Assembly: GCA_947630835.1 (NCBI GenBank)
Contig: CANRIZ010000011.1
Coordinates: 1-64,000 of the forward strand
Direction of reading: 5' to 3'
DNA length: 64,000 bases
Source of the DNA: an uncultured Clostridia bacterium
Lineage (GTDB): Bacteria > Bacillota > Clostridia > Oscillospirales > Acutalibacteraceae
Shown: positions 1 to 64,000 of the stretch, piece after piece
Layout of the letters: each line of letters begins with the position of its first letter
Position numbering within the stretch: the stretch's first letter is position 1
The notes under the pieces: model-generated
What the model was told of the DNA's origin: nothing
Database searches by the model: none
The model's input: the letters and a program-made list of their open reading frames with translations, nothing else
Program-made: the position numbers and the translations under genes

Positions 1-19
1 AAGTTTTCCTTACAAGCGC

Positions 20-48
20 ATAATAGCACAAGAAGAAAAGATTGTCAA
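20..48 (-). promoter_or_regulatory. Sigma-A type promoter reading out of the window to the left
   Basis: On the minus strand TTGACA (43-48) and TATTAT (20-25) are separated by exactly 17 bases. Its gene lies outside the window. Apart from this promoter and A-rich sequence, positions 1-281 show no convincing gene. Confidence 0.6.
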
Positions 49-281
49 TAGATTTTTTCAAAAAAAATGAAAAAAATGAAAAAAAGCGATATTTCCCAAA
101 AGAAACGCAAGCCGTTTCCAACCGGAAAAACCCCGATATTCCTTGATTCTGCGCGCTTTTCGGGAGAATTTACCGAACCTTCTTTCAATTTGAATTTTTT
201 TTGGGGAAAATTAAATTATTTCGGAAAATATTGACTAAAACCGCCGCCGTGTTAAAATTAAAGGCAGGGAGGAAGATATGC

Positions 282-833
282 GTGAAATACAATATAAATA
301 TAATAAAATCCAACCGAAAAACATTTTCACTCGAAATCAAACCGGATTTAAGCATTGTTTGCCGCGTACCTTTGAGCGCGGGCGAAGATGAAATTAACGG
401 CTTTATGGAAAATAACGAGGCAAGGCTTGAAGGATATATCGAAAAGCTGAAAAAATCCCTTCCTAAAGAAACGACGCCCTTGAGCGAGGAGGAAATCAAG
501 CTTCTTAAAAAAAGAGCAAAGCGATACATATCGGCAAGGGCGCAGTATTGGGCGGAACTGATGTCCGTAAAATACGGCAAAATCAGCGTAAGGGCGCAAA
601 AAACAAGGTGGGGCAGCTGCAGCAGCGGCGGCAATTTGAGTTTTAACTGCCTTTTGATGCTTACCGACGAGGCCGTTACGGATTATGTGATTGTTCACGA
701 GCTTTGCCATTTAAAAGAGATGAATCATTCAAAAAGGTTTTGGGCGTTGGTAGAAAGCGTTTTGCCCGATTACGAGCTTCGCCGCAAGGAGCTTAAAAAA
801 TACGAAAGCGTTTTAATCGGCAGACTCGGGTAA
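282..833 (+). CDS. YgjP-like (DUF45) zinc metallopeptidase domain protein
   Basis: About 183 residues. The zinc site HELCH is at residues 139-143, followed by the family-typical KEMNHSKRFW stretch; an upstream TRWGSC motif also fits the YgjP/DUF45 family (SprT/WLM-like metallopeptidases). Family members are cytoplasmic and their substrates are mostly unknown. I chose the GTG start at 282 because AGGGAGGA lies 9 bases upstream and family similarity begins there. A longer in-frame TTG at 201 has no ribosome binding site. An ATG at 278 is out of frame. It stands alone, ahead of the purine operon and separated from it by a promoter and riboswitch. Family assignment is firm; the biological role is not known. 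Confidence 0.85.
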   Translation: MKYNINIIKSNRKTFSLEIKPDLSIVCRVPLSAGEDEINGFMENNEARLEGYIEKLKKSLPKETTPLSEEEIKLLKKRAKRYISARAQYWAELMSVKYGKISVRAQKTRWGSCSSGGNLSFNCLLMLTDEAVTDYVIVHELCHLKEMNHSKRFWALVESVLPDYELRRKELKKYESVLIGRLG

Positions 834-962
834 GCGGTTTTTAGCCGCCTTGTCTTACGTCCTTCGCCTTTGCGAAATTTAAGATATAAATTACTGTGAA
901 ATAGGCACAAAAACAAGCGCGGTTTATCGGTAAAAATTTATGCTCGCAAATCAAGCAATTTG

Positions 963-992
963 TTGACACGTTTCGTTTTAATATGATAGAAT
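963..992 (+). promoter_or_regulatory. Promoter of the purine operon
   Basis: TTGACA (963-968) and TAGAAT (987-992) with an 18-base spacer. Transcription would start near 1000, just ahead of the riboswitch aptamer. The preceding stretch, 834-962, shows no gene. Confidence 0.75.
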
Positions 993-1011
993 AGCATTGT
1001 AATTTTTTAAT

Positions 1012-1090
1012 ATTCAGTTCTCTGCAACTGACGGAAAAAGTGGAGCACCACGCTGGAACAGAGAATTTTTTAGCCGACCGTCTGGGCACA
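1012..1090 (+). ncRNA. ZTP (pfl) riboswitch aptamer
   Basis: The first domain is closed by TTCTCTG (1018-1024) pairing with CAGAGAA (1059-1065). It contains ACTGACGG and a GTGG-loop-CCAC hairpin. The second conserved block, GCCGACCGTCTGGGCA, follows at 1073-1088 and matches the diagnostic CCGxCUGGGCA of the pfl/ZTP class. ZTP riboswitches sense ZTP/ZMP, which accumulate when 10-formyl-THF is limiting, and turn on purine and one-carbon genes. The downstream genes are exactly those, which supports the call. The assignment is by eye from conserved motifs and no covariance search was possible. Confidence 0.9.
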
Positions 1091-1123
1091 CTTATTCTCT
1101 TATGCGAATAAGTGTGTCCTTTT
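1084..1123 (+). terminator. Riboswitch-controlled intrinsic terminator
   Basis: A 14-bp stem (1084-1097 with 1106-1119, one G-U pair) is followed by TTTT. The 5' arm begins with GGGCA of the conserved aptamer block (1084-1088). Ligand-bound aptamer and terminator therefore cannot form together, as expected for an ON switch. Confidence 0.85.
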
Positions 1124-1155
1124 AGATTTTATACATGTTTTCAGGAGGCAGTACA

Positions 1156-1644
1156 ATGAAAAAAGTCGGTATAGTTATGGGGAGCGATTCGGATCTTCCC
1201 GTTATAAAAAAGGCGACGGATACCTTAAAGGACTTGGAAATTCCTTTTGAGGTCCATATTTATTCGGCGCACAGAACGCCCGAGCAGGCAAGGGATTTTG
1301 CCCTTAATGCAAGGAGAAACGGCTTCGGCTGTATAATAGCGGCGGCGGGTATGGCGGCTCATCTTGCGGGCGCAATTGCCGCGAACACAACCTTGCCGGT
1401 AATAGGGATACCCTGCAAATCGTCGGTTCTTGACGGTATGGACGCGCTTCTTTCTACGGTTCAGATGCCTACGGGCGTACCGGTTGCGACGGTTGCGATA
1501 AACGGCGGGGCAAACGCGGCGCTTTTGTGCGCCCAAATACTTGCGGTTGAGGATTCACAGCTTGCCGCAAGGCTCGATAAAAAAAGGGAGTCCGACGCAA
1601 AAGCGGTTCTTGAAAAGGACTTGAATATTGCGGACAAGCTTTAA
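1156..1644 (+). CDS. purE: N5-carboxyaminoimidazole ribonucleotide mutase / AIR carboxylase PurE
   Basis: 162 residues. It begins MKKVGIVMGSDSDLP, the PurE nucleotide-phosphate binding motif, and has the catalytic-region SAHRTPEQ and the AAAGMAAHLAG and PVIGIP blocks. PurE carboxylates AIR or isomerises N5-CAIR to give CAIR in purine synthesis. No purK is present in the window, so class I versus class II is not settled by context. The start at 1156 follows AGGAGG by 8 bases; an upstream in-frame ATG at 1135 lacks a site. It is the first gene of the operon behind the ZTP riboswitch. Confidence 0.95.
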   Translation: MKKVGIVMGSDSDLPVIKKATDTLKDLEIPFEVHIYSAHRTPEQARDFALNARRNGFGCIIAAAGMAAHLAGAIAANTTLPVIGIPCKSSVLDGMDALLSTVQMPTGVPVATVAINGGANAALLCAQILAVEDSQLAARLDKKRESDAKAVLEKDLNIADKL

Positions 1645-1685
1645 AGCTTTAATATTATTAATAAAAACAAAAGGCGGTAAATTTA

Positions 1686-3110
1686 ATGGGCGGATTTTTC
1701 GGCATCGCCTCCAAAAAGGATTGTATGTTGGACGTTTTCTTTGGAGTCGATTATCATTCTCACCTCGGCACTCGCAGGGGAGGGCTTGCGGCCTATGACA
1801 GCGAAATAGGCTTGCAGAGAAAAATACATAATATAGAAAACGCTCCTTTTCGCACAAAGTTTGAGCATGTGCTTGAGGAGATGAAGGGAACTTCGGCAAT
1901 AGGCTGTATCAGCGACACAGACCCTCAGCCCCTGCTTATACGTTCAAGGATAGGCACTTACGCAATCTGCACGGTGGGTATAATTAACAATTCCGAATAC
2001 CTTATTGAAAAATATCTTATAAACGACTGCGGTCATTTTGACGCAATGACGGGCGGCAAGGTTAATTCAAACGAGCTTGTCGCCGCCCTGATTAGCTTAA
2101 AGGGCGACTTTTTAAGCGGTCTGGAATTTGCGCAGAGAGTAATCGACGGCACGGCTTCGATACTTGTGCTTACGCAGACGGGCACCATTATCGCCGCAAG
2201 GGATAAGTTCGGCAGACTTCCTGTTCAAATAGGCAAAAACGAGGACGGCTTTGCGGTTTCGTTCGAGTCCTTTGCATATGAAAAATTAGGCTACGAGTTT
2301 TTAAAGGAATTGGGCCCGGGCGAGATAGTGGAAATTACGCCCGACGAAATAAAACAGCTGAAAGAACCGGGCAAAAAGAAAAAAATATGCGCGTTTTTAT
2401 GGAGCTATTACGGTTACCCGACCTCCACCTACGAGGGCGTAAACGTAGAGAAAATGCGTTATGACAACGGCAGAATTATGGCAAAAACGGACGCTAAATC
2501 GGACGTTTGCAAGGACGTTGATTATGTGGGCGGCGTTCCCGATTCCGGCACGCCCCACGCCATAGGCTATTCAAACGAGAGCGGCATACCGTTTGCAAGG
2601 GCGTTTATTAAATATACGCCCACCTGGGCAAGAAGCTTTATGCCTACGAATCAAGCCGAAAGGAACAAAATTGCAAAGATGAAGCAAATTCCCGTAAAGG
2701 AATTGATAGTGGGAAAGAATCTCCTTTTTGTCGACGATTCCATAGTAAGGGGTACGCAGCTTAAAGAAACGGTCGATTTCCTCTACGAAAGCGGGGCAAA
2801 ATCCGTTCATATGCGTTCCGCCTGCCCGCCGATAATGTACGGCTGCAAGTACCTTAACTTTTCAAGGGCTACAAGCGAAATGGAGCTTATCGCCAGAAGA
2901 GTCATAATGGAGCTCGAGGGCGAGAAGGGCTTTGATTATATTGAGGAGTACGCGGATTCCTCTACCGAAAGAGGCAAAAAATTAAGGGCAAATATATGCG
3001 AAAAGCTGCATTTGGCTTCGCTTGAATTTCAAAGCCTTGAGGGCATAATCGAGGCTATAGGGCTTAACCCCGACGAGCTTTGCACATATTGCTGGAACGG
3101 AAAGGAATAA
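1686..3110 (+). CDS. purF: Amidophosphoribosyltransferase PurF-like, glutaminase nucleophile missing
   Basis: 474 residues. The C-terminal half carries the phosphoribosyltransferase signature [11 protein letters not shown] (PRPP loop) and SACPPIMYG, as in PurF, which makes phosphoribosylamine from PRPP. The N-terminal half aligns as an Ntn-amidotransferase fold ([19 protein letters not shown]), but the protein starts MGGFFGI where active PurF matures to start CGVFGI. The Cys1 position is therefore Gly. The expected GHxRY and HNGNL glutamine-site motifs are also absent (IGCISD, TVGIINN). From family knowledge such a protein should be able to use free ammonia only; that is inference. It sits between purE and purM, with 4 bases to purM. 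Confidence 0.88.
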
Positions 3111-3114
3111 GATT

Positions 3115-4158
3115 ATGAACAACAATTCCAAATCTGACGTTTATGCGGCGGCGGGCGTCGATATTACCGCAGGCTACAGAGCTGTGGAGCTTATGAAAAA
3201 GCATATAGCCGCTACAATTACGCCGTCGGTTTGCTCGGACGTGGGCGGCTTCGGCGGGCTTTTCGAGCTTGACCTTACGGGCATAACAAAGCCCGTGCTT
3301 GTAAGCGGCACGGACGGCGTCGGCACAAAGCTGAAGCTTGCGTTTTTAATGAATAAGCACGACACGGTCGGTATCGACTGCGTTGCTATGTGCGTAAACG
3401 ATATTATCTGCTGCGGCGCAAAGCCTTTGTTTTTCCTCGATTACATTGCCTGCGGCAAGAACGTGCCCGAAAAAATTGCGGATATAGTAAAGGGCGTGTG
3501 CGACGGCTGCGTGCAGTCGGGCGCGGCGCTGATAGGCGGAGAAACCGCCGAGATGCCGGGTTTTTATCCCGTTGACGAATACGACCTTGCGGGCTACTGC
3601 ACGGGCGTTGTCGATAAAGCAAAAATTATAGACAACAAGACAATGAGCGAGGGCGACGTTATAATTGCCCTTCCCTCGAGCGGCGTTCATTCAAACGGAT
3701 TTTCTCTTGTAAGAAAGGTTTTCGACGTTGAAAACAGCGATATTAAGTCTCCCGTAGACTGCCTCGGCGGAAAGTCGATAGGTCAAACGCTTTTAACGCC
3801 CACCAAAATTTATGTAAAGCCCGTTCTTGCCCTTATTTCCGAGCTTTCGGTAAAGGGAATTTCCCATATCACGGGCGGCGGCTTTTATGAGAATATACCC
3901 AGAAGCATACCAGACGGTCTGTGCGCGAAAATAGAGAAAAACGCCGTAAAGGTTTTGCCGATTTTTGATTTGATTGCAAAGAAAGGCAAAATCGATGAAA
4001 GGGATATGTTCAACACCTTCAATATGGGCGTCGGTATGAGCGTAATCGTTTCAAAAAACGACGCCGACAGGGCGCTTGAAATTTTGAGGGCGAACGGCGA
4101 GGACGCTTATATCATAGGCGAAATTATTAAATCGGAAAGTAAGATTGAGATATGCTGA
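3115..4158 (+). CDS. purM: Phosphoribosylformylglycinamidine cyclo-ligase (AIR synthetase) PurM
   Basis: 347 residues, the normal family length. The ATP-grasp-unrelated PurM fold is recognised by [18 protein letters not shown] at the N-terminus, the [14 protein letters not shown] phosphate loop, [18 protein letters not shown] and [11 protein letters not shown]. It converts FGAM to AIR with ATP. It is tightly packed: 4 bases after purF, and its TGA (4156-4158) overlaps the ATG (4152) of the next gene. Confidence 0.97.
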
Positions 4159-4772
4159 AACAGGTAATTAACGGTATTTTTGCGGGCTTGCTTATTTCGA
4201 TAGGCGGGGCGGTATATCTTTCCTGCGACAATAAGTATGTCGGCTCGCTGCTTTTTACGGTGGCGCTTGTCTGCATTTGTTATCGGGGTTATTCCCTTTA
4301 TACCGGCAAGATATGCTACATACCCGAAAAGCATGCAAAGGAAGAATTTTCGGTCTTGCTTACAGGGCTTTTGGGCAACGTCTTGGCTACAACCGTCTGC
4401 GGTTACGCTTTGGCTTACGCCGTGCCGAAGCTTTGTCGGGCGGGCTTTGACGCTTGCAGCTTAAAGCTTGAGCAGGCAATCCCCCAAACTTTTATAAGGG
4501 CGTTTTTCTGCGGGATACTTATATATTTGGCGGTCGATATTTTCAAAAAGAACAAAACTCCTTTGGGAATTTTACTGTGCATACCGGCTTTTATATTAAG
4601 CGGTTACGAACATTCCGTTGCCGATATGTTTTATTTTGCCGTTTCGGGCATAGTTTCCTTAAAGGCGTTTGTGTTTATATGGATTGTAATTTTAGGCAAT
4701 TCGGCGGGCGGGATGCTTATTCCGCTGCTGTCTATGGCGGGAGGTAAAAAGCTTGACGGGCAAAAAAGCTAA
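4152..4772 (+). CDS. Compact formate/nitrite transporter (FNT) family channel
   Basis: 206 residues with six predicted membrane segments, roughly at residues 6-26, 31-52, 66-90, 113-130, 138-160 and 172-196. FNT-like features are the re-entrant NG-rich helix ends, YTGKICY in place of the family TGxL loop, and [12 protein letters not shown] near the fifth segment, which matches the FNT GFEHxxAN motif. FNT pentamers conduct formate, nitrite or related monoanions. The protein is much shorter than FocA (about 285 residues), but the six-segment core is complete. Its ATG overlaps the purM stop and its own end overlaps the purN start, so it is embedded in the purine operon. With formate-THF ligase at the operon end, formate is the likely cargo; this is inference. 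Confidence 0.8.
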
Positions 4773-5370
4773 AATAGCGGTTATGGTATCGGGCGGCGGC
4801 ACAAATTTGCAGGCGCTGATAAACGCCCAAAACAACGGTATTATTACAAGCGGAAAAATCGAGCTTGTAATATCTGATAAAAGCGACGCCTTTGCTCTTA
4901 CAAGGGCGGAAAGGGCGGGCATAAAAACCTTTACCGTGCTTAAAAAACAGCTCGGCTCTCAGGAGGCCTTTGAGGAAAAAACAATCTCGATACTTGACGA
5001 AAACGGTATCGATTTAATAATCCTTGCGGGCTTTATGTCGATTCTAAGCGCCGAATTCACTTCTCATTACGAAAAAAGGATTTTGAACGTTCACCCGTCG
5101 CTGATACCTTCGTTTTGCGGCGAGGGTTTTTACGGGCTTCGCGTGCATAAGGCGGCGCTTGAAAAGGGAGTTAAGGTTACGGGCGCAACGGTTCACTTTG
5201 TAAACGAAATACCCGACGGCGGCGAAATTATAATGCAAAAGGCGGTCGAAGTAGAGGAGGGCGACACTCCGGAAACCCTGCAAAAAAGGGTTATGGAAAA
5301 CGCCGAGTGGATTATTCTGCCAAAGGCCGCGCAAAAGGTTTGCGAACAAATTATTCAACAAAATAAATAA
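4753..5370 (+). CDS. purN: Phosphoribosylglycinamide (GAR) formyltransferase PurN
   Basis: 205 residues, normal length. It has AVMVSGGGTNLQALI (phosphate-binding loop), LAGFMSIL, and the catalytic region NVHPSLIPSF followed by KVTGATVHFVNEIPDGG with the active-site His and Asp. It transfers the formyl group of 10-formyl-THF to GAR. The start is a TTG at 4753 preceded by GGGAGG, overlapping the end of the channel gene by 20 bases, which suggests translational coupling. Confidence 0.95.
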   Translation: MTGKKAKIAVMVSGGGTNLQALINAQNNGIITSGKIELVISDKSDAFALTRAERAGIKTFTVLKKQLGSQEAFEEKTISILDENGIDLIILAGFMSILSAEFTSHYEKRILNVHPSLIPSFCGEGFYGLRVHKAALEKGVKVTGATVHFVNEIPDGGEIIMQKAVEVEEGDTPETLQKRVMENAEWIILPKAAQKVCEQIIQQNK

Positions 5371-5386
5371 AAAGGGGCTTGTACTT

Positions 5387-6103
5387 ATGGAAATCAAATC
5401 TATCAAAGAAGAGCTTAATTCCCTTGCTTATCACGGCAGAGGAATTATAATCGGCAAAAGCTCGGACGGCAAAAAAGCGGTTACCGCCTATTTTATAATG
5501 GGCAGGAGCGAAAACAGCAGGAACCGTGTGTTTGTTGAGGACGGCGAGGGCATACGCACTCAGGCTTTTGACGAGTCGAAAATGGTTGACCCGCATCTTA
5601 TAATTTACGCTCCGGTAAGGGTGCTGGGCAACAAGACCATAGTTACAAACGGCGACCAGACCGATACGATTTATGAGCTTATGGATAAGCAGATGACCTT
5701 TGAACAGTCCCTGCGTACAAGGGAGTTCGAGGACGACGCTCCCAACTATACCCCGAGAATTTCGGGCATTATTCATATTGATAACGGCGAAATGAATTAC
5801 GCTCTGTCAATTCTTAAATCCGCCGAGGGCGACGCAAGCTCCTGCCAAAGATATACTTACGCTTATTCAAACCCCGTAAGCGGCAGGGCAAAATTTATCC
5901 ACACATACAGCCGAGAGGGAAATCCTCTCCCGAGCTTTGAGGGCGAGCCTAAGACCTTGGAGCTTCCCGACGTAGGAATTGACGAGCTCACACAGCTCAT
6001 TTGGGAAAACCTCAACGAGGACAACAAGGTGTCGCTCTTTGTAAGATATATTGATATTCAAACAGGCAAACACACTTCAAGAACAGTAAACAAAAACAAG
6101 TGA
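5387..6103 (+). CDS. purO: PurO-like (archaeal-type) IMP cyclohydrolase
   Basis: 238 residues. It matches the IMP_cyclohyd (PurO) family: an Ntn-hydrolase-like fold beginning with LAYHGRGIIIG, then YFIMGRSENSRNRVF, and NGDQTDTIYELM around residue 85. It should close FAICAR to IMP, the last purine step. Bacteria normally do this with the N-terminal MGS-like half of bifunctional PurH. Here the next gene supplies only the transformylase half, so the two together replace PurH. Spacing to the next gene is 10 bases, with a good site. Confidence 0.85.
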   Translation: MEIKSIKEELNSLAYHGRGIIIGKSSDGKKAVTAYFIMGRSENSRNRVFVEDGEGIRTQAFDESKMVDPHLIIYAPVRVLGNKTIVTNGDQTDTIYELMDKQMTFEQSLRTREFEDDAPNYTPRISGIIHIDNGEMNYALSILKSAEGDASSCQRYTYAYSNPVSGRAKFIHTYSREGNPLPSFEGEPKTLELPDVGIDELTQLIWENLNEDNKVSLFVRYIDIQTGKHTSRTVNKNK

Positions 6104-6113
6104 GGGAATTATA

Positions 6114-7298
6114 ATGAAAGAATTTGAACTCAAATACGGCTGTAACCCCAATCAGAAGCCTTCAAAAATTTATATGGACGACGGCGGCGACCTCCCCATA
6201 GAAATACTTTGCGGAAGACCCGGATATATCAACTTCCTCGACGCGTTTAACTCCTGGCAGCTTGTAAAGGAGCTTAAAGAGGCGCTCGGGCTTCCGGCGG
6301 TAACCTCGTTTAAGCATGTAAGCCCCACTTCCGCGGCGGTCGGCATACCGCTTCCCGAAGCTCTTAAAAAGGCTTGCTTCGCAGACGATATAGAGGGGCT
6401 TGACGATTCTCCTCTTGCCTGCGCCTACGCCCGCGCAAGGGGTACGGACAGAATGTGCTCCTTCGGCGATTGGGTTGCGCTCTCCGACGTATGCGACGTA
6501 ACCACCGCGAAAATGATTAAGAGAGAGGTTTCCGACGGAATTATTGCCCCCGGATACGAGCCCGAGGCGCTTGAAATTTTGAAATCCAAGAGAAAAGGCA
6601 ATTACAACATAGTAAAAATAGATCCCGATTACGTTCCTGCGCCGCAGGAGCATAAGCAGGTTTTCGGCATTACCTTTGAACAGGGAAGAAACAATTTTAA
6701 AATAGACAAAGAGCTTCTTTCAAATATAGTCACTTCCAACAAGGATATGCCCGAAAGCGCGGTTCGCGACCTTATAGTTGCGCTTATCACGCTTAAATAT
6801 ACGCAGTCAAATTCCGTTTGCTTTGCGGTTGACGGTCAGGCTATAGGCGTAGGCGCGGGTCAGCAGTCAAGGATTCACTGCACAAGGCTTGCCGGCACAA
6901 AGGCGGATACCTGGTTCCTTCGTCAGGCGGACAAGGTTTTAAATCTGCCGTTCAGGGACGATATAGGCAGACCCGACAGGGATAACGTTATAGACGGCTA
7001 TATTAATCAAAACGAGGAAGACGTTTGCGCTCCGGGCGTTTGGCAGAAATATTTTACCGAAAGACCCGAACCCTTTACAAAAGAAGAACAGGCGGCTTAC
7101 CTTGCGACAAAGGATAACGTGGCGCTCGGCTCGGACGCTTTCTTCCCGTTTTCGGATAATATCGAAAGGGCTTACCGTTCGGGCGTAAAGTACATAGCCG
7201 AACCCGGCGGCTCAATCCGTGACGACGCGGTTATAGAGTGCTGCGACAAATACAATATCGCCATGGCGTTTACGGGTATGAGATTATTCCATCATTAA
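6114..7298 (+). CDS. purH: Stand-alone AICAR transformylase (PurH C-terminal domain type)
   Basis: 394 residues, equivalent to the transformylase half of PurH only. The catalytic Lys-His is visible in SFKHVSPTSAAVG near residue 66, and the AICAR and folate site blocks KYTQSNSVCFA and IGVGAGQQSRIHCTRLA follow. It makes FAICAR from AICAR and 10-formyl-THF. It lacks the N-terminal IMP cyclohydrolase domain, which the preceding PurO-like gene supplies. Both ZMP (AICAR), which feeds the riboswitch ligand ZTP, and its removal by this enzyme are therefore encoded in the regulated operon. Confidence 0.93.
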   Translation: MKEFELKYGCNPNQKPSKIYMDDGGDLPIEILCGRPGYINFLDAFNSWQLVKELKEALGLPAVTSFKHVSPTSAAVGIPLPEALKKACFADDIEGLDDSPLACAYARARGTDRMCSFGDWVALSDVCDVTTAKMIKREVSDGIIAPGYEPEALEILKSKRKGNYNIVKIDPDYVPAPQEHKQVFGITFEQGRNNFKIDKELLSNIVTSNKDMPESAVRDLIVALITLKYTQSNSVCFAVDGQAIGVGAGQQSRIHCTRLAGTKADTWFLRQADKVLNLPFRDDIGRPDRDNVIDGYINQNEEDVCAPGVWQKYFTERPEPFTKEEQAAYLATKDNVALGSDAFFPFSDNIERAYRSGVKYIAEPGGSIRDDAVIECCDKYNIAMAFTGMRLFHH

Positions 7299-7313
7299 TA
7301 AGAGGTAAAAGCA

Positions 7314-8582
7314 ATGAAAGTATTAGTTGTCGGCGGCGGCGGCAGGGAACACGCAATAATTAAAAAAATTAAAGAGAACAGCCGGGTAAGCGAAATATTT
7401 GCGCTTCCGGGCAACGGAGGTATGGCAAAGGACGCAACGCTTGTCGATATAGGCGCAACGGATATTGAAAAAATAGTCGATTTTGCAGTCAAAAACAACG
7501 TCGATTATGCGGTTGTCGCGCCCGACGACCCCTTGGTTTTGGGCTGCGTCGACGCTTTGGAGGAAAAGGGCATAGCCTGCTTCGGCCCGAGGAAAAACGC
7601 CGCCGTTATAGAGGGCAGTAAGGTGTTTTCAAAACAGCTTATGAAAAAGTACGGTATTCCTACGGCACAGTACGAGGTCTTTTCCGACGCAGACGAGGCT
7701 CTTAAATATGCAGAGAGCTGTCCCGTACCCACAGTAATAAAAGCGGACGGACTTGCGCTCGGCAAGGGCGTTATTATCGCAACTACCCGTAAACAGGCAA
7801 AGGACGCCGTTATTTCGATTATGCGGGACAAGCAGTTCGGAAAAAGCGGGGATAAAATAGTTATCGAGGAATTTTTAACCGGCCCCGAGGTTTCCGTCTT
7901 ATCCTTTACCGACGGCAAAACGATTGTTCCCATGATTTCTTCCATGGATCACAAGCGCGCCGGCGACAACGATACGGGGCTTAACACGGGCGGAATGGGA
8001 ACGGTTGCGCCCAATCCGTATTATACAAAGGAAATAGCCGACGAGTGTATGGAAAAAATATTCCTGCCAACCGTTAAGGCTATGAAAAACGAGGGCAGAA
8101 CCTTTAAGGGCTGTTTGTATTTCGGGCTTATGCTGACCGAAAACGGCCCCAAGGTGATAGAGTATAACTGTCGTTTCGGCGACCCCGAAACACAGGTGGT
8201 TTTGCCTCTGCTTGAAAGCGATTTGCTGACCGTTATGATGGCGGTTACCGACGAAAAGCTTTCCGAATGTGAGGTTAAATTCTCCCAAAAAAGCGCATGC
8301 TGCGTTATCTTAGCTTCGCAGGGCTATCCGGTTAAGTACGAAAAGGGCTTTGAGATAACCATACCCGAGGAAACGGAAAAAAGCGTGTTTGTCGCAGGCG
8401 CAAAGCTTGAAAACGGCAAGCTTTTGACAAACGGCGGACGGGTTTTGGGGGTTACTCAGGTCAGAGATACCCTGAAAGAAGCCGTGGAAGCTTCCTACGG
8501 GGAAGTTGAAAAAATCCGCTTTGAAAACGCCTATTACCGTCACGATATAGGCAAAAGGGCATTGAACTGCAAGGAGGGATAA
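7314..8582 (+). CDS. purD: Phosphoribosylamine-glycine ligase (GAR synthetase) PurD
   Basis: 422 residues, ATP-grasp enzyme. It begins MKVLVVGGGGREHAI and has the ATP-binding VIKADGLALGKGV, GPEVSVLSFTDG and YNCRFGDPETQVVLPLL blocks. It joins phosphoribosylamine to glycine. It follows purH by 15 bases with AAGAGG ahead of the ATG, and its end is 4 bases from purL. Confidence 0.97.
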   Translation: MKVLVVGGGGREHAIIKKIKENSRVSEIFALPGNGGMAKDATLVDIGATDIEKIVDFAVKNNVDYAVVAPDDPLVLGCVDALEEKGIACFGPRKNAAVIEGSKVFSKQLMKKYGIPTAQYEVFSDADEALKYAESCPVPTVIKADGLALGKGVIIATTRKQAKDAVISIMRDKQFGKSGDKIVIEEFLTGPEVSVLSFTDGKTIVPMISSMDHKRAGDNDTGLNTGGMGTVAPNPYYTKEIADECMEKIFLPTVKAMKNEGRTFKGCLYFGLMLTENGPKVIEYNCRFGDPETQVVLPLLESDLLTVMMAVTDEKLSECEVKFSQKSACCVILASQGYPVKYEKGFEITIPEETEKSVFVAGAKLENGKLLTNGGRVLGVTQVRDTLKEAVEASYGEVEKIRFENAYYRHDIGKRALNCKEG

Positions 8583-8586
8583 CAGC

Positions 8587-11500
8587 TTGGTTTACAGAAT
8601 TTTCGTCGAAAAGAAAAAAGAGCTTGCAAATGAAGCCAAGGCGTTGTTAAACGACGCAAAAAATCTGCTTGGGATTAAAAACATAACGGACGTTCGTATC
8701 ATAAACCGTTACGACGCCGAAAACATAACGAAAGAGCTGTTTGATTACACCGTAAAAACCGTTTTTTCGGAGCCTCAGCTCGATATTGCTTCGCCCGAGC
8801 TTGAAGCTCAAAACGCAGAGGTTTTTGCCGTTGAGTATCTCCCGGGTCAGTTTGACCAGAGGGCGGATTCTGCGGCGCAGTGCATACAGATAATTTCGCA
8901 GGGCGACAGACCCATAATCCGCTCCGCCAAGGTCTATGCGCTTTACGGCGATTTAACGCAAGAGGATACGAATGAAATCAAAAAGTACGTTATAAATCCG
9001 GTCGAGGCGAGGGAGGCTTCGCTTGACAGGTTTGAAACGCTTAAAACCGATTACAGCATACCCACCGAGGTCGAAACCCTTGTCGGCTTTAACGGCTACA
9101 GCGACGACGAGCTTGCGGATTTTACGGAAAAATATGCGCTGGCTATGGATAATGACGACATTAAATTTTGCCAAGATTATTTTAAATCCGAACACAGGGA
9201 TCCCACTTTAACGGAAATCCGTATGATAGATACCTACTGGTCGGATCATTGCCGCCATACGACGTTTTTAACAATTATTGACGACGTAAAATTCGAGGAC
9301 GGGCTTTTGCAGAGGGCGTATGAGGATTACCTTGCCGTGCGTAAGGAGCTTGGCAGAACCAAGCCCGTATGCCTTATGGATTTGGCTACGGTTGCGGTTA
9401 AATATCTGAAGGCTCACGGAAAGCTCGATAAGCTTGACGAGTCCGAGGAAATTAACGCCTGCACCGTAAAAATAGAAATTGAGGCGGACGGCGTGAAAGA
9501 GCCGTGGCTGCTTCTGTTTAAGAATGAAACGCACAACCACCCGACCGAAATCGAACCCTTCGGCGGCGCGGCTACCTGCATAGGCGGGGCAATCCGAGAT
9601 CCGCTTTCGGGCAGGAGTTACGTTTACGGCGCAATGCGCGTTACCGGCGCCGCCGACCCGACGGTACCCGTAAGCGACGCCATACCCGGCAAGCTTCCGC
9701 AGAGAAAGCTTGTCACCACCGCCGCGGCGGGGTATTCGTCTTACGGCAATCAGATAGGACTTGCCACGGGCATAGTTGACGAGATATATCATCCCGGTTA
9801 TGCCGCAAAAAGAATGGAAATCGGCGCGGTTATAGCCGCCGCTCCTCAGGAAAACGTCAGGCGCGAGGTTCCCGCTCCCGGCGATACGGTAATACTTTTG
9901 GGCGGCAGAACGGGCCGCGACGGAATAGGCGGCGCAACGGGTTCTTCCAAGGCGCATAACGCTCATTCCGTTGAAAACTGCGGCGCAGAGGTTCAAAAGG
10001 GCAACGCTCCGGAGGAAAGAAAGCTTCAAAGGCTTTTCAGAAATAAGCAAGCGTGCCTTATGATTAAGCGCTGCAACGATTTCGGCGCAGGCGGCGTATC
10101 GGTCGCAATAGGCGAGCTTGCCGACGGTTTGGAAATAGACCTCAACGCCGTACCCAAAAAATATGACGGGCTTGACGGCACGGAGCTTGCAATTTCCGAA
10201 TCACAGGAAAGAATGGCAGTTGTTGTCGAAAAAGAGAACGTCGAGGCGTTTTTAGCTCTTGCTCAAAAGGAAAATCTTGAAGCTACTCCCGTTGCCGTCG
10301 TTAAATCCGAACCCCGCCTTACTATGAATTGGAACGGTAAGAGAATAGTTGATATAAGCAGGGAATTTTTAAATTCCAACGGAGCGCAAAAGCATATTTC
10401 GGTTACTCCCGAAAAGCCGAAAGCCTTTGATAAGAAAATAAGCGGAAGCTTTACAGATAATATTAAGGCTGTGGCCTCCGACCTGAATACTTGCTCAAAG
10501 AGGGGGCTTTCCGAGCGCTTTGATTCCACTATCGGCGCGGGAACGGTTCTTATGCCCTTCGGCGGCAAAAACCAGAGAACGCCCATACAGGCTATGGTTC
10601 AGAAGATAAGCGTTGAGGAAAAACACACGGACGACTGCTCGCTTATGGCTTGGGGCTACAATCCGTTTATTACGGAAAAAAGCCCGTATCACGGCGCATA
10701 CCTTGCGGTTGTTGAATCCGTCTGCAAGCTGATAGCTTCGGGCGCAAGCTTTGAGGACGTTTATCTTACTTTCCAGGAATATTTTGAAAAACCGGGGCGT
10801 GACGGCAAACGCTGGGGCAAACCTCTTGCCGCGCTTCTCGGCGCTTTTGAGGCGCAAAAGGAGCTAAATATAGGCTCAATCGGCGGCAAGGACTCGATGA
10901 GCGGTTCGTTTGAAAAACTCGACGTTCCGCCTACTCTCGTCTCTTTTGCGGTAACTACCGCCAAAACGGACGATATTATTTCCCCCGAATTTAAAAAGGC
11001 GGGAAACAAGCTTGTAATCATAAAGCCCGAATACAACGGCGACGGGCTTCCCGATACGGCTTCGCTTTTAAGCGTGTTTGAAAAGGCGAACGGGCTTATA
11101 AAAAGCGGCAAGGCGGTTTCCTGCTACACTCCGGGACTCGGCGGTATAGCCGAGGCTGTAATTAAAATGTGTATGGGCAACGGCTTCGGCTTCAAATTTA
11201 ACGAAAAGCTGACTCTTAACGATATTTTCTCATATAATTACGCTTCATTCTTATTGGAGGTAAGCGACGCCGACGGGCTTGACGTTGTCGGCGAAATCAC
11301 CGACGTACAGGCTTTTGAATATTCGGGCGAAAGCGTAACGGCGCAAGAAATTAACGGACTTTACGAGGACAGGCTCGAAAAGGTATATTCCTGCAATATT
11401 ACAAAAGAGCCTAAAAAGCTCAAAAACTTCTCCTACGAAGCAAAAGCTTATCCTGCGCCTAAAATAAAATCCGCTAAGCCGAAGGTGCTTATTCCGGCGT

Positions 11501-12273
11501 TCCCCGGCACGAACTGCGAATACGACAGCGCAAAGGCTGTGAGGGACGCGGGTGCGGAACCTGAGATAATAGTTATCAGGAACTTAAATTCATCGGCAAT
11601 TCAGTCAAGCGTGGAGGAATTTGCCGAAAAGCTCAAAACGGCGCAGATGGTGTTTATTCCGGGCGGATTTTCCGGCGGCGACGAGCCTGACGGAAGCGGC
11701 AAATTTATCACGGCGTTTTTCAGAAACGCGGCGGTAAAGGACGGGGTAACGGATTTGCTTGAAAAGCGCGACGGACTTATGTGCGGTATCTGCAACGGCT
11801 TCCAGGCGCTTATTAAGCTCGGGCTTGTGCCTTACGGCAAAATTATCGACGCCGATGAAAACTGTCCCACGCTCACCTTCAATACCATTGCAAGGCATCA
11901 GTCCAAAATTGTAAGAACAAGAATTGCCTCCAACAAATCGCCGTGGCTGTCGCTTACAAACGTCGGCGACGTTTACTCGGTTCCGATTTCGCACGGCGAG
12001 GGCAGGTTCTTGGCGTCGGAGCAGCTTATCGAAAAGCTTGCCGAGAACGGGCAGATTGCCACCCAGTACGTTGACCTTTCCGGCAACGCTACGGACGACG
12101 TTCAGTTTAATCCCAACAACTCCGTGTTCGCCATAGAGGGCGTTACCTCGCCCGACGGCAGAGTGTTCGGAAAAATGGGACACAGCGAGCGTACAGGCTC
12201 GGGACTTTACAAAAACGTACCCGGAAATTACGATATTAAAATGTTCGAGTCCGCAGTTAAATATTTCAAATAA
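8587..12273 (+). CDS. purL: Phosphoribosylformylglycinamidine synthase, single-chain PurL with glutaminase domain
   Basis: 1228 residues, the large single-chain form (synthetase plus fused PurQ-like glutaminase). The synthetase core is marked by [29 protein letters not shown] and the [18 protein letters not shown] block. The C-terminal glutaminase has [11 protein letters not shown], the Cys nucleophile in [11 protein letters not shown] and the His/Glu in SHGEGRF, so its triad is intact. It makes FGAM from FGAR with glutamine nitrogen. The start is TTG at 8587 with AAGGAGGG 9 bases upstream. In contrast to PurF in the same operon, the glutamine-using machinery here is complete. Confidence 0.96.
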
Positions 12274-12287
12274 AGGAGCAAAATATT

Positions 12288-13964
12288 ATGGCATACCTTA
12301 CGGATATTGAGATTGCCCAGCAGTGCAAAATGAAGCATATAACGGAAATTGCAAAGGCAGCTCATGTTGACGAAAAGTACATAGAGCAGTACGGCAATTA
12401 CAAAGCGAAGGTTGACCTTGCCTTGCTTAACGAAAGCAAAAGGGAGGACGGCAAGCTTATACTTGTTACCGCCATTACTCCCACGCCCGCAGGCGAGGGC
12501 AAGACCACCACGACCATAGGTCTTGCCGACGGCTTAAAGAGAATAGGCAAGGACGTAGTCGTCGCTTTAAGAGAACCGTCCCTCGGCCCCGTTTTCGGCG
12601 TAAAGGGCGGCGCGGCGGGCGGCGGCTACGCGCAGGTAGTCCCCATGGAGGATATTAATCTTCATTTCACCGGGGATTTTCACGCCATAGGCGCTGCCAA
12701 CAATCTGCTTGCCGCTATGCTCGACAATCACATTCAGCAGGGCAACAGCCTCGGAATTGACGTAAGAAAAATAACCTGGAAGCGCTGCGTCGATATGAAC
12801 GACCGCCAGCTTCGCTTCATAACCGACGGACTCGGCGGCAGGGTAAACGGAACGCCGAGAGAGGACGGCTTTGACATTACCGTTGCTTCGGAAATTATGG
12901 CGGTTTTCTGCCTTGCGAATTCCATAAAGGATTTAAAGGAAAGGCTTTCGAGAATAATCGTAGGCTATACATATGACGACAAGCCCGTAACCGCAGGCGA
13001 TTTAAAGGCGGTCGGCGCTATGACGGCTCTTTTGAAGGACGCTTTAAAGCCCAATCTCGTTCAGACGCTTGAGGGTACTCCGGCGTTTGTTCACGGCGGA
13101 CCTTTTGCCAATATCGCGCACGGCTGTAACTCGGTAATAGCGACAAAAATGGCTATGAAAATGGGCGATTACGCCGTTACGGAGGCAGGCTTCGGCGCAG
13201 ATTTGGGCGCTGAAAAATTCCTCGATATCAAGTGCCGTATGGCGGGTCTTACGCCCGACGCGGTTGTGGTTGTCGCAACGGTAAGGGCGCTTAAAATGCA
13301 CGGCGGTCTTGATAAAAAAGAGCTTAACACAGAGGATATTAATGCGCTTGAAAAGGGAATACCCAATCTTCTGCGCCACGTTTCAAACATTAAAAACGTG
13401 TATAAGCTTCCGTGCGTTGTAGCGGTAAACAGGTTCCCGACCGACACCGACAGGGAAATAGATTTTATAATCGAAAAATGCCGTGAGCTCGGCGTAAATA
13501 CCGTGCTTTCAACCGTTTGGGCGGATGGCGGCAAAGGCGGCGAGGAGCTTGCAAAAGAGGTTGTACGTCTGTGCCGAGAGGAAAAGGGCGATTTCACTTT
13601 CTCATATGACAGCGATTTGTCAATCGAGGAAAAAATCGAAGCCGTCGTTAAAAAGATTTACGGCGGCGACGGAATTACCGTTATGCCAAACGCCAAAAAG
13701 CAGATAGCTCAGCTTGAGTCGCTCGGCTTCGGCAAATGCCCGGTATGTATCGCAAAAACGCAGTACAGCTTCTCCGACGACCCGACTAAGCTCGGCGCGC
13801 CCGAACATTTCACGGTAACGGTTAAGAATGTTAAAATTTCCGCAGGCGCCGGGTTTATAGTCGTGCTTACAGGCGATATTATGACTATGCCGGGGCTTCC
13901 GAAATCGCCTGCCGCCGAAAGAATTGACGTTGACGAAAGCGGCAAAATTTCCGGTTTGTTTTAA
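12288..13964 (+). CDS. fhs: Formate-tetrahydrofolate ligase (FTHFS)
   Basis: 558 residues, full family length. The P-loop [37 protein letters not shown] and the formate/folate region [13 protein letters not shown] are present. It makes 10-formyl-THF from formate, ATP and THF. It is the last gene of the ZTP-controlled operon, 14 bases after purL. The product is the co-substrate of PurN and the AICAR transformylase encoded upstream, and formate could enter through the operon's own FNT channel. Confidence 0.97.
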
Positions 13965-13982
13965 TTAATTTTTTCAATCTTC

Positions 13983-14013
13983 TTAACATATCATTAATTA
14001 AACGGTATAGAAT
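13983..14013 (+). promoter_or_regulatory. Possible promoter for the cation exchanger
   Basis: TTAACA (13983-13988) and TAGAAT (14008-14013), with a slightly long 19-base spacer. Three GTTAATA copies start at 14037, 14048 and 14062 downstream. No clear terminator is visible after fhs, so read-through from the purine operon is possible. Confidence 0.35.
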
Positions 14014-14092
14014 ATGTCTGCGCCGTTTGACTAAAAGTTAATAATATGTTAATATTTTAAAGTTAATAATTTCAAAACACGGAGGATGTTTA

Positions 14093-15115
14093 ATGAACAT
14101 ATCGCAGACTGTAGCTTCGCTTCTTTCAATCTCCGGCGAGAATATGATATATGTAATTATTATGTTCGTTCTCGGCCTTTTCTTTATAGTCAAGGGCGGC
14201 GACATCTTTGTTGACGCCGCAACCTGGATAGCCGAGGCAACCGGAATTCCCAAATTTATTATAGGCGCAACCGTTGTAAGCTTCGCTACAACATTGCCGG
14301 AGCTTATCGTTTCCGCAATTGCCGCCTCCAAAGGGCAAAACGATATGGCGATAGGCAACGCCGTAGGCTCCGTTACCGCAAACGTAGGGTTGATTATGAG
14401 TATTTCCATACTGTGTATGCCCGCTTTTGTCAAGCGAAAAGAGGTTGCGTTTAAGGGTATGCTGATGATAGCCGCCGTCGTTGCGCTCAGCATACTTACG
14501 AACAATTTAAGCCTTTCCGTTGTCGAGAGCATTGTGCTTATAGCGATATTCGCAGTATTTATGATAGAGAATATCATTACGGGCAAGGCGTCCATAATTG
14601 ACGAGGACGGCGACGGAAAGCCCGACGTAAACGGCAAGGCGCTTTTAAAAAACGTCATTAAGTTTATAATAGGCGCGGCGGGAATCGTTGTCGGGGCGGA
14701 TTTGCTCGTTGACGACGGCACCGTTATAGCAAGGCATTTGGGCGTTTCGGAGGCGATTATCGGCGTAACGATTATTGCGGTCGGCACCTCTCTGCCGGAG
14801 CTTGTAACTACCATAACAGCTATAATAAAAAAGCAGTCGGAGCTTTCAATCGGCAATATCATAGGCGCAAATATAATCGACCTTACGCTTATTTTACCCA
14901 TATGCGCCTTTATCTCAAACGGCTCTCTGCCCGTAGGCAAGCAGTCGGCTTATCTTGACGTAATAATCTGCCTTTTGGTAATTTTAATTGCGATTATCCC
15001 GACGATTATTTTCAAAAAATTAAGCCGCTGGCAGGGCGCGCTTATGGTTTGCATTTATATAGGCTACGTTGCCGTTCTTGTAACAAACTCCTCTATGGGT
15101 TATCTTCCGTTTTAA
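14093..15115 (+). CDS. Calcium/sodium antiporter, CaCA family
   Basis: 340 residues with about ten hydrophobic helices arranged as two homologous halves. Each half holds the alpha-repeat signature of K+-independent YrbG-type exchangers: GATVVSFATTLPELIVS with GNAVGSVTANVGL in the first, and GVTIIAVGTSLPELVTT with GNIIGANIIDLTL in the second. The conserved Glu and Asn/Asp residues that bind the cation are present. A charged cytoplasmic loop, DEDGDGKPDVNGK near residue 180, separates the halves. It exchanges Ca2+ for Na+ or H+ across the cell membrane; the specific ion pair is inferred from the family. It is monocistronic, with AGGAGG-like GGAGGA before the ATG and a terminator after the stop. 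Confidence 0.9.
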   Translation: MNISQTVASLLSISGENMIYVIIMFVLGLFFIVKGGDIFVDAATWIAEATGIPKFIIGATVVSFATTLPELIVSAIAASKGQNDMAIGNAVGSVTANVGLIMSISILCMPAFVKRKEVAFKGMLMIAAVVALSILTNNLSLSVVESIVLIAIFAVFMIENIITGKASIIDEDGDGKPDVNGKALLKNVIKFIIGAAGIVVGADLLVDDGTVIARHLGVSEAIIGVTIIAVGTSLPELVTTITAIIKKQSELSIGNIIGANIIDLTLILPICAFISNGSLPVGKQSAYLDVIICLLVILIAIIPTIIFKKLSRWQGALMVCIYIGYVAVLVTNSSMGYLPF

Positions 15116-15138
15116 ATAATATTTTTCCTGATAATATT

Positions 15139-15174
15139 AACCGCCGAGGTCTTAAAAGGCTTCGACGGTTTTTT
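15139..15174 (+). terminator. Intrinsic terminator after the cation exchanger
   Basis: A 13-base stem (15139-15151 with 15158-15170, one mismatch and two G-U pairs), followed by TTTTTT. Confidence 0.8.
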
Positions 15175-15224
15175 ATCGTATTAACAAAAAAGTTACAAAA
15201 TTTTAAGAGTTGAGAAATAGCATA

Positions 15225-15255
15225 TTAACAAAAATATCGCCCTGTCTGTTATAAT
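15225..15255 (+). promoter_or_regulatory. Promoter of the amidase gene
   Basis: TTAACA (15225-15230) and a consensus TATAAT (15250-15255); the 19-base spacer is on the long side. Confidence 0.5.
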
Positions 15256-15297
15256 TTTATTAAAACATAAATACTTTTATTAGGAGGTAATCCTAAA

Positions 15298-16059
15298 GTG
15301 AGAAAAAAGTTTAACAGACATTTAAAATATAACGGAAAAAACAATAAAAAGGCGTCAAACAAGACTTATTTGCTTTTGGCAGTAATTGCGGCGGGCGGCA
15401 TATTGGGCGTTTATTTCATATTAAGCGGCTTTCCGAACGACGGCAATATATTAAAAAAAGAAACAGTAGTTTGTATAGACGCAGGGCATGGCGGCAAGGA
15501 TATGGGCGCTTCCCTCGGCGACAGATTGGAAAAGGACGACAATTTAAAGCTTGCCAAGCTTGTTCAAACTCAGCTTGAATCAAGCGGAATAAAAACCGTG
15601 ATGACACGGGAGGACGACAGCTACATAAGCCTTGACGACAGGTGCAAAAAGGCTAACAGGAGCAGGGCGGATCTCTTTGTTGCGCTTCACAGGAACAGCG
15701 CCGAAAGCGGAAGCGGCGTTGAAATTTGGGTAAACAGCGAACCCTCCAAAACGGACAACGCCCTCGCCGAAAACATTTTACAAGGCGTCGACAAGGTCGG
15801 AATTTCGCAAAACAGGGGCGTTAAATCGGGCTATATAAGCGGCAAGGACAAGGATTATTATGTAAACAAAAACACAAAAATGCCGAGCTGTCTTGTCGAA
15901 ATGGGCTTTATCACAAGCAAAAGCGACAACGAGCTTTTTGATAAAAATATTGAAGAATACGCCAAAGCTATAGCGCAGGCAATTTGCGATACGGCAAAAA
16001 AGCTTGCAATAAAAATCAAGCTCCCCGTTAATGTGGGAAGCTTGATTTTTATATTATAA
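15298..16059 (+). CDS. Membrane-anchored N-acetylmuramoyl-L-alanine amidase (Amidase_3)
   Basis: 253 residues. A basic N-terminus precedes one membrane helix at about residues 22-42, an uncleaved anchor or signal. The amidase domain has VCIDAGHGGKD (zinc His), the second zinc region LFVALHRNSA and the catalytic Glu in SCLVEMGFI. It cleaves the amide between muramic acid and the stem peptide. The GTG start at 15298 follows TAGGAGG by 9 bases. The last residues (IKIKLPVNVGSLIFIL) are encoded by the terminator hairpin itself. An amidase can be a phage lysin, but this one has a membrane anchor and its own promoter, so I read it as a host cell-wall enzyme. Confidence 0.92.
   Translation: MRKKFNRHLKYNGKNNKKASNKTYLLLAVIAAGGILGVYFILSGFPNDGNILKKETVVCIDAGHGGKDMGASLGDRLEKDDNLKLAKLVQTQLESSGIKTVMTREDDSYISLDDRCKKANRSRADLFVALHRNSAESGSGVEIWVNSEPSKTDNALAENILQGVDKVGISQNRGVKSGYISGKDKDYYVNKNTKMPSCLVEMGFITSKSDNELFDKNIEEYAKAIAQAICDTAKKLAIKIKLPVNVGSLIFIL
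16011..16054 (+). terminator. Intrinsic terminator overlapping the amidase 3' end
   Basis: AAAAATCAAG plus CTCCC (16011-16025) pairs with GGGAAGCTTGATTTTT (16035-16050). A/T tails on both sides mean it can also serve the convergent minus-strand gene. The amidase stop codon (16057-16059) lies beyond it. Confidence 0.85.
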
Positions 16060-16077
16060 CGGGCTCAATTTTAATTT

Positions 16078-16737
16078 TTACTCCGCAAGCTTTTGCATAA
16101 AATCCTTTAAATCGAGAAAGGCGTTTGCAATTTCATTTTCAAGGGCGCGGGAAAATATATTATCGTTAATTGCCCTTACTTTTGAAACGGAAAATGACTT
16201 CATATTAAGAAGCTGCTTTGCGCTGCAAGGCTCAATATCGGGAAAACGGTCTTTTTTATAGCCTGCTCCGCAAATTTCAAAACCGTTTGACTTCAAATCG
16301 TCAACAAGCGACGAAAACAGCTTTGTATTTGCGCTGATTTTTTCTTTAAGCTTATTAACGCCGCCCGTGCTCGCTTTGTAAATCCTCAATCCGTAACCGT
16401 AAGCCTCGCAGCCCATATCAAAATACAGCCCGAGCATATCGCTTGATTTGTTTGCCTGACGAAAGCGCAGATACATGTACTCCTTTAATGGCGCAGTCGG
16501 CGAAAATCGCCTGTCGGTATAGGGCGAAGATACGCACCTTACGGGCTTAGTTTCAAAGTCCATATCAAATTGACCTATAATCTCAAGTAAATCAAGGTAC
16601 AGAAGATTTAGGGGCAGGGAAATGTACTTTTTGTAGTCTGCGGCGTTTTTTTGCTGATTTTCCAATGTGTTTGAAAAGCGCAGGGCAAAGAGAAAATCCA
16701 CAGCCCTTTTGTCAAAGCCTTTAAAATTACCTTCCAT
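16078..16737 (-). CDS. DUF2461 family protein
   Basis: 219 residues. The DUF2461 (TIGR02453) pattern is visible: an N-terminal FKGFDKRAVDFLFALRFSNT block, PLNLLYLDLLEIIG, FDMDFETKP, then the CVSSPYTDRRFSP block corresponding to the RxYRDxRFSxDK signature, followed by a Gly-rich GYGLRIYKA stretch. The family is widespread, soluble and of unknown biochemical role. It is monocistronic on the minus strand with its own promoter, convergent with the amidase gene and sharing its bidirectional terminator. No partner gene is suggested by context. Confidence 0.8.
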   Translation of the reverse strand: MEGNFKGFDKRAVDFLFALRFSNTLENQQKNAADYKKYISLPLNLLYLDLLEIIGQFDMDFETKPVRCVSSPYTDRRFSPTAPLKEYMYLRFRQANKSSDMLGLYFDMGCEAYGYGLRIYKASTGGVNKLKEKISANTKLFSSLVDDLKSNGFEICGAGYKKDRFPDIEPCSAKQLLNMKSFSVSKVRAINDNIFSRALENEIANAFLDLKDFMQKLAE

Positions 16738-16787
16738 AATTGTTTCTCCGTTGTTTTCGTTATAATCGGTCTTTATTGCGTACTTTT

Positions 16788-16817
16788 ATTATACAACCTT
16801 CCGGCCATCATTTTCAA
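16788..16817 (-). promoter_or_regulatory. Promoter of the DUF2461 gene
   Basis: On the minus strand TTGAAA (16812-16817) and TATAAT (16788-16793) are 18 bases apart. Confidence 0.6.
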
Positions 16818-16855
16818 CTCTTCACTATTGCATTTTGGTGACCCGGACGAGAATT

Positions 16856-17070
16856 ACAGGCTTGCGCCTGAGTATTGCTGCGCAATTATCAAATTATATG
16901 TCCCTTTTGCTCGTACCTCGCAAAAGATGGACGATGAGTTCAATTCTCTTGTTAATTTTTATAAATTTGTTCGCACCACGACTTTTCACGTATACTTTTA
17001 CCTATTACTTGCAAATAAATATCCCCCGGCTATGCCGAGGGATATTTATTTGGTGACCCGGACGAGAATT
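16856..17070. repeat. Tandem 215-bp repeat, copy 1, ending in a tRNA-Glu 3'-end copy
   Basis: Nearly identical to 17071-17285; differences are seen only in the first few bases. It ends with about 20 bases of tRNA-Glu 3' end including CCA (on + TGGTGACCCGGACGAGAATT), and the same 20-mer also stands just before it at 16836-16855. Each unit holds a small GCAGGC/GCCTG hairpin, an inverted T-arm-like GAGTTCAATTCTC (16936-16948) and a strong palindrome at 17013-17051. Confidence 0.9.
17013..17051 (-). terminator. Palindromic hairpin of repeat copy 1
   Basis: AAATAAATATCCC and GGGATATTTATTT flank a GGC/GCC core, a long palindrome of terminator type. It is the downstream duplicate of the tRNA terminator at 17228-17266. 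Confidence 0.7.
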
Positions 17071-17285
17071 GCAGGCTTACGCCTGTGTATTGCTGCGCAA
17101 TTATCAAATTATATGTCCCTTTTGCTCGTACCTCGCAAAAGATGGACGATGAGTTCAATTCTCTTGTTAATTTTTATAAATTTGTTCGCACCACGACTTT
17201 TCACGTATACTTTTACCTATTACTTGCAAATAAATATCCCCCGGCTATGCCGAGGGATATTTATTTGGTGACCCGGACGAGAATT
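17071..17285. repeat. Tandem 215-bp repeat, copy 2, fused to the intact tRNA-Glu
   Basis: Second copy at an exact 215-bp offset. Its final 20 bases (17266-17285) are the genuine 3' end of the intact tRNA-Glu gene. Short reading frames across both copies are not credible genes. Confidence 0.9.
17228..17266 (-). terminator. Terminator of the tRNA-Met/tRNA-Glu transcript
   Basis: The same palindrome as in copy 1, starting directly after the encoded CCA of tRNA-Glu on the minus strand and ending in an AT-rich run. Its position is right for the tRNA operon terminator. Confidence 0.8.
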
Positions 17286-17340
17286 GAACTCGTGTTACCG
17301 CCGTGAAAGGGCGGTGTCTTAACCGCTTGACCACCGGGCC
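17266..17340 (-). tRNA. tRNA-Glu (anticodon UUC)
   Basis: 75 bases on the minus strand including an encoded CCA. Acceptor stem GGCCCGG/CCGGGTC, anticodon stem with loop containing TTC, and T arm ACGAG-TTCAATT-CTCGT all fold. It is cotranscribed after tRNA-Met. The last 20 bases are duplicated twice downstream in the 215-bp repeats. Confidence 0.97.
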
Positions 17341-17344
17341 GTAT

Positions 17345-17421
17345 TGGTAGCGGCAGTGGGACTTGAACCTACGACCTTCCGGGTATGAACCGGACGCTCT
17401 AGCCAGCTAAGCTATGCCGCC
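17345..17421 (-). tRNA. tRNA-Met (anticodon CAU)
   Basis: 77 bases on the minus strand with an encoded CCA. Acceptor GGCGGCA/TGCCGCT, anticodon stem TCCGG/CCGGA with CAT in the loop, and T arm GTAGG/CCCAC region. Whether it is an elongator Met or a lysidine-modified Ile2 tRNA cannot be decided by eye; the acceptor stem argues against initiator. It lies 4 bases upstream of tRNA-Glu. Confidence 0.92.
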
Positions 17422-17458
17422 ATTTGTTTTTTGCCGAGCCTTTGTTTTCGGCTTGATT

Positions 17459-17487
17459 ATTATAATATATAAAACTTGTATTGTCAA
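17459..17487 (-). promoter_or_regulatory. Promoter of the tRNA-Met/tRNA-Glu operon
   Basis: Consensus TTGACA (17482-17487) and TATAAT (17459-17464) on the minus strand with exactly 17 bases between. Confidence 0.9.
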
Positions 17488-17563
17488 TAGTTTTTTTGCG
17501 CCGTTTTGCAAATGTTTGTCGGGATTTCCCGGCTTTTTTATTGCCGAATTAAATTAAAAAAAT

Positions 17564-17686
17564 TTGCTTTTTCTTACCCTTACGGGCTTATTGCAAAGCT
17601 TTGAAGAATTAATTTCATTTTGGAGCGTAACACAAAACGCGGACAAATCGCCCTGCTTGGACGTTTATATGAAAGGGCTTTTTTAA
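17564..17686 (+). other. Possible 40-codon reading frame ahead of terS
   Basis: An open frame from TTG at 17564 to TAA at 17684-17686 reads ...SFEELISFWSVTQNAD then KSPCLDVYMKGLF, which looks protein-like. There is no ribosome binding site for any start. It ends just before the terS Shine-Dalgarno. It may be the tail of a lost gene at the edge of the phage cassette, or chance. Confidence 0.2.
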
Positions 17687-17710
17687 AACGGCGAAAGGAG
17701 TTATTTGATT

Positions 17711-18205
17711 ATGGAAGAAAAGCTGAGTAAAAAAGAACAGGATTTTTGCAGGTACTATGCGTATTTGCGTTCGCCCCGCGAGGCCGCCGCTCTTGCGGGC
17801 TTTATTTTACTGCCCGAAAGATGCGGGGAAAAGCTGCTTGATAAAAAGAAAATCAGAGATGAGATTTTAAGGCTTGAAGCGCAGCAATCCGATTTCAAGC
17901 TTGCCAAAGCGGGCTTCAGGCGCCTTGCGTTCGGTTCGGTTGCGGACGCGGTAAGATTGCTCGACGGCGAAAGGGAAAACGTTGACGGGCTTGATTTGTT
18001 TATGGTTTCCGATATAAAAATCCCCAAGGGCGGGGGAATGGAAATTAAATTTTTTGACAGGCAAAAGGCTCTCGAATGTCTTGCGTCGATGGAAGGTCTG
18101 TCCGACAACAGCTCAACCATGCCCTTTTACGACGCATTGGAAAAGTCCGCCGCCCTTGTTTCGGGAGCGCCCGAAAACGCTTCCTCCGACGGAGTGGATT
18201 TATGA
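17711..18205 (+). CDS. terS: Phage terminase small subunit-like protein
   Basis: About 164 residues. The N-terminus LSKKEQDFCRYYAYLRSPREAAALAG is the classical small-terminase HTH region that recognises packaging DNA. The C-terminal part is acidic and low in complexity. I prefer the ATG at 17711 (GGAG 10 bases upstream) to a TTG at 17705. Its TGA overlaps the ATG of the large subunit, the usual terS-terL arrangement. Base composition resembles neighbouring host genes, which suggests long residence. Confidence 0.85.
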   Translation: MEEKLSKKEQDFCRYYAYLRSPREAAALAGFILLPERCGEKLLDKKKIRDEILRLEAQQSDFKLAKAGFRRLAFGSVADAVRLLDGERENVDGLDLFMVSDIKIPKGGGMEIKFFDRQKALECLASMEGLSDNSSTMPFYDALEKSAALVSGAPENASSDGVDL

Positions 18206-19467
18206 GAAGCGGCAGTTTTAAAAGCTTTTCCAAAAAGCAATTAACCCTATTAACCTGGTGGTGTAAAAACAGCCCTTTCAATACCTGCGACGCCGTTATT
18301 TGCGACGGCGCGGTGCGAAGCGGCAAAACGCTTTGTATGTTCATTTCATTCGTCTGCTGGGCGTTTTACGAGTTTAACGACAGCTCGTTCGCCCTTTGCG
18401 GAAAAACCGTAACAAGCCTTAGGAGGAACGTCGTTACTCCGATTTTACCCCTATTGTGCGACCTGGGCTTTAAATGCGAGGAAAAGATTTCTAAAAATTA
18501 TATTGAAATTTCCCGCGACGGCAGGCTCAACAGGTTTTACCTTTTCGGCGGCAGGGACGAGTCGTCCGCGGCTCTGATTCAGGGTATGACGCTGGGCGGA
18601 GTTATGCTTGACGAGGTTGCGCTTATGCCGCGTTCGTTTTGCGAGCAGGCAATCGCCCGTTGTTCCGTAGACGGCTCTAAAATCTGGTTTAACTGTAATC
18701 CCGAAAATCCCTCGCATTGGTTCTACAAGGAGTGGATACAAAAGAGAACCGAGAAAAACTGCCTTTATCTTCATTTTGTTATGGAGGATAATCCGTCGCT
18801 TTCAAAGGAAATAATCAAGCGGTACAAAAGCCTGTATTCCGGCGCGTTTTACGAGCGCTTTGTTTTGGGCAAATGGGTTGCCGCAGACGGACTTATCTAT
18901 CCTTTCTTTAACAGGGATTTTATATACGAGGTTCCCGAAGATTTCGACAGCTTTGCGGTTTCGTGCGACTACGGAACGGTCAATCCCACTTCCATGGGGC
19001 TTTGGGGAAGGCACGGCGGCGTATGGTACAGAATCGACGAGTTCTACCACGATTCAAAGCAAAAAGGCTTTCAAATGACCGATGAGGAATACTATGCTTC
19101 ACTCGCTTCCTTAATCGGCGGCAGAAAAACGGAATTTGTTGTTGTAGACCCGTCGGCGGCTTCGTTTATCGAATGTATCAGACGGCACGGGGAATACAGG
19201 GCGGTTAAAGCCGATAACGACGTGCTTGCGGGTATTCGCATAACTTCGGACGCGCTAAAGCAGGGGAAAATCAAAATTTGCAAAACCTGTCCCGATATTA
19301 TAAGGGAATTCAGCCTCTACAGGTGGGACGAGAGCGCAAGGTACGACGCTCCGAGAAAGGAGAACGACCACGCCATGGACGATATGAGATATTTCAGCGT
19401 TACCGCGCTGAAAGAAAAAAAGGATGATTTCTTCGCAGTCAGCTTTTCAAGAGAAAGGGGGTTTTAA
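18202..19467 (+). CDS. terL: Phage terminase large subunit (packaging ATPase-nuclease)
   Basis: 421 residues from the ATG at 18202, which overlaps the terS stop. Walker A GAVRSGKT is at residues 36-43, and the Walker B-like GVMLDEVALM follows. The nuclease domain keeps its acidic residues in VSCDYGTVNP, VVVDPSA and the terminal NDHAMDDMRYF. All motor and nuclease motifs look intact, so this is not an obvious decayed relic. It would pump DNA into capsids through the portal encoded next. Confidence 0.93.
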   Translation: MRSGSFKSFSKKQLTLLTWWCKNSPFNTCDAVICDGAVRSGKTLCMFISFVCWAFYEFNDSSFALCGKTVTSLRRNVVTPILPLLCDLGFKCEEKISKNYIEISRDGRLNRFYLFGGRDESSAALIQGMTLGGVMLDEVALMPRSFCEQAIARCSVDGSKIWFNCNPENPSHWFYKEWIQKRTEKNCLYLHFVMEDNPSLSKEIIKRYKSLYSGAFYERFVLGKWVAADGLIYPFFNRDFIYEVPEDFDSFAVSCDYGTVNPTSMGLWGRHGGVWYRIDEFYHDSKQKGFQMTDEEYYASLASLIGGRKTEFVVVDPSAASFIECIRRHGEYRAVKADNDVLAGIRITSDALKQGKIKICKTCPDIIREFSLYRWDESARYDAPRKENDHAMDDMRYFSVTALKEKKDDFFAVSFSRERGF

Positions 19468-19468
19468 T

Positions 19469-20644
19469 CTGGCTATTTTTAATAAAAAGAAAAGGCAGAG
19501 CGTTTCCGTGCCGGTACTCGCTTCCGAAGCCGAAGCTTTAAGGCGTCCGTTTTCCGCAATAGAGAATTATATGCCCGCCGAGCATATAGAGTACGATTTG
19601 TACGACAGCCTGCGGGAGGCGATACCGATAATCGACGCCGCAATTTACAAAACGGTCAGGCTTACGGGCGGCTTCCGTGTTGAAACCGAGGAAAAACGCT
19701 TCGACAGGATTGTTAACGATTTTGTAAAAGAGGTCAGCACGGACGCAGGGCAAAGCTCTTTGCAGACCTTTATCGACAGCTATTTTGAGCAATTATTGAC
19801 TTACGGCGTGGCAGCGGGAGAAATGCTCGTTGATTCCGACGGTAAAGTAAAATACCTTTACAATGCTTCGTGCAGGAATATCACCTTAAAAAGGAACGAA
19901 AAGAACTTCAACGAGATAGACGTATGCTCAACCGACGGCGTAACCCAAACTCCTGCGGTAAATCAGGATAGGATAATATATTCCACCCTTAACGCAAGGC
20001 CCGGAGAGCTTATCGGCTGTTCCGTGCTGAGGGGACTGCCTTTTGTAAGCGACGTTCTTTTGAAAATTTATAACGCCATAGGTCAGAATTGGGACAGGGT
20101 AGGCAACGTGCGCTTTGCCGTAACCTATAAGCCGAACGATGATTCAAGCTCAAAGGCGTATGCAAAAGAGAGGGCGCTTACCATAGCCGAGGAATGGGGC
20201 AAGGCGATGAAAAGCCGCGAGGTAAGGGATTTTATAGCCGTCGGCGACGTTGACATCAAGGTTATAGGCGCAGACAACCAGATACTTGACAGCGAGGTCC
20301 CCGCAAGGCAGATGCTCGAGCAGATAGTGGCAAAGCTTTCTCTGCCGCCGTTTATGCTCGGTATTTCCTGGTCAACGACCGAAAGAATGTCCCAACAGCA
20401 GGCGGACACTCTTACCTCGGAGCTTGAATTTTACAGAAGAATACTCACTCCGGTAATCAAAAAAATCTGCAAAACGCATCTCAGGGCTTACGGATATACA
20501 AAATCCGTAAACGTCATATGGGACGGCATCACCTTAAAGGATATGCTTGACGAGGCGAACGCGCGTTACCTCAACGCAAAGGCAGACGAAATATATGAAA
20601 GAATCGGCGAGGAAAAGGAGGAAAGCCATGAACAAAAGCTATAA
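19469..20644 (+). CDS. Phage portal protein
   Basis: About 391 residues. It has portal-type features: an N-terminal conserved region LREAIPIIDAAIYKTVRLTGG, a central wing/stem region, and SLPPFMLGISWSTTERMSQQQAD near the C-terminus, typical of portal proteins of clostridial siphophages. The dodecameric ring forms the capsid vertex through which terminase packs DNA. No ATG or GTG fits. The best start is a CTG at 19469, seven bases after GAAAGGGGG and one base after the terL stop. Its 3' end overlaps the protease gene. Confidence 0.9.
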   Translation: MAIFNKKKRQSVSVPVLASEAEALRRPFSAIENYMPAEHIEYDLYDSLREAIPIIDAAIYKTVRLTGGFRVETEEKRFDRIVNDFVKEVSTDAGQSSLQTFIDSYFEQLLTYGVAAGEMLVDSDGKVKYLYNASCRNITLKRNEKNFNEIDVCSTDGVTQTPAVNQDRIIYSTLNARPGELIGCSVLRGLPFVSDVLLKIYNAIGQNWDRVGNVRFAVTYKPNDDSSSKAYAKERALTIAEEWGKAMKSREVRDFIAVGDVDIKVIGADNQILDSEVPARQMLEQIVAKLSLPPFMLGISWSTTERMSQQQADTLTSELEFYRRILTPVIKKICKTHLRAYGYTKSVNVIWDGITLKDMLDEANARYLNAKADEIYERIGEEKEESHEQKL

Positions 20645-21605
20645 TTCAGAGCCGAAATGCGGCGCGGAGGACGTAAGCGAGGAGGATATGGAGCTTATTA
20701 ACTCCTACTCGCGAAAAAAGCTGAAGGCGGAGGACGTCTTTGTGTTTTCCGCCGTGCTTTGCGACAATGAAATAGACCGTGATTTTGAAAGATTTTCCGT
20801 TGAGTCGCTCAAAACCCTGGCGGAGCTTTTTAAGGGCAAGACCGCAATTAAAAACCATTCTATGAATTCGGAGGATCAATCCGCAAGAACGTTCAAGACG
20901 CAGCTTGTAACGGACGAAAGCAAAAAGAACAGTCTCGGCGAGCCTTATGTTTACTTAAAAGCGTACAGCTATATTCCCAGAATTAAAAAGTACGAAAGCC
21001 TGATAGAGGAAATCGAATCGGGCATAAAAAAGGAGGTAAGCGTAAGCTGTTCGGTGGGCAAAAGCATATGCTCGATTTGCGGCGCGGATTTAAGGCAAAG
21101 CGCATGCCATCACAAAAAGGGGAAAAGCTACAAGGGCAAATTGTGCTATTTGGAGCTTAACGACCCGCTCGACGCTTATGAGTGGTCTTTTGTCGCAGTG
21201 CCGGCGCAGAAAAACGCGGGCGTTATAAAAAACTTTAAGGATAAGGAGGAAAACACAGTGGCGCAGGACGCAGTAAAGTCAATTAAAGAACTCGACAGCG
21301 AAATAATTTTAAGCAGGGAAGACGTAAAAGCGCTTAGGGATTACATCGTTTCTGTAGAAACTCAGGCGCAGGACGGCAGGGAGTACAGAAAAGCGCTTGA
21401 AACGGAAACGGTAAAATTATTTGCCCTTACCTCTCCCGAAATTTCAAACGATTGCACTAAAAGCATATGCAAATCGCTTTCTACAAAGGATTTAAAGGAG
21501 CTTAACGGGGCGCTTAAAGAAAAAAATCGGGAGCTTTCCGCTCCGCAGCTTGTTAAAGCAAAACAGCAGAGCGAAAATTCGCTTAATTCACAGTTCAGAT
21601 TTTAA
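20628..21605 (+). CDS. Prohead protease / scaffold-like protein with Cys-rich insertion
   Basis: 325 residues from the ATG at 20628 (GGAGG 7 bases upstream), overlapping the portal end. The HK97-type protease pattern is seen: catalytic His in AIKNHSMN, the Ser region KKEVSVSCSVGK, and the conserved DAYEWSFVAVPAQ. A Cys/His cluster (CSICG ... CHH ... C) sits after the Ser region and could bind zinc. The C-terminal 100 residues are charged and helical, as expected of a scaffold segment cleaved during maturation. It lies directly upstream of the capsid gene. Confidence 0.85.
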   Translation: MNKSYNSEPKCGAEDVSEEDMELINSYSRKKLKAEDVFVFSAVLCDNEIDRDFERFSVESLKTLAELFKGKTAIKNHSMNSEDQSARTFKTQLVTDESKKNSLGEPYVYLKAYSYIPRIKKYESLIEEIESGIKKEVSVSCSVGKSICSICGADLRQSACHHKKGKSYKGKLCYLELNDPLDAYEWSFVAVPAQKNAGVIKNFKDKEENTVAQDAVKSIKELDSEIILSREDVKALRDYIVSVETQAQDGREYRKALETETVKLFALTSPEISNDCTKSICKSLSTKDLKELNGALKEKNRELSAPQLVKAKQQSENSLNSQFRF

Positions 21606-21629
21606 ATTGTAAAAGAAAGGATTAATAAT

Positions 21630-22637
21630 ATGGCTATTTATGAAAATATTAAACTTGACAAAGGACTTTATTCAACGGGCAGAGGCTTTACAAAGGAGCT
21701 TGAAGCCGTTGACCCTTCCGAAAATTACAAAGGCACTTCGCTTGAGGGACTTGACGCCTTTGAAAGACAGTTAAAGCGTTTTAACATTAAAATAAGCGGC
21801 AGCGGCAGCGACGTGATTGAAAAGTTCTTCAAGACCGCGGATTCTGCGGCGCTTTTCCCCGAGTATGTCGCAAGAGCTGTCAGGAAGGGCAAGGAGGAGG
21901 CGGATATACTCCCCTTTATTATAGCTTCAAAAACAAATATCAACGGGCTTGATTACAGAAGCATAGCCTCCGTACCCACCGACGACGACAAGGCGTTGAA
22001 GGACGTTGCCGAGGGCGAAACCATACCCGAAACGGAAATCAAGGTGCAGTCAAATCTCGTTAAACTCAAAAAGCACGGCAGGATGCTCGTCGCTTCTTAC
22101 GAGGCGATAAGGTTTCAGAGGCTCGACCTGTTTACGGTTATGCTTAAACAGATAGGCTCGTATATTGCAAAATCCCAGTTGAGCGAGGCGGTAAAAACTA
22201 TAGTTTCGGGCGACGGCAACAACAACGCCGCCGCAAAGACGGACACGGCTTCCGCGGATAAAATTACATATGCGGATCTTGTTTCGTTCTGGAACAGCTT
22301 TGACCCGTATGAGCTCAACACTATTGTCGCTGCGCCCGACGTTGCGGCGAAAATCCTTGAAATGAGCGAAATGCGCGACGCTGCGGCAGGTCTTAATTTC
22401 CATTCGACGGGTAACGTTATAACCCCTCTCGGCGCAAAGCTTCTTAAAAGCTCGTCGGTAACGGAGGGTTCGCTTATCGGGCTTGATAAAAACTGCGCCC
22501 TTGAAATGGTGCAGGCGGGCGGAATACTCACCGAATACGATAAGCTTATTGACCGTCAGCTTGAGCGAGCGGCAATTACGGAGATTTCCGGCTTTGCCAA
22601 AATTATTACCGAAGCTTCAAAGGTACTCGAGGTTTAA
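21630..22637 (+). CDS. Phage major capsid protein, HK97-fold type
   Basis: 335 residues. The region ALFPEYVARAVRKGKEEADILPFI, followed by GLDYRSI and a glycine/acid E-loop-like segment (DVAEGETIPETEI), resembles the capsid proteins of clostridial siphophages of the HK97 fold. The first 90 residues resemble a delta domain or linker. The ribosome site GAAAGGA precedes the ATG. It is expected to assemble an icosahedral shell processed by the preceding protease. The reading frame is intact. Confidence 0.88.
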   Translation: MAIYENIKLDKGLYSTGRGFTKELEAVDPSENYKGTSLEGLDAFERQLKRFNIKISGSGSDVIEKFFKTADSAALFPEYVARAVRKGKEEADILPFIIASKTNINGLDYRSIASVPTDDDKALKDVAEGETIPETEIKVQSNLVKLKKHGRMLVASYEAIRFQRLDLFTVMLKQIGSYIAKSQLSEAVKTIVSGDGNNNAAAKTDTASADKITYADLVSFWNSFDPYELNTIVAAPDVAAKILEMSEMRDAAAGLNFHSTGNVITPLGAKLLKSSSVTEGSLIGLDKNCALEMVQAGGILTEYDKLIDRQLERAAITEISGFAKIITEASKVLEV

Positions 22638-22651
22638 TCGGAGGAATTTCG

Positions 22652-23014
22652 ATGATTGATGTAATCAAGGTTGCCAAGGCGGTTAAAAGGCTTACCAATA
22701 TGCCGAATTCGAGGGTAAACGAGCTGATACCGACCGTAAAGGGAGTCTGCGCGGAGCTTTCCGGCCGCCTTAAAAAGGAGGAATACGCCGACGACTTTCG
22801 GGCAATAAACGCCGCAGTGTATTTGAGCTATTACCGTCTTGTTCTCAGGCAGATACTAACGGGCGATTATCCCGATTATTTTAAGCTCGGCGATATTACC
22901 GTTACCCAGAGCCCGTCGCTCATACTTGAAAAGGCCGCCAAGCTCAGGGACGACGCCGTATGCGGGGCTTCGTGCCTGCTTGAGGACATTGATTTTATAT
23001 TCAGGCAGGTGTGA
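22652..23014 (+). CDS. Putative head-tail connector (adaptor) protein
   Basis: 120 residues, mostly helical. It has no motif I can name with certainty. Its position directly after the capsid gene, its size and its helical, charged composition (SRVNELIPTVKGVC, YLSYYRLVLRQIL) fit the adaptor ring that binds the portal. The site GGAGG lies before the ATG. The assignment is from gene order, not from recognised sequence. Confidence 0.55.
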   Translation: MIDVIKVAKAVKRLTNMPNSRVNELIPTVKGVCAELSGRLKKEEYADDFRAINAAVYLSYYRLVLRQILTGDYPDYFKLGDITVTQSPSLILEKAAKLRDDAVCGASCLLEDIDFIFRQV

Positions 23015-23017
23015 TTT

Positions 23018-23356
23018 TTGGAATATCCCAAAATAGATTTCAAAAAGTACGGCGAAAGCGTATTCGTTTCTGATGATAACTGGAGGTCGGAAACGTACTA
23101 CGCTTGCATCAGACCGCTCAGATACAAAAACAAAATGTATATGACGGGTAATCTTACCGAGATAGGCCATTACGACGAGGGCTATTATCTTTACATAGGC
23201 CCGCCGCAGATTTTGCTTGAAAATCTTACGCTCAGGGCGGTGCTTACAACTGCGGGAGGTAAAAAATACAATATCTTTAAAACCGAACGCATATGTTTAG
23301 CCGATAAGCCCGTATATGTATGGGCAATTCTCAGGCTTAAACCGGCAGGTGATTAA
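23018..23356 (+). CDS. Putative head-closure (stopper-like) protein
   Basis: 112 residues starting at a TTG three bases after the preceding stop. It is rich in beta-type, Tyr-containing stretches (ETYYACIRPLRY, GYYLYIGPPQILL). I do not recognise the family. In siphophage gene order this slot holds the small beta-barrel stopper between adaptor and tail. It is adjacent, without a gap, to the next gene. Confidence 0.45.
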   Translation: MEYPKIDFKKYGESVFVSDDNWRSETYYACIRPLRYKNKMYMTGNLTEIGHYDEGYYLYIGPPQILLENLTLRAVLTTAGGKKYNIFKTERICLADKPVYVWAILRLKPAGD

Positions 23357-23779
23357 ATGCTTTATCCAAGTCAGATAGTTCCGATAGTTGTCAAGAAGTT
23401 AAAGCAGAGCTCGGAGTTTGCCGATACGGTTATTTTTACCGAATATGACACGAATATAGACGAAAAACCGAATGCGGAGGTCTTTATTGCGGTCGGACTC
23501 GACAGCTATTACATAAGCGAGGATTTAGACGAATTCGGTCAGCCGACGGATACGAGAGAGTATACCGCCGAGGTAAAAATAAGCTATTACGGCAAGTACA
23601 GAAACGGGGCGGCAAAATGTTATTTCCTTATCGACAAAACAATCAGAACGATGTTTGAGCAGTTTACGGCTCCGGACGCCGTCAAGGGCTTAAAGTGTTC
23701 AAGCGCGGCATACCGCCGCGACGTGGACAGTATAGTAGTGGATTTGACCTTTGAAATTAAGGGAATTTACTACGCTTGA
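23357..23779 (+). CDS. Putative tail-terminator/head-tail joining protein
   Basis: 140 residues. It begins MLYPSQIVPIVVKKL and alternates helices and strands (AEVKISYYGKYRN, VDLTFEIKGIYYA), similar to tail-terminator or tail-completion proteins that normally precede the tail tube gene. No tail gene follows: a terminator begins 20 bases after the stop and then comes glgB. The function is inferred from position and fold-like composition. Confidence 0.5.
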   Translation: MLYPSQIVPIVVKKLKQSSEFADTVIFTEYDTNIDEKPNAEVFIAVGLDSYYISEDLDEFGQPTDTREYTAEVKISYYGKYRNGAAKCYFLIDKTIRTMFEQFTAPDAVKGLKCSSAAYRRDVDSIVVDLTFEIKGIYYA

Positions 23780-23798
23780 CAATCTAAAAACATATCGG

Positions 23799-23833
23799 TA
23801 CGCGCAGGATTTTCAGTCCTGCGCGTATTTTTT
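23799..23833 (+). terminator. Terminator closing the phage head cassette
   Basis: An 11-bp perfect stem, TACGCGCAGGA (23799-23809) with TCCTGCGCGTA (23817-23827), followed by TTTTTT. Confidence 0.95.
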
Positions 23834-23926
23834 GTTACAGCTAAAAAAAGGTGAATTTTGTAACAAAATGCACAAATAGCACTAACAAAATTCGTTATCT
23901 GTTTGAACGAAATAGTCAAAAAACAC

Positions 23927-23955
23927 TTGAATTTGCTCCTTTAATTTGGTAAAAT
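23927..23955 (+). promoter_or_regulatory. Promoter of the glycogen operon
   Basis: TTGAAT (23927-23932) and TAAAAT (23950-23955) with a 17-base spacer. It lies 31 bases ahead of the glgB start. Confidence 0.7.
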
Positions 23956-23986
23956 GCTTTTATAAAGAAATAATGAGGTAGTATAA

Positions 23987-25891
23987 ATGTCTGAAACTCT
24001 TTTGAAAAAAGCCGAAAAAGAAAGAGAGGTTCCGCTTTATCTTTTTCACGAGGGCAGCAACTCTCATTCTTACGAATATTTCGGTTCGCATAGGAAAAAT
24101 AAAGATACCGTTGTTTTCAGGGTTTGGGCTCCTCACGCTAAGTCCGTAAGCGTTGTAGGCGATTTCAACAATTGGGACGCAAATGCAAATTGTATGAGCT
24201 TTATTGAAAATTCCGGCGGCGTTTGGGAGTGCGGTATTGAGGGTATCAAGCAGTATGATAACTATAAATACGCCATAACGGCTCGGGATTCGAGAGTCAT
24301 TTTGAAAAGCGACCCCTACGCCGTTCATATGGAAACAAGGCCGGGAACCGCTTCAAAATTTTATGAAATAGACAATTGCTTTGAGTGGTCGGACGAAGAA
24401 TGGCTCGGCAAAAGGAAGGGGAAAAATATTTATAAATCCCCCGTCAATATTTACGAGGTGCATGCGGGCTCGTGGAAACGCAACGAGGACGGCAGCTTTT
24501 ATTCCTACCGTATGCTTGCAGACGAGCTTGTGCCCTACGTTAAAAAAATGGGCTATACTCATATCGAGTTTATGCCTTTAACCGAATATCCGTTCGACGG
24601 AAGCTGGGGCTATCAGGTTACGGGTTATTTTTCCGCAACCTCCCGCTACGGTACGCCCGCCGATTTGATGTATCTTGTAAACAAGTGCCACAGGGCGGGC
24701 ATAGGCGTAATACTCGACTGGGTTCCGGCGCATTTCCCGAAAGACGCCAACGGGCTTTACGAATTTGACGGCCAACCGCTTTACGAATACGACGACCCGA
24801 GAAAGGGCGAGCATTACGGCTGGGGAACGAAGGTGTTTGATTTCGGCAAGACCGAGGTGCGCTCTTTCCTGATGTCAAGCGCAAATTTCTGGCTTAAAAA
24901 ATATCACCTCGACGGCATTAGAATCGACGCCGTCGCCTCGATGCTTTACCTCGATTACGACCGTAAGGACGGCGAATGGATTGCCAATAAAAACGGCGGC
25001 AAGGAAAATCTTGAGGCGGTTGAGTTTTTGCAGAAGCTCAACGAAAACATTTTTGCGGAATTTCCCCACGCCTTGATGATAGCCGAGGAAAGCACCTCTT
25101 GGCCTATGGTTTCAAAGCCTGTGTTTATGGGCGGCTTGGGCTTTAATTTCAAGTGGAATATGGGCTGGATGAACGATATTTTAAGGTATTTTTCGCTTGA
25201 CGGCTTTTTCAGAAAATACAATCACGACTGCATCACGTTTTCAATGTTTTACGCATTTTCGGAGAATTTCGTGCTTCCCATTTCCCACGACGAGGTTGTA
25301 CACGGCAAATGCTCGCTTATAAACAAAATGCCGGGAGTGTACGATGAAAAATTCGCCGGTGTGCGCGCGTTTTTGGGCTATATGATGGCTCACCCCGGGA
25401 AAAAGCTTATGTTTATGGGCTCGGAGTTCGGTCAGTTTATCGAGTGGAATTACGAACAGGGGCTTGACTGGCTGCTGCTCGATTACGAAAAACACCGTCA
25501 ACTGCAATTTTATTTTAAGAGCATAAACAGCTTTTATCGCAAAAATTCTCCTATGTGGGAGGTCGATTATTCCTGGGAGGGCTTTTCTTGGATTTCGTCC
25601 GACGATAACGACAATTCCGTTATAGCATTCAGGCGGATTGACGAAAAAGGCAAGGAAATAATAGTAGTTTGTAATTTTACCAACGTAGAGCGAGAAAACT
25701 ATAGAATAGGCGTTCCCAAAAAGGGAAATTACAAGGTTGTTTTCAATTCCGACGCTGTTGAGTTCGGCGGCTTGGGCAAAGGTAACGGCGATAAAATAAA
25801 AACGGAAGAAATAAATATGCACGGCTTCGAGCAGAGCGTAAGCTTGGATTTGCCTCCGCTGTCTGCAATCTATATCAAAAAGACGGTTTAA
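23987..25891 (+). CDS. glgB: 1,4-alpha-glucan branching enzyme GlgB
   Basis: 634 residues. An N-terminal CBM48-like domain ([21 protein letters not shown]) precedes the GH13 barrel. The barrel shows the nucleophile Asp in [16 protein letters not shown], the acid Glu in [10 protein letters not shown] and the transition-state pair in [14 protein letters not shown]-terminal beta domain follows. It introduces alpha-1,6 branches into glycogen. First gene of glgBCDA. The start at 23987 has only a weak GAGG site, at 23974-23977. Confidence 0.97.
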
Positions 25892-25934
25892 TATATAAAT
25901 CAGCTTAATCATTTTCAAAAAGGAGTAATATATT

Positions 25935-27152
25935 ATGGCAAGAAAAATGGAATGTATAGCGATGCTCCTTGCCGGCGGTCAGGGTTCAAGGCTCGGCGTA
26001 CTCACAAAGAACATTGCTAAACCCGCAGTACCATACGGCGGAAAATACAAAATCATTGATTTCCCGCTTTCAAACTGCGTAAATTCCGGCATATCAACGG
26101 TCGGGGTTTTGACGCAGTATCAGCCGCTTGAATTAAACGACTATATCGGAAACGGTCAGGCTTGGGACCTTGACCGCGCAAACGGCGGCGTTCATATGCT
26201 TTCCCCGTATCAGCAGATAAAGGGTATGGAGTGGTACAAGGGTACGGCGAACGCAATTTATCAAAATATACATTTTATTGACAGGTATAACCCGGAGTAT
26301 GTAGCGGTTCTTTCGGGAGATCATATATATAAAATGGATTACAACAAAATGCTCGAATACCACAAGGCCAACGACGCGGCGTGTACCATAGCTATGCTTG
26401 AAGTGCCGTGGGAGGAGGCAAGCCGTTTCGGTCTGATGATTTTGAACGACGACAATTCAATCAGGGAATTTGAAGAAAAGCCGAAAAATCCGAGGAGCAA
26501 CAAGGCTTCCATGGGCGTTTACATTTTCACCTGGTCAAAGCTTCGCCGCTATCTTATAGACGATGAGAACAATCCCGACTCTTCCAACGATTTCGGTAAG
26601 GACGTTATACCCGCCATGCACGCGGCGGGGGAGAGAATGTTTGCATATCTTTTCGACGGCTACTGGAAGGACGTAGGAACAATAGATTCTCTTTGGGAAG
26701 CAAATCTCGACCTTTTAAATCCCAAGGTAAACCTTGATTTGTCGGACGATACATGGAAAATTTATTCAAAAACCCCCACCGTACCGCCGCAGTACATTTC
26801 CGCAACGGCGGACGTTCAGAACTCTATGGTTGCCGAGGGCAGCGAAGTGTTCGGCGAGGTTGATTATTCAATCCTTTTCCACAACGTAGTTGTAGAGGAG
26901 GGCGCAAAGGTACGCTATTCCATTGTAATGCCGGGCGCGGTAATTAAAAAGGGCGCGGACGTCGAGTATTCGATAATAGCGGAAAACGCGGTTATAGAGG
27001 AAAACGCAAAGGTCGGCTGCCGGCCGGAGGAAATTTCGGACCGTGACGAATGGGGTGTTGCCGTAGTCGGCGCTTCGGTCACGATAGGCGAGGGAGTATC
27101 CGTTGCTCCCAAGGCTATGATTGCAGAGGATTTAAGAAAGGGGGACGAATAA
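25935..27152 (+). CDS. glgC: Glucose-1-phosphate adenylyltransferase, catalytic subunit GlgC
   Basis: 405 residues. It begins with the nucleotidyltransferase signature [14 protein letters not shown] and has the [19 protein letters not shown] and [10 protein letters not shown] substrate motifs; the C-terminal left-handed beta-helix repeats follow ([19 protein letters not shown]). It makes ADP-glucose, the committed step of glycogen synthesis. Paired with glgD one base downstream; Gram-positive GlgC commonly functions with a GlgD partner. Confidence 0.97.
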
Positions 27153-27153
27153 T

Positions 27154-28269
27154 ATGACGGGCAAGAATATAGTCGGAATTGTTTTTTCAAACGCTTATGA
27201 CGAGTGCCTGCCCGAGCTTACCGGGCTTCGCACCATGGGTTCCATACCCTTTGCCGGCGGTTATCGCCTTATCGACTTTTCTCTTTCAAATATGGTTAAC
27301 GCCGGTATCGAAAAGGTGGGCGTAATCACAAAGGCGAATTATCAGTCTCTTATGGACCATCTCGGAACGGGTAAACCCTGGGACCTTTCAAGAAAAACGG
27401 GAGGTATGTTCCTCCTGCCGCCGTTTTCAACTGCCGACGCAAGCAACAACGGCGATAAAATAGCTTCCCTTAAAGGCATTATGGGCTTTATAAACCAATG
27501 CAACGAGGAATACGTTTTGCTCTCCGACTGCAACTGTATTTTTAACGTCGATATCGAGAAGCTTATGGAGTTTCATTCCGAAAAGAATGCGGATATTACC
27601 ATAGCCTACAAAAACGGCAAAACCCCTGCGCTCAACGATATTATGGCGTTGGATACCGACAATTCCGGCAAGGTTACAAACGTTGCGGTAGGCTTGCACA
27701 GCGAGGAAAACGTCAACTATTCGCTCAACGTTATACTTATGAAAAAGTCCCTTATCGAGCGCCTTATGAACGAAGCCATAAGCCAAAATTACAATGATTT
27801 TGAGGCGAATATAATACAGCGCAACGTAAATAAGCTTGCCATTTTCGGTTATGAGGTTACCGGCTACGCCGCGGTTATCGACTCTATGAAAACATACTTT
27901 AAAACGAGTATGGATTTGCTTGATATTGAAAACCGCAGGGAGCTTTTCAACAGGGAAAGACCCGTTTATACCAAAATTAAGGACGATATGCCCGCAACCT
28001 ACAGAATAGGCTCAAAGGTAAACAATTCCCTTATAGCAAACGGCTGTATTATTGAGGGCGAGGTCGAAAATTCAATTATTTTCAGGGGCGTAAGAATAGG
28101 CAAAAACGCGGTAGTCAAAAATTCCATAATTATGCCCGAAAGCTACGTTGCGGCGGGAGCTTCCCTTAACTATACGATTATTGATAAAAATTCGGCGGTT
28201 ACGCCGTATAAGACCTTATCGGGCGCGGATAATTATCCAATCTATGTAGGCAAAGGCATTATGATTTAA
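27154..28269 (+). CDS. glgD: Glucose-1-phosphate adenylyltransferase, regulatory subunit GlgD
   Basis: 371 residues, homologous to GlgC over its whole length. The N-terminal nucleotide loop is replaced (GIVFSNAYDECLPEL in place of the GGxGxRL loop), as in non-catalytic GlgD subunits. The beta-helix end (GEVENSIIFRGVRIGKNAVV) is retained. It should pair with GlgC and modulate activity; this role is known for the family in Firmicutes. Confidence 0.95.
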   Translation: MTGKNIVGIVFSNAYDECLPELTGLRTMGSIPFAGGYRLIDFSLSNMVNAGIEKVGVITKANYQSLMDHLGTGKPWDLSRKTGGMFLLPPFSTADASNNGDKIASLKGIMGFINQCNEEYVLLSDCNCIFNVDIEKLMEFHSEKNADITIAYKNGKTPALNDIMALDTDNSGKVTNVAVGLHSEENVNYSLNVILMKKSLIERLMNEAISQNYNDFEANIIQRNVNKLAIFGYEVTGYAAVIDSMKTYFKTSMDLLDIENRRELFNRERPVYTKIKDDMPATYRIGSKVNNSLIANGCIIEGEVENSIIFRGVRIGKNAVVKNSIIMPESYVAAGASLNYTIIDKNSAVTPYKTLSGADNYPIYVGKGIMI

Positions 28270-28311
28270 TCTTTACTCTGATTTTTAATGACAATTACGG
28301 AGGATTTATAT

Positions 28312-29736
28312 ATGAAAGTTTTGTATGCAGCAAGCGAAGCGTTACCCTTTATGGCGTCGGGCGGGCTCGGAGACGTTGCCGGCTCATTGCCCCAGGCTCT
28401 TCGTAAAAGGCTTATAGGCGCAAGGGTAGTAATGCCTATGTACGATACCATCAAGCAGGAATTAAAGGATAAAATGACCTTTGTAACAAGCTTTACCGTT
28501 CCCGTTGCTTGGAGAAGGCAATATTGCGGCGTTTTTGAAGCGAAGCACAACGGCGTTATTTATTATCTTTTGGATAACCAGTATTATTTTAAGCGCGACG
28601 GTATTTACGGCTATTACGACGACGCCGAGAGATTTGCTTTCTTTTCAAGAGCCGTGCTTGAGATGATACAGTATATAGACTTTAAACCCGATATTATCCA
28701 TTGCAACGATTGGCAGACGGCTCTCGTTCCCGTTTATTACAGCACGATGTATGCAAATTCGCCGGGATACGAAAACATAAAAACGGTATTTACAATTCAT
28801 AATATCCAGTATCAGGGCATATACGGCATGGAGATTGTTCCCGAGGTTGTCGGCACACCGCCGCAGGCTGCAAATATTATCGAGTATGACGGCGACGTTA
28901 ACTTTATGAAGGGCGCGATAGAAACGGCTAACAGGATTACCACCGTAAGCCCGTCATACGCAAGCGAAATACTTGACCCCTGGTATTCTCATGGGCTTGA
29001 TACAATTTTAAACGAGAGAAGATGGAAGCTTTCGGGCATACTCAACGGCATAGACGTTGAGCTTTACAATCCCGAAACGGATCCCGACATCTTTTGTCAT
29101 TATTCTTCCGACGACTTTAAGAATAAAGCCGAAAACAAGAAAAAATTGCAGGAGCTTGCCGGGCTTCCCCAAAAGGCCGATACGCCGCTTATCGGCATAG
29201 TTTCAAGGCTTGTTTCGCATAAGGGGCTCGACCTTATCAAAGCGGTTTTGGAGGAGCTTATTCAGACTACCGACGTTCAGATAATCGTTTTGGGTTCGGG
29301 CGATTGGCAGTATGAGGATTTCTTTAAGCAGATGGCGGGCAGGTATCCCGAACAGCTTTCGCTTACGCTCGGCTTTGTGCCGTCGCTTTCAAAGAAAATC
29401 TATGCGGGCAGCGATATGTTCCTTATGCCGTCAAAATCGGAGCCTTGCGGGCTTTCGCAGATGATAGCCTTGCGCTACGGCTCTGTTCCGATAGTCCGTG
29501 AAACGGGCGGACTTCGCGACAGTATCAGGGATTCGGGCGACAACGAGGGCAACGGCTTTACCTTCGCAAATTACAATGCGCACGAAATGCTCCATACTAT
29601 CCGCCGCGCTATCGAGGGCTATCAAAACAAAGAGGGCTGGAGCATACTCGTTAAACGGGCTATGGAATGCGATTATTCCTGGGGCAAATCCGCCAACGAG
29701 TATATTAAGCTTTACAAGGCTCTGTTGAAAGAATAA
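28312..29736 (+). CDS. glgA: Glycogen synthase GlgA (GT5)
   Basis: 474 residues from the ATG at 28312, preceded by GGAGG. It shows MKVLYAASEALPF, the ADP-glucose loop ASGGLGDVAGSLP, HCNDWQTALVP, and the C-terminal PSKSEPCGLSQMIALRYG with the catalytic Glu. An upstream in-frame ATG at 28288 lacks a site and would add residues foreign to the family. It elongates alpha-1,4-glucan from ADP-glucose. Last gene of the operon. Confidence 0.97.
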   Translation: MKVLYAASEALPFMASGGLGDVAGSLPQALRKRLIGARVVMPMYDTIKQELKDKMTFVTSFTVPVAWRRQYCGVFEAKHNGVIYYLLDNQYYFKRDGIYGYYDDAERFAFFSRAVLEMIQYIDFKPDIIHCNDWQTALVPVYYSTMYANSPGYENIKTVFTIHNIQYQGIYGMEIVPEVVGTPPQAANIIEYDGDVNFMKGAIETANRITTVSPSYASEILDPWYSHGLDTILNERRWKLSGILNGIDVELYNPETDPDIFCHYSSDDFKNKAENKKKLQELAGLPQKADTPLIGIVSRLVSHKGLDLIKAVLEELIQTTDVQIIVLGSGDWQYEDFFKQMAGRYPEQLSLTLGFVPSLSKKIYAGSDMFLMPSKSEPCGLSQMIALRYGSVPIVRETGGLRDSIRDSGDNEGNGFTFANYNAHEMLHTIRRAIEGYQNKEGWSILVKRAMECDYSWGKSANEYIKLYKALLKE

Positions 29737-29760
29737 AACAACGGTTTAATATTGATTTTC

Positions 29761-29790
29761 GGCTCTCCCTTTTTTCGGGGAGAGCTTTTT
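29761..29790 (+). terminator. Terminator of the glycogen operon
   Basis: GGCTCTCCC (29761-29769) pairs with GGGGAGAGCT (29777-29786), followed by TTTT. Confidence 0.92.
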
Positions 29791-29794
29791 ATTG

Positions 29795-29822
29795 TTGACA
29801 AATTTCAGCATTAATATATAAT
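29795..29822 (+). promoter_or_regulatory. Promoter of the queT transcription unit
   Basis: TTGACA (29795-29800) and TATAAT (29817-29822) with a 16-base spacer. Transcription would start near 29830. Confidence 0.75.
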
Positions 29823-29860
29823 ATATATGCTTCAAAAAAACAAGCGTATAGCTTTTGAAG

Positions 29861-29916
29861 CGGTCAGTTCGTAACCATCCTGACCGGCATTTTTGCCAAT
29901 CAAAACTAAGGAGAAA
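29861..29916 (+). ncRNA. Probable preQ1-I riboswitch
   Basis: A CGGTCA/TGACCG stem (29861-29866 and 29880-29886) closes a loop beginning GTTCGTAACCATC, and the downstream tail ends CAAAACTAAGGAG. Stem, C-rich loop and A-rich tail with a CTAAGG that overlaps the Shine-Dalgarno follow the preQ1-I pseudoknot plan, with an additional GGCATTTTTGCC hairpin between. A second hairpin (29829-29837 with 29853-29861) precedes it. The downstream gene is a QueT-type preQ1/queuosine precursor transporter, which supports translational control by preQ1. Confidence 0.7.
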
Positions 29917-29922
29917 TTGAAT

Positions 29923-30441
29923 ATGAAAAAGACGAATGTCAACACCCTTGTGCTCGGCGCGTTTATCGCCGCGCTCTACGCCGCGCTTACCTATGCCGCT
30001 TCCCTTGCGGGGCTCGCATACGGGCAGGTGCAGTTCCGTTTTTCCGAGGCGCTCACCGTCCTCGCCGCGCTTACGCCTGCGGCAATACCCGGGCTTACGA
30101 TAGGCTGCTTTTTGGGCAATCTCGGCAGTCCTTACGGTATGGTTGATATTATATGCGGAACTCTGGCTACCTTAATTGCCGCTGTGCTGTCGTATTTGAC
30201 AAGGAACGTCAAAATCAAGGGCATACCCGTTTTGGCTCCGCTTTTCCCGGTAATTTCAAACTCGGTAATAGTCGGCTTGGAAATTGCGTTTTTTTTACCC
30301 GAGGGAATAAGCCTTTACGGCTTCCTTATAAATGCGCTTTGGGTAGGCTTGGGCGAGCTTGCGGTATGCTTCGGAGCGGGAATTCCGCTGCTTATTGCTG
30401 TTGAAAAAACGGGGCTTAAAAAGTATTTTAAGTTTAAATAA
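29923..30441 (+). CDS. queT: QueT-type ECF transporter S component (queuosine precursor)
   Basis: 172 residues with five to six membrane helices. The QueT-family features YGQVQFRFSEALTVLAALTPAAIPGLTIGCFLGNLGSPYG and the C-terminal GLGELAVCFGAGIPLL are clear. It is the substrate-binding membrane subunit of an energy-coupling-factor transporter for preQ1 or related 7-deazaguanines. The ATG at 29923 follows AAGGAG, which belongs to the riboswitch tail; an ATG-like start at 29893 would lie inside the aptamer. Confidence 0.93.
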   Translation: MKKTNVNTLVLGAFIAALYAALTYAASLAGLAYGQVQFRFSEALTVLAALTPAAIPGLTIGCFLGNLGSPYGMVDIICGTLATLIAAVLSYLTRNVKIKGIPVLAPLFPVISNSVIVGLEIAFFLPEGISLYGFLINALWVGLGELAVCFGAGIPLLIAVEKTGLKKYFKFK

Positions 30442-30444
30442 TGA

Positions 30445-30474
30445 TTGAACAACACCACCCTTTTATGTTACAAT
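30445..30474 (+). promoter_or_regulatory. Promoter of the two-component operon
   Basis: TTGAAC (30445-30450) and TACAAT (30469-30474), 18 bases apart. The -10 lies in the loop of the queT terminator hairpin. Confidence 0.5.
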
Positions 30475-30496
30475 TAAAAAACAGGGTGGTGTTTTT
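30451..30496 (+). terminator. queT terminator overlapping the next leader
   Basis: AACACCACCC (30451-30460) pairs with GGGTGGTGTT (30484-30493), followed by TTT and then directly the ATG of the response regulator (30497). The same GGTGG is the only Shine-Dalgarno-like sequence for that gene. Confidence 0.7.
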
Positions 30497-31183
30497 ATGT
30501 CAAAAATTATTGTAGCCGATGATGAACAGCTTATCAGAAAGTTGTTATGCGATTTTTTAAAAAAGGAAAATCACACCGTGCTCGAAGCGGAGGACGGGGA
30601 AAAGGCGCTTGAGCTTTTTAAAAGAAATCCCGACGCAAATCTTCTGATTCTTGACATAATGATGCCGGAAACGGACGGTTGGGAGGTTTGCAGAAGAATA
30701 AGGAAAACTTCCGACGTGCCGATAATGCTGCTAACGGCGAGGAGCCAGGATTTTGATCAGATAACGGGCTTTGAAGCGGGCGCCGACGACTATGTTACAA
30801 AACCCTTTTCGCCCGCGGTCGTTGTGAAAAGGGTGGAGGCTCTGCTTAGGAGAAATCCCGCAAACCGCAGTGAAAAGGCGAACGATTATTGGGGGCTCAA
30901 TATTAATTCTTCGGCGCATGAGGTCAAAATCGGCGGCAAGGGGATAGAGCTTACCTTAAAGGAATTTAAAATTCTTGAGCTGCTGCTTTCTTCGGTCGGC
31001 AGGGCGTACAGCCGCGAGCAGCTTCTTGACAGCGTCTGGGGCTTCGATTATTTCGGGGATACGAGAACGGTCGATTCTCACGTCGCAAGGCTTCGCACAA
31101 AGTTAGGCGGCTGGGGAGAGGAACATCTTAAAACCGTGTACGGCGTGGGTTATAAAATTCAGGAGAAGCTGAATGAAGAATAA
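30497..31183 (+). CDS. OmpR/PhoB-family response regulator
   Basis: 228 residues. The receiver domain has the acidic pair D8-D9, phosphoacceptor D53 in ILDIMMPE, T80 and K102 in TKPF. The C-terminal winged helix is complete (LTLKEFKILELLL, VDSHVARLRTKLGG, VYGVGYKI). It should bind DNA on phosphorylation by the histidine kinase encoded downstream, whose start it overlaps by 11 bases. Target genes are not indicated by context. Confidence 0.95.
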   Translation: MSKIIVADDEQLIRKLLCDFLKKENHTVLEAEDGEKALELFKRNPDANLLILDIMMPETDGWEVCRRIRKTSDVPIMLLTARSQDFDQITGFEAGADDYVTKPFSPAVVVKRVEALLRRNPANRSEKANDYWGLNINSSAHEVKIGGKGIELTLKEFKILELLLSSVGRAYSREQLLDSVWGFDYFGDTRTVDSHVARLRTKLGGWGEEHLKTVYGVGYKIQEKLNEE

Positions 31184-32627
31184 AAAAAGTAAAAAGTATA
31201 TAAGTATAAGAACCAAACTTTTTCTTGAGGTTGGGGCGGTAATTCTTGTCGCGGTAACGGTTATACTCTCGCTTAACAATTTTATTCTGCCCGCATTTTA
31301 CAATTACAACGAAAGGCGCAATATGAAAAACGTCTGCGGCGATATTGACGCCTATCTTTCAACGGGGGCGGACATAGGGCAGTATGTTTCCCAGCAGGAA
31401 AAAAACAACAGCTTTTCAATAGATATTTACGGCGAGGATTCGGCTCCCGTATATATAGGAACGGTGGACATTTTTGCTTCCGGCGGTAAGGTAACCGTTT
31501 CACACAGGAAAGAATATGACGACGGTTCGTTTTATGAAATCCAAACAAACACAAGCAGCGATAAGCAGTATATAGTTTACGGCGCGCCTTTGAGTTCGGG
31601 CGGCGAAATTGAGATGTTCAGCAGTAAGGATTATATCGACAATACCGCCCGTACCGTTGTTTTTATCGCTAATACCATAAGCGTTTCGGCGTTGCTTTTG
31701 GCGCTTGTGTTTATTTATTTTTACACGGGAAGGTTTACAAAGCCGCTTATTGCCATGAGTAAAATCACCGGTAAAATGGCGGAAATGGATTTTACCGAGA
31801 AGTGCGAATTAAACGGCAGGAACGATGAAATTTCCGTCCTGTCGTCAAGTATTAATCACCTTTCGGATTCGCTTAATTCCACCCTTGAGGATTTAAACAA
31901 AAAGAACGAAAAGCTCAAGGACGATATAGAAAAGGAAAAAAATCTCGAAAAAATCAGAAAAGACTTTATTTCAAACGTCTCCCACGAGCTGAAAACTCCG
32001 ATTTCCATAATCAGAGGGTATTCCGAGGGCGCGGTTATGCTGCTTGACAGCGGCGACGAAAAATCCGCCAAATCCTACTGCGACGTTATAGTAAACGAAA
32101 CGGAAAAAATGAACGCTCTTGTGCTTGAACTGCTGGAGCTTTCAAAGTACGAATCGGGCAATATCGAGATAAACAGGGAAAAATTCGATATTTACAATAT
32201 GATAAACGATTATGCCCTCGGGGTTGAAATGAAGATGAAGGAAAATTCAATCACTTTTAAAAACGAGGTCGAGAAGGGGATTGAGGGGATAGGAGATACA
32301 ATTAAGCTTGAAATGATAGTCAATAACTATATTTCAAACGCCGTTTCCCATACAAGCGGGCAAAAGCTTATAACGGTAAGCAGCAAGGAATTGCCCGATT
32401 GCTACAGAATAAGCGTGTTCAATACCGGCAAAAATATTTCGGACGACGAAAAGGATAAGATATGGATAAGCTTTTATCGGGCGGATAAATCCCGTTCGAG
32501 AAGCGAGGGTCGTTTCGGCTTGGGGCTTTCCATTGTTTCCGCAATACAAAAGCTTCACAACAGGGATTACGGGGTTTATAACACCCCGGACGGCGTATGT
32601 TTTTGGTTCGACATTGAAAAAGCTTAA
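31173..32627 (+). CDS. Membrane sensor histidine kinase
   Basis: 484 residues. Membrane helices at about 17-40 and 162-184 bound an extracytoplasmic sensor domain of about 120 residues. Then come a HAMP-like segment, a coiled coil, and the HisKA motif FISNVSHELKTP with phosphoacceptor His271. The HATPase domain has the N box (IVNNYISNAVSH), a G1 region (FNTGKNIS) and FGLGLSIV. It is coupled to the response regulator by overlap. The signal is unknown; the sensor domain has no motif I recognise. Confidence 0.95.
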   Translation: MKNKKSKKYISIRTKLFLEVGAVILVAVTVILSLNNFILPAFYNYNERRNMKNVCGDIDAYLSTGADIGQYVSQQEKNNSFSIDIYGEDSAPVYIGTVDIFASGGKVTVSHRKEYDDGSFYEIQTNTSSDKQYIVYGAPLSSGGEIEMFSSKDYIDNTARTVVFIANTISVSALLLALVFIYFYTGRFTKPLIAMSKITGKMAEMDFTEKCELNGRNDEISVLSSSINHLSDSLNSTLEDLNKKNEKLKDDIEKEKNLEKIRKDFISNVSHELKTPISIIRGYSEGAVMLLDSGDEKSAKSYCDVIVNETEKMNALVLELLELSKYESGNIEINREKFDIYNMINDYALGVEMKMKENSITFKNEVEKGIEGIGDTIKLEMIVNNYISNAVSHTSGQKLITVSSKELPDCYRISVFNTGKNISDDEKDKIWISFYRADKSRSRSEGRFGLGLSIVSAIQKLHNRDYGVYNTPDGVCFWFDIEKA

Positions 32628-32772
32628 CGATATGACCTTGCAGAGCTTGATACAATGCAGAGGAAACCCTAAAAGCGCGCCTTGCGGTGTAAAATGTGCC
32701 GGTTAATAGCGGTAGATTTATTGATGATTTTGTAGTTTGATTTATTAAAATAAAAATTTATCGGAGAATAAC

Positions 32773-33012
32773 ATGAACAATATCCGGTCAGAAAATGTGC
32801 AGGGCGTTATGACATTGTATCTTAGCCGAAAACTGAGATTTGACGATGTGTTCTTTGAACAGTATAAGCAATCGTTCAATATAGACGGAAATGTCGATAT
32901 GAAAATATTAAAGATAAAAACGTATTACCGCCGACAAAGAAAGATTTTTCTGTTGTATCATAACCGGCAAAGGCATTATAATCTAAGTGCGACAGGGATT
33001 CCCTCGTCTTAA
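32773..33012 (+). pseudogene. Truncated N-terminal remnant of a class I SAM methyltransferase-like protein
   Basis: 79 codons with a good site (CGGAGA 8 bases before ATG). The first 40 residues (NVQGVMTLYLSRKLRFDDVFFEQYKQ and MKIL) resemble the region that in clostridial SAM-dependent methyltransferases leads into the EVGCGPG motif. Here the sequence after MKIL changes to a basic, unrelated tail (KIKTYYRRQRKIF) and stops. I read this as a 5' fragment whose remainder was lost; it could alternatively be a small gene of its own. The identification is from memory of the family and is moderate. Confidence 0.4.
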
Positions 33013-33015
33013 AAA

Positions 33016-33050
33016 TAAAAACGACAGCTTGAAAAAAGCTGCCGTTTTTA
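33016..33050 (+). terminator. Bidirectional terminator hairpin
   Basis: AAAACGACAGCTT and AAGCTGCCGTTTTT form a stem of about 12 pairs with one mismatch, with A and T tails on either side. It separates the remnant from the convergent minus-strand genes. Confidence 0.8.
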
Positions 33051-33132
33051 TAATAACGGAAAACAGGAAAAAAAGAAAATAATTTAATTTAATTGCCATG
33101 GCGGCAACGCCGAAAGCAAATCGCTTTACAGG

Positions 33133-33690
33133 CTATTTTTGAAAGTCATAGCTTTCTATAATAGACTCAACTTCCTTTGCGACTACTCTGAAAATTTCGG
33201 AGCCGAGCCTTTCGTATTCCTCGTCCCCGCCCTTGCCGCAAACCATTGCAAAGGTTTTGCCTACGGCGGAAACAATATCGTCCTTTTTTACGGAAAGATA
33301 GTAAAAACTGTATTCAACCGCGTCGGAGAATTCCTCGTAAAATTCGCCGGCGTTTTTTATTATGCTGTCGTAAATGGTATTTGTGGCGGTGCTTTTGAGC
33401 AGGGCGTTGGGCAACAGCCTGTTGATACAGTATTCCGCGGTGAAAAACATAAGTATTTTTATTTGGAAAATCACTTTTTCGGGATAGTTAAGCGGGCCGA
33501 CTTCCTCCTCAAGCGAGCTGCGAAGGCGCTCGGTGTCAAGAAATCTTGCCGAAAGCTCCTTGCCCAAATCCTTGGCTTTCTGCGTATTGCCGTTTAAACG
33601 CTGGGCGTTCATCTCCGAAATAAGCGCAATACTGTCGTCGGTATTGTCCTTGGTTTTACCGATAAAAATTTTAATGTCGTTATCGTCCAT
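33133..33690 (-). CDS. Conserved-looking hypothetical, helical soluble protein
   Basis: About 185 residues from the ATG at 33690, preceded by AAGGAG; a TTG at 33711 would overlap the upstream stop. I do not recognise a family. It is predicted all-helical, acidic, with no signal peptide or membrane segment (MNAQRLNGNTQKAKDLGKEL, EFYEEFSDAVEYSFYYL). It lies 17 bases downstream of the PHP phosphoesterase gene on the same strand and is probably cotranscribed with it. Nothing in the sequence shows its function. Confidence 0.7.
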   Translation of the reverse strand: MDDNDIKIFIGKTKDNTDDSIALISEMNAQRLNGNTQKAKDLGKELSARFLDTERLRSSLEEEVGPLNYPEKVIFQIKILMFFTAEYCINRLLPNALLKSTATNTIYDSIIKNAGEFYEEFSDAVEYSFYYLSVKKDDIVSAVGKTFAMVCGKGGDEEYERLGSEIFRVVAKEVESIIESYDFQK

Positions 33691-33707
33691 CTTTTGCTCC
33701 TTAGGGT

Positions 33708-34592
33708 TCAACCCGCGCTTTCCTGCGCGGCTTTTTGAGCCTTTTTCATAAGCCTCTTTTGGCGGGCTTTATAGCTTTTTAATTTCGCTATAGCGTCCTC
33801 CGGCGCGCCGACGTCGCCCAAAGAAATGCTTTGCCTGTTGTAAAGGCCGTGAAAATCCGTGCCGCCGGTCATAACAAGCTTATACTTTGCGGCAAGCTTT
33901 TTTAACTGCGATTGGTTCTCCTCGTCTGCGGACGGATGCCAAACCTCAATGCCGTCAAGCCCGTTTTCAATAAGCCTCGGCAGGGAATCGAGATTATCCG
34001 ACATAACGGGATGCGCAAGCACAGCTACGCCGCCGGCGTCGTGAATAGCCGTAATAACCTCGGAAATATCGGGGAATTTCGGCGTAACCAAAATATTTTC
34101 TTCCGACTCGGGAGAAAAAAGCCTGTCGTAAAGCTTGCCGTAAACGGAAGTTGTATAGCCGCATTCCATAAGAGCCTGCATAATATGCTGTTTGTATATG
34201 TTTGTAGAACCGGTGGCGCATTTTATAATAAATTCCGTGGCGATATTAAACTTTTTTGCAACCTGCAGCATCATAATATGAGCCGCCTTTTTCCTTGCAA
34301 GGGAATTCCTGTGGCAAAGCCCCTCAAGCCTGTCGGGCATATCGCTTAAATAGCAAAGCAGATGAACCTTTTTGCCCGTTTGAGAGTCGGTCGAAGAAAG
34401 CTCAACGCCCGGAATTACATTAACTCCGTAGCGTTCGCCGATAATCTTGCCCCTGACTGTACCCGCAAGACAGTCGTGGTCGGTGATGGCAATGGTTTCA
34501 AGTCCCCGCTTTTTTGCCAGGGTAATCAAATCCTCAATTCCGAGAGAGCCGTCCGACAATTTAGTGTGACAGTGCAAATCTCCGTATAACAT
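33708..34592 (-). CDS. PHP-domain phosphoesterase (YciV/RNase AM-like)
   Basis: 294 residues. PHP motifs are complete: DLHCHTKLSDG (residues 5-15), AITDHDCLAGT, the Glu of PGVELSS, HLLCYL, AVLAHPVM and GGTDFHG. These metal ligands are those of the YciV/TrpH subfamily, whose characterised members hydrolyse 3',5'-nucleotide bisphosphate or trim RNA 5' ends. The exact substrate here is inferred only to that level. It has its own promoter and AGGAGG site and is followed by the hypothetical helical protein. Confidence 0.9.
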   Translation of the reverse strand: MLYGDLHCHTKLSDGSLGIEDLITLAKKRGLETIAITDHDCLAGTVRGKIIGERYGVNVIPGVELSSTDSQTGKKVHLLCYLSDMPDRLEGLCHRNSLARKKAAHIMMLQVAKKFNIATEFIIKCATGSTNIYKQHIMQALMECGYTTSVYGKLYDRLFSPESEENILVTPKFPDISEVITAIHDAGGVAVLAHPVMSDNLDSLPRLIENGLDGIEVWHPSADEENQSQLKKLAAKYKLVMTGGTDFHGLYNRQSISLGDVGAPEDAIAKLKSYKARQKRLMKKAQKAAQESAG

Positions 34593-34681
34593 AAATTCCT
34601 CCTGAAATGTTCAAACAAAACCCTAAAAATTTCAAATTCCTCTAAAAATTACATAAAATCCTGCAATAATAACATATATTT

Positions 34682-34710
34682 ATTATACTATTCATTTTTG
34701 ATATTTTCAA
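34682..34710 (-). promoter_or_regulatory. Promoter of the PHP gene
   Basis: On the minus strand TTGAAA (34705-34710) and TATAAT (34682-34687) with exactly 17 bases between. The 256-base interval 34593-34848 otherwise holds only an AT-rich leader and the divergent tRNA promoter. Confidence 0.8.
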
Positions 34711-34795
34711 GTGCAATTATTATGTTTTTATGCAGTTTTTGCGGGATAATTGATAAATTATTTAATTTATCTTCCCTAAATCATAAATTTAACGG

Positions 34796-34825
34796 TTGAC
34801 AAAACCGCATAAAAGTGTGTATAAT
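34796..34825 (+). promoter_or_regulatory. Promoter of tRNA-Thr
   Basis: Consensus TTGACA (34796-34801) and TATAAT (34820-34825), 18-base spacer. Confidence 0.9.
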
Positions 34826-34848
34826 ATCTCTGCTTGGTAATTAACTTT

Positions 34849-34923
<75 letters not shown>

Positions 34924-34924
<1 letters not shown>

Positions 34925-34961
34925 AAAATCGGCAATACTCGCAAGAGGATTGCCGATTTTT
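34924..34961 (+). terminator. Terminator of tRNA-Thr
   Basis: A perfect 13-bp stem, AAAAATCGGCAAT (34924-34936) with ATTGCCGATTTTT (34949-34961). Confidence 0.93.
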
Positions 34962-35028
34962 AATTTTCGCTTTTTACAAAAAGCGTAGGCCGGCAATTAA
35001 AACACGTCAATTTAAATCAACAAAATTC

Positions 35029-35065
35029 GGGAGAAAGCGTTTGCCGTTTTCTCCCTTTAGTTTTG
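35029..35065 (-). terminator. Probable terminator of the MFS gene
   Basis: GGGAGAAAGCG (35029-35039) and CGTTTTCTCCC (35045-35055) form a stem with one bulge just beyond the MFS stop; only modest T runs follow on either strand. Confidence 0.5.
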
Positions 35066-35097
35066 TCCGTTTATATAAATTTAAATCAATCGGATAA

Positions 35098-36279
35098 TTA
35101 ATTTGTTGCGGATTGCTTTTTCACCCTGCAGCTCAGCAGGACGGTTGATACAAACATCAGTATAAAGCAAATTCCCAAATAGCAGGGGAAAAAGCCTATG
35201 CCGCAAAGCCTTGAAAGCCAACCGAAAACTATGGGAGACAGCAGTATAGCCACATAGGAAAAGCCCATTTGCGTACCGATTACGGAGCCGGAAATCGAAG
35301 AGTCAAAATATTTTACCGTAAGCTGCGTCATATTCGGGAAAAGCGGCCCGTTCCCCAAACCCACAAGGAAAAGTCCCGCCGTCCCGAAAAAGGCGTTTTT
35401 TGTTAAAAGCAAAATAAGTATTGCCGCAAGCGTTATTCCCTGACCTATGTAAACTATTTTTTCGCTTGAAAGCTTATTTACCGCAAATCCGGAGATGAAT
35501 CTTCCGAGCGTAAGACCCGCAAAATAAAAGGTTACGAGCTTTGCGCCGTATTCGGGCGATAAGCCCCTTGCGTTTACAAGGAAAGTACTGCCCCAAACAA
35601 GGCAGGCGGCTTCAATACAGCAGGAGCCTACAAACACAAGCCATTGTATTCTGATTGCGGGATTTTTGCAAAGTACGGAAAATTTAACGGGCTTTTTGTT
35701 TTTAAAGCCGTCGCCGTATTCCTCGGACGACATCTTTTTCCAAAGCGGCATCGACAAAATCAAAACCGTAAGTATTGCAAGCTGGATATAAAACATTGTG
35801 CGATAGCCCATACGCCAACGCATATTATCCCTGATAAAAAGCGACATAAGATACGGGCTTAACGCCACGCCTACGCCGTAAAAGCAATGCAGGAAGTTCA
35901 TATGCGAAGCGCTGAAATGCTTTGCAACGAAGTTATTTAACGCAACGTCGACGGAGCCTGCGCCAAGTCCCTGCACAACGGCAAAAACGCACAGCCAAAG
36001 CATATTTTTTGAAAAAGAACAGCCTATAAGCGCTATTACCGTAAGGGCCGTGCTCAGAACCATAGTGGGCGCGGTTTTTAATTTTTTAACAACCCGTTCG
36101 CTTGAAAAGCTTGAAACTATCGTGCCCAGCGATATAATGAACGAAACCAAACTTACGCTTGAAACGTCGACGTTAAATTCGGGGTAAATTGCAGGCCAGG
36201 CGCTTCCCAACAGAGAATCGGGTATTCCGAGGCCTATATAAGCTGTAAAAATAACTGCCAATAAAGCGGTTGCCGCCAT
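35098..36279 (-). CDS. Major facilitator superfamily permease
   Basis: 393 residues with about twelve membrane helices. The N-terminal TAYIGLGIPDSLLGSAWPAIYPEF, the loop motif after helix 2 and GLGAGSVDVALNNFVAKHF in helix 4 resemble the FucP/YbjJ-like MFS branch, often sugar permeases. Substrate unknown. It starts 36 bases after the thioredoxin-reductase-like gene on the same strand, with AAAGGACG as site, so cotranscription is likely. A putative stem follows its stop. Confidence 0.88.
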   Translation of the reverse strand: MAATALLAVIFTAYIGLGIPDSLLGSAWPAIYPEFNVDVSSVSLVSFIISLGTIVSSFSSERVVKKLKTAPTMVLSTALTVIALIGCSFSKNMLWLCVFAVVQGLGAGSVDVALNNFVAKHFSASHMNFLHCFYGVGVALSPYLMSLFIRDNMRWRMGYRTMFYIQLAILTVLILSMPLWKKMSSEEYGDGFKNKKPVKFSVLCKNPAIRIQWLVFVGSCCIEAACLVWGSTFLVNARGLSPEYGAKLVTFYFAGLTLGRFISGFAVNKLSSEKIVYIGQGITLAAILILLLTKNAFFGTAGLFLVGLGNGPLFPNMTQLTVKYFDSSISGSVIGTQMGFSYVAILLSPIVFGWLSRLCGIGFFPCYLGICFILMFVSTVLLSCRVKKQSATN

Positions 36280-36315
36280 AACTGCGTCCTTTCACGGCTG
36301 TAAGCGCCGATTAAA

Positions 36316-37182
36316 TTATTGTATTTTTTTCGATTTTGCAAGATAAGAAATTGCGCTGTGCAGCGCAGTATTGCCTTCGCCGACCGCCTTTGTTATCTGA
36401 TAAGGAGCGCCCGTGCAGTCGCCCGCCGCAAAACAGCCGTCAATATTTGTTTTCATTTCCCTGTCAACGGTTATTTTTCCGTTTTCGGTTTTGAGCTTGC
36501 CGAAAAGTATATCCGCCGCCGCGGACCGCTTCAGAAAAAATATACCGTCGACCTTTATTTTATCTCCGTTTTTAAGCTCGATTTCTTCAACTCGGCTTTT
36601 GCCGCATACCGCTTCTATGCCGCTGTCGGGCTTAATAATGTTATCCCTTTCGAGCTTACTTGCGAAACTGCTGAAATAATATACCCTTTTAGCAATTTCG
36701 CTGAGGAAAACCGCTTCCGCCTCTTCCTCGGGAGAATCGCAGAAAACCGCTATGGTTTTGCCTTTGAACAGATTGCCGTCGCAGGTTGCGCAATAGCTTA
36801 CGCCCTTGCCGACAAATTCCCTTTCGCCTTTTACGGGCTTTGTCGTTTCGGCGCCCGTTGCGATTATTACGCAGCTTGCTTCGAACTCCTTTAAATTTGC
36901 AAGCAAGGTAAAATGTCCGCCGCCGCCGTAAATTCCCGTGATTTTTTCCTTTGTAACGGCTATACCCATTTTATCCAAATGCGTTTTGAACATTTCGTTA
37001 AGCTCAGCTCCGCTTATTTCGGGCAGCCCGGGATAGTTTTGTATAAGATTTGAAGAATTAACCTTACCGCTCAAATCTCCGCTTCCGAAAAGGAAAAAGG
37101 ACTTCCCTCTGATTTTTGCGTTAATCGCCGCGGAAATTCCCGCAGGGCCGTCGCCTATTATCGCAATATCCGCCTTGCTCAT
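36316..37182 (-). CDS. Thioredoxin reductase-like FAD/NAD(P)-dependent oxidoreductase
   Basis: 288 residues from the ATG at 37182 (AAGGTGAT site); a longer frame from 37257 has no family match. It has the FAD loop IIGDGPAGISAAI, the redox-active CATC in SYCATCDG, a degenerate NAD(P) region (IAVFCDSPEEEAEAV rather than GGGxSAxEE) and the C-terminal FAD motif GCFAAGDCTGAPYQI. The altered pyridine-nucleotide loop raises the possibility that it does not reduce ordinary thioredoxin from NADPH; ferredoxin-type or unknown donors are known for related clostridial proteins. No thioredoxin gene is adjacent. Confidence 0.85.
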   Translation of the reverse strand: MSKADIAIIGDGPAGISAAINAKIRGKSFFLFGSGDLSGKVNSSNLIQNYPGLPEISGAELNEMFKTHLDKMGIAVTKEKITGIYGGGGHFTLLANLKEFEASCVIIATGAETTKPVKGEREFVGKGVSYCATCDGNLFKGKTIAVFCDSPEEEAEAVFLSEIAKRVYYFSSFASKLERDNIIKPDSGIEAVCGKSRVEEIELKNGDKIKVDGIFFLKRSAAADILFGKLKTENGKITVDREMKTNIDGCFAAGDCTGAPYQITKAVGEGNTALHSAISYLAKSKKIQ

Positions 37183-37229
37183 TATATCACCTTGAATTGA
37201 AAAATTATGCCCCTGAGCTTTGAAAAGAT

Positions 37230-37272
37230 AAACTTCCGTATGCCGAGCGCCGAGCATTTAACGGAAGTTTAA
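37230..37272 (-). terminator. Hairpin after the L,D-transpeptidase gene
   Basis: A 10-bp stem AAACTTCCGT/ACGGAAGTTT with an internal GC-rich loop that itself can pair (GCTCGGC...). It lies just beyond the transpeptidase stop on the minus strand, and the T tract is weak. Confidence 0.45.
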
Positions 37273-37287
37273 CCTTTTATTTCTTAA

Positions 37288-38109
37288 TTACCAAGGATTA
37301 TTCGGGTCGGGGTCGGTCGGGTCCCAGCCCTTTCTTGCGTCGTTTAAATCAATCCTTATAGGGCTTGGGGGAGTTATAGGCTCCTCGTTTGCGCTGTCGT
37401 AGATTATAACGGTTGTTCCCGCTTTGCAGTTGTCGTAAATCCACTTTGCGTCCTCAACGCTCAGCCTTACGCAGCCCTTGGAAGCCGCCTGACCGAGCTT
37501 GTTGTATTCGGCGGATTCAAGGTCGCTTTTGCTTTGCGTATAATAGGGCACGGAGTGGAAAAGAATATGACCCGTAATCCTTGTGGCGTATTGACCGTAA
37601 ACATTGCCTGTAAGCAGGCGCCACTCGTATTTGTCGGTGGTTGTAAAAGTACCGGTGGGCGTGCTGTCGTCAAGCCCGACCGAGCAGGTCATAGCCTTCT
37701 CCGCTTTGGTAAATTCGCCGTTTGCGTCGGCGGTGTAAACGGTAACGATATTTTGCTGCCTGTTTACCTTGAGCTGATATAATCCCTCGCCAACAGTTTT
37801 GTCGCCGGACGCTGCGCCCGTCAAAGAAGCGGCGGTAGTTTCCGGTTGAGTTGTCGTTATGGGGGAGGTAATAGGCTGTAAATTGATATTTGCGCTCGCC
37901 TCCGATTGGGGCGAAGCGGTGATAACAGCGGAATCCTCGGAGCTTATTCCGTTTTTGTTTACGCTGTGCTTTACCAATATGCCCACGGCTATTGCCGCAA
38001 CGGTTATAAAGCAGATTAAAGCAATTTTACCGATTAAAAACTTTTTCTTCCTTGCGGCGTTTTTCTTTTGTATGTTTTCATTTCTTTCCCGACGGGAATT
38101 ACCGTTCAT
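37288..38109 (-). CDS. Membrane-anchored L,D-transpeptidase (YkuD domain)
   Basis: 273 residues. A basic cytoplasmic N-terminus of about 25 residues precedes a membrane helix at about 27-46 and a Ser/Thr-rich linker (TSPITTTQPETTAASLTG). The YkuD domain follows, with LKVNRQQNIVTVY, the His in GHILFHSVPY and the catalytic SKGCVRLS (Cys nucleophile). It cross-links peptidoglycan or attaches proteins to it outside the cell. The C-terminal tail is Pro/Asp-rich. Monocistronic with its own promoter. Confidence 0.93.
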   Translation of the reverse strand: MNGNSRRERNENIQKKNAARKKKFLIGKIALICFITVAAIAVGILVKHSVNKNGISSEDSAVITASPQSEASANINLQPITSPITTTQPETTAASLTGAASGDKTVGEGLYQLKVNRQQNIVTVYTADANGEFTKAEKAMTCSVGLDDSTPTGTFTTTDKYEWRLLTGNVYGQYATRITGHILFHSVPYYTQSKSDLESAEYNKLGQAASKGCVRLSVEDAKWIYDNCKAGTTVIIYDSANEEPITPPSPIRIDLNDARKGWDPTDPDPNNPW

Positions 38110-38141
38110 TTAAATTTCTTCCTTTTTTAATCTTATTGTAT

Positions 38142-38170
38142 AGTATATTTTAGTTTGTTTCTTTTGTCAA
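38142..38170 (-). promoter_or_regulatory. Promoter of the L,D-transpeptidase gene
   Basis: TTGACA (38165-38170) and TATACT (38142-38147) on the minus strand, 17-base spacer. Confidence 0.8.
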
Positions 38171-38181
38171 CGCTTTTTGAC

Positions 38182-38210
38182 TTGAAAGGATGCGGATTTT
38201 GGGCTATACT
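38182..38210 (+). promoter_or_regulatory. Promoter of the PAP2 gene
   Basis: TTGAAA (38182-38187) and TATACT (38205-38210), 17-base spacer, divergent from the transpeptidase promoter. Confidence 0.7.
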
Positions 38211-38234
38211 GTTAGTTGAAAGGCGGGTGGATAT

Positions 38235-38726
38235 ATGACAAAGGAGAGCTATGAAAGGCTTATAAAACGTTTTGAAAACGGCAAGGCCGCCGCCGCTTTA
38301 AATGCGCTGGATAAAACTCTTACGGCTTTGGTATATGTTTCTTATCCGTCCCTGCTGTTTTATCTTTTCCTGTTTTCAAGGGAAAAATTATTAAAATCCG
38401 TGCTTGTACCGGCAATTATGCTCATTTTTGTAAGCGCGCTCAGAAAAATTATTGACAGGCCCAGACCTTATTATGCCTTTAACGTCAAACCCGTTATAAA
38501 AAAGGAAAAGACGGGCGAATCGATGCCGAGCCGCCATATATTTTCCGTCTTTATGATAGCGCTTACCTTTTTGTATTGCATACCCGTTTTGTCAATCCCT
38601 ATGCTTTTGGTGGGCGTAATTCTCGCCGCCGTCAGGGTTTTGGGCGGAGTACATTACCCCTCGGATGTTTTGGTCGGCGCGGCGATAGGTATAATTTCGG
38701 GTATAATCGGCTTTTTTGTTATATAG
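38235..38726 (+). CDS. PAP2-family membrane phosphatase
   Basis: 163 residues with about five membrane helices. All three PAP2 motifs are present: RKIIDRPRPY, SMPSRH and RVLGGVHYPSDV. Such proteins dephosphorylate undecaprenyl pyrophosphate or phosphatidic acid/phosphatidylglycerophosphate at the membrane; the choice between them cannot be made here. The start follows GGCGGGTGG, a weak site. It is divergent from the L,D-transpeptidase gene. Confidence 0.92.
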   Translation: MTKESYERLIKRFENGKAAAALNALDKTLTALVYVSYPSLLFYLFLFSREKLLKSVLVPAIMLIFVSALRKIIDRPRPYYAFNVKPVIKKEKTGESMPSRHIFSVFMIALTFLYCIPVLSIPMLLVGVILAAVRVLGGVHYPSDVLVGAAIGIISGIIGFFVI

Positions 38727-38760
38727 CTTAAACGGTTTTTAAAATTTGAATTTCCGACTA

Positions 38761-38798
38761 AAAAAATACAGCTCCCTTTTTCGGAAGCTGTGTTTTTT
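38761..38798. terminator. Bidirectional terminator between PAP2 and galT
   Basis: AAAAAATACAGCT (38761-38773) pairs with AGCTGTGTTTTTT (38786-38798); A and T tails serve both convergent genes. Confidence 0.85.
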
Positions 38799-40290
38799 AT
38801 ATTGTTTGTATAAATTTCATAAAGGCTTTTCTGCCCTCGTCGGTGCATTTGTAAACGCCTGCGTCCTCAAGCACCCCGACGAAAACCTTGCCGACCTCTT
38901 TTTTGAGTATTTCGTCAACGTTTTCGCTTGTTATTTTTTCGTAATTTCCTTTAAAACCGTCAACCCAGTCCGCGTGCTTTTTAAGCTCGTCGTCCGAACG
39001 AATATCCTTGTTTTCCACAATGTATTCGCCGAGCTTCGCAAGCTCCCCTTTAAGCCTTGACGGCAGTACCGCAAGCCCCATAACCTCTATAAGTCCTATA
39101 TTTTCCTTTTTTATATGGTGGTAAACCTGATGCGGGTGGTAAATTCCGAGGGGATATTCCTCGGTCGTGAGATTGTTGCGAAGCGCAAGGTCAAGCTCGT
39201 ATATGCCGTCTGTTTTTCTTGCTATGGGCGTTATCGTGTTGTGCGGCTCGTTTTCCGTGTAGGCGAAAATGCAGGCGTCCTCGTCGGTATAATTTCTCCA
39301 TTTGTTTAGTATAACGTCGGCAAGCTCGATTATTTCATCGCAGTCCTTTGAACGCAGTCTGATAACCGAAAGCGGCCATTTTACTATACCCGCCTCCACG
39401 TTTTCATAGCCCTTAACGGTAAAATGCTTTTCTATGGGCGCTTTTGCCATGGCGAAGGTGTAATGACCACCCTGGTAGTGGTCGTGGGAGAGTATAGAGC
39501 CGCCTACTATGGGCAGGTCGGCATTCGAGCCGAGGAAATAGTGGGGGAACAGCTTTACAAAATCAAAAAGCTTTTTAAACGTAGCCTTCTCTATTTTCAT
39601 AGGCGTATGCTCGCCGTTGAAAACTATGCAATGCTCATTGTAATAAACATACGGAGAATACTGAAAACCCCATTGAGAGCCGTTTACGGTAACGGGTATA
39701 ACCCTGTGATTTTGCCTTGCGGGGAAATTTACGGTTCCGCTGTAGCCCTCGCATTCTTTGCAGAGAAGGCATTTCGGATAGCCCGACTGCTTTTGAAGCT
39801 TCGCCGCCGCAATCGCCTTGGGGTCCTTTTCGGGCTTTGAAAGGTTAATAGAAATATCAATATCGCCGTATTTGCTTTGGACGCTCCAGCGCATATCCTT
39901 TTTTATCCTGTATCTTCTGATATAGTCGCTGTCGCAGCTGAGGCGGTAAAAATAATCGGTAGCGCTTTCGGGGCTGATTTTATAAAGGGAGTAGAATTTT
40001 TCAATCACTTCGTGCGGCATAGGCATAAGGCATGCCATAAGCCGGGCGTCGAGCAAATCGCGGTAAACAACGCTGTTGTTTTCGAGTACGCCGTTCTCCG
40101 CCGCAAAGTCGAGCAATTCGCGCAGAGTGCTTTCAAGGTCAATATTGACAAAATCCTCCTCGGGTTCTTCGTATTCGTAAAGCTTTAAAACTTCAATTAT
40201 TCTGTTTGTAACGTAAATACGGTCGCAATCCTTGATAAGCTCCTTTTCGATTCCGTAGCAAACGAGCTTTTTTATGCTTTCGTATATCAT
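38797..40290 (-). CDS. galT: UDP-glucose-hexose-1-phosphate uridylyltransferase, class II GalT
   Basis: About 497 residues from the ATG at 40290 (AGGGGAA site). It belongs to the Firmicutes class II GalT family: SHDHYQGGHYTF contains the catalytic His region, and CLLCKECEGYSG and GIYHPHQVYHHIKKENIGLIEVMG are family blocks. It exchanges UMP between UDP-glucose and galactose-1-phosphate in the Leloir pathway. No galK or galE neighbours it. Monocistronic. Confidence 0.93.
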   Translation of the reverse strand: MIYESIKKLVCYGIEKELIKDCDRIYVTNRIIEVLKLYEYEEPEEDFVNIDLESTLRELLDFAAENGVLENNSVVYRDLLDARLMACLMPMPHEVIEKFYSLYKISPESATDYFYRLSCDSDYIRRYRIKKDMRWSVQSKYGDIDISINLSKPEKDPKAIAAAKLQKQSGYPKCLLCKECEGYSGTVNFPARQNHRVIPVTVNGSQWGFQYSPYVYYNEHCIVFNGEHTPMKIEKATFKKLFDFVKLFPHYFLGSNADLPIVGGSILSHDHYQGGHYTFAMAKAPIEKHFTVKGYENVEAGIVKWPLSVIRLRSKDCDEIIELADVILNKWRNYTDEDACIFAYTENEPHNTITPIARKTDGIYELDLALRNNLTTEEYPLGIYHPHQVYHHIKKENIGLIEVMGLAVLPSRLKGELAKLGEYIVENKDIRSDDELKKHADWVDGFKGNYEKITSENVDEILKKEVGKVFVGVLEDAGVYKCTDEGRKAFMKFIQTI

Positions 40291-40323
40291 TTTAATTTCC
40301 CCTTGCAACTTAAATTTAAAAAT

Positions 40324-40352
40324 ATTCTATCATTTTTCTTTTTAATTTACAA
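40324..40352 (-). promoter_or_regulatory. Promoter of galT
   Basis: On the minus strand TTGTAA (40347-40352) and TAGAAT (40324-40329) with a 17-base spacer. Confidence 0.65.
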
Positions 40353-40393
40353 CCTCAAAAGGCAAATTGTTTTCATTTAATACGGGGCGTTTT

Positions 40394-40436
40394 TTGTTTT
40401 CCCGCAAAAAACAAAACCGCCGGTGAACCGACGGTC
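40394..40436 (-). terminator. Terminator of the first dockerin gene
   Basis: ACCGTCGGT and ACCGGCGGT pair on the minus strand (40427-40435 with 40416-40424), followed by TTTGTTTTTT. Confidence 0.85.
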
Positions 40437-40482
40437 TTGCGCTTTGCTTTTTTGTTTATTTAAGCGGTATATTTTTTGTAAA

Positions 40483-41097
40483 TTATCTTTCGTTAACGGT
40501 AATCGTAAATATTATCTCTTTTTCTACTTGGCTTTGGTCAAATACAACGACATATTTTAAATCCAAATCGTATGTGCCGGGGGCTTTTGCGATGATTTTA
40601 AAGTACTGCAATCCGGCTCCGCCGACTATATCTTCAGGTTCGGGAGAATCATGGCTTTCCTCAATTTCAATACCGCTTCCTGTATAGGGATCCCATGTTA
40701 GCGTGGGCTTCCAAGCATGATAAGTAATGCTAAGTCCGGGATCAAGGGTATATTCCTGACCTACGGTAAGCTCCAAATTTACCCTGAATACGTCGAGCTC
40801 CGCGCAGTATTTGAGTATCTGCTTTGCGTCAAGCGTGTTTATTTTGCCGTCCATATTAACGTCTGCGGCATACTTTTGCTCCTCGTCCAATTCTTTAACA
40901 GAAGCTATATAGCTTAGAACCGCTTTTGCGTCCGAAACCGTTATGTCGCTGAGCCTTTTATCGACGTTGCCCAAAGCGTTTAAATTTTTTTCCGGTATGT
41001 CGGTATAATAATATGCCGTTGCGTTAAGCGGAATCAGGCTTACAAGCATAACGAGCGAAAGAATTGCCGTTACTGATTTTAATAAGGTTTTTTTCAT
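40483..41097 (-). CDS. Secreted dockerin-like protein with a C-terminal beta domain
   Basis: 204 residues. A signal peptide (MKKTLLKSVTAILSLVMLVS, cleavage near NATA) is followed by a dockerin-like pair of helices: a degenerate first repeat (LSDITVSDAKAVLSYIAS) and a clear Ca2+ loop DVNMDGKINTLDAKQIL. The last 100 residues form a beta-rich module (VGQEYTLDPG, YFKIIAKAPGTYDLDLKYV) that resembles chagasin-like/Ig-like inhibitor folds. It is paralogous to the gene at 41374-42066. Dockerins bind cohesins; no cohesin gene lies in the window. Confidence 0.75.
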   Translation of the reverse strand: MKKTLLKSVTAILSLVMLVSLIPLNATAYYYTDIPEKNLNALGNVDKRLSDITVSDAKAVLSYIASVKELDEEQKYAADVNMDGKINTLDAKQILKYCAELDVFRVNLELTVGQEYTLDPGLSITYHAWKPTLTWDPYTGSGIEIEESHDSPEPEDIVGGAGLQYFKIIAKAPGTYDLDLKYVVVFDQSQVEKEIIFTITVNER

Positions 41098-41133
41098 AAA
41101 ACACTACCTCCCAATAATATTAATTGTACTATT

Positions 41134-41162
41134 ATTTTAACATTCGACACAATAAATGTCAA
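41134..41162 (-). promoter_or_regulatory. Promoter of the first dockerin gene
   Basis: On the minus strand TTGACA (41157-41162) and TAAAAT (41134-41139), 17-base spacer. Confidence 0.8.
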
Positions 41163-41292
41163 CGAAACACAAATATTTTTATGCAAATATGCCAAATAAA
41201 TCAATTTACAATGCCCAAAAATAGCCGTGGGGGGGGGTATTTCCAGTTTATGGGATATAATTTGTGCAATTTGTATAAGCGGAAAATTTCGC

Positions 41293-41352
41293 CTAAAAAA
41301 GAGAAGCCGTATTTTTGCTTAGCTTTCTTTCGGCAAAGCAAAATATACGGCT
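41293..41352 (-). terminator. Terminator of the second dockerin gene
   Basis: AGCCGTATATTTTGCTT and AAGCAAAAATACGGCT pair on the minus strand, followed by TCTCTTTTTT. Confidence 0.85.
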
Positions 41353-41373
41353 GTTTGTTAGTATTAAATTAGT

Positions 41374-42066
41374 TTATTTAGTAACGGTTAAAGTGTAAAT
41401 AACTTCTTTTTCAACGATATTTGTTTCGGAATTTTTAAATTTAAAATCAAAGATGTATGTTCCGGCAGATTTTGGAGTTAAAATGTAGCGATACATAATG
41501 TCTTCATATGCCGGAGGATAGTCGGGAGGTATTGCTTTGTCCAATTCCTTTTCTACACAAATACCGTCTGTGGGAGTAACCTCTTGGACGCCGTCTGTGG
41601 GAGTAACCTCATAAACGCTGTCCGAAGGAGCAGCTTCACAGCTCCAGGAGAGATTTCCCTTTTTATACATCCAATAGGTTTTATATTCCTGACCAACGCT
41701 AAGCTTTACATCGACTTTGAACACATTATCGGAGTTTGCGCAAACATGCAATAATTTAATCGCGTCCAAAACAGTGATTTGACCGTCAATATTTATATCG
41801 TGATCTTCATCCAAAAAAGAGTCTGTTCTTTCTTCGTAGGCGATGCGTTTTAAAATCAAAACAACGTCGGCAACCGTTATTTTACCGTCATTATTAATGT
41901 CGCCGAATTTGTTTAATGTATCCTGAGTGATATCCTTTAGCGTGTCATATAAATCCTCTTTCACTATCACTCCCGTACTGTATCCGAATGCGCCGACGGG
42001 AAGTAAGCTTACAAGCATAACGAGAGAAAGAACTACTGTAATTATTTTTAAAAAATTTTTTTTCAT
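41374..42066 (-). CDS. Secreted dockerin-like protein, paralogue with internal tandem repeat
   Basis: 230 residues. A signal peptide (MKKNFLKIITVVLSLVMLVS, cleavage near GAFG) is followed by two complete dockerin Ca2+ repeats, GDINNDGKITVADVVLILKRIA and DINIDGQITVLDAIKLLHVC. The beta module follows (VGQEYKTYWM ... YILTPKSAGTYIFDFKFK). Compared with its paralogue it carries an insertion of a 9-residue repeat, VYEVTPTDG then VQEVTPTDG, in the presumed loop. It has its own promoter and a leader of about 180 bases. It may act in a cohesin-dockerin assembly or on the cell surface; that is inference. Confidence 0.78.
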   Translation of the reverse strand: MKKNFLKIITVVLSLVMLVSLLPVGAFGYSTGVIVKEDLYDTLKDITQDTLNKFGDINNDGKITVADVVLILKRIAYEERTDSFLDEDHDINIDGQITVLDAIKLLHVCANSDNVFKVDVKLSVGQEYKTYWMYKKGNLSWSCEAAPSDSVYEVTPTDGVQEVTPTDGICVEKELDKAIPPDYPPAYEDIMYRYILTPKSAGTYIFDFKFKNSETNIVEKEVIYTLTVTK

Positions 42067-42251
42067 TTTAAAACTCCTCTTCTTTAATAATCTAAATGTA
42101 CTAATCGTTTCATAATAAGTAAAAATGTGACTTATAAGTTTTTAACAAAATAAGCTTGAGCGAATAAGCATACTATTCAAAAGTCATCGGGATCATATCC
42201 TTTCGTAAAATTTGTAATAATATAAATAACATATTATTAAACCACACCATT

Positions 42252-42281
42252 ATTTTACGCTAATATACAAAAAAATGTCAA
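42252..42281 (-). promoter_or_regulatory. Probable promoter of the second dockerin gene
   Basis: On the minus strand TTGACA (42276-42281) and TAAAAT (42252-42257), 18-base spacer. The transcript would have a leader of about 180 bases. No gene is seen in 42067-42475; it holds this promoter and leader and the terminator at 42371-42418. Confidence 0.6.
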
Positions 42282-42370
42282 CCATTTAAAGGCATTTTAT
42301 TTAAATTTACCTAAAATTAACGCAAAGAAGAAAGTTGGCCTTTTATTTGTAAAAACTGCTTGAATGTAAT

Positions 42371-42418
42371 TTGTTTTGCGGCGCAAAACAAACAGGGACA
42401 GAAAAAATCTGCCCCTGT
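42371..42418 (-). terminator. Terminator of the SOS-controlled small gene
   Basis: ACAGGGGCAGA/TCTGTCCCTGT stem (42408-42418 with 42392-42402), followed on the minus strand by a second perfect 9-bp palindrome TTGTTTTGC/GCAAAACAA (42371-42391). Confidence 0.7.
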
Positions 42419-42475
42419 CTGCCTTGTGTGTGAAAAAATCTATGAAGAGAAAAGAGAATAGCTTGTTAATGAGCT

Positions 42476-42727
42476 TTAAGCAACGTCAAAGCCCTTGCGG
42501 TAAGGCTTGCTTTTATCGGCCTTTCTGCCGTTTATTATTTTAAGCCTCGCGCATTTGCGCCCGCTTTTTCTTATATTGTTTTTGTTCTTGTTCCTGCGGT
42601 AATTTAAAACTATAATCCTTTTTATGCGCTGTTCGAATTTGATTACTTCCTTTTCGTGAATAAAGCCGTATATCAAAAGCGCACAGAGTATGAATTCTAT
42701 TGCGGTTTTTAAAATTACAGATAACAT
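42476..42727 (-). CDS. Small single-pass membrane protein under LexA control
   Basis: 83 residues. A single membrane helix at about residues 4-23 is followed by a strongly basic cytoplasmic or surface tail (RIKRIIVLNYRRNKNKNN...), ending in GFDVA. I recognise no family. The ATG follows GGAGG by 9 bases. The promoter carries a perfect LexA box, so it should be induced by DNA damage. Size, single helix and SOS control recall SosA/YneA-type cell division inhibitors, but there is no sequence similarity or LysM domain that I can see; the comparison is by analogy. Confidence 0.72.
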   Translation of the reverse strand: MLSVILKTAIEFILCALLIYGFIHEKEVIKFEQRIKRIIVLNYRRNKNKNNIRKSGRKCARLKIINGRKADKSKPYRKGFDVA

Positions 42728-42751
42728 TTCGTTTGCCTCCCTTTATTTAAC

Positions 42752-42763
42752 GAACATTCGTTC
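42752..42763 (-). promoter_or_regulatory. LexA (SOS) box
   Basis: CGAAC-ATTC-GTTC matches the Gram-positive LexA operator GAACnnnnGTTC perfectly. It lies just downstream of the -10 element. A second, degenerate half-site (GAACATTTGT on the minus strand, ending near 42820) borders the -35. Confidence 0.85.
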
Positions 42764-42780
42764 TTGTTGATTACAGCTTT

Positions 42781-42808
42781 ATTATAGCAGGAATTTTTAA
42801 TTTGTCAA
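42781..42808 (-). promoter_or_regulatory. Promoter of the SOS-controlled gene
   Basis: On the minus strand TTGACA (42803-42808) and TATAAT (42781-42786) with a 16-base spacer. Confidence 0.88.
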
Positions 42809-42951
42809 TACAAATGTTCGGAATATTTCTAAATAAAGTACCGAAAAAAGGACTTATCCCAAAATACAGGTCAAAAATCGCAAAAAAACGCAAAAATTAA
42901 AAAAATCATAATTTTTCTTCAAATACTATTTAATAATAATAAAAAATTTGT

Positions 42952-42957
42952 TATAAT
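42952..42957 (+). promoter_or_regulatory. Possible -10 element of the obg operon
   Basis: TATAAT about 57 bases before the obg start; no good -35 is seen at the proper distance (TTTAAT at 42929-42934 is the nearest). Confidence 0.35.
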
Positions 42958-43014
42958 TATTCGGTTAAAAAATTTATCACCGTAAAATTATAAGGTTTAA
43001 AGGAATTAAAGCCT

Positions 43015-44286
43015 ATGTTTGTTGATAAAGCGAAAATTTTGATAAAGGCGGGCGACGGAGGCGACGGCGCCGTTGCTTTCCACCGTGAAAAGTACGTTGC
43101 GGCGGGAGGTCCCGACGGCGGCGACGGCGGCAGGGGAGGCAATATTGTTTTTCTCGTTGACGACAGCCTTTCAACCCTGTCCGACTTTAAGCATAAAAGA
43201 AAGTACAAGGCGCAAAACGGCGAGAACGGCAGGGGAAACCGCTGCAACGGCAAAAAAGCCCCCGACCTCGTTATCAAAGTGCCGAGGGGTACGGTTATTA
43301 GGGAGGTTGAAAGCGGCGTCGTTATAGCCGATATGTCCTCCGACGAGCCTTTTATCGCCGCGAAGGGCGGCAAGGGAGGCTGGGGAAACAGCCATTTTGC
43401 GACTGCCACCCGCCAGACTCCGAAGTTTGCAAAATCGGGCGCTCCCGGCGAGGAGTGGGAAGTAACGCTCGAATTAAAGCTGATTGCGGACGTTGGACTT
43501 TTGGGCTTTCCGAACGTGGGCAAATCCTCGTTCCTCTCCGTTGTAAGCGAGGCAAAGCCCATAATAGGCGATTACCATTTTACAACCGTTACTCCGGTTT
43601 TGGGCGTGGTTACTCTCGGACCGGAAAGCAGCTTTGTTATGGCGGATATTCCGGGGCTTATCGAGGGCGCCGCCGACGGCGTGGGACTGGGGCATGAATT
43701 TCTGCGCCATGTGGAGAGGTGCAGAATGCTTGTGCATATTGTTGACGTTGCCGGCAGCGAGGGCAGAGATCCGATAGATGATTTTGAAAAAATCAACGCG
43801 GAGCTTGTAAGGTTCAACCCGGAGCTTGCAAAATGTCCGCAGATAGTTGCGGGCAATAAAATCGACCTCGCCTCCGACGGTCAGCTTGAACGCTTTAAAA
43901 AGTATATCGAGGGCAAGGGTTACGAGTATTACGAAATCTGCGCACCGATTAAGCACAATACAAAGCAGTTAATAAATGCGGTTGCCAAAAAGCTCGCGTC
44001 TCTTCCGCCCGTTAAAAGGTACGAGGCGCAGGAAATTCCTCTTGAGGTTATAAGCCAAAAGAAAAACGACGGCTTTAAGGTTACGGTCCGTGACGGGGTT
44101 TATATAGTCGAGGCTCAATGGCTCAATAAAATTCTTCAAAAGACCGATCCCGACGATTACGAGAGCCTGCAATATTTCCAAAACGTTTTGCTCTCAAGCG
44201 GCATTATTGACGAGCTTATAAAGCAGGGCATACGTCAGGGCGATACCGTGTCGATTTACGATTTGGAATTTGATTATATACCTTAA
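43015..44286 (+). CDS. obg: GTPase Obg/CgtA
   Basis: 423 residues in three domains: the glycine-rich Obg fold (residues 1-158, FVDKAKILIKAGDGGDG), the G domain with GFPNVGKSS at 164-172, DIPGLIEGA and GNKID, and a C-terminal OCT domain (about 345-423). It is an essential ribosome-assembly GTPase. First gene of a compact run of housekeeping genes on the plus strand. Confidence 0.97.
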   Translation: MFVDKAKILIKAGDGGDGAVAFHREKYVAAGGPDGGDGGRGGNIVFLVDDSLSTLSDFKHKRKYKAQNGENGRGNRCNGKKAPDLVIKVPRGTVIREVESGVVIADMSSDEPFIAAKGGKGGWGNSHFATATRQTPKFAKSGAPGEEWEVTLELKLIADVGLLGFPNVGKSSFLSVVSEAKPIIGDYHFTTVTPVLGVVTLGPESSFVMADIPGLIEGAADGVGLGHEFLRHVERCRMLVHIVDVAGSEGRDPIDDFEKINAELVRFNPELAKCPQIVAGNKIDLASDGQLERFKKYIEGKGYEYYEICAPIKHNTKQLINAVAKKLASLPPVKRYEAQEIPLEVISQKKNDGFKVTVRDGVYIVEAQWLNKILQKTDPDDYESLQYFQNVLLSSGIIDELIKQGIRQGDTVSIYDLEFDYIP

Positions 44287-44299
44287 TAAAGGGATGTTT

Positions 44300-44713
44300 A
44301 TGGATAATAATATTATTAACACATACGGCTCGCTTTCGCTTGCGTTTTTGGGCGACGCGGTATATTCGCTTTTGGTAAGGGAATATCTTTTGTCAAACGC
44401 AGATATGCGCACCTCAAAGCTACATAGGCTCTCTGCCGAAGCGGTCAACGCGGGCGCTCAAAGCAGGGCGATAAAGAAAATACTTTCAAAGCTCGGCGAA
44501 ACGGAGCTTGAAGTGTTTAAACGGGGCAGAAACGCGCACCCCGGGCACACTCCCAAAAATCAGAGCGAATGCGATTATCATTACGCAACGGGGCTCGAGG
44601 CGCTTTTCGGCTATCTTTATCTTGAAAAAAACGACGCCCGTATCAGGGAGCTTTTCAATTTAATAATTGAAAACTCGGAGGTACGGTGTTTTGACTCGGG
44701 TAAAGAAGAATAA
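44300..44713 (+). CDS. mrnC: Mini-ribonuclease III (MrnC)
   Basis: 137 residues, an RNase III catalytic domain without a double-stranded RNA binding domain. LAFLGDAVYSLLVREYL is the signature, and the second acidic cluster lies in YHYATGLEALFGYLYL. It matures 23S rRNA ends in Firmicutes. The ATG at 44300 follows AAAGGG by 6 bases; an ATG two codons earlier overlaps the site. Confidence 0.93.
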   Translation: MDNNIINTYGSLSLAFLGDAVYSLLVREYLLSNADMRTSKLHRLSAEAVNAGAQSRAIKKILSKLGETELEVFKRGRNAHPGHTPKNQSECDYHYATGLEALFGYLYLEKNDARIRELFNLIIENSEVRCFDSGKEE

Positions 44714-45572
44714 ATCGCAGTTCGGTAATTATATTCTGCAATTTTTTTGGCAGACCTTCGGCAGTATGCTTTTTGCGGCGGCAATAAATATTTTTACCGC
44801 CCCCAACAACATTACCGTAGGCGGCTTTTCGGGCGTTGCAACGGCTCTCAATTACCTTTTTTCAATACCGATAGGCTTTTGCATATTCGCCCTTAACGTC
44901 CCGCTTTTTATAATTTCTTTTTATAAATTCGGCTTTAAGTTTATTATAAATACAATAATCGCAACCTTTGAAACCTCCGTGTTTATCGACCTTTCCGCCC
45001 CGTTTTTAAAGGGTTATTCCGGCGACAGGCTTTTAAGCGCAATTTTCGGCGGAGTGCTTTTGGGAGCAGGGCTGGGGCTTATATTCCGCCACGGCGCAAC
45101 CACTGGAGGAACGGATATTATAGCAAAGCTTTTGCGCCTTAAATATCCCCACCTTTCCATGGGCAGGGTTATGCTTGTAATCGACGTATTAATCGTAATC
45201 CTTTCATCTTTTGTTTACAGAAGCGTTGAAAGCGTTTTGTACGCAATAGTGGCGATTTTTATCAGCACCCAGGCTATTGATTTGGTAAGCTCGGGCTTTT
45301 CACATTCAAAAACCCTTTTCATAGTGACCGAGCAGGGTGAAAAGCTTTCCGAAAAGATACTCTATTCCCTCGGCAGGGGAGTAACCGTTATCGACGCTCA
45401 CGGCGGATATACCAAAAAGGATAAGCAGATACTTTTCTGCGCCGTCAGGGAGAGCGAAGTGCCGCACTTTTCAAAGCTTATCAGGCAGGAGGACGAAAAC
45501 TCGTTTATGGTTGTGACCGACTCGGACGATATACTCGGTAAAGGCTTTAGGCTTAAAAACAATCAGTATTAA
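44691..45572 (+). CDS. YitT-family membrane protein
   Basis: 293 residues. Five to six membrane helices occupy the first 200 residues (DUF161 segments: [22 protein letters not shown] and [20 protein letters not shown]). A soluble C-terminal DUF2179 domain follows ([19 protein letters not shown]). The family has no settled function. The TTG start at 44691 lies 7 bases after GGAGG and overlaps the end of mrnC by 23 bases. Confidence 0.88.
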
Positions 45573-45589
45573 TATATAAGAGGTATGTT

Positions 45590-47395
45590 ATGGCAAAGAA
45601 AGACAATATCAGGAATTTTTCGATTATAGCTCATATCGACCATGGTAAATCCACCCTTGCGGACAGGCTGCTTGAGCTTACAAATTCCGTTGCAAAGCGT
45701 GATATGGAGGAGCAGCTTCTTGACAATATGGAGCTTGAACGGGAAAGGGGAATAACGATTAAGGCGCACGCCGTAAAGCTTGATTACAAGGCGAAGGACG
45801 GCAGGGACTACGTCCTTAATCTGATTGACACCCCCGGTCACGTCGATTTTAATTACGAGGTTTCCCGTTCCCTTGCCGCATGCGAGGGCGCCGTTCTTAT
45901 TGTCGACGCGTCGCAGGGCGTTGAGGCCCAGACGCTTGCCAATACATATTTGGCTCTTGACCATAATCTTGAGATAGTACCCGTTATAAACAAAATAGAT
46001 TTGCCCGCCGCGGACCCCGACAGAGTGGCGCATGAGGTGGAGGACGTTATAGGCATACCTTGCCTTGAATCGCCGAGGGTTTCCGCAAAAACCGGCGAGA
46101 ACGTCGAGGACGTGCTTGAGGAGATAGTCAAGCTCGTTCCCGCTCCCGAGGACCACGATTCGGAGCCTCTCAGGGCGTTGATTTTCGACTCCGTTTACGA
46201 CAGCTACAGAGGCGTAATAGTTTATGTAAGGGTTATGGACGGCAAAATAAAGCCCGGCGACACTATGAGAATGATGGCAACGGGAGCAGAGTTTACGGTG
46301 GTTGAAACGGGCTATATGAGGGCAACCTCGCTTGAACCCGCAAACAGTCTTTCCTCGGGCGAGGTAGGCTATATCACGGCGTCGATTAAAACCGTTTCCG
46401 ACGCAAGGGTGGGCGACACCGTTACAACCGCGCAAAACCCCGCCGCAGAGGCTTTGCCGGGCTACAGAAAAGTAAATCCCATGGTTTTCTGCGGAATTTA
46501 TCCCGCAGACGGGGCGGATTACGAAAATTTAAGGGACGCGCTTGAAAAATTACAATTAAACGACGCGGCGCTTTCGTTTGAACCCGAAACCTCGGGAGCA
46601 CTCGGCTTCGGCTTCCGCTGCGGATTTTTGGGGCTTCTGCACCTTGAAATAATAGAGGAAAGACTTGAAAGGGAGTATAATCTCGATCTGGTAACAACAG
46701 TTCCGAGCGTTGTTTACAAAATACACCTTACCGATAAATCCGTGGTTGAAATCGACAACCCGAGCAATTATCCCGACCCCGCCGCCATCGACTTTTCGGA
46801 AGAACCCGTTGTTGAGGCGCATATCTACGCCCCGCCCGAATATGTTGGCGCAATTATGGACCTTTGCCAGGACAGGCGCGGAGCGTATGAGGGTATGACC
46901 TACCTTGACGCGGACCGTGTGGATTTAAAATATGTGCTGCCGCTAAACGAAATTATCTACGACTTTTTCGACGTTTTAAAATCAAGAACAAGGGGATACG
47001 CCTCGTTTGACTATGAGATGAAGGGTTATCAAAAATCACAGCTTGTAAAGCTTGACGTGCTTTTGAACGGCGACGTTATAGACGCGCTCTCGTTTATAAT
47101 CCATTCGGACAAAGCCTATACGCGGGCAAGGAAGATAGCCGAAAAGCTGAAGGATAATATCCCGAGGCAGATGTTTGAAATCCCCGTTCAGATTGCCGTC
47201 GGCAGTAAGGTCATAGCAAGGGAAACCGTCAAGGCTATGAGAAAGGACGTTCTTGCAAAATGCTACGGCGGCGATATTACAAGAAAAAAGAAATTGCTTG
47301 AAAAGCAAAAAGAGGGCAAAAAGAGAATGCGTAAGTTTGGCACGGTTGAAGTGCCGCAGGAAGCGTTTATGGCGGTGCTTAAATTAGATGAATAA
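45590..47395 (+). CDS. lepA: Elongation factor 4 (LepA)
   Basis: 601 residues, full length. The G domain has [23 protein letters not shown] and NKIDLP. The LepA-specific C-terminal domain ends [29 protein letters not shown]. It is a ribosome-bound GTPase acting on stalled or mistranslocated ribosomes. Its end overlaps the start of the next gene. Confidence 0.98.
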
Positions 47396-47876
47396 CCGTG
47401 AAAATATTTTGAAAAGGCTTGAAGAGCTTAAAATAAACTATAAAATCGTAAACCATACCGCTGCGTTTACCATGGAGGATTTGGACAGGCTTGGGTTAAA
47501 TCCCGACAACGCGGTATGCAAAAATCTGTTTTTGCGGGATTACAAGGGCAAAAGGCATATGCTTGTAGTCCTTTGCGGCGACAAGCAGGCGGATTTGGTT
47601 GAAATACGCCGCGAAACAAATTCCACAAGATTGAGCTTCGCTTCGGACGAAAGGCTTTTAAAATATCTTGACGTGAAAAAGGGCTCGGTTTCCGCGCTCG
47701 GCGTTATAAACGACGCTTCGGGCGAGGTTGAATTGTATTTTGACGAGGATTTGAAAAAATGCAAACGCCTCGGCTTCCATCCCAACGACAACACCGCAAC
47801 CGTATATTTGAGCTTTGATGACGCAGTAAAATACATAGAAAGCACGGGGCATAAAATCCGTTTTATCAAGGTGTGA
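47388..47876 (+). CDS. proX: Prolyl-tRNA editing protein ProX (YbaK-like)
   Basis: 162 residues of the YbaK/ProRS-editing domain: [30 protein letters not shown], and [24 protein letters not shown]. It clears Ala-tRNA(Pro) in trans; this activity is known for Clostridium ProX (PrdX-type) proteins. Its ATG overlaps the lepA end by 8 bases, and hemW follows after one base. Confidence 0.9.
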
Positions 47877-47877
47877 T

Positions 47878-48975
47878 ATGGAAAATATCGGTCTTTATCT
47901 TCATATACCTTTTTGTTCCTCAAAATGTCCGTACTGCGATTTTTATTCCTTTAGAAGCGACAGGGAGTTTATTTCACGGTATGTTGACAAAATGAATGCG
48001 GAAATCATAAAAAAATCCGGTGAAATCAACTGTAAAGCCGATACGCTTTACATAGGTGGCGGAACCCCGTCCCTTCTCGGCTTTTCGCAGATAGCCCAAC
48101 TTGTAAGCACAGCAAAGAGCCGATTTTTGACAAGGGATAGCGAAATTACGCTCGAATGTAATCCCTACGGCGTTACCGAGGAGTTTTTCAACAAAATTTC
48201 AGAATGCGGGGTAAACAGAATTTCGCTCGGGCTTCAGTCGGCAAACGACGAGGAGCGCAGAAAGCTCGGCAGGCGGGCGGGCTGCGAGGACGTTAAAAGG
48301 GCGATATATTACGCCCAAAAAAGCGGGATAGAGAATATTTCGCTCGACGTTATGCTCGGTATTCCCGAAAGCACGCTTGACAGCCTTGAAAAAACGCTTG
48401 AATTTTGCGTTTCCCGTGGCGTTCCTCATATAAGCTGTTATATGCTTAAAATCGAGGAGAACACGCCGTTTTTCAAAATGCGGGAGCGGCTTAATCTGCC
48501 CGACGACGACGCGGTTGCCGACATGTATTTGTTTGCCTGCGAATATTTGGAAAGCCACGGTATTAAACAGTATGAAATATCAAATTTTTCCGTCGAGGGC
48601 CGCGAGAGCCGCCACAATCTAAAATACTGGAGATGCGAGGAGTACCTCGGAATAGGAGCGTCCGCCCATTCTTTCTTGAACGGCAAGCGGTTTTACTGTA
48701 AAAACGACGCCGAAGGCTTTGTTAAAGAACCCCGCTATGTTTTTGACGGCGACGGCGGCAGCTTTGAGGAGTTTGCAATGCTGAAGCTCAGGCTTACCGA
48801 GGGCGTACTCGAAAGCGAGGTAAAAGAGCGCTTCGGCTTTAAAATACCCGAAAAATTAAGGCTCGGGGCTGAAAAATTTATTGATTTGGGGCTTGTTTGC
48901 GCCGACGAAAACTCTTTAAGACTTACGAGAAAGGGATTTTTGCTGTCAAATTCGATTTTGGCGGAAATACTTTAA
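47878..48975 (+). CDS. hemW: Radical SAM heme chaperone HemW
   Basis: 365 residues. The radical SAM cluster CSSKCPYCDF is near the N-terminus, followed by LYIGGGTPSLL, ECNPYGVTEEFF, NRISLGLQS and the HemW C-terminal domain (LRLTEGVLESEVKERFG). It was long annotated as oxygen-independent coproporphyrinogen oxidase; HemW proteins are thought to transfer heme. It commonly follows lepA in Firmicutes, as here. Confidence 0.94.
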   Translation: MENIGLYLHIPFCSSKCPYCDFYSFRSDREFISRYVDKMNAEIIKKSGEINCKADTLYIGGGTPSLLGFSQIAQLVSTAKSRFLTRDSEITLECNPYGVTEEFFNKISECGVNRISLGLQSANDEERRKLGRRAGCEDVKRAIYYAQKSGIENISLDVMLGIPESTLDSLEKTLEFCVSRGVPHISCYMLKIEENTPFFKMRERLNLPDDDAVADMYLFACEYLESHGIKQYEISNFSVEGRESRHNLKYWRCEEYLGIGASAHSFLNGKRFYCKNDAEGFVKEPRYVFDGDGGSFEEFAMLKLRLTEGVLESEVKERFGFKIPEKLRLGAEKFIDLGLVCADENSLRLTRKGFLLSNSILAEIL

Positions 48976-48986
48976 GGTACAACCGA

Positions 48987-49015
48987 TTGCATAATTTAAA
49001 TAAATGTGATACAAT
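48987..49015 (+). promoter_or_regulatory. Promoter of metA
   Basis: TTGCAT (48987-48992) and TACAAT (49010-49015), 17-base spacer. Confidence 0.7.
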
Positions 49016-49046
49016 GATATAACTTTTATGAAAGGAGCGTAAACGA

Positions 49047-49988
49047 ATGCCCATAAAAATTGACAATCAGCTTCCGGCTCATCATTCGCTGGAGCTTGAA
49101 AATATTTTCGTTATGACCGAAACCCGCGCACTAAAGCAGGACATTCGTCCGCTTAAAATTCTGATACTTAATTTAATGCCCACAAAAATCGAAACGGAAA
49201 CGCAGATTTTAAGGCTCCTGAGCAATACGCCGCTTCAGGTGGACGTTGAGCTTTTGCAGGTTACCTCTCACGTTTCAAAAAACGTTTCGCAGGAGCATAT
49301 GCTTAAATTCTATAAGACCTTCGACGACGTTAAAAACAGGAAATTCGACGGGCTTATAGTTACAGGCGCGCCGGTTGAAATGCTTGAATTTGAGCAGGTG
49401 GATTACTGGAACGAGCTTTGCGCCATATTCGACTGGGCAAAAACAAACGTCTATTCCACCTATAATATTTGCTGGGGAGCGCAGGCGGCGCTTTACCACA
49501 GATACGGCATAAAAAAGCATATACTGCCCGAAAAGATGTTCGGTATTTTCGAGCATCGTCCGCTCGATTTATATCACCCGCTTTTAAGGGGCTTTTCCGA
49601 CGTCTTTTACGTCCCCCATTCAAGGCATACGGAAACGAGAAAAGAGGATATTGTAAAGGTAAAGGATTTGCAGATTTTGTCCTATTCCGAAATGGCGGGC
49701 GTACATCTTATTTCCGATATGGCTTGCAGGAATTTTTACTGCACCGGTCATTCCGAATATGATTTTGACACCCTGGCAAAGGAGTATTTCAGGGATAAGG
49801 GAAAGGGGCTCGATATTAAAATCCCTTACAATTACTTCCCCGACGACGATCCCAAAAAAGTGCCGAGACTCACCTGGCGGGGCGCAGGCAGTCTGCTTTT
49901 CCAAAATTGGCTCAATTATTTTGTGTACCAAAAAACGCCTTACGACTTAAATTCAATACAGGAAGAAAAAACGCCGCAAACCATTTGA
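49047..49988 (+). CDS. metA: Homoserine O-acyltransferase MetA
   Basis: 313 residues of the MetA/HTS family. [25 protein letters not shown], the nucleophile Cys in [13 protein letters not shown], and PHSRHTE with the catalytic His are visible. It acylates homoserine at the start of methionine synthesis. Many Firmicutes MetA enzymes use acetyl-CoA rather than succinyl-CoA; I did not resolve the acyl specificity. Monocistronic, AAAGGAG site, terminator overlapping its stop. Confidence 0.95.
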
Positions 49989-50007
49989 ACGGTCTGCGGC
50001 GTTTTTC
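49971..50007 (+). terminator. Terminator of metA
   Basis: ACGCCGCAAACC (49971-49982) pairs with GGTCTGCGGCGT (49991-50002), followed by TTTTT. It begins within the last codons of metA. Confidence 0.93.
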
Positions 50008-50045
50008 GTCATATTAAGTTTAAATTTTAAATTGCAAGCCGTGAA

Positions 50046-50657
50046 TTACGCTTCGTATGTCCTTACCCGAAGCGGTATTTCAAGATTTTCGGCAATTTTT
50101 TTACATTCCTCTATATCCTCTTTCGGGATAACGTCCACAACGGTGAATTTTACGTTGGCGCCAAGCTTTTTACACTCGGCAGCAAATTTTATAATCTCGG
50201 GATAGCTCTTTTCCTTAAACGACGGGTGGCACAGCGCCTCGTATTTTTCGCTTGTCGGCGCATTGAGCGAGATTGAAAGCGTGTCGATAACGCCGCATAT
50301 TTCCTGTGCCGTCGGCTTTTTGTTGATTAAATCCGACAGCCCGTTCGTGTTTAGCCGAAGCTTACGGCCGGGGAGCTTTTCTTTAAGATATTTTGCGGTC
50401 TTTATCAGGTTTTCGTAAGCGCAGGTGGGCTCGCCGTAGCCGCAGAAAACAATTTCGTCCGAACAGTCCGAAAAGTCAAAGGCGTCAATTTCCCTTTTTA
50501 TCTCCTCAAACGACGGACTGTGACCCTCAAACCAAAGAGTATCGGCGTTGCCTATTGCGTCGCCGTTGTTGCGAATACAAAATTCGCATTTGCACGGACA
50601 GGCGTTTGTGATGTTGAGATACACCTGATTTTCGTAAGTGTAAACTATGCTTGCCAT
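50046..50657 (-). CDS. TatD-associated type radical SAM protein
   Basis: 203 residues. The cluster motif CPCKCEFCIRN is at about residues 20-30, followed by EIVFCGYGEPTCAYENLI and LRLNTNGLSDLIN. The short length and motif fit the TatD-linked radical SAM family, whose substrate is unknown. No TatD gene is adjacent in the window. It lies 10 bases downstream of the ECF S-component gene on the same strand, so it may share its transcript. Confidence 0.8.
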   Translation of the reverse strand: MASIVYTYENQVYLNITNACPCKCEFCIRNNGDAIGNADTLWFEGHSPSFEEIKREIDAFDFSDCSDEIVFCGYGEPTCAYENLIKTAKYLKEKLPGRKLRLNTNGLSDLINKKPTAQEICGVIDTLSISLNAPTSEKYEALCHPSFKEKSYPEIIKFAAECKKLGANVKFTVVDVIPKEDIEECKKIAENLEIPLRVRTYEA

Positions 50658-50667
50658 ATAATTCTCC

Positions 50668-51213
50668 TTAAAATTTATTAAAAATTCTTTTTTTGAATTC
50701 TATTTTATCGAGAGCCGCCGCGGCAGCGTAATAAACCGCGGCGTTGCTTACCGCCTGAACTATGCTCATAGGCACGCTTGTTACGGAATAGGCGAAGGAG
50801 TAGAGTATACCGCCCGCAACAAGGTAACCCACAACCGTTACAACGCCCGAAAGCACCGGCATGGGAGCCACGGCCCTGTTTAAAAGCCTGTTGGGATTTT
50901 TTACGACTTTAAGACTGTACATAAGCGAAAAGGGCAGGGCGTTCAGAATTTTTATAATAACCGTAAACGGCGCCCATACGGCGGCTCCCGTAAAAATGTC
51001 GGCGAGCCCCGCGCCTACTGCGGCGGCTATCAGGGAATAGGGCATGGGCAGAATGCAGGCGGAAAGATAAATCATACTGTCGCCGAGATGTATGTACTCG
51101 CCGTTGAGCGGCAAATTGATTTTTACCACCGCCGTCATTACCGTAATGACGGCGCAGCAGAGCGCGGTCGAAACCAAAAGAAAAATTTGTCTTGATTTAT
51201 TGTTTTTGCTCAT
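50668..51213 (-). CDS. ECF transporter S component, probably for vitamin B6
   Basis: 181 residues with about five to six membrane helices. IHLGDSMIYLSACILPMPYSLIAAAVGAGLADIFTG is the typical ECF S-component core. The ATG at 51213 follows GGAGGT by 8 bases; its start lies within the end of the pyridoxal kinase gene (17-base overlap). Linkage to the kinase and a PdxR-type regulator suggests pyridoxine-type cargo. That specificity is inferred from context only. Confidence 0.85.
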   Translation of the reverse strand: MSKNNKSRQIFLLVSTALCCAVITVMTAVVKINLPLNGEYIHLGDSMIYLSACILPMPYSLIAAAVGAGLADIFTGAAVWAPFTVIIKILNALPFSLMYSLKVVKNPNRLLNRAVAPMPVLSGVVTVVGYLVAGGILYSFAYSVTSVPMSIVQAVSNAAVYYAAAAALDKIEFKKRIFNKF

Positions 51214-52042
51214 TTGTAAGCACCTCCAAAAATTTTTGAAAATTAACTCCGTCGTTCCTGTCGGTCTTTTCGAGGTAGGAGCTTTTAATCGACATTTCAA
51301 GGAATTTTGCCGCAAGCTCAACCGAATGAACAAGCTCCTTGCCGTTTGCGGCTTCGGCGGCTATTATGCTTGAAAAAATATCTCCCGTACCGGAAAAGCT
51401 TCCGCCGTATATTTCGGATTTTACCGTACATACTTTTTCCTTTTCAACAATAATATTATAAATATGCCCGCGGTAAATTACTCCCGTAACCGTAACGGCT
51501 TTTAAATTTTCGCTCAAAAGCCCGGCGGCAATATCGGAAATAAGCTCTATATAGCCGTCGCCGTCCTTATGCTTAACCGTTTCTTCGTACCCCGTACCCG
51601 CAAGTATGCAAAGCTCCGACAGATTGGGCGTAATTATATTAGCCTTCTTCGCTATTTGCGCCATATTTTCGCAAAGCTCCCGAGAGTAGGAATCGTAAAT
51701 TTTTCCGTCGTCCGCCATAACGGGGTCGACTATAAGCTTTGTTTTGTCCGTTTTAAATTCGTCTATAAATTTTAAAATAATTTGCGCCTGCTTCGGCGAG
51801 GTGATAAAGCCCGTTAAAATTGCGTCAAATTTACAGCCGAGCTTTTTCCATTCGCTTATGAAGCGGTCGAGGCTATCGGTTAAATCAAAGCAAAAATAGG
51901 AGTCGTAGCCCGTTTGGTTTGAAAGCGCGGCGGTAGGCAGAGGACAACACTCCGCCCCGAGCGCGGAAATAATCGGCAAAGCCGCCGTAAGCGAACATCG
52001 CCCGAAGCCCGATAAATCATTAATCACGGCTATCCTTTTCAT
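51197..52042 (-). CDS. pdxK: Pyridoxal/pyridoxamine kinase
   Basis: 281 residues, ribokinase-like. It starts MKRIAVINDLSGFGRCSLTAALPIISALG, has LIVDPVMADDGKIY and the catalytic GGSFSGTGDIFSS (Gly-Thr-Gly-Asp). It phosphorylates B6 vitamers. The downstream ECF component overlaps it, and a PdxR-type regulator is divergent, so salvage, uptake and control are grouped. Confidence 0.93.
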   Translation of the reverse strand: MKRIAVINDLSGFGRCSLTAALPIISALGAECCPLPTAALSNQTGYDSYFCFDLTDSLDRFISEWKKLGCKFDAILTGFITSPKQAQIILKFIDEFKTDKTKLIVDPVMADDGKIYDSYSRELCENMAQIAKKANIITPNLSELCILAGTGYEETVKHKDGDGYIELISDIAAGLLSENLKAVTVTGVIYRGHIYNIIVEKEKVCTVKSEIYGGSFSGTGDIFSSIIAAEAANGKELVHSVELAAKFLEMSIKSSYLEKTDRNDGVNFQKFLEVLTNEQKQ

Positions 52043-52064
52043 CGCGTCACCCCAATTTTTACTA

Positions 52065-52093
52065 TTGCAAAAGCTTTTGTCTTGATATATAAT
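52065..52093 (+). promoter_or_regulatory. Promoter of the pdxR-type gene
   Basis: TTGCAA (52065-52070) and TATAAT (52088-52093), 17-base spacer. Confidence 0.75.
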
Positions 52094-52100
52094 ACTACCG

Positions 52101-52126
52101 AACTGTCACTAAATAAATAGACAGTT
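52101..52126. promoter_or_regulatory. Candidate PdxR operator
   Basis: A perfect inverted repeat AACTGTC (52101-52107) / GACAGTT (52120-52126) with a 12-base centre, placed at the predicted transcription start of the regulator and in the upstream region of the divergent kinase operon. Confidence 0.5.
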
Positions 52127-52150
52127 TTAATAAAAAAATAGAGGTCAGTT

Positions 52151-53449
52151 ATGAAAAGCGACGATTTCCTTTATGAAAAAATATATTCCTTTTACAAGCA
52201 GCTTATAGAAACGGGTAAGCTTTCGCAGGGAACCAAGCTTCCGTCGATAAGGCGCTGCGCCCAAATCCATCAGGTCAGCAAAACGACGGTCGAGCAGGCG
52301 TACATTAATTTATGCGACGACGGCTATCTGCTTCCGAAAAGCCAAAGCGGATATTACGTTTCCTATAAGGGAAGGCAGAGAGAGGAGAGCAGGGCGGTCA
52401 AAAGGGATGAAAATACGGGCTTTGCGTCAGATTACGCCTCCACGGGAGTCGATTCTACGGTATTCGATTTAAGCCTTTGGACAAAATACGTCAAAAATGC
52501 GCTTAAATATGCCGACAGATTAAAGGATTACGGTATTCCCCAGGGCGAGAGGGAGCTAAGGGAGCAGATTGCAAATTACACAAGCTCTACAAGAAATTGC
52601 GTTTGCGACGAAACCAATATAGTCATAGGCGCAGGCGTACAGACGCTTCTGAATATCCTGTGCGCCCTGATTAGCGACAGGGAAAAAAGCATATATTTTA
52701 ACGACGCGGCATATAAGCAGGGAACGGCCGTGTTTAACGACAGGGGATATAAGATTACCGAAAACGCTCAAAACGCCTCCATACTTTATATCTCGCCTTC
52801 GCATGCGGGGAATATGGGCGATATTATCTCTGTCAGCCGCCGTCACAGCCTTGTGGAATACGCCCGAAAAAACGGGAAGCTGATTATCGAGGACGATTAT
52901 GACAGCGAGTTTAGGGAGCTTAACCGACCTATGCCGTCGCTTCAAAGCCTTGACAGCGAAAACGTCGTTTACCTCGGCACGTTTTCAAAGATGCTGCTTC
53001 CGTCGCTTCGCATAAGCTATATGATACTGCCTCGGACCCTCACTCAAAGGTACTCGGAGATAGGGCGTTTGTATAATCAGACGGTTTCCATACCCGACCA
53101 GATAGCGTTGAAAAGCTATATAAACGACGGCAGACTCTCCCTGCAAATCAAAAAGGCGAGAAAGCTTTACACGCTCAAATCAAAAACGCTTACGGACGCA
53201 CTTACCGACAATTTCGGCGGCAGGGTGAAAATCGAAAAGACCGCCACCCCGCTTTATGTGCGCTGTACGTTAAAAAGCGGGATAAGCTTAAACGAGCTTT
53301 GCCGAAGGCTCAAAAATTCCCCGCAGCCTATGAGAATAATACCCGTAAAGGAGAAGGAGGGGGAGCTTACCGTGGCTTTTTCCGTCTCTGCGGTAAAAGC
53401 GGAAAACATAGAGCCGGATATAAAAAGAATGGCGGAAATTTTACTGTAG
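52151..53449 (+). CDS. pdxR: MocR/PdxR-family PLP-dependent transcriptional regulator
   Basis: 432 residues. An N-terminal GntR-type winged helix (LSQGTKLPSIRRCAQIHQVSKTTVEQAY) is followed by an aminotransferase-fold domain with the PLP-binding Lys in YLGTFSKMLLPSLRISYM and the DDYDSEF motif. PdxR-type members sense PLP and control B6 genes. Its position divergent from a pyridoxal kinase-ECF pair makes that role likely. The ATG follows GAGG weakly. Confidence 0.88.
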   Translation: MKSDDFLYEKIYSFYKQLIETGKLSQGTKLPSIRRCAQIHQVSKTTVEQAYINLCDDGYLLPKSQSGYYVSYKGRQREESRAVKRDENTGFASDYASTGVDSTVFDLSLWTKYVKNALKYADRLKDYGIPQGERELREQIANYTSSTRNCVCDETNIVIGAGVQTLLNILCALISDREKSIYFNDAAYKQGTAVFNDRGYKITENAQNASILYISPSHAGNMGDIISVSRRHSLVEYARKNGKLIIEDDYDSEFRELNRPMPSLQSLDSENVVYLGTFSKMLLPSLRISYMILPRTLTQRYSEIGRLYNQTVSIPDQIALKSYINDGRLSLQIKKARKLYTLKSKTLTDALTDNFGGRVKIEKTATPLYVRCTLKSGISLNELCRRLKNSPQPMRIIPVKEKEGELTVAFSVSAVKAENIEPDIKRMAEILL

Positions 53450-53569
53450 TTTTTATGCTTTTTGCATATGTTTTTTGTTTAAATTATTAGATTTTCGTGT
53501 TTTGTGAAAAAAATAACGAAAATTGTTGCAAATCTTCAAAAAAATATGGATTTTTATTTGTTTAGGTGA

Positions 53570-53575
53570 TATAAT
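53570..53575 (+). promoter_or_regulatory. Extended -10 promoter of the hydrogenase operon
   Basis: TGATATAAT, an extended -10 (TGnTATAAT); no good -35 is visible. It predicts transcription starting near 53582. Confidence 0.6.
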
Positions 53576-53582
53576 CCTTGTG

Positions 53583-53603
53583 TATATGTTATATAAACAT
53601 ATA
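53583..53603. promoter_or_regulatory. Inverted repeat at the hydrogenase operon start, candidate operator
   Basis: A perfect 8-5-8 palindrome TATATGTT (53583-53590) / AACATATA (53596-53603) lies at the predicted start site. The GTT...AAC arms are loosely like Rex (NADH/NAD sensor) sites. Confidence 0.45.
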
Positions 53604-53667
53604 GAATAAGCGGGTTAATGCCTGCAATAAACCAAAGTTGTAAATTATTCAAGGAGGAAATATATTA

Positions 53668-54162
53668 ATGATTAAAAAAATCAGCAATCTTCCTTTTAAA
53701 GGAACTACTGAACAGGAAGCGAATCTCAAGGCTGTAATTGCGCAGTGCAAGGGCGACAAAAGTATGCTTATGCACGTTATGCAGGAGGCGCAGAGCATTT
53801 ACGGCTATCTTCCTATGGAGGTTCAGATTATGATAGCCGAGGGTATGAACGTTCCGCTTGAAAAGGTTTACGGCGTTTCCACGTTCTACGCTCAGTTTGC
53901 GCTTTCACCCAAGGGAAAGTACAATGTTTCGGTTTGTCTGGGTACCGCATGCTACGTTAAGGGCTCTCAGCAAATTCTCGATAAGGTTGAGGAAAGCCTT
54001 GAAATAGGCGCGGGCGAATGTACCATGGACGGCAAATTTTCCATTGAGGAGTGCCGCTGCATAGGAGCTTGCGGACTTGCTCCCGTTATGACCATAAACG
54101 ACGACGTTTACGGCAGGCTTGTTCCCGACGAAATTCCGGGAATACTCGCCAAGTATAACTGA
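53668..54162 (+). CDS. hydC: NuoE/HydC-like [2Fe-2S] subunit
   Basis: 164 residues, thioredoxin-like NuoE fold. Four cysteine ligands are seen in CLGTACYVKG and CRCIGACGLAPV. In electron-bifurcating hydrogenases this is the gamma subunit bound to the NADH-oxidising flavoprotein. It opens the operon, AAGGAGG 9 bases before the ATG; the HydB and HydA-type subunits lie 4 to 6 kb downstream with regulatory-type genes between. Confidence 0.93.
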   Translation: MIKKISNLPFKGTTEQEANLKAVIAQCKGDKSMLMHVMQEAQSIYGYLPMEVQIMIAEGMNVPLEKVYGVSTFYAQFALSPKGKYNVSVCLGTACYVKGSQQILDKVEESLEIGAGECTMDGKFSIEECRCIGACGLAPVMTINDDVYGRLVPDEIPGILAKYN

Positions 54163-54204
54163 TTTCAACTAAAATTTTTTCGGTGATGAAAGGGTTTTGC
54201 CGCT

Positions 54205-54564
54205 ATGAAAATCAGCACTATCAGAGATTTGCTTGACGCAAAAATCGTCTGCGGCGAGGATATGCTCGACGACGACGTGTTTTCCGCCTGCGGAAGCGAT
54301 ATGATGAGCGACGTGCTCGCCTATGTTAAAGACCAGGCGGTTTTGCTGACGGGTCTTGTAAATTCGCAGGTTATCAGAACAGCCGAGATGATGGATATGG
54401 TTTGCATCGTCTTTGTCAGGTCAAAGCAGCCCACACGGGAAATGATTGACCTTGCAAGGGACCACGGTATGGCGGTTCTCACTACGGACATGCGCCTTTA
54501 CGAAGCTTGCGGAAAGCTGTATGTAAACGGCCTTGTCGGAAACGGCACGGTGAAGCATGAGTGA
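54205..54564 (+). CDS. DRTGG-domain protein (first)
   Basis: 119 residues of the DRTGG fold: LLDAKIVCGEDMLDDDVFSACGSDMMSDVLAY, then IRTAEMMDMVCIVFVRSKQPT and a VLTTDMRLYEACGKLY ending. DRTGG domains are a small regulatory-type module of unknown ligand found beside CBS domains and in clostridial hydrogenase clusters. Its end overlaps the next gene by 8 bases. A second, shorter paralogue lies at 56261. Confidence 0.82.
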   Translation: MKISTIRDLLDAKIVCGEDMLDDDVFSACGSDMMSDVLAYVKDQAVLLTGLVNSQVIRTAEMMDMVCIVFVRSKQPTREMIDLARDHGMAVLTTDMRLYEACGKLYVNGLVGNGTVKHE

Positions 54565-54985
54565 ATCTTTGACTTTCCATTATGACGTTGACGGCGAGGA
54601 TTTTACATCTGCGGGTCAGGCGTCCGTTCAGGTGAAAAAGAATTTAAGGCGTCTGGGTATCGCTCCCGATATTATCAGGCAGGTTTCAATAGCCATGTAC
54701 GAGGGTGAAATCAATATGGTAATTCACGCGGGCGGCGGCGAAGCGGACGTTATTGTCAGCGAGGATAAGATAGATATTATCCTTGCCGACCACGGTCCGG
54801 GAATTGCCGATATCGAGCTTGCCATGCAGGAGGGCTATTCAACCGCCCCCGACAGCGTGCGTTCGCTCGGCTTCGGCGCGGGAATGGGACTTCCCAATAT
54901 GAAAAGATATATGGACGAGATGACCATAGATTCAACCGTCGGCGTGGGAACTACTATAAAAATGACTGTTTATCTTAACCGATAA
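54557..54985 (+). CDS. GHKL ATPase, anti-sigma regulatory factor-like
   Basis: 142 residues consisting of only an HATPase domain, like RsbW/SpoIIAB. It shows the N box YEGEINMVIHA, the G1 box DHGPGIAD and the G2 box GFGAGMGLPNMKRY. There is no histidine phosphoacceptor. It may bind ATP and regulate a protein partner by phosphorylation or sequestration; the target is unknown but should be connected to the hydrogenase genes around it. Confidence 0.85.
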   Translation: MSESLTFHYDVDGEDFTSAGQASVQVKKNLRRLGIAPDIIRQVSIAMYEGEINMVIHAGGGEADVIVSEDKIDIILADHGPGIADIELAMQEGYSTAPDSVRSLGFGAGMGLPNMKRYMDEMTIDSTVGVGTTIKMTVYLNR

Positions 54986-55005
54986 ATTTTTTAGGGTGAG
55001 TTAAT

Positions 55006-56274
55006 ATGTACGCACATTCTGTTGAGCTGGATGTCAGCAAATGTACGGGCTGTACGACCTGCATACGCCATTGCCCCACGGAGGCTATCAGAATAAGGAA
55101 CGGCCATGCCGTTATTAACGAGGAACGCTGTATAGACTGCGGCGAATGTATAAGGCTTTGCCCCAACAACGCCAAAAGGGCAATGTGCAGTAAGTTTGAG
55201 CATTATCAGCATTATAAGTGGAAGATTGCTCTTCCCGCTCCGGCTCTTTACGGTCAGTTTGACGGCCTCGAGGACGTTGATACGGTCTTGCAGGGGCTTC
55301 TCGATATAGGTTTTGACGACGTTTTTGAGGTTGCGAGCGCGGCGGAACTTGTTACCGAATATACAAGGCTTTATCTTAAAACCGAGGGTATAAAAAAGCC
55401 CGTTATCAGCTCGGCTTGCCCTGCGGTGGTAAGGCTTATTTCGCTTAGATACCCCTATTTGAGGGATAATATAATGCCGATTTTGCCGCCTATCGAAATT
55501 GCGGCGGCGCTTGCACGGAAAAAGGCTAAGGAGGAGCATCCCGATTTTGACGACGGCGATATAGGAATTTTCTTTATTTCGCCCTGTCCCGCAAAGGTAA
55601 GCTATATCAGAAACGGCTTCGGCGATTACAAAAGCAAAATAGACGTTGTCGTTTCGCTTAAGGATATCTACTTTATGCTTATGGGCGTGCTGAAAAGGGG
55701 AACTTCGCCTAAGGTTTCGTCAAACGCGGGTATGATAGGTATAGGCTGGGCTTCCAGCGGCGGAGAGGCTTCCGCAATACTTAACGACAAATACCTTGCC
55801 GCCGACGGAATTGAAAACATAAACAAAGTTCTTGACGCTATCGAGAACGGCAATATTCCTCAGCTTGAATTTGTAGAGCTGAACGCATGTCCCGGCGGCT
55901 GCGTGGGCGGCGTTATGACTATAGAAAACCCGTATATCGCGAGAACCCGTCTGCAATCGGTTAGGAGATATTTGCCGGTATCGCTTAACAGGCTTCCTGC
56001 CGATATGCACTATATACCCGACAGCTTCTGCTCAAACGAGCTTCCCAAATATATGCCCATTTCAAGGCTGAGCGAAAGCTTCAGCGAGTCTATGCGGATG
56101 ATGTCCGAGATTCAAAAAATCAGAGATATGCTTCCCGGTATAGACTGCGGAGCCTGCGGTTCGCCGAGTTGTAGGGCATTTGCCGAGGATATAGTCAGGG
56201 GAACGGCGGAAATTTCAAAATGCTGCGTGCTTAAAAACGCGGCCGAAACGGGGGATACCGATGACGGTAAATGA
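55006..56274 (+). CDS. [FeFe]-hydrogenase-like protein, sensor type
   Basis: 422 residues. Two N-terminal 4Fe-4S clusters (CTGCTTCIRHC at 13-23; CIDCGECIRLC at 42-52), then an H-cluster domain with Cys138, Cys194, Cys295 and Cys299 (ACPAV, SPCPAK, ACPGGC). A final 4Fe-4S motif follows (DCGACGSPSC). The Cys that delivers protons in catalytic hydrogenases, one residue before the first H-cluster ligand, is Ala137 here, as reported for sensory HydS enzymes. No PAS domain is present, which separates it from classical HydS. Flanking ATPase and DRTGG genes support a regulatory role; this is inference. Confidence 0.85.
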   Translation: MYAHSVELDVSKCTGCTTCIRHCPTEAIRIRNGHAVINEERCIDCGECIRLCPNNAKRAMCSKFEHYQHYKWKIALPAPALYGQFDGLEDVDTVLQGLLDIGFDDVFEVASAAELVTEYTRLYLKTEGIKKPVISSACPAVVRLISLRYPYLRDNIMPILPPIEIAAALARKKAKEEHPDFDDGDIGIFFISPCPAKVSYIRNGFGDYKSKIDVVVSLKDIYFMLMGVLKRGTSPKVSSNAGMIGIGWASSGGEASAILNDKYLAADGIENINKVLDAIENGNIPQLEFVELNACPGGCVGGVMTIENPYIARTRLQSVRRYLPVSLNRLPADMHYIPDSFCSNELPKYMPISRLSESFSESMRMMSEIQKIRDMLPGIDCGACGSPSCRAFAEDIVRGTAEISKCCVLKNAAETGDTDDGK

Positions 56275-56587
56275 GCTTATTGAAAAATGCGGCTTTAACG
56301 CCGTTTCGCTTCCCGAACCCGAAAGGGAAATAAACGGCTGCTATATAGGCGATTTGTTAAGCTGGGTAATGGGCAGGGCCGAGGCGGACAACGTCTGGAT
56401 AACCATTATGTCCAATATCAATATAATTGCGGTGGCGACGCTTGCCGACGTCTGCTGCATAATACTTGCCGAGGGCGTAACGGTTGACGATGAAATTGTT
56501 AAGCTTGCCGGTGAAAAGGGCGTCAATATTTTGCTTTCGGACAAAAAAACCTATGAAACGGCGGTTGCCGTGTACGAAGCGATATGA
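56261..56587 (+). CDS. DRTGG-domain protein (second)
   Basis: 108 residues with the same fold as the protein at 54205: CYIGDLLSWVMGRAEADNVWITIMSNINIIAVATLADVCC. It overlaps the end of the sensor-type hydrogenase gene by 14 bases and the start of the PHP gene by 4, indicating coupled translation. Ligand and role unknown. Confidence 0.8.
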   Translation: MTVNELIEKCGFNAVSLPEPEREINGCYIGDLLSWVMGRAEADNVWITIMSNINIIAVATLADVCCIILAEGVTVDDEIVKLAGEKGVNILLSDKKTYETAVAVYEAI

Positions 56588-57315
56588 ATAAGTATTATTA
56601 CGATTTGCATATGCACTCCTGTCTTTCGCCCTGCGGCGACGACGATATGACTCCCAATAACATTGCGGGTATGGGCGTGCTCAACGGTCTTAATATAATG
56701 GCGCTTACCGACCATAACACTTCAAAAAACTGCCCCGCCTTTTTTAAGGCGGCAAAGAAAAACGGCATAATTCCCATTGCCGGTATGGAGCTTACAACGG
56801 CTGAGGATATACATATAGTGTGCCTTTTCCCGGAGCTTGAGGCCGCAATGGAATTTGACAATACGGTTGATTTGCACAGGGTTAAATATCCCAACAGGAC
56901 GGATATTTTCGGCAATCAGCTCATACTTGACGAAAACGACGAGCTTGTCGGTACGGAAGATTTCTTTTTACCCAACGCAACCGATATTACCGTCGAGCAA
57001 ACGCCGGAGCTTGTCAGGCGGTACGGAGGGTTTTGCTATCCTGCTCATATCGACAGGGAGGCAAACGGCATTATCGCAACTCTCGGCGATTTCCCTCCCG
57101 ACAGCGGCTTTACTGCCGCGGAGTTTCACGACAGCGGAAATATCGAGGAGTATTCAAAAAAATATCCCGAGGTTTCCGGCAAAAAAATAATAGTGTCTTC
57201 GGACGCCCATTATTTATGGAATATAAAAGAAAAGAAAGAATACTTTATTATAGACGACGAACCGTACAGCGGTGATTTGGTACGAAAACGGCTGTTTGAA
57301 TTATTGGTGAATTAG
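56584..57315 (+). CDS. PHP-domain protein of the hydrogenase cluster
   Basis: 243 residues. Metal-binding motifs are DLHMHSCLSPCG (residues 6-17), LTDHNTSKN, GMELTTAEDIHIVCL, the PAHIDRE histidine and SDAHYLW. The fold is that of metal-dependent phosphoesterases. PHP proteins recur in clostridial hydrogenase neighbourhoods with DRTGG and GHKL proteins, with no known substrate. It overlaps its upstream neighbour by 4 bases and is separated from the next gene by 1. Confidence 0.85.
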   Translation: MNKYYYDLHMHSCLSPCGDDDMTPNNIAGMGVLNGLNIMALTDHNTSKNCPAFFKAAKKNGIIPIAGMELTTAEDIHIVCLFPELEAAMEFDNTVDLHRVKYPNRTDIFGNQLILDENDELVGTEDFFLPNATDITVEQTPELVRRYGGFCYPAHIDREANGIIATLGDFPPDSGFTAAEFHDSGNIEEYSKKYPEVSGKKIIVSSDAHYLWNIKEKKEYFIIDDEPYSGDLVRKRLFELLVN

Positions 57316-57316
57316 T

Positions 57317-57868
57317 ATGAAGGAACTGTCGCTTAACATACTCGATATAGCTATGAATTCCGTTAAGGCCGAGGCGGATACTGTAAAAATAACGCTTACG
57401 GAAACTGATGAAAGCTTTGAAATAAGCATTTCGGACAACGGCTGCGGTATGAAAGAGGATTTTTTAAAGACCGTTACTGACCCTTTCAGCACTACAAGAA
57501 CCACGCGCAAGGTAGGAATGGGAATACCTTTTCTGAAGCTTGCGGCGGAGCAGACGGGCGGCAGCTTTTCCGTTAAATCCAAGCACAAAAGCGAATATCC
57601 CGACTCCCACGGTACGGTAACTCAGGCGGTATTTAATAAAAACAGCATTGATTTTACGCCTTTGGGCGATATAGTTTCAACCGTTACCACGCTTATTCAG
57701 GGCAGTCCCGGAATACGCTGGATATTTGTCCACACCTGCCCTAAGGGCGAAGTAAATCTCGATACCGACGAGCTTAAAGCGGTATTGGGCGACGTACCTC
57801 TTGACAATACGGAGGTTATTATCTGGATAAAAGGTTATCTTGAGGAAGCATATGCCGAAATGGTATGA
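57317..57868 (+). CDS. GHKL ATPase-domain protein (second)
   Basis: 183 residues. It shows the N box LNILDIAMNSVKAEAD, the G1 box ISDNGCGM and the G2 box RKVGMGIPFLKLAAEQTGG, then about 70 residues of non-ATPase sequence (DIVSTVTTLIQGSPGIRWIF). It lacks HisKA. With the RsbW-like protein at 54557 it makes two separate ATPases in one operon. Confidence 0.82.
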   Translation: MKELSLNILDIAMNSVKAEADTVKITLTETDESFEISISDNGCGMKEDFLKTVTDPFSTTRTTRKVGMGIPFLKLAAEQTGGSFSVKSKHKSEYPDSHGTVTQAVFNKNSIDFTPLGDIVSTVTTLIQGSPGIRWIFVHTCPKGEVNLDTDELKAVLGDVPLDNTEVIIWIKGYLEEAYAEMV

Positions 57869-57924
57869 ATTTTCTCTTGAAAATAAATTTAAAAGTTTAT
57901 ATTATATGAAAGGAAAAGATAAAA

Positions 57925-58290
57925 ATGAAGTCATTAGCTGAGCTTGCAGCAATCAAGGAAAAAATGCAGAACAAGGTCGTTATGCGTGAGGGCAGCGAGG
58001 ATATAAGGGTTGTAGTCGGTATGGCAACCTGCGGTATCGCGGCCGGCGCAAGACCCGTACTCAACACCTTCGTCGAGGAGGTCGATAAGGAAGGGCTTTC
58101 GGGCAAGGTTATGGTTACGCAGACAGGCTGTATCGGTATCTGCCAGTACGAACCCGTTGTAGAAGTATTCGAGGCGGGCAAGGAAAAGGTAACATACGTT
58201 AAAATGACTGCCGAAAAAGCCAAGGAGGTTGTTGAAAAGCATCTCAAGGGCGGCAAGGTAGTTGCGGAATATACAATTTCCAACTCCTGA
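57925..58290 (+). CDS. [2Fe-2S] thioredoxin-like ferredoxin
   Basis: 121 residues. VVVGMATCGIAAGARPVLNTF and QTGCIGICQYEPVVEVFE supply the four Cys ligands of a thioredoxin-like 2Fe-2S domain. The same domain is fused at the N-terminus of the next gene's product. Small proteins of this kind are extra electron-transfer subunits of clostridial HydABC-type complexes. Confidence 0.9.
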   Translation: MKSLAELAAIKEKMQNKVVMREGSEDIRVVVGMATCGIAAGARPVLNTFVEEVDKEGLSGKVMVTQTGCIGICQYEPVVEVFEAGKEKVTYVKMTAEKAKEVVEKHLKGGKVVAEYTISNS

Positions 58291-58338
58291 TTTTAAACGG
58301 TTAATTATTCGATTGCATATAAATTGGAGGTAAAAAAT

Positions 58339-60159
58339 ATGATTCGTTCCCAGGTTCTGATATGCGGCGGTACAGGCTGTACATCATCAGGCAGTAAGGT
58401 TCTTATCGAAGAATTTGAAAACCGTATCGAAGAAAACGGTCTTTCGGAGGAAGTAAAGATAGTAAGAACCGGCTGTTTCGGTCTTTGCGCCTTGGGTCCT
58501 GTTGTTATCGTCTATCCCGACGGTACTTTTTACAGCAGGGTACAAAAGGACGACGTAGCCGAGATAGTTTCAGAGCATCTTCTCAAAGGTCGTGTTGTTG
58601 AAAGACTCGTTTATTCCGACGTTGACGAGGAGGTTAAGGAGGAAATTGCAAACGTTTCCCTTAGCGACACCACTTTCTACAAAACGCAAAAGAGAGTTGC
58701 GCTTCGTAACTGCGGCGTTATAAACCCCGAAAACATTGACGAGTACATAGCTATGGACGGCTATGCGGCTCTCGGCAAGGCTCTTACGGAGATGACTCCC
58801 GAGGAGGTAATTAAGGTAATTTCCGATTCGGGCTTGAGAGGCAGAGGCGGCGGCGGATTCCCCACCGGCAAAAAGTGGAGCTTCACGGCCGCTAACAAGG
58901 CGGATCAAAAATACGTCGTCTGCAACGCCGACGAGGGCGACCCCGGCGCGTTTATGGACCGTTCCGTTCTTGAGGGCGACCCCCACTGTATAGTTGAGGC
59001 TATGGCGATATGCGGTTACGCAACCGGCGCAACGGAGGGCTATGTTTATGTCCGCGCCGAGTATCCGATAGCCGTTGAGCGTTTGAAAATCGCTATCAAG
59101 CAGGCAAGGGAATACGGGCTTTTGGGCAAAAACATTTTCGACTCCGGCTTTGACTTCGACCTTCATGTAAGGCTCGGCGCAGGCGCGTTTGTATGCGGCG
59201 AGGAAACGGCTCTTATGACTTCAATCGAGGGCAACAGGGGCGAACCGAGGCCCAGACCGCCTTATCCGGCGGTTAAGGGACTTTTCGGAAAGCCCACAAC
59301 GGAGAACAATGTTGAAACCTTTGCAAATGTTCCGCAGATTATTTTAAAGGGCGCGGACTGGTTTGCTTCAATGGGTACAGAAAAATCAAAGGGTACAAAG
59401 GTATTCGCGCTCGGCGGCAAAATCAAAAACACGGGTCTTATCGAGGTTCCCATGGGAACGACGCTCCGCGAGGTTATCGAGGACATAGGCGGCGGCATAC
59501 AGGGCGGCAAGAAATTCAAAGCCGCGCAGACGGGCGGTCCCTCCGGCGGATGTATTCCCGCTTCATTGATGGATACGCCCATTGATTACGACAACCTTAC
59601 CGCTATAGGCTGTATGATGGGCTCGGGCGGACTTATCGTAATGGACGAGGACAACTGTATGGTTGATATAGCCAAGTTCTTCCTGAACTTCACGGTTGAC
59701 GAATCCTGCGGCAAATGTACTCCCTGCCGCGTAGGAACAAGAAGGCTTCTTGAAATTCTTGACAAAATCACATCGGGCAAGGGAACGCTTGAGGATATAG
59801 ACAAGCTTGAGGAGCTTTGCTATTACATTAAGGACAATTCACTCTGCGGCTTGGGACAGACCGCTCCCAACCCCGTTCTTGCAACGCTTAAATTCTTCAG
59901 GGAGGAGTACATATCGCACGTTGTTGATAAAAAATGTACCGCGGGCGTATGTAAAGACCTTCTGACATATAAGATAGTTAAGGATTCCTGCTTCGGCTGC
60001 GGAATGTGCGCCAAACAGTGTCCGGCGGAGGCTATCAGCGTTACCGATTACGTTGCGCCCGGCAAGAAAAAGCCCGCCTACGCCATTGACGCTTCAAAGT
60101 GCGTAAAGTGCGGCGCTTGTATGTCAACCTGTAAGTTTAAAGCAATAGTTAAAGAATAA
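58339..60159 (+). CDS. hydB: HydB/NuoF-like NADH- and FMN-binding subunit
   Basis: 606 residues from the ATG at 58339, 8 bases after GGAGG. In order: an N-terminal 2Fe-2S thioredoxin-like domain (GGTGCTSSG), the NuoF core with NADH loop GRGGGGFPTGKKW and FMN loop ADEGDPGAFMDRS, a 4Fe-4S site ESCGKCTPCR, and two C-terminal 4Fe-4S motifs (CFGCGMCAKQC and CVKCGACMSTC). It is the flavin subunit proposed to bifurcate electrons between NAD and ferredoxin. Confidence 0.95.
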   Translation: MIRSQVLICGGTGCTSSGSKVLIEEFENRIEENGLSEEVKIVRTGCFGLCALGPVVIVYPDGTFYSRVQKDDVAEIVSEHLLKGRVVERLVYSDVDEEVKEEIANVSLSDTTFYKTQKRVALRNCGVINPENIDEYIAMDGYAALGKALTEMTPEEVIKVISDSGLRGRGGGGFPTGKKWSFTAANKADQKYVVCNADEGDPGAFMDRSVLEGDPHCIVEAMAICGYATGATEGYVYVRAEYPIAVERLKIAIKQAREYGLLGKNIFDSGFDFDLHVRLGAGAFVCGEETALMTSIEGNRGEPRPRPPYPAVKGLFGKPTTENNVETFANVPQIILKGADWFASMGTEKSKGTKVFALGGKIKNTGLIEVPMGTTLREVIEDIGGGIQGGKKFKAAQTGGPSGGCIPASLMDTPIDYDNLTAIGCMMGSGGLIVMDEDNCMVDIAKFFLNFTVDESCGKCTPCRVGTRRLLEILDKITSGKGTLEDIDKLEELCYYIKDNSLCGLGQTAPNPVLATLKFFREEYISHVVDKKCTAGVCKDLLTYKIVKDSCFGCGMCAKQCPAEAISVTDYVAPGKKKPAYAIDASKCVKCGACMSTCKFKAIVKE

Positions 60160-60172
60160 GGAGTGTGCCACT

Positions 60173-61915
60173 ATGGGTAACGTAAATATTAAAATTAACG
60201 GCATGCCCTTAAGCGTGCCGGCAGGTATTTCAATTCTTGAGGCCGCAAGATATGCGGGTATTGAAATTCCTACGCTTTGCTATTTGAAAAACATTAACGA
60301 AATCGGCGCTTGCCGTATCTGTATGGTAGAGGTCGTAGGCGCAAGAAGCCTCGTTTCTGCCTGCGTATTCCCCGTAAACGAGGGAATGGAGATTTATACG
60401 AACTCCGAAAGAGTGCGTCATTCACGCAAAACGACCCTTGAGCTTATCCTTTCAACACACGACAAGAACTGCCTTGCCTGTGTAAGGAGCGGCAACTGCG
60501 AGCTTCAAAAGCTCTGCAAGGAATTCGGCGTTGACAAGCCCAACTACTATGAGGGCGAGGTTATTCACTATGATTTCGACGATTCCGCAGCTCATATGAT
60601 AAGGGATAACAACAAGTGCATACTTTGCCGCCGTTGTATAGCAGCCTGCGACAATCAGGGAATAAGCGTAATCGGCGCAAACGCGAGGGGCTTCGATACT
60701 CACGTTTCGTCCGCGTTCGATAAGGACCTTGCAGACGTTTCCTGTATATCCTGCGGTCAGTGTATAGTAAACTGCCCGACGGGCGCTATCGTTGAAAAGG
60801 ACGACACCGACAAGGTGCTTGCCGCTATCAACGATCCCAAGAAGTTTGTTATCGTAAATACCGCGCCTTCAATAAGGGCAACCCTCGGCGAGGCTTTCGG
60901 TATGCACATAGGCACTAACGTCGAAGGCAAAATGGTTGCGGCTCTGCGCAGACTCGGCTTCGATAAGGTGTTCGATACGGATTTTGCCGCCGACCTTACC
61001 ATTATGGAGGAGGCAAACGAGCTTGTTGAGAGGGTTAAGAACGGCGGAGTTCTTCCCATGATTACCTCCTGCTCGCCCGGTTGGATTAAGTATTGCGAAC
61101 ATTATTATCCTGAGCTTATTCCGCATCTTTCAACCTGTAAGTCGCCCCAGCAGATGTTCGGCGCAACCATGAAAACATATTATGCCGAAAAGATGGGCAT
61201 TGACCCCAAGGATATGGTAGTTGTCGGAATTATGCCCTGTACCGCAAAGAAATTTGAAACAAAGAGGCCCAATCAGGCTGCCTCGGGCTATCCCGACGTA
61301 GATATTGCGCTTACGACGCGTGAGCTTGCAAGAATGATTGAGAGCGCGGGCATTTACTTCAATCATCTTCCCGACGAGGAGTTTGACAATCCCTTCGGCG
61401 AGTCAACGGGTGCGGCTACAATCTTCGGCACAACGGGCGGCGTTATGGAGGCGGCGCTTCGTACAGCGGTTAAGATGATAACGGGTAAGGACGCTCCCAA
61501 CCCCGATTTTGAAGCCGTAAGAGGTATGGAAAACATTAAGGAAGCCGATTACAAGGTAGGCGACCTTGACGTTAAGGTTGCGGTTGCAAGCGGCACAAAG
61601 AACGCCAAGGTTATTATGGATAAAATTAAGAGCGGCGAGAGCAATTATCTTTTCGTTGAGATAATGGGTTGTCCCGGCGGCTGCATTAACGGCGGCGGTC
61701 AGCCTATACAGCACGCGGTCGTTCATAATTTTATCGACCTTAAAGCGAGAAGAGCCGAAGTGCTTTACAAAGCCGACAAGGAAAACAAAAAGAGAAGGTC
61801 CCACGAAAACTCCGCAATCAAGGAGCTTTACGACACATATCTTGAAAAACCCGGCAGTCATAAGGCGCACGAGATTCTCCACACCTCGTATGTCGCAAGG
61901 AAAAAATATAATTGA
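60173..61915 (+). CDS. hydA: NADH-linked [FeFe]-hydrogenase catalytic subunit HydA
   Basis: 580 residues. An N-terminal 2Fe-2S domain (CYLKNINEIGACRIC) is followed by a His-ligated 4Fe-4S motif (HDKNCLAC ... C), two 4Fe-4S ferredoxin motifs and the H-cluster domain: TSCSPGW, MPCTAKK and MGCPGGCINGGG. The C-terminal small-subunit-like tail is HENSAIKELYDTYLEKPGS. It makes or oxidises H2 in complex with the HydB and HydC-type subunits encoded upstream. The first motif reads TSCSPGW rather than TSCCPGW. GGAGTG precedes the ATG; a terminator follows the stop. Confidence 0.96.
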   Translation: MGNVNIKINGMPLSVPAGISILEAARYAGIEIPTLCYLKNINEIGACRICMVEVVGARSLVSACVFPVNEGMEIYTNSERVRHSRKTTLELILSTHDKNCLACVRSGNCELQKLCKEFGVDKPNYYEGEVIHYDFDDSAAHMIRDNNKCILCRRCIAACDNQGISVIGANARGFDTHVSSAFDKDLADVSCISCGQCIVNCPTGAIVEKDDTDKVLAAINDPKKFVIVNTAPSIRATLGEAFGMHIGTNVEGKMVAALRRLGFDKVFDTDFAADLTIMEEANELVERVKNGGVLPMITSCSPGWIKYCEHYYPELIPHLSTCKSPQQMFGATMKTYYAEKMGIDPKDMVVVGIMPCTAKKFETKRPNQAASGYPDVDIALTTRELARMIESAGIYFNHLPDEEFDNPFGESTGAATIFGTTGGVMEAALRTAVKMITGKDAPNPDFEAVRGMENIKEADYKVGDLDVKVAVASGTKNAKVIMDKIKSGESNYLFVEIMGCPGGCINGGGQPIQHAVVHNFIDLKARRAEVLYKADKENKKRRSHENSAIKELYDTYLEKPGSHKAHEILHTSYVARKKYN

Positions 61916-61938
61916 CAGCCATATTAAGCCTATAGTAA

Positions 61939-61974
61939 AAGCCGACTTCCCCAAAAAGGAAGCCGGCTTCTTTC
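61939..61974 (+). terminator. Terminator of the hydrogenase operon
   Basis: AAGCCGACTTCC (61939-61950) pairs with GGAAGCCGGCTT (61958-61969), one mismatch, followed by CTTTC. Confidence 0.7.
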
Positions 61975-61997
61975 ATGTATTAAAGTCGCGTTCAGCG

Positions 61998-62756
61998 TTA
62001 TATTTCGATAAGAAGCTCAACCGGGCAGTGGTCGGAGCCGTAAATTTCGGAATGTATCGAAGCGCCTTTTAGATTTTCGTTGAGCCTTTCGGAAACTATA
62101 AAGTAGTCGATTCTCCACCCCGCGTTGCGTTCTCTTGCCTTCATACGGTAACTCCACCAGGAATACGCCTGCTCGGTATCGGGGTAGAAAAAACGGAAAG
62201 TATCTATAAATCCGCAGCCGAGCAGCGTAGTCATCTTTTCCCTTTCCTCGTCGGTAAAGCCCGGGTTCATTCTGTTGGTTTTCGGATTTTTAAGGTCTAT
62301 TTCGTTGTGCGCTACGTTCAAATCGCCGCAGAAGATTACGGGCTTTTTCTTGTCGAGAGAAAGTATGTATTTCCTGAAAAGGTCCTCCCAGGACATTCTG
62401 TATTCAAGCCTGCGAAGTCCGTCCTGCGAGTTGGGAGTGTAGCAGGTGACAAGGTAGTAGTTTTCAAACTCAAGCGTTATAACTCTGCCCTCGTTGTCAT
62501 AAAAAGCCTGATTTATGCCGTAGGTGACGGAAACAGGCTCGTCCTTTGTGAAAACGGCCGTACCCGAATACCCCTTTTTCTCCGCATAGTTCCAGTAACA
62601 GTGATATCCCTCGGGAGCAAAGTCAATCTGCCCTTGCTGAACCTTGGTTTCCTGTAAGCAGAAAGCGTCTGCGTCAAGCAAATTAAAGCTTTCAAGAAAA
62701 TCCTTATTCATAGCGGCGCGTATGCCGTTTACGTTCCAGGAAATAAATTTTTTCAT
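61998..62756 (-). CDS. xth: Exodeoxyribonuclease III (AP endonuclease)
   Basis: 252 residues of the EEP superfamily. KFISWNVNGIRAAMNK, LQETKVQQGQ, the catalytic GDLNVAHNEIDL and C-terminal YGSDHCPVELLI are all present. It repairs abasic sites and trims 3' ends. Monocistronic, convergent with hydA and divergent from the HAD phosphatase gene. Confidence 0.97.
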   Translation of the reverse strand: MKKFISWNVNGIRAAMNKDFLESFNLLDADAFCLQETKVQQGQIDFAPEGYHCYWNYAEKKGYSGTAVFTKDEPVSVTYGINQAFYDNEGRVITLEFENYYLVTCYTPNSQDGLRRLEYRMSWEDLFRKYILSLDKKKPVIFCGDLNVAHNEIDLKNPKTNRMNPGFTDEEREKMTTLLGCGFIDTFRFFYPDTEQAYSWWSYRMKARERNAGWRIDYFIVSERLNENLKGASIHSEIYGSDHCPVELLIEI

Positions 62757-62816
62757 CGTCTCACTCCTTACAGCTTATTTTACCATATCATCCGAGTAAA
62801 ATCTACCGTAAATTTA

Positions 62817-62845
62817 TTGACTTTACCCCGCCAAAAATGTAAAAT
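62817..62845 (+). promoter_or_regulatory. Promoter of the HAD-IIA gene
   Basis: TTGACT (62817-62822) and TAAAAT (62840-62845), 17-base spacer. Confidence 0.75.
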
Positions 62846-62876
62846 TACATAGGCAAAGCATTTAAGGAGAAAGAAT

Positions 62877-63665
62877 ATGGTTAAAAATAAGCTGTTTGAA
62901 AAAATCAAATATTTCATTATTGATATGGACGGTACGTTTTACCTTGACGGCAATATAATCGACGGTTCGCTCGATTTCTTGAAAAGGGTAAGAGAGTGCG
63001 GTAAGGATTATTGCTTTTTTACAAATAATTCTTCAAACAACGTCGAGGCGTGCAGGACCAAGCTTCGCAAAATGGGCTGCGACGTTGACGAGGGCAGGAT
63101 AGTTATTTCCTCCCATGTTACCATAGATTTTCTTAAACAAAATTGTAAAGACCAAACGGTTTACCTTTTGGGCAACGAAAGGCTTACAAACGATTTTTTA
63201 AACGCAGGGATAAAATTGGACTCCCAAAACCCCGATATAGTCGTGCTCGGCTTCGATACTACGCTGACTTACGAAAAAATCCATAAGGCTTGCGGCTTTT
63301 TGGCGCAGGGTAAGCGCTATATAGCGACGCATCCCGATTTTAACTGCCCGACCTCCGACGGCTTTATGCCGGATACGGGTTCTATGATGGCTATGTTCAA
63401 GGCTTCCACGGGCAGAGAACCCGAGGTTATGGGAAAGCCTATGAGCGCAACCGTAGAGTACCTTGAAAAAAAGCTCGGCTGCACAAAGGAGGAGCTTTGC
63501 TTTATCGGCGACAGGCTTGAAACCGATATTGCGGCAGGTATGAATAACGGCGTATGCTCCGTGCTTGTTTTAACGGGCGTTACCGATATTGAGGCTTACG
63601 AAAAAAGCGAAATAAAAGCTTCGTTTGTTGCCGAGTCACTGAGCGCTTTGAGTAAGGAGCTGTAA
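62877..63665 (+). CDS. HAD-IIA (NagD-like) phosphatase
   Basis: 262 residues. HAD motif I is in YFIIDMDGTFYLDG, motif II in YCFFTNNSSNN, the type IIA cap region contains GFMPDTGSMMAMF, and motif IV is FIGDRLETDIAAGMNNG. These cytoplasmic enzymes dephosphorylate small sugar or nucleotide phosphates; the substrate cannot be told from sequence. AAGGAGA precedes the ATG. An HD-domain gene follows 29 bases later, probably in the same transcript. Confidence 0.93.
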   Translation: MVKNKLFEKIKYFIIDMDGTFYLDGNIIDGSLDFLKRVRECGKDYCFFTNNSSNNVEACRTKLRKMGCDVDEGRIVISSHVTIDFLKQNCKDQTVYLLGNERLTNDFLNAGIKLDSQNPDIVVLGFDTTLTYEKIHKACGFLAQGKRYIATHPDFNCPTSDGFMPDTGSMMAMFKASTGREPEVMGKPMSATVEYLEKKLGCTKEELCFIGDRLETDIAAGMNNGVCSVLVLTGVTDIEAYEKSEIKASFVAESLSALSKEL

Positions 63666-63694
63666 AAGCTGAAATTATATTTTTGGTGAGCAAT

Positions 63695-64000
63695 ATGAAA
63701 AGCGAAATAATCGGCAATGCGCTTGAATTTGCGAAAAAATTTTTTGAAGGCTCTGCCGACGGGCATGATTTTTACCATACGTTCAGGGTTTACAAAACTG
63801 CGGTAAAAATAGCCGAGCAGGAAAATGCGGACGTGAATTTAACCGCCGTATGCGCCCTTTTGCACGATGTCGACGACAGGAAGCTGTCGCCGCAGACAAG
63901 CGAATACTTCGATAATGCGAGGGGTTTTCTTGCTTTGCAAAATATAAGCGCGCGGGAAACCGAAAAAATAATCGGCATAATTTCCGAAATTTCTTTCAAA
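63695..64000 (+). CDS. HD-domain phosphohydrolase (partial, cut by window end)
   Basis: The first 102 residues are visible. HDFYHTFRVYKTA and LLHDVDDRKL are the HD motif. Such YedJ/YpgQ-like proteins often hydrolyse nucleotides. The frame is still open at 64000. The ATG at 63695 has a weak GGTGAG site. Confidence 0.85.
   Translation, partial: MKSEIIGNALEFAKKFFEGSADGHDFYHTFRVYKTAVKIAEQENADVNLTAVCALLHDVDDRKLSPQTSEYFDNARGFLALQNISARETEKIIGIISEISFK

Follow-up and report, generated by a model that had tools for sequence, protein, structure and literature searches.

Few lineages are known to possess gene transfer agents (GTAs), and there is no agreement on what these particles do. Phage satellites of the cf-PICI type possess their own capsid and packaging gene set without tail genes, together with an integrase and regulatory or replication genes. 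A literature search, made at the level of titles, for an element like the one described here in Ruminococcus bromii, its family, or Clostridia yielded only FpGTA I and II of Faecalibacterium, published in January 2026 in Nat Commun (PMC12946183). According to the available sections of that report, FpGTA occurs in all 12 Faecalibacterium genomes examined, has the order TerS-TerL-portal-scaffold-capsid, lacks replication genes, and forms particles with no identifiable tail (PMC12946183). FpGTA I measures 10.5 kb with ten ORFs, baseplate, fibre, and lysis genes form a further locus in some strains, and the operons lie ~125 kb apart in one strain (PMC12946183). The same sections describe GTA-like packaging in several gut taxa, name a candidate operon only in Faecalibacterium, and state that PBSX does not inject the DNA that it packages (PMC12946183). 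In the available part of a second source, GTAs are characterised by proteins derived from tailed phages, packaging of mostly random host DNA, endogenisation, a locus too large for full packaging, co-diversification with the host, and DNA delivery (PMC9662315).

We analysed a 64,000-nucleotide stretch (the window) from an uncultured Clostridia bacterium, in which an eight-gene cassette of ~6.1 kb, with all eight genes intact and on the plus strand, sits between tRNA-Met and glgB. The divergent upstream neighbours, tRNA-Glu and tRNA-Met (17266..17421, minus strand, by ARAGORN and Rfam), lie outside the operon and alone pass the Rfam gathering threshold, everything else being sub-threshold. The head and packaging cassette claimed in an earlier note on this DNA proved to be real, with its ORFs at the claimed places, although the start given there (17564) includes ~150 bases of leader; terS begins at 17711. 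Start codons were picked in this analysis, and the program-made ORF list has longer frames for TerS, TerL, the portal, and the fourth gene. The small terminase subunit TerS (17711..18205) matches PHROG 51 and Pfam Terminase_2 (34.2 bits, cut-off 26.1), and its gene overlaps by 4 bases that of the large subunit TerL (18202..19467), which scores 199 bits against the NCBIfam 'PBSX family' terminase model TIGR01547 (cut-off 105). The residues that we take to be the Walker and nuclease motifs of TerL are kept, as had been claimed, and are invariant across the 105 to 107 loci that cover them (6 counted twice). The portal protein (19469..20644, TTG start assumed) matches PHROG 30703 (E 9e-120), yet is under the Pfam and NCBIfam portal cut-offs. 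Its gene overlaps by 17 bases the fourth gene (20628..21605), which matches PHROG 16951 (E 5e-97); this family carries no assigned function, and the product is called prohead protease/scaffold-like by position alone. Both overlaps agree with the earlier description. The HK97-type major capsid protein (21630..22637) matches PHROG 3922 (E 6e-103), Pfam Phage_capsid_4 (58.7, cut-off 27), and NCBIfam TIGR01554 (27.8 bits, cut-off 27.5), and its profile matched no solved structure.

Family searches thus support the predicted identities of the first five genes, whereas the roles proposed earlier for the last three, adaptor, stopper, and terminator, are assigned by position. Searches of Pfam, PHROG, and NCBIfam gave no informative match for g6 (22652..23014), an adaptor-like connector that is syntenic in the genus, or for g7 (23018..23356, TTG start), a stopper-like connector for which 102 loci, some of them entered twice, have a homologue. 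The fast-evolving, tail-terminator-like g8 (23357..23779) gave a profile match, with a probability of 97.8%, to the homologues longer than 250 aa; among solved structures, a PDB profile search ranked minor tail protein U first, though at no better than E 0.24. As described earlier, an intrinsic terminator with a 15-pair stem (23797..23829, plus strand) follows, and glgB starts at 23987. Among the eight genes, Pfam, PHROG, and NCBIfam searches detected no integrase, primase, replication, or regulator family, and there was no match to holin or endolysin families.

An EM motif search of 24 upstream regions from the genus (60 seeds) identified a conserved element before terS (17658..17677, plus strand; genus consensus TnGnnCTATnTATGAAAGGn) with a score of 333, as compared with 189 ± 5.6 (maximum 198) for 15 Markov-resampled control sets (30 seeds each). 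Four loci were excluded from the motif set beforehand: L053 and L059, where the element lies further upstream; L055, which contains a run of N; and L062, which belongs to another family. At the chosen threshold, the 64-kb window contains no match to the element other than this one, and a promoter scan found no sigma-70-like site on the plus strand between the tRNAs and terS. Perfect inverted repeats of at least six pairs are present upstream in 22 of 47 loci; the window itself has none. On the basis of its sequence, the element appears to be specific and promoter-like.

Compared by description only, the window operon resembles FpGTA in that both are head operons of phage origin on the chromosomes of gut Clostridia, and it differs from FpGTA I (10.5 kb) in its size of ~6 kb (PMC12946183, available sections). 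It shares with PBSX of Bacillus subtilis a TerL of the PBSX family, and in its fuller relatives the genes downstream include those for sheath, tube, and baseplate. Unlike PBSX, the window operon and its flank gave no match to sheath, tube, or baseplate, its eight genes gave none to holin or endolysin, and contractile tail genes were not found in any of the 18 genus loci with enough flank. Also by description only, the operon is like RcGTA and other alphaproteobacterial GTAs in having vertically inherited phage head genes, whereas those GTAs make tailed particles for which transfer is demonstrated (PMC9662315, in its available part, and partly general knowledge). The Pfam, PHROG, and NCBIfam matches trace the proteins to tailed phages, as for GTAs. 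Overall, a bacterial lineage has kept the phage genes for building and filling a head, with the usual tail genes absent, and the result resembles a stripped-down relative of the particles in which some bacteria package and share their DNA.

The cassette is present in close relatives, where the earlier note had proposed to look for it. Of 36 genomes of the genus, 34 have the capsid gene, as do 112 of 200 genomes of the family (79 of 135 genera, each genome with a single match that lacks in-frame stops) and 43 of 295 genomes of the order, spanning six families; across these surveys it is usually single-copy and lacks internal stops. The other 88 family genomes gave no capsid match, nor did genus members G015 (81% complete) and G030 (96%). 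Contig ends interrupt the gene in G034 and G035, and G017, beside a run of N, lacks TerL and the portal entirely and TerS and the fourth gene in part. Stops in cassette homologues occur only near C-terminal ends, and with the operon recurring throughout the genus, chance cannot account for its set of open frames. Between the window and G001, dN/dS was 0.026 to 0.157 across the eight cassette genes and 0.016 to 0.052 in the host glg genes, with dS values of 0.66 to 1.0 (first five cassette genes) and 0.62 to 0.87 (glg genes); these ratios indicate that the cassette is under strong purifying selection, and the relaxation that the earlier note had suggested looking for was not seen.

Pairwise TerL distances correlated with those of host genes beside the cassette: r was 0.956 and 0.940 (n = 17) for two ABC-transporter genes and 0.930 (n = 8) for glgB, the two ABC-transporter genes giving r 0.971 with each other (n = 18). 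All of these host markers flank the cassette and hence are linked to it. The capsid gene tracks host genes less well (r 0.62 to 0.78), and the operon is therefore partly mosaic. The FTHFS gene was dropped as a host marker; it exists in two types, a genus-mate being 61% and a genome of another genus 89% identical. With linked markers and a less congruent capsid, the distances point to an operon that, as in GTAs, has been passed on vertically and has diversified along with its host. The cassette is also fully endogenised, in that it is chromosomal, lies between tRNA and glg genes, contains no mobility family among its eight genes, and is conserved across the genus.

Relatives of the operon form a reductive series: head with sheath and baseplate, head with baseplate, head with the g8 homologue fused to a fibre-like domain, and head only, the last being the state of the window's genus. 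The absence of a tail module beside the cassette, noted earlier for the window, extends to the genus: none of the 18 loci with 7.5 kb or more of downstream sequence gave a sheath, baseplate, or fibre-like match. A baseplate hub profile matched in 0 of 36 genus genomes (positive controls were found in two relatives), and the fibre-like domain in 0 of 9 versus 4 of 4 controls; a search for that domain run without a positive control (A1) gave 0 of 59. The fusion profile (A8) had only a weak solved-structure match, to Gp15 (E 0.13). Sheath and baseplate J, which are known delivery parts, occur in the genus only in G012 and G035 (2 of 36), on contigs other than the cassette's; the window's own genome has no sheath-family match. 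In 58 of the 60 family genomes that have both genes, the capsid is followed by the hub at a distance of 1.25 to 4.4 kb. Uncultured and Ruminococcus bromii relatives (L076-L155 and L164-L256) have capsids 47 to 96% identical and, save for three lone capsid copies, the same adjoining head genes. They differ from the window's genus in that most (46 of 50 and 26 of 27 with enough flank) have either a baseplate, in some cases accompanied by a sheath, or a g8 fused to a fibre-like domain. Because so many relatives outside the genus have an adjacent baseplate, which the earlier note had not foreseen, the tail was probably lost in the window's lineage. In other families, some divergent loci likewise gave no tail match (7 of 17 without sheath); the head-only state may not be special to the genus, or the tail queries may miss divergent tails.

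We favor, with moderate confidence, a host-owned, domesticated, PBSX-derived GTA-like head operon that packages DNA and whose delivery is absent or relies on a non-homologous factor. An operon derived from a PBSX-like prophage would build a small HK97-type head and pump DNA into it. A subset of cells would express it, the terminase would load short fragments of the host chromosome into the heads, with no special target, and cell lysis would release the particles. The operon would then act as a GTA up to and including packaging. The ancestral baseplate appears to have been lost in the genus, and therefore delivery would either be absent, with protected DNA released for neighbors, or depend on a factor non-homologous to the original tail. 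Packaging and transfer by the cassette are what we infer, and a head without a delivery organ would fall outside the usual GTA definition.

A complete GTA, its genes for tail, receptor binding, and lysis lying at another, non-homologous locus after the pattern of the two-locus Faecalibacterium element, is a plausible but distinctly less probable reading. Split loci are reported for FpGTA in the available sections of that paper (PMC12946183), and g8 is weakly tail-terminator-like, a tail terminator normally joining a tail; hub homologues and the fibre-like domain are nevertheless missing from the genus genomes searched, and sheath and baseplate J are confined to G012 and G035, away from the cassette contigs. 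The earlier note's three-candidate reading is partly supported. Its GTA-like domesticated module accords with the presence in 34 of 36 genus genomes, purifying selection, co-variation with host genes, and the shared upstream element. Its fresh deletion, which would leave a neutral prophage remnant, can scarcely be credited: tail genes do appear lost relative to other genera and G017 has a further deletion, but frames would have to stay open genus-wide against a dN/dS of 0.03 to 0.16, the few stops are C-terminal, the upstream element is common to the genus, and the same tail-less operon is found genus-wide at 50 to 96% capsid identity. We conclude that the cassette, as judged from these patterns, is neither a fresh nor a decaying remnant and is probably domesticated. 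A cf-PICI-like satellite with a capsid of its own and borrowed tails is very improbable; a head and packaging set without tail genes is what such satellites carry, but the integrase and the regulatory, primase, or replication genes are lacking among the eight, the operon varies like chromosomal genes across the genus, and its own baseplate follows in much of the family. A role for the operon in conflict with phages or rivals, such as blocking phage assembly or acting as a killing particle, is unlikely. Phages do carry lone capsid copies, and the deletions in two of them are as expected of a decoy subunit, but PADLOC defence models did not match the cassette and another complete phage copy is undeleted.

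These lone capsid copies were unexpected; they number at least 3 among 93 distinct viral-contig loci (34 loci plus the best 80 of 360, those with 1.5 kb or less upstream not being flaggable), with one more in G035, in a comparison confined to the capsid gene. Two of the three complete phage copies are missing 9 and 29 residues, respectively, from one segment, whereas no more than 4 are absent there in any of the other 219 of the 221 loci; the third (L168) has no deletion. A portal query using narrow search patterns found no relative in viral contigs, and nothing relevant to satellites and phage capsid copies appeared among literature titles. A speculative and rather doubtful extension is that the capsid is an object of an arms race, phages having repeatedly taken this gene alone, with some deleted-loop copies that would assemble into and poison the regulated heads of the host, themselves the end point of a step-by-step tail loss that left no delivery organ. 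If true, phages would need to disable the particle, which would be more than a slow route of gene exchange, and in any case lone capsid genes offer an independent handle on the particle's role.

One operon family can be traced through many gut Clostridia genera at several stages of tail loss, with Ruminococcus bromii as a named species carrying a relative of the cassette, and the upstream signature offers a route to the operon's controller. The family supplies candidate genes for testing GTA-like packaging in taxa beyond Faecalibacterium, and should head-only particles prove real, they would allow the gain from packaging DNA to be told apart from the gain from injecting it. In a test for contamination of virus-like particle data, RpoA and FTHFS retrieved 22 and 40 phage records, respectively, many evidently bacterial contigs from several sources, with nothing specific to the genus. 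A chromosomal contig of a genus relative, MT835508, is deposited as 'Bacteriophage sp.' from human faeces; its accession prefix does not occur in the available text of a Mexican virome study (PMC8361208). The record may represent contamination, misclassification, or encapsidated host DNA, with which it is compatible.

The window lies on contig 11 of a source genome of 2.1 Mb in 39 contigs, and the eight genes of the head and packaging cassette lie consecutively on its plus strand (17711-23779), with a divergent tRNA pair on one side and glgB on the other, ahead of which a strong terminator closes the cassette. TerS, TerL, portal, and capsid were identified by family matches (PHROGs, Pfam or NCBIfam). 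For the fourth gene the match was a PHROG without assigned function; from its place in the cassette it is a putative protease or scaffold; g6-g8 are putative connectors assigned from position, g8 having a lambda-type tail terminator as a weak best match and g6 and g7 no comparable hint. A tandem duplication of 215 bases (16834-17263, copies 99% identical) directly adjoins tRNA-Glu at its 3' end; judged by eye, both copies start with approximately the last 19 bases of the tRNA-Glu gene and resemble a repeated attachment-site-like segment.

The earlier note pointed out that all frames of this cassette are open and that a random prophage remnant should decay; both the occurrence of the cassette in related genomes and the low dN/dS of terL and the capsid gene speak against such a remnant. 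The capsid gene was found in 34 of the 36 genomes of the genus, the window's own included, at 50-96% identity; G015 and G030, which are 81% and 96% complete, had no match. Contig ends interrupt the cassette capsid gene of G034 and G035, and G025 has two capsid matches (G025:C33 and G025:C47, 77% identical as DNA) that may reflect duplication or contamination. When the window was compared with G001, the relative nearest to it, dN/dS was 0.026-0.157 over all eight genes, terL and capsid included, compared to 0.016-0.052 for the host glg genes. The dS values from terS to the capsid gene (0.66-1.0) were similar to those of the glg genes (0.62-0.87), climbed to 1.4-2.3 in g6-g8, and came back down in glgB; g8 (23357-23779) is 50% identical to its G001 homologue and the capsid 96%, and recombination may have exchanged part of the 3' end of the cassette. 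TerL protein distances correlated with those of two flanking ABC transporters (r = 0.956 and 0.940, n = 17) and of glgB (r = 0.930, n = 8), values close to the benchmark of the two flanking host genes against each other (r = 0.971); the portal and fourth gene gave 0.90-0.92 with host genes and the capsid a weaker 0.62-0.78. Because the host markers adjoin the cassette, these correlations demonstrate co-inheritance of the region. The alignments of seven cassette genes contained 12 apparent stops, all at or near C-terminal ends: one at residue 141 of 164 in the TerS of locus L145 and the remainder at most 12 residues from the end. The genus genome G017 has lost TerL and portal, along with parts of the genes next to them, beside a run of N.

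Beyond the genus, the capsid was present in one of 23 genomes sampled from the same order. At the family level 112 of 200 genomes, representing 79 of the 135 genera, had it as a single match per genome with no internal stops (two matches were partial at contig ends), and at the order level 43 of 295 genomes, spanning six families, had it. A scan of genome contigs yielded 297 relatives, the best 80 of which, forming our named collection, are mostly labelled as uncultured Clostridia, Ruminococcus or Oscillospiraceae, R. bromii 5AMG included; eight of these 80 are contigs already counted as genus loci.

The relatives were classed by downstream tblastn matches to tail proteins taken from three of them. 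None of the 18 genus loci with 7.5 kb or more of downstream sequence matched the sheath, baseplate, or fibre-like queries. Among the 50 of 80 named-collection loci with enough flank, 29 had a baseplate match (joined in 12 by the fibre-like domain), 17 had the g8 fusion alone, and four, all contigs of the window's genus, had none. For the 27 of 93 listed viral-contig loci with enough flank and head neighbours, the counts were 23 with sheath and baseplate, two with baseplate, one with the fusion, and one with none. The R. bromii type, annotated on locus L132, retains LysM/DNA-circularisation, hub, spike-like, sheath-initiator, baseplate-J, and gp48-like genes (for the spike and for gp48 the match falls under the Pfam cut-off) and lacks a sheath match. 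In other families of the order, 10 of 17 loci had a sheath match; five or six of the remaining seven (L062, L339, and L345-L349) had no match to any tail query, so these seven may be more head-only operons, or their tails may be too divergent for the queries used. In MT835769, the capsid relative is followed by sheath and tube genes and then a single 183-aa ORF before a LysM-like gene; a long tape-measure gene is absent, so fuller relatives may likewise carry very short tails.

In profile alignments of 24 long g8 homologues (>250 aa; at least three, L119, L122, and L153, are of the baseplate type and apparently other fusions), the N-terminal part aligned with g8 (99.8%) and the C-terminal part with the terminal gene found in baseplate-type loci (99.4%); BLAST of the C-terminal part between L110 and L132 gave an E value of 9e-19. 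These alignments support a fusion of g8 to a fibre-like domain in some relatives. The domain is called fibre-like because it weakly matched a tail-fibre PHROG (E 0.045) as well as tailocin and tail fibres (E 0.03-0.36).

The earlier note proposed a search for tail genes elsewhere in the genome. Among the genus genomes, sheath and baseplate J were found together in G012 and G035 only, on one contig each (G012:C304 and G035:C11) separate from that of the cassette, and probably belong to separate prophages or tailocins. A hub profile matched none of the 36 genus genomes and none of four fusion-type genomes, with two relatives matched as positive controls, and the fibre-like domain was absent from the nine genus genomes examined (compared to four of four controls). 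Across the family, the hub occurs in 60 of the 112 genomes that carry the capsid, 1.25-4.4 kb downstream of the capsid on the same strand in 58 and on another contig in two; two further genomes have a hub and no capsid match. By these searches the homologous tail, as represented by the hub, sheath, baseplate J, and fibre-like domain families, seems to have been lost from the genus.

Upstream of terS is an element (17658-17677, plus strand) common to 24 genus loci, with a score of 333 compared to 189 ± 5.6 (maximum 198) for resampled controls run with half as many seeds. At a scan threshold passed by 20 of the 24 sites, the element was matched once across the 64 kb of the window. The genus loci, 559 kb in total, gave 22 matches, namely 19 terS-upstream sites, two in L053 and L059, and one (L054) elsewhere. 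In L053 and L059 the element lies ∼0.4-0.5 kb upstream of terS, and an extra ORF of ∼120-150 aa, a possible regulator, lies in between. By a looser, uncontrolled score the element could be made out in 47 of the 81 upstream regions, other genera included; in those 47 the longest perfect inverted repeat averaged 7.1 pairs versus 4.0 ± 0.13 in 50 shuffles. A repeat of at least six pairs was present in 22 of them, the window not being one, and here the centre of the repeat lies 27.0 ± 1.6 bases upstream from the element. The repeat is constant in position and varies in sequence between groups. Judged from these sequence patterns, element and repeat form a putative dedicated promoter/operator; alternatively, they could be a packaging site beside terS.

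With respect to its status, the locus has three of the six gene transfer agent features given in PMC9662315, the other three being matters for experiment. Among described systems, FpGTA, the GTA-like element of Faecalibacterium (PMC12946183), comes closest in its hosts and gene content. On these grounds we class the locus as GTA-like, not as a proven GTA. MT835508 was deposited under the name Bacteriophage sp. but comes from the chromosome of a genus relative: this contig carries ribosomal protein, rpoA, and secY-like genes (by eye) and is 87.6% identical to G005 along 20 kb that include the cassette. If derived from particles, it would be a witness of encapsidated DNA.

Copies of the cassette's capsid gene without its other head genes were found at three of the 93 listed viral-contig loci. 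L164 (10001-10981) lies on a 34.5-kb contig that also encodes a terminase, a portal, an HK97 capsid, and a tail tube of its own; L168 (7359-8366), on a contig with an integrase, differs by three residues (by eye) from the R. bromii 5AMG capsid; and L196 (6450-7385) is on a 70.9-kb contig, 11.6 kb of which were read. A capsid start (from ∼9801) also follows YqaJ, RecT, and SSB-like genes (by eye) on the phage-like contig G035:C15, 96.6% identical to the cassette copy over 205 bases. The capsid profile had no match among solved structures. Two of the three complete lone phage copies have a deletion in one capsid segment (nine residues in L164, 29 in L196), and the other 219 of 221 loci, some counted twice and L168 among them, miss at most four residues there; by analogy with HK97, we presume that this segment may be the E-loop.
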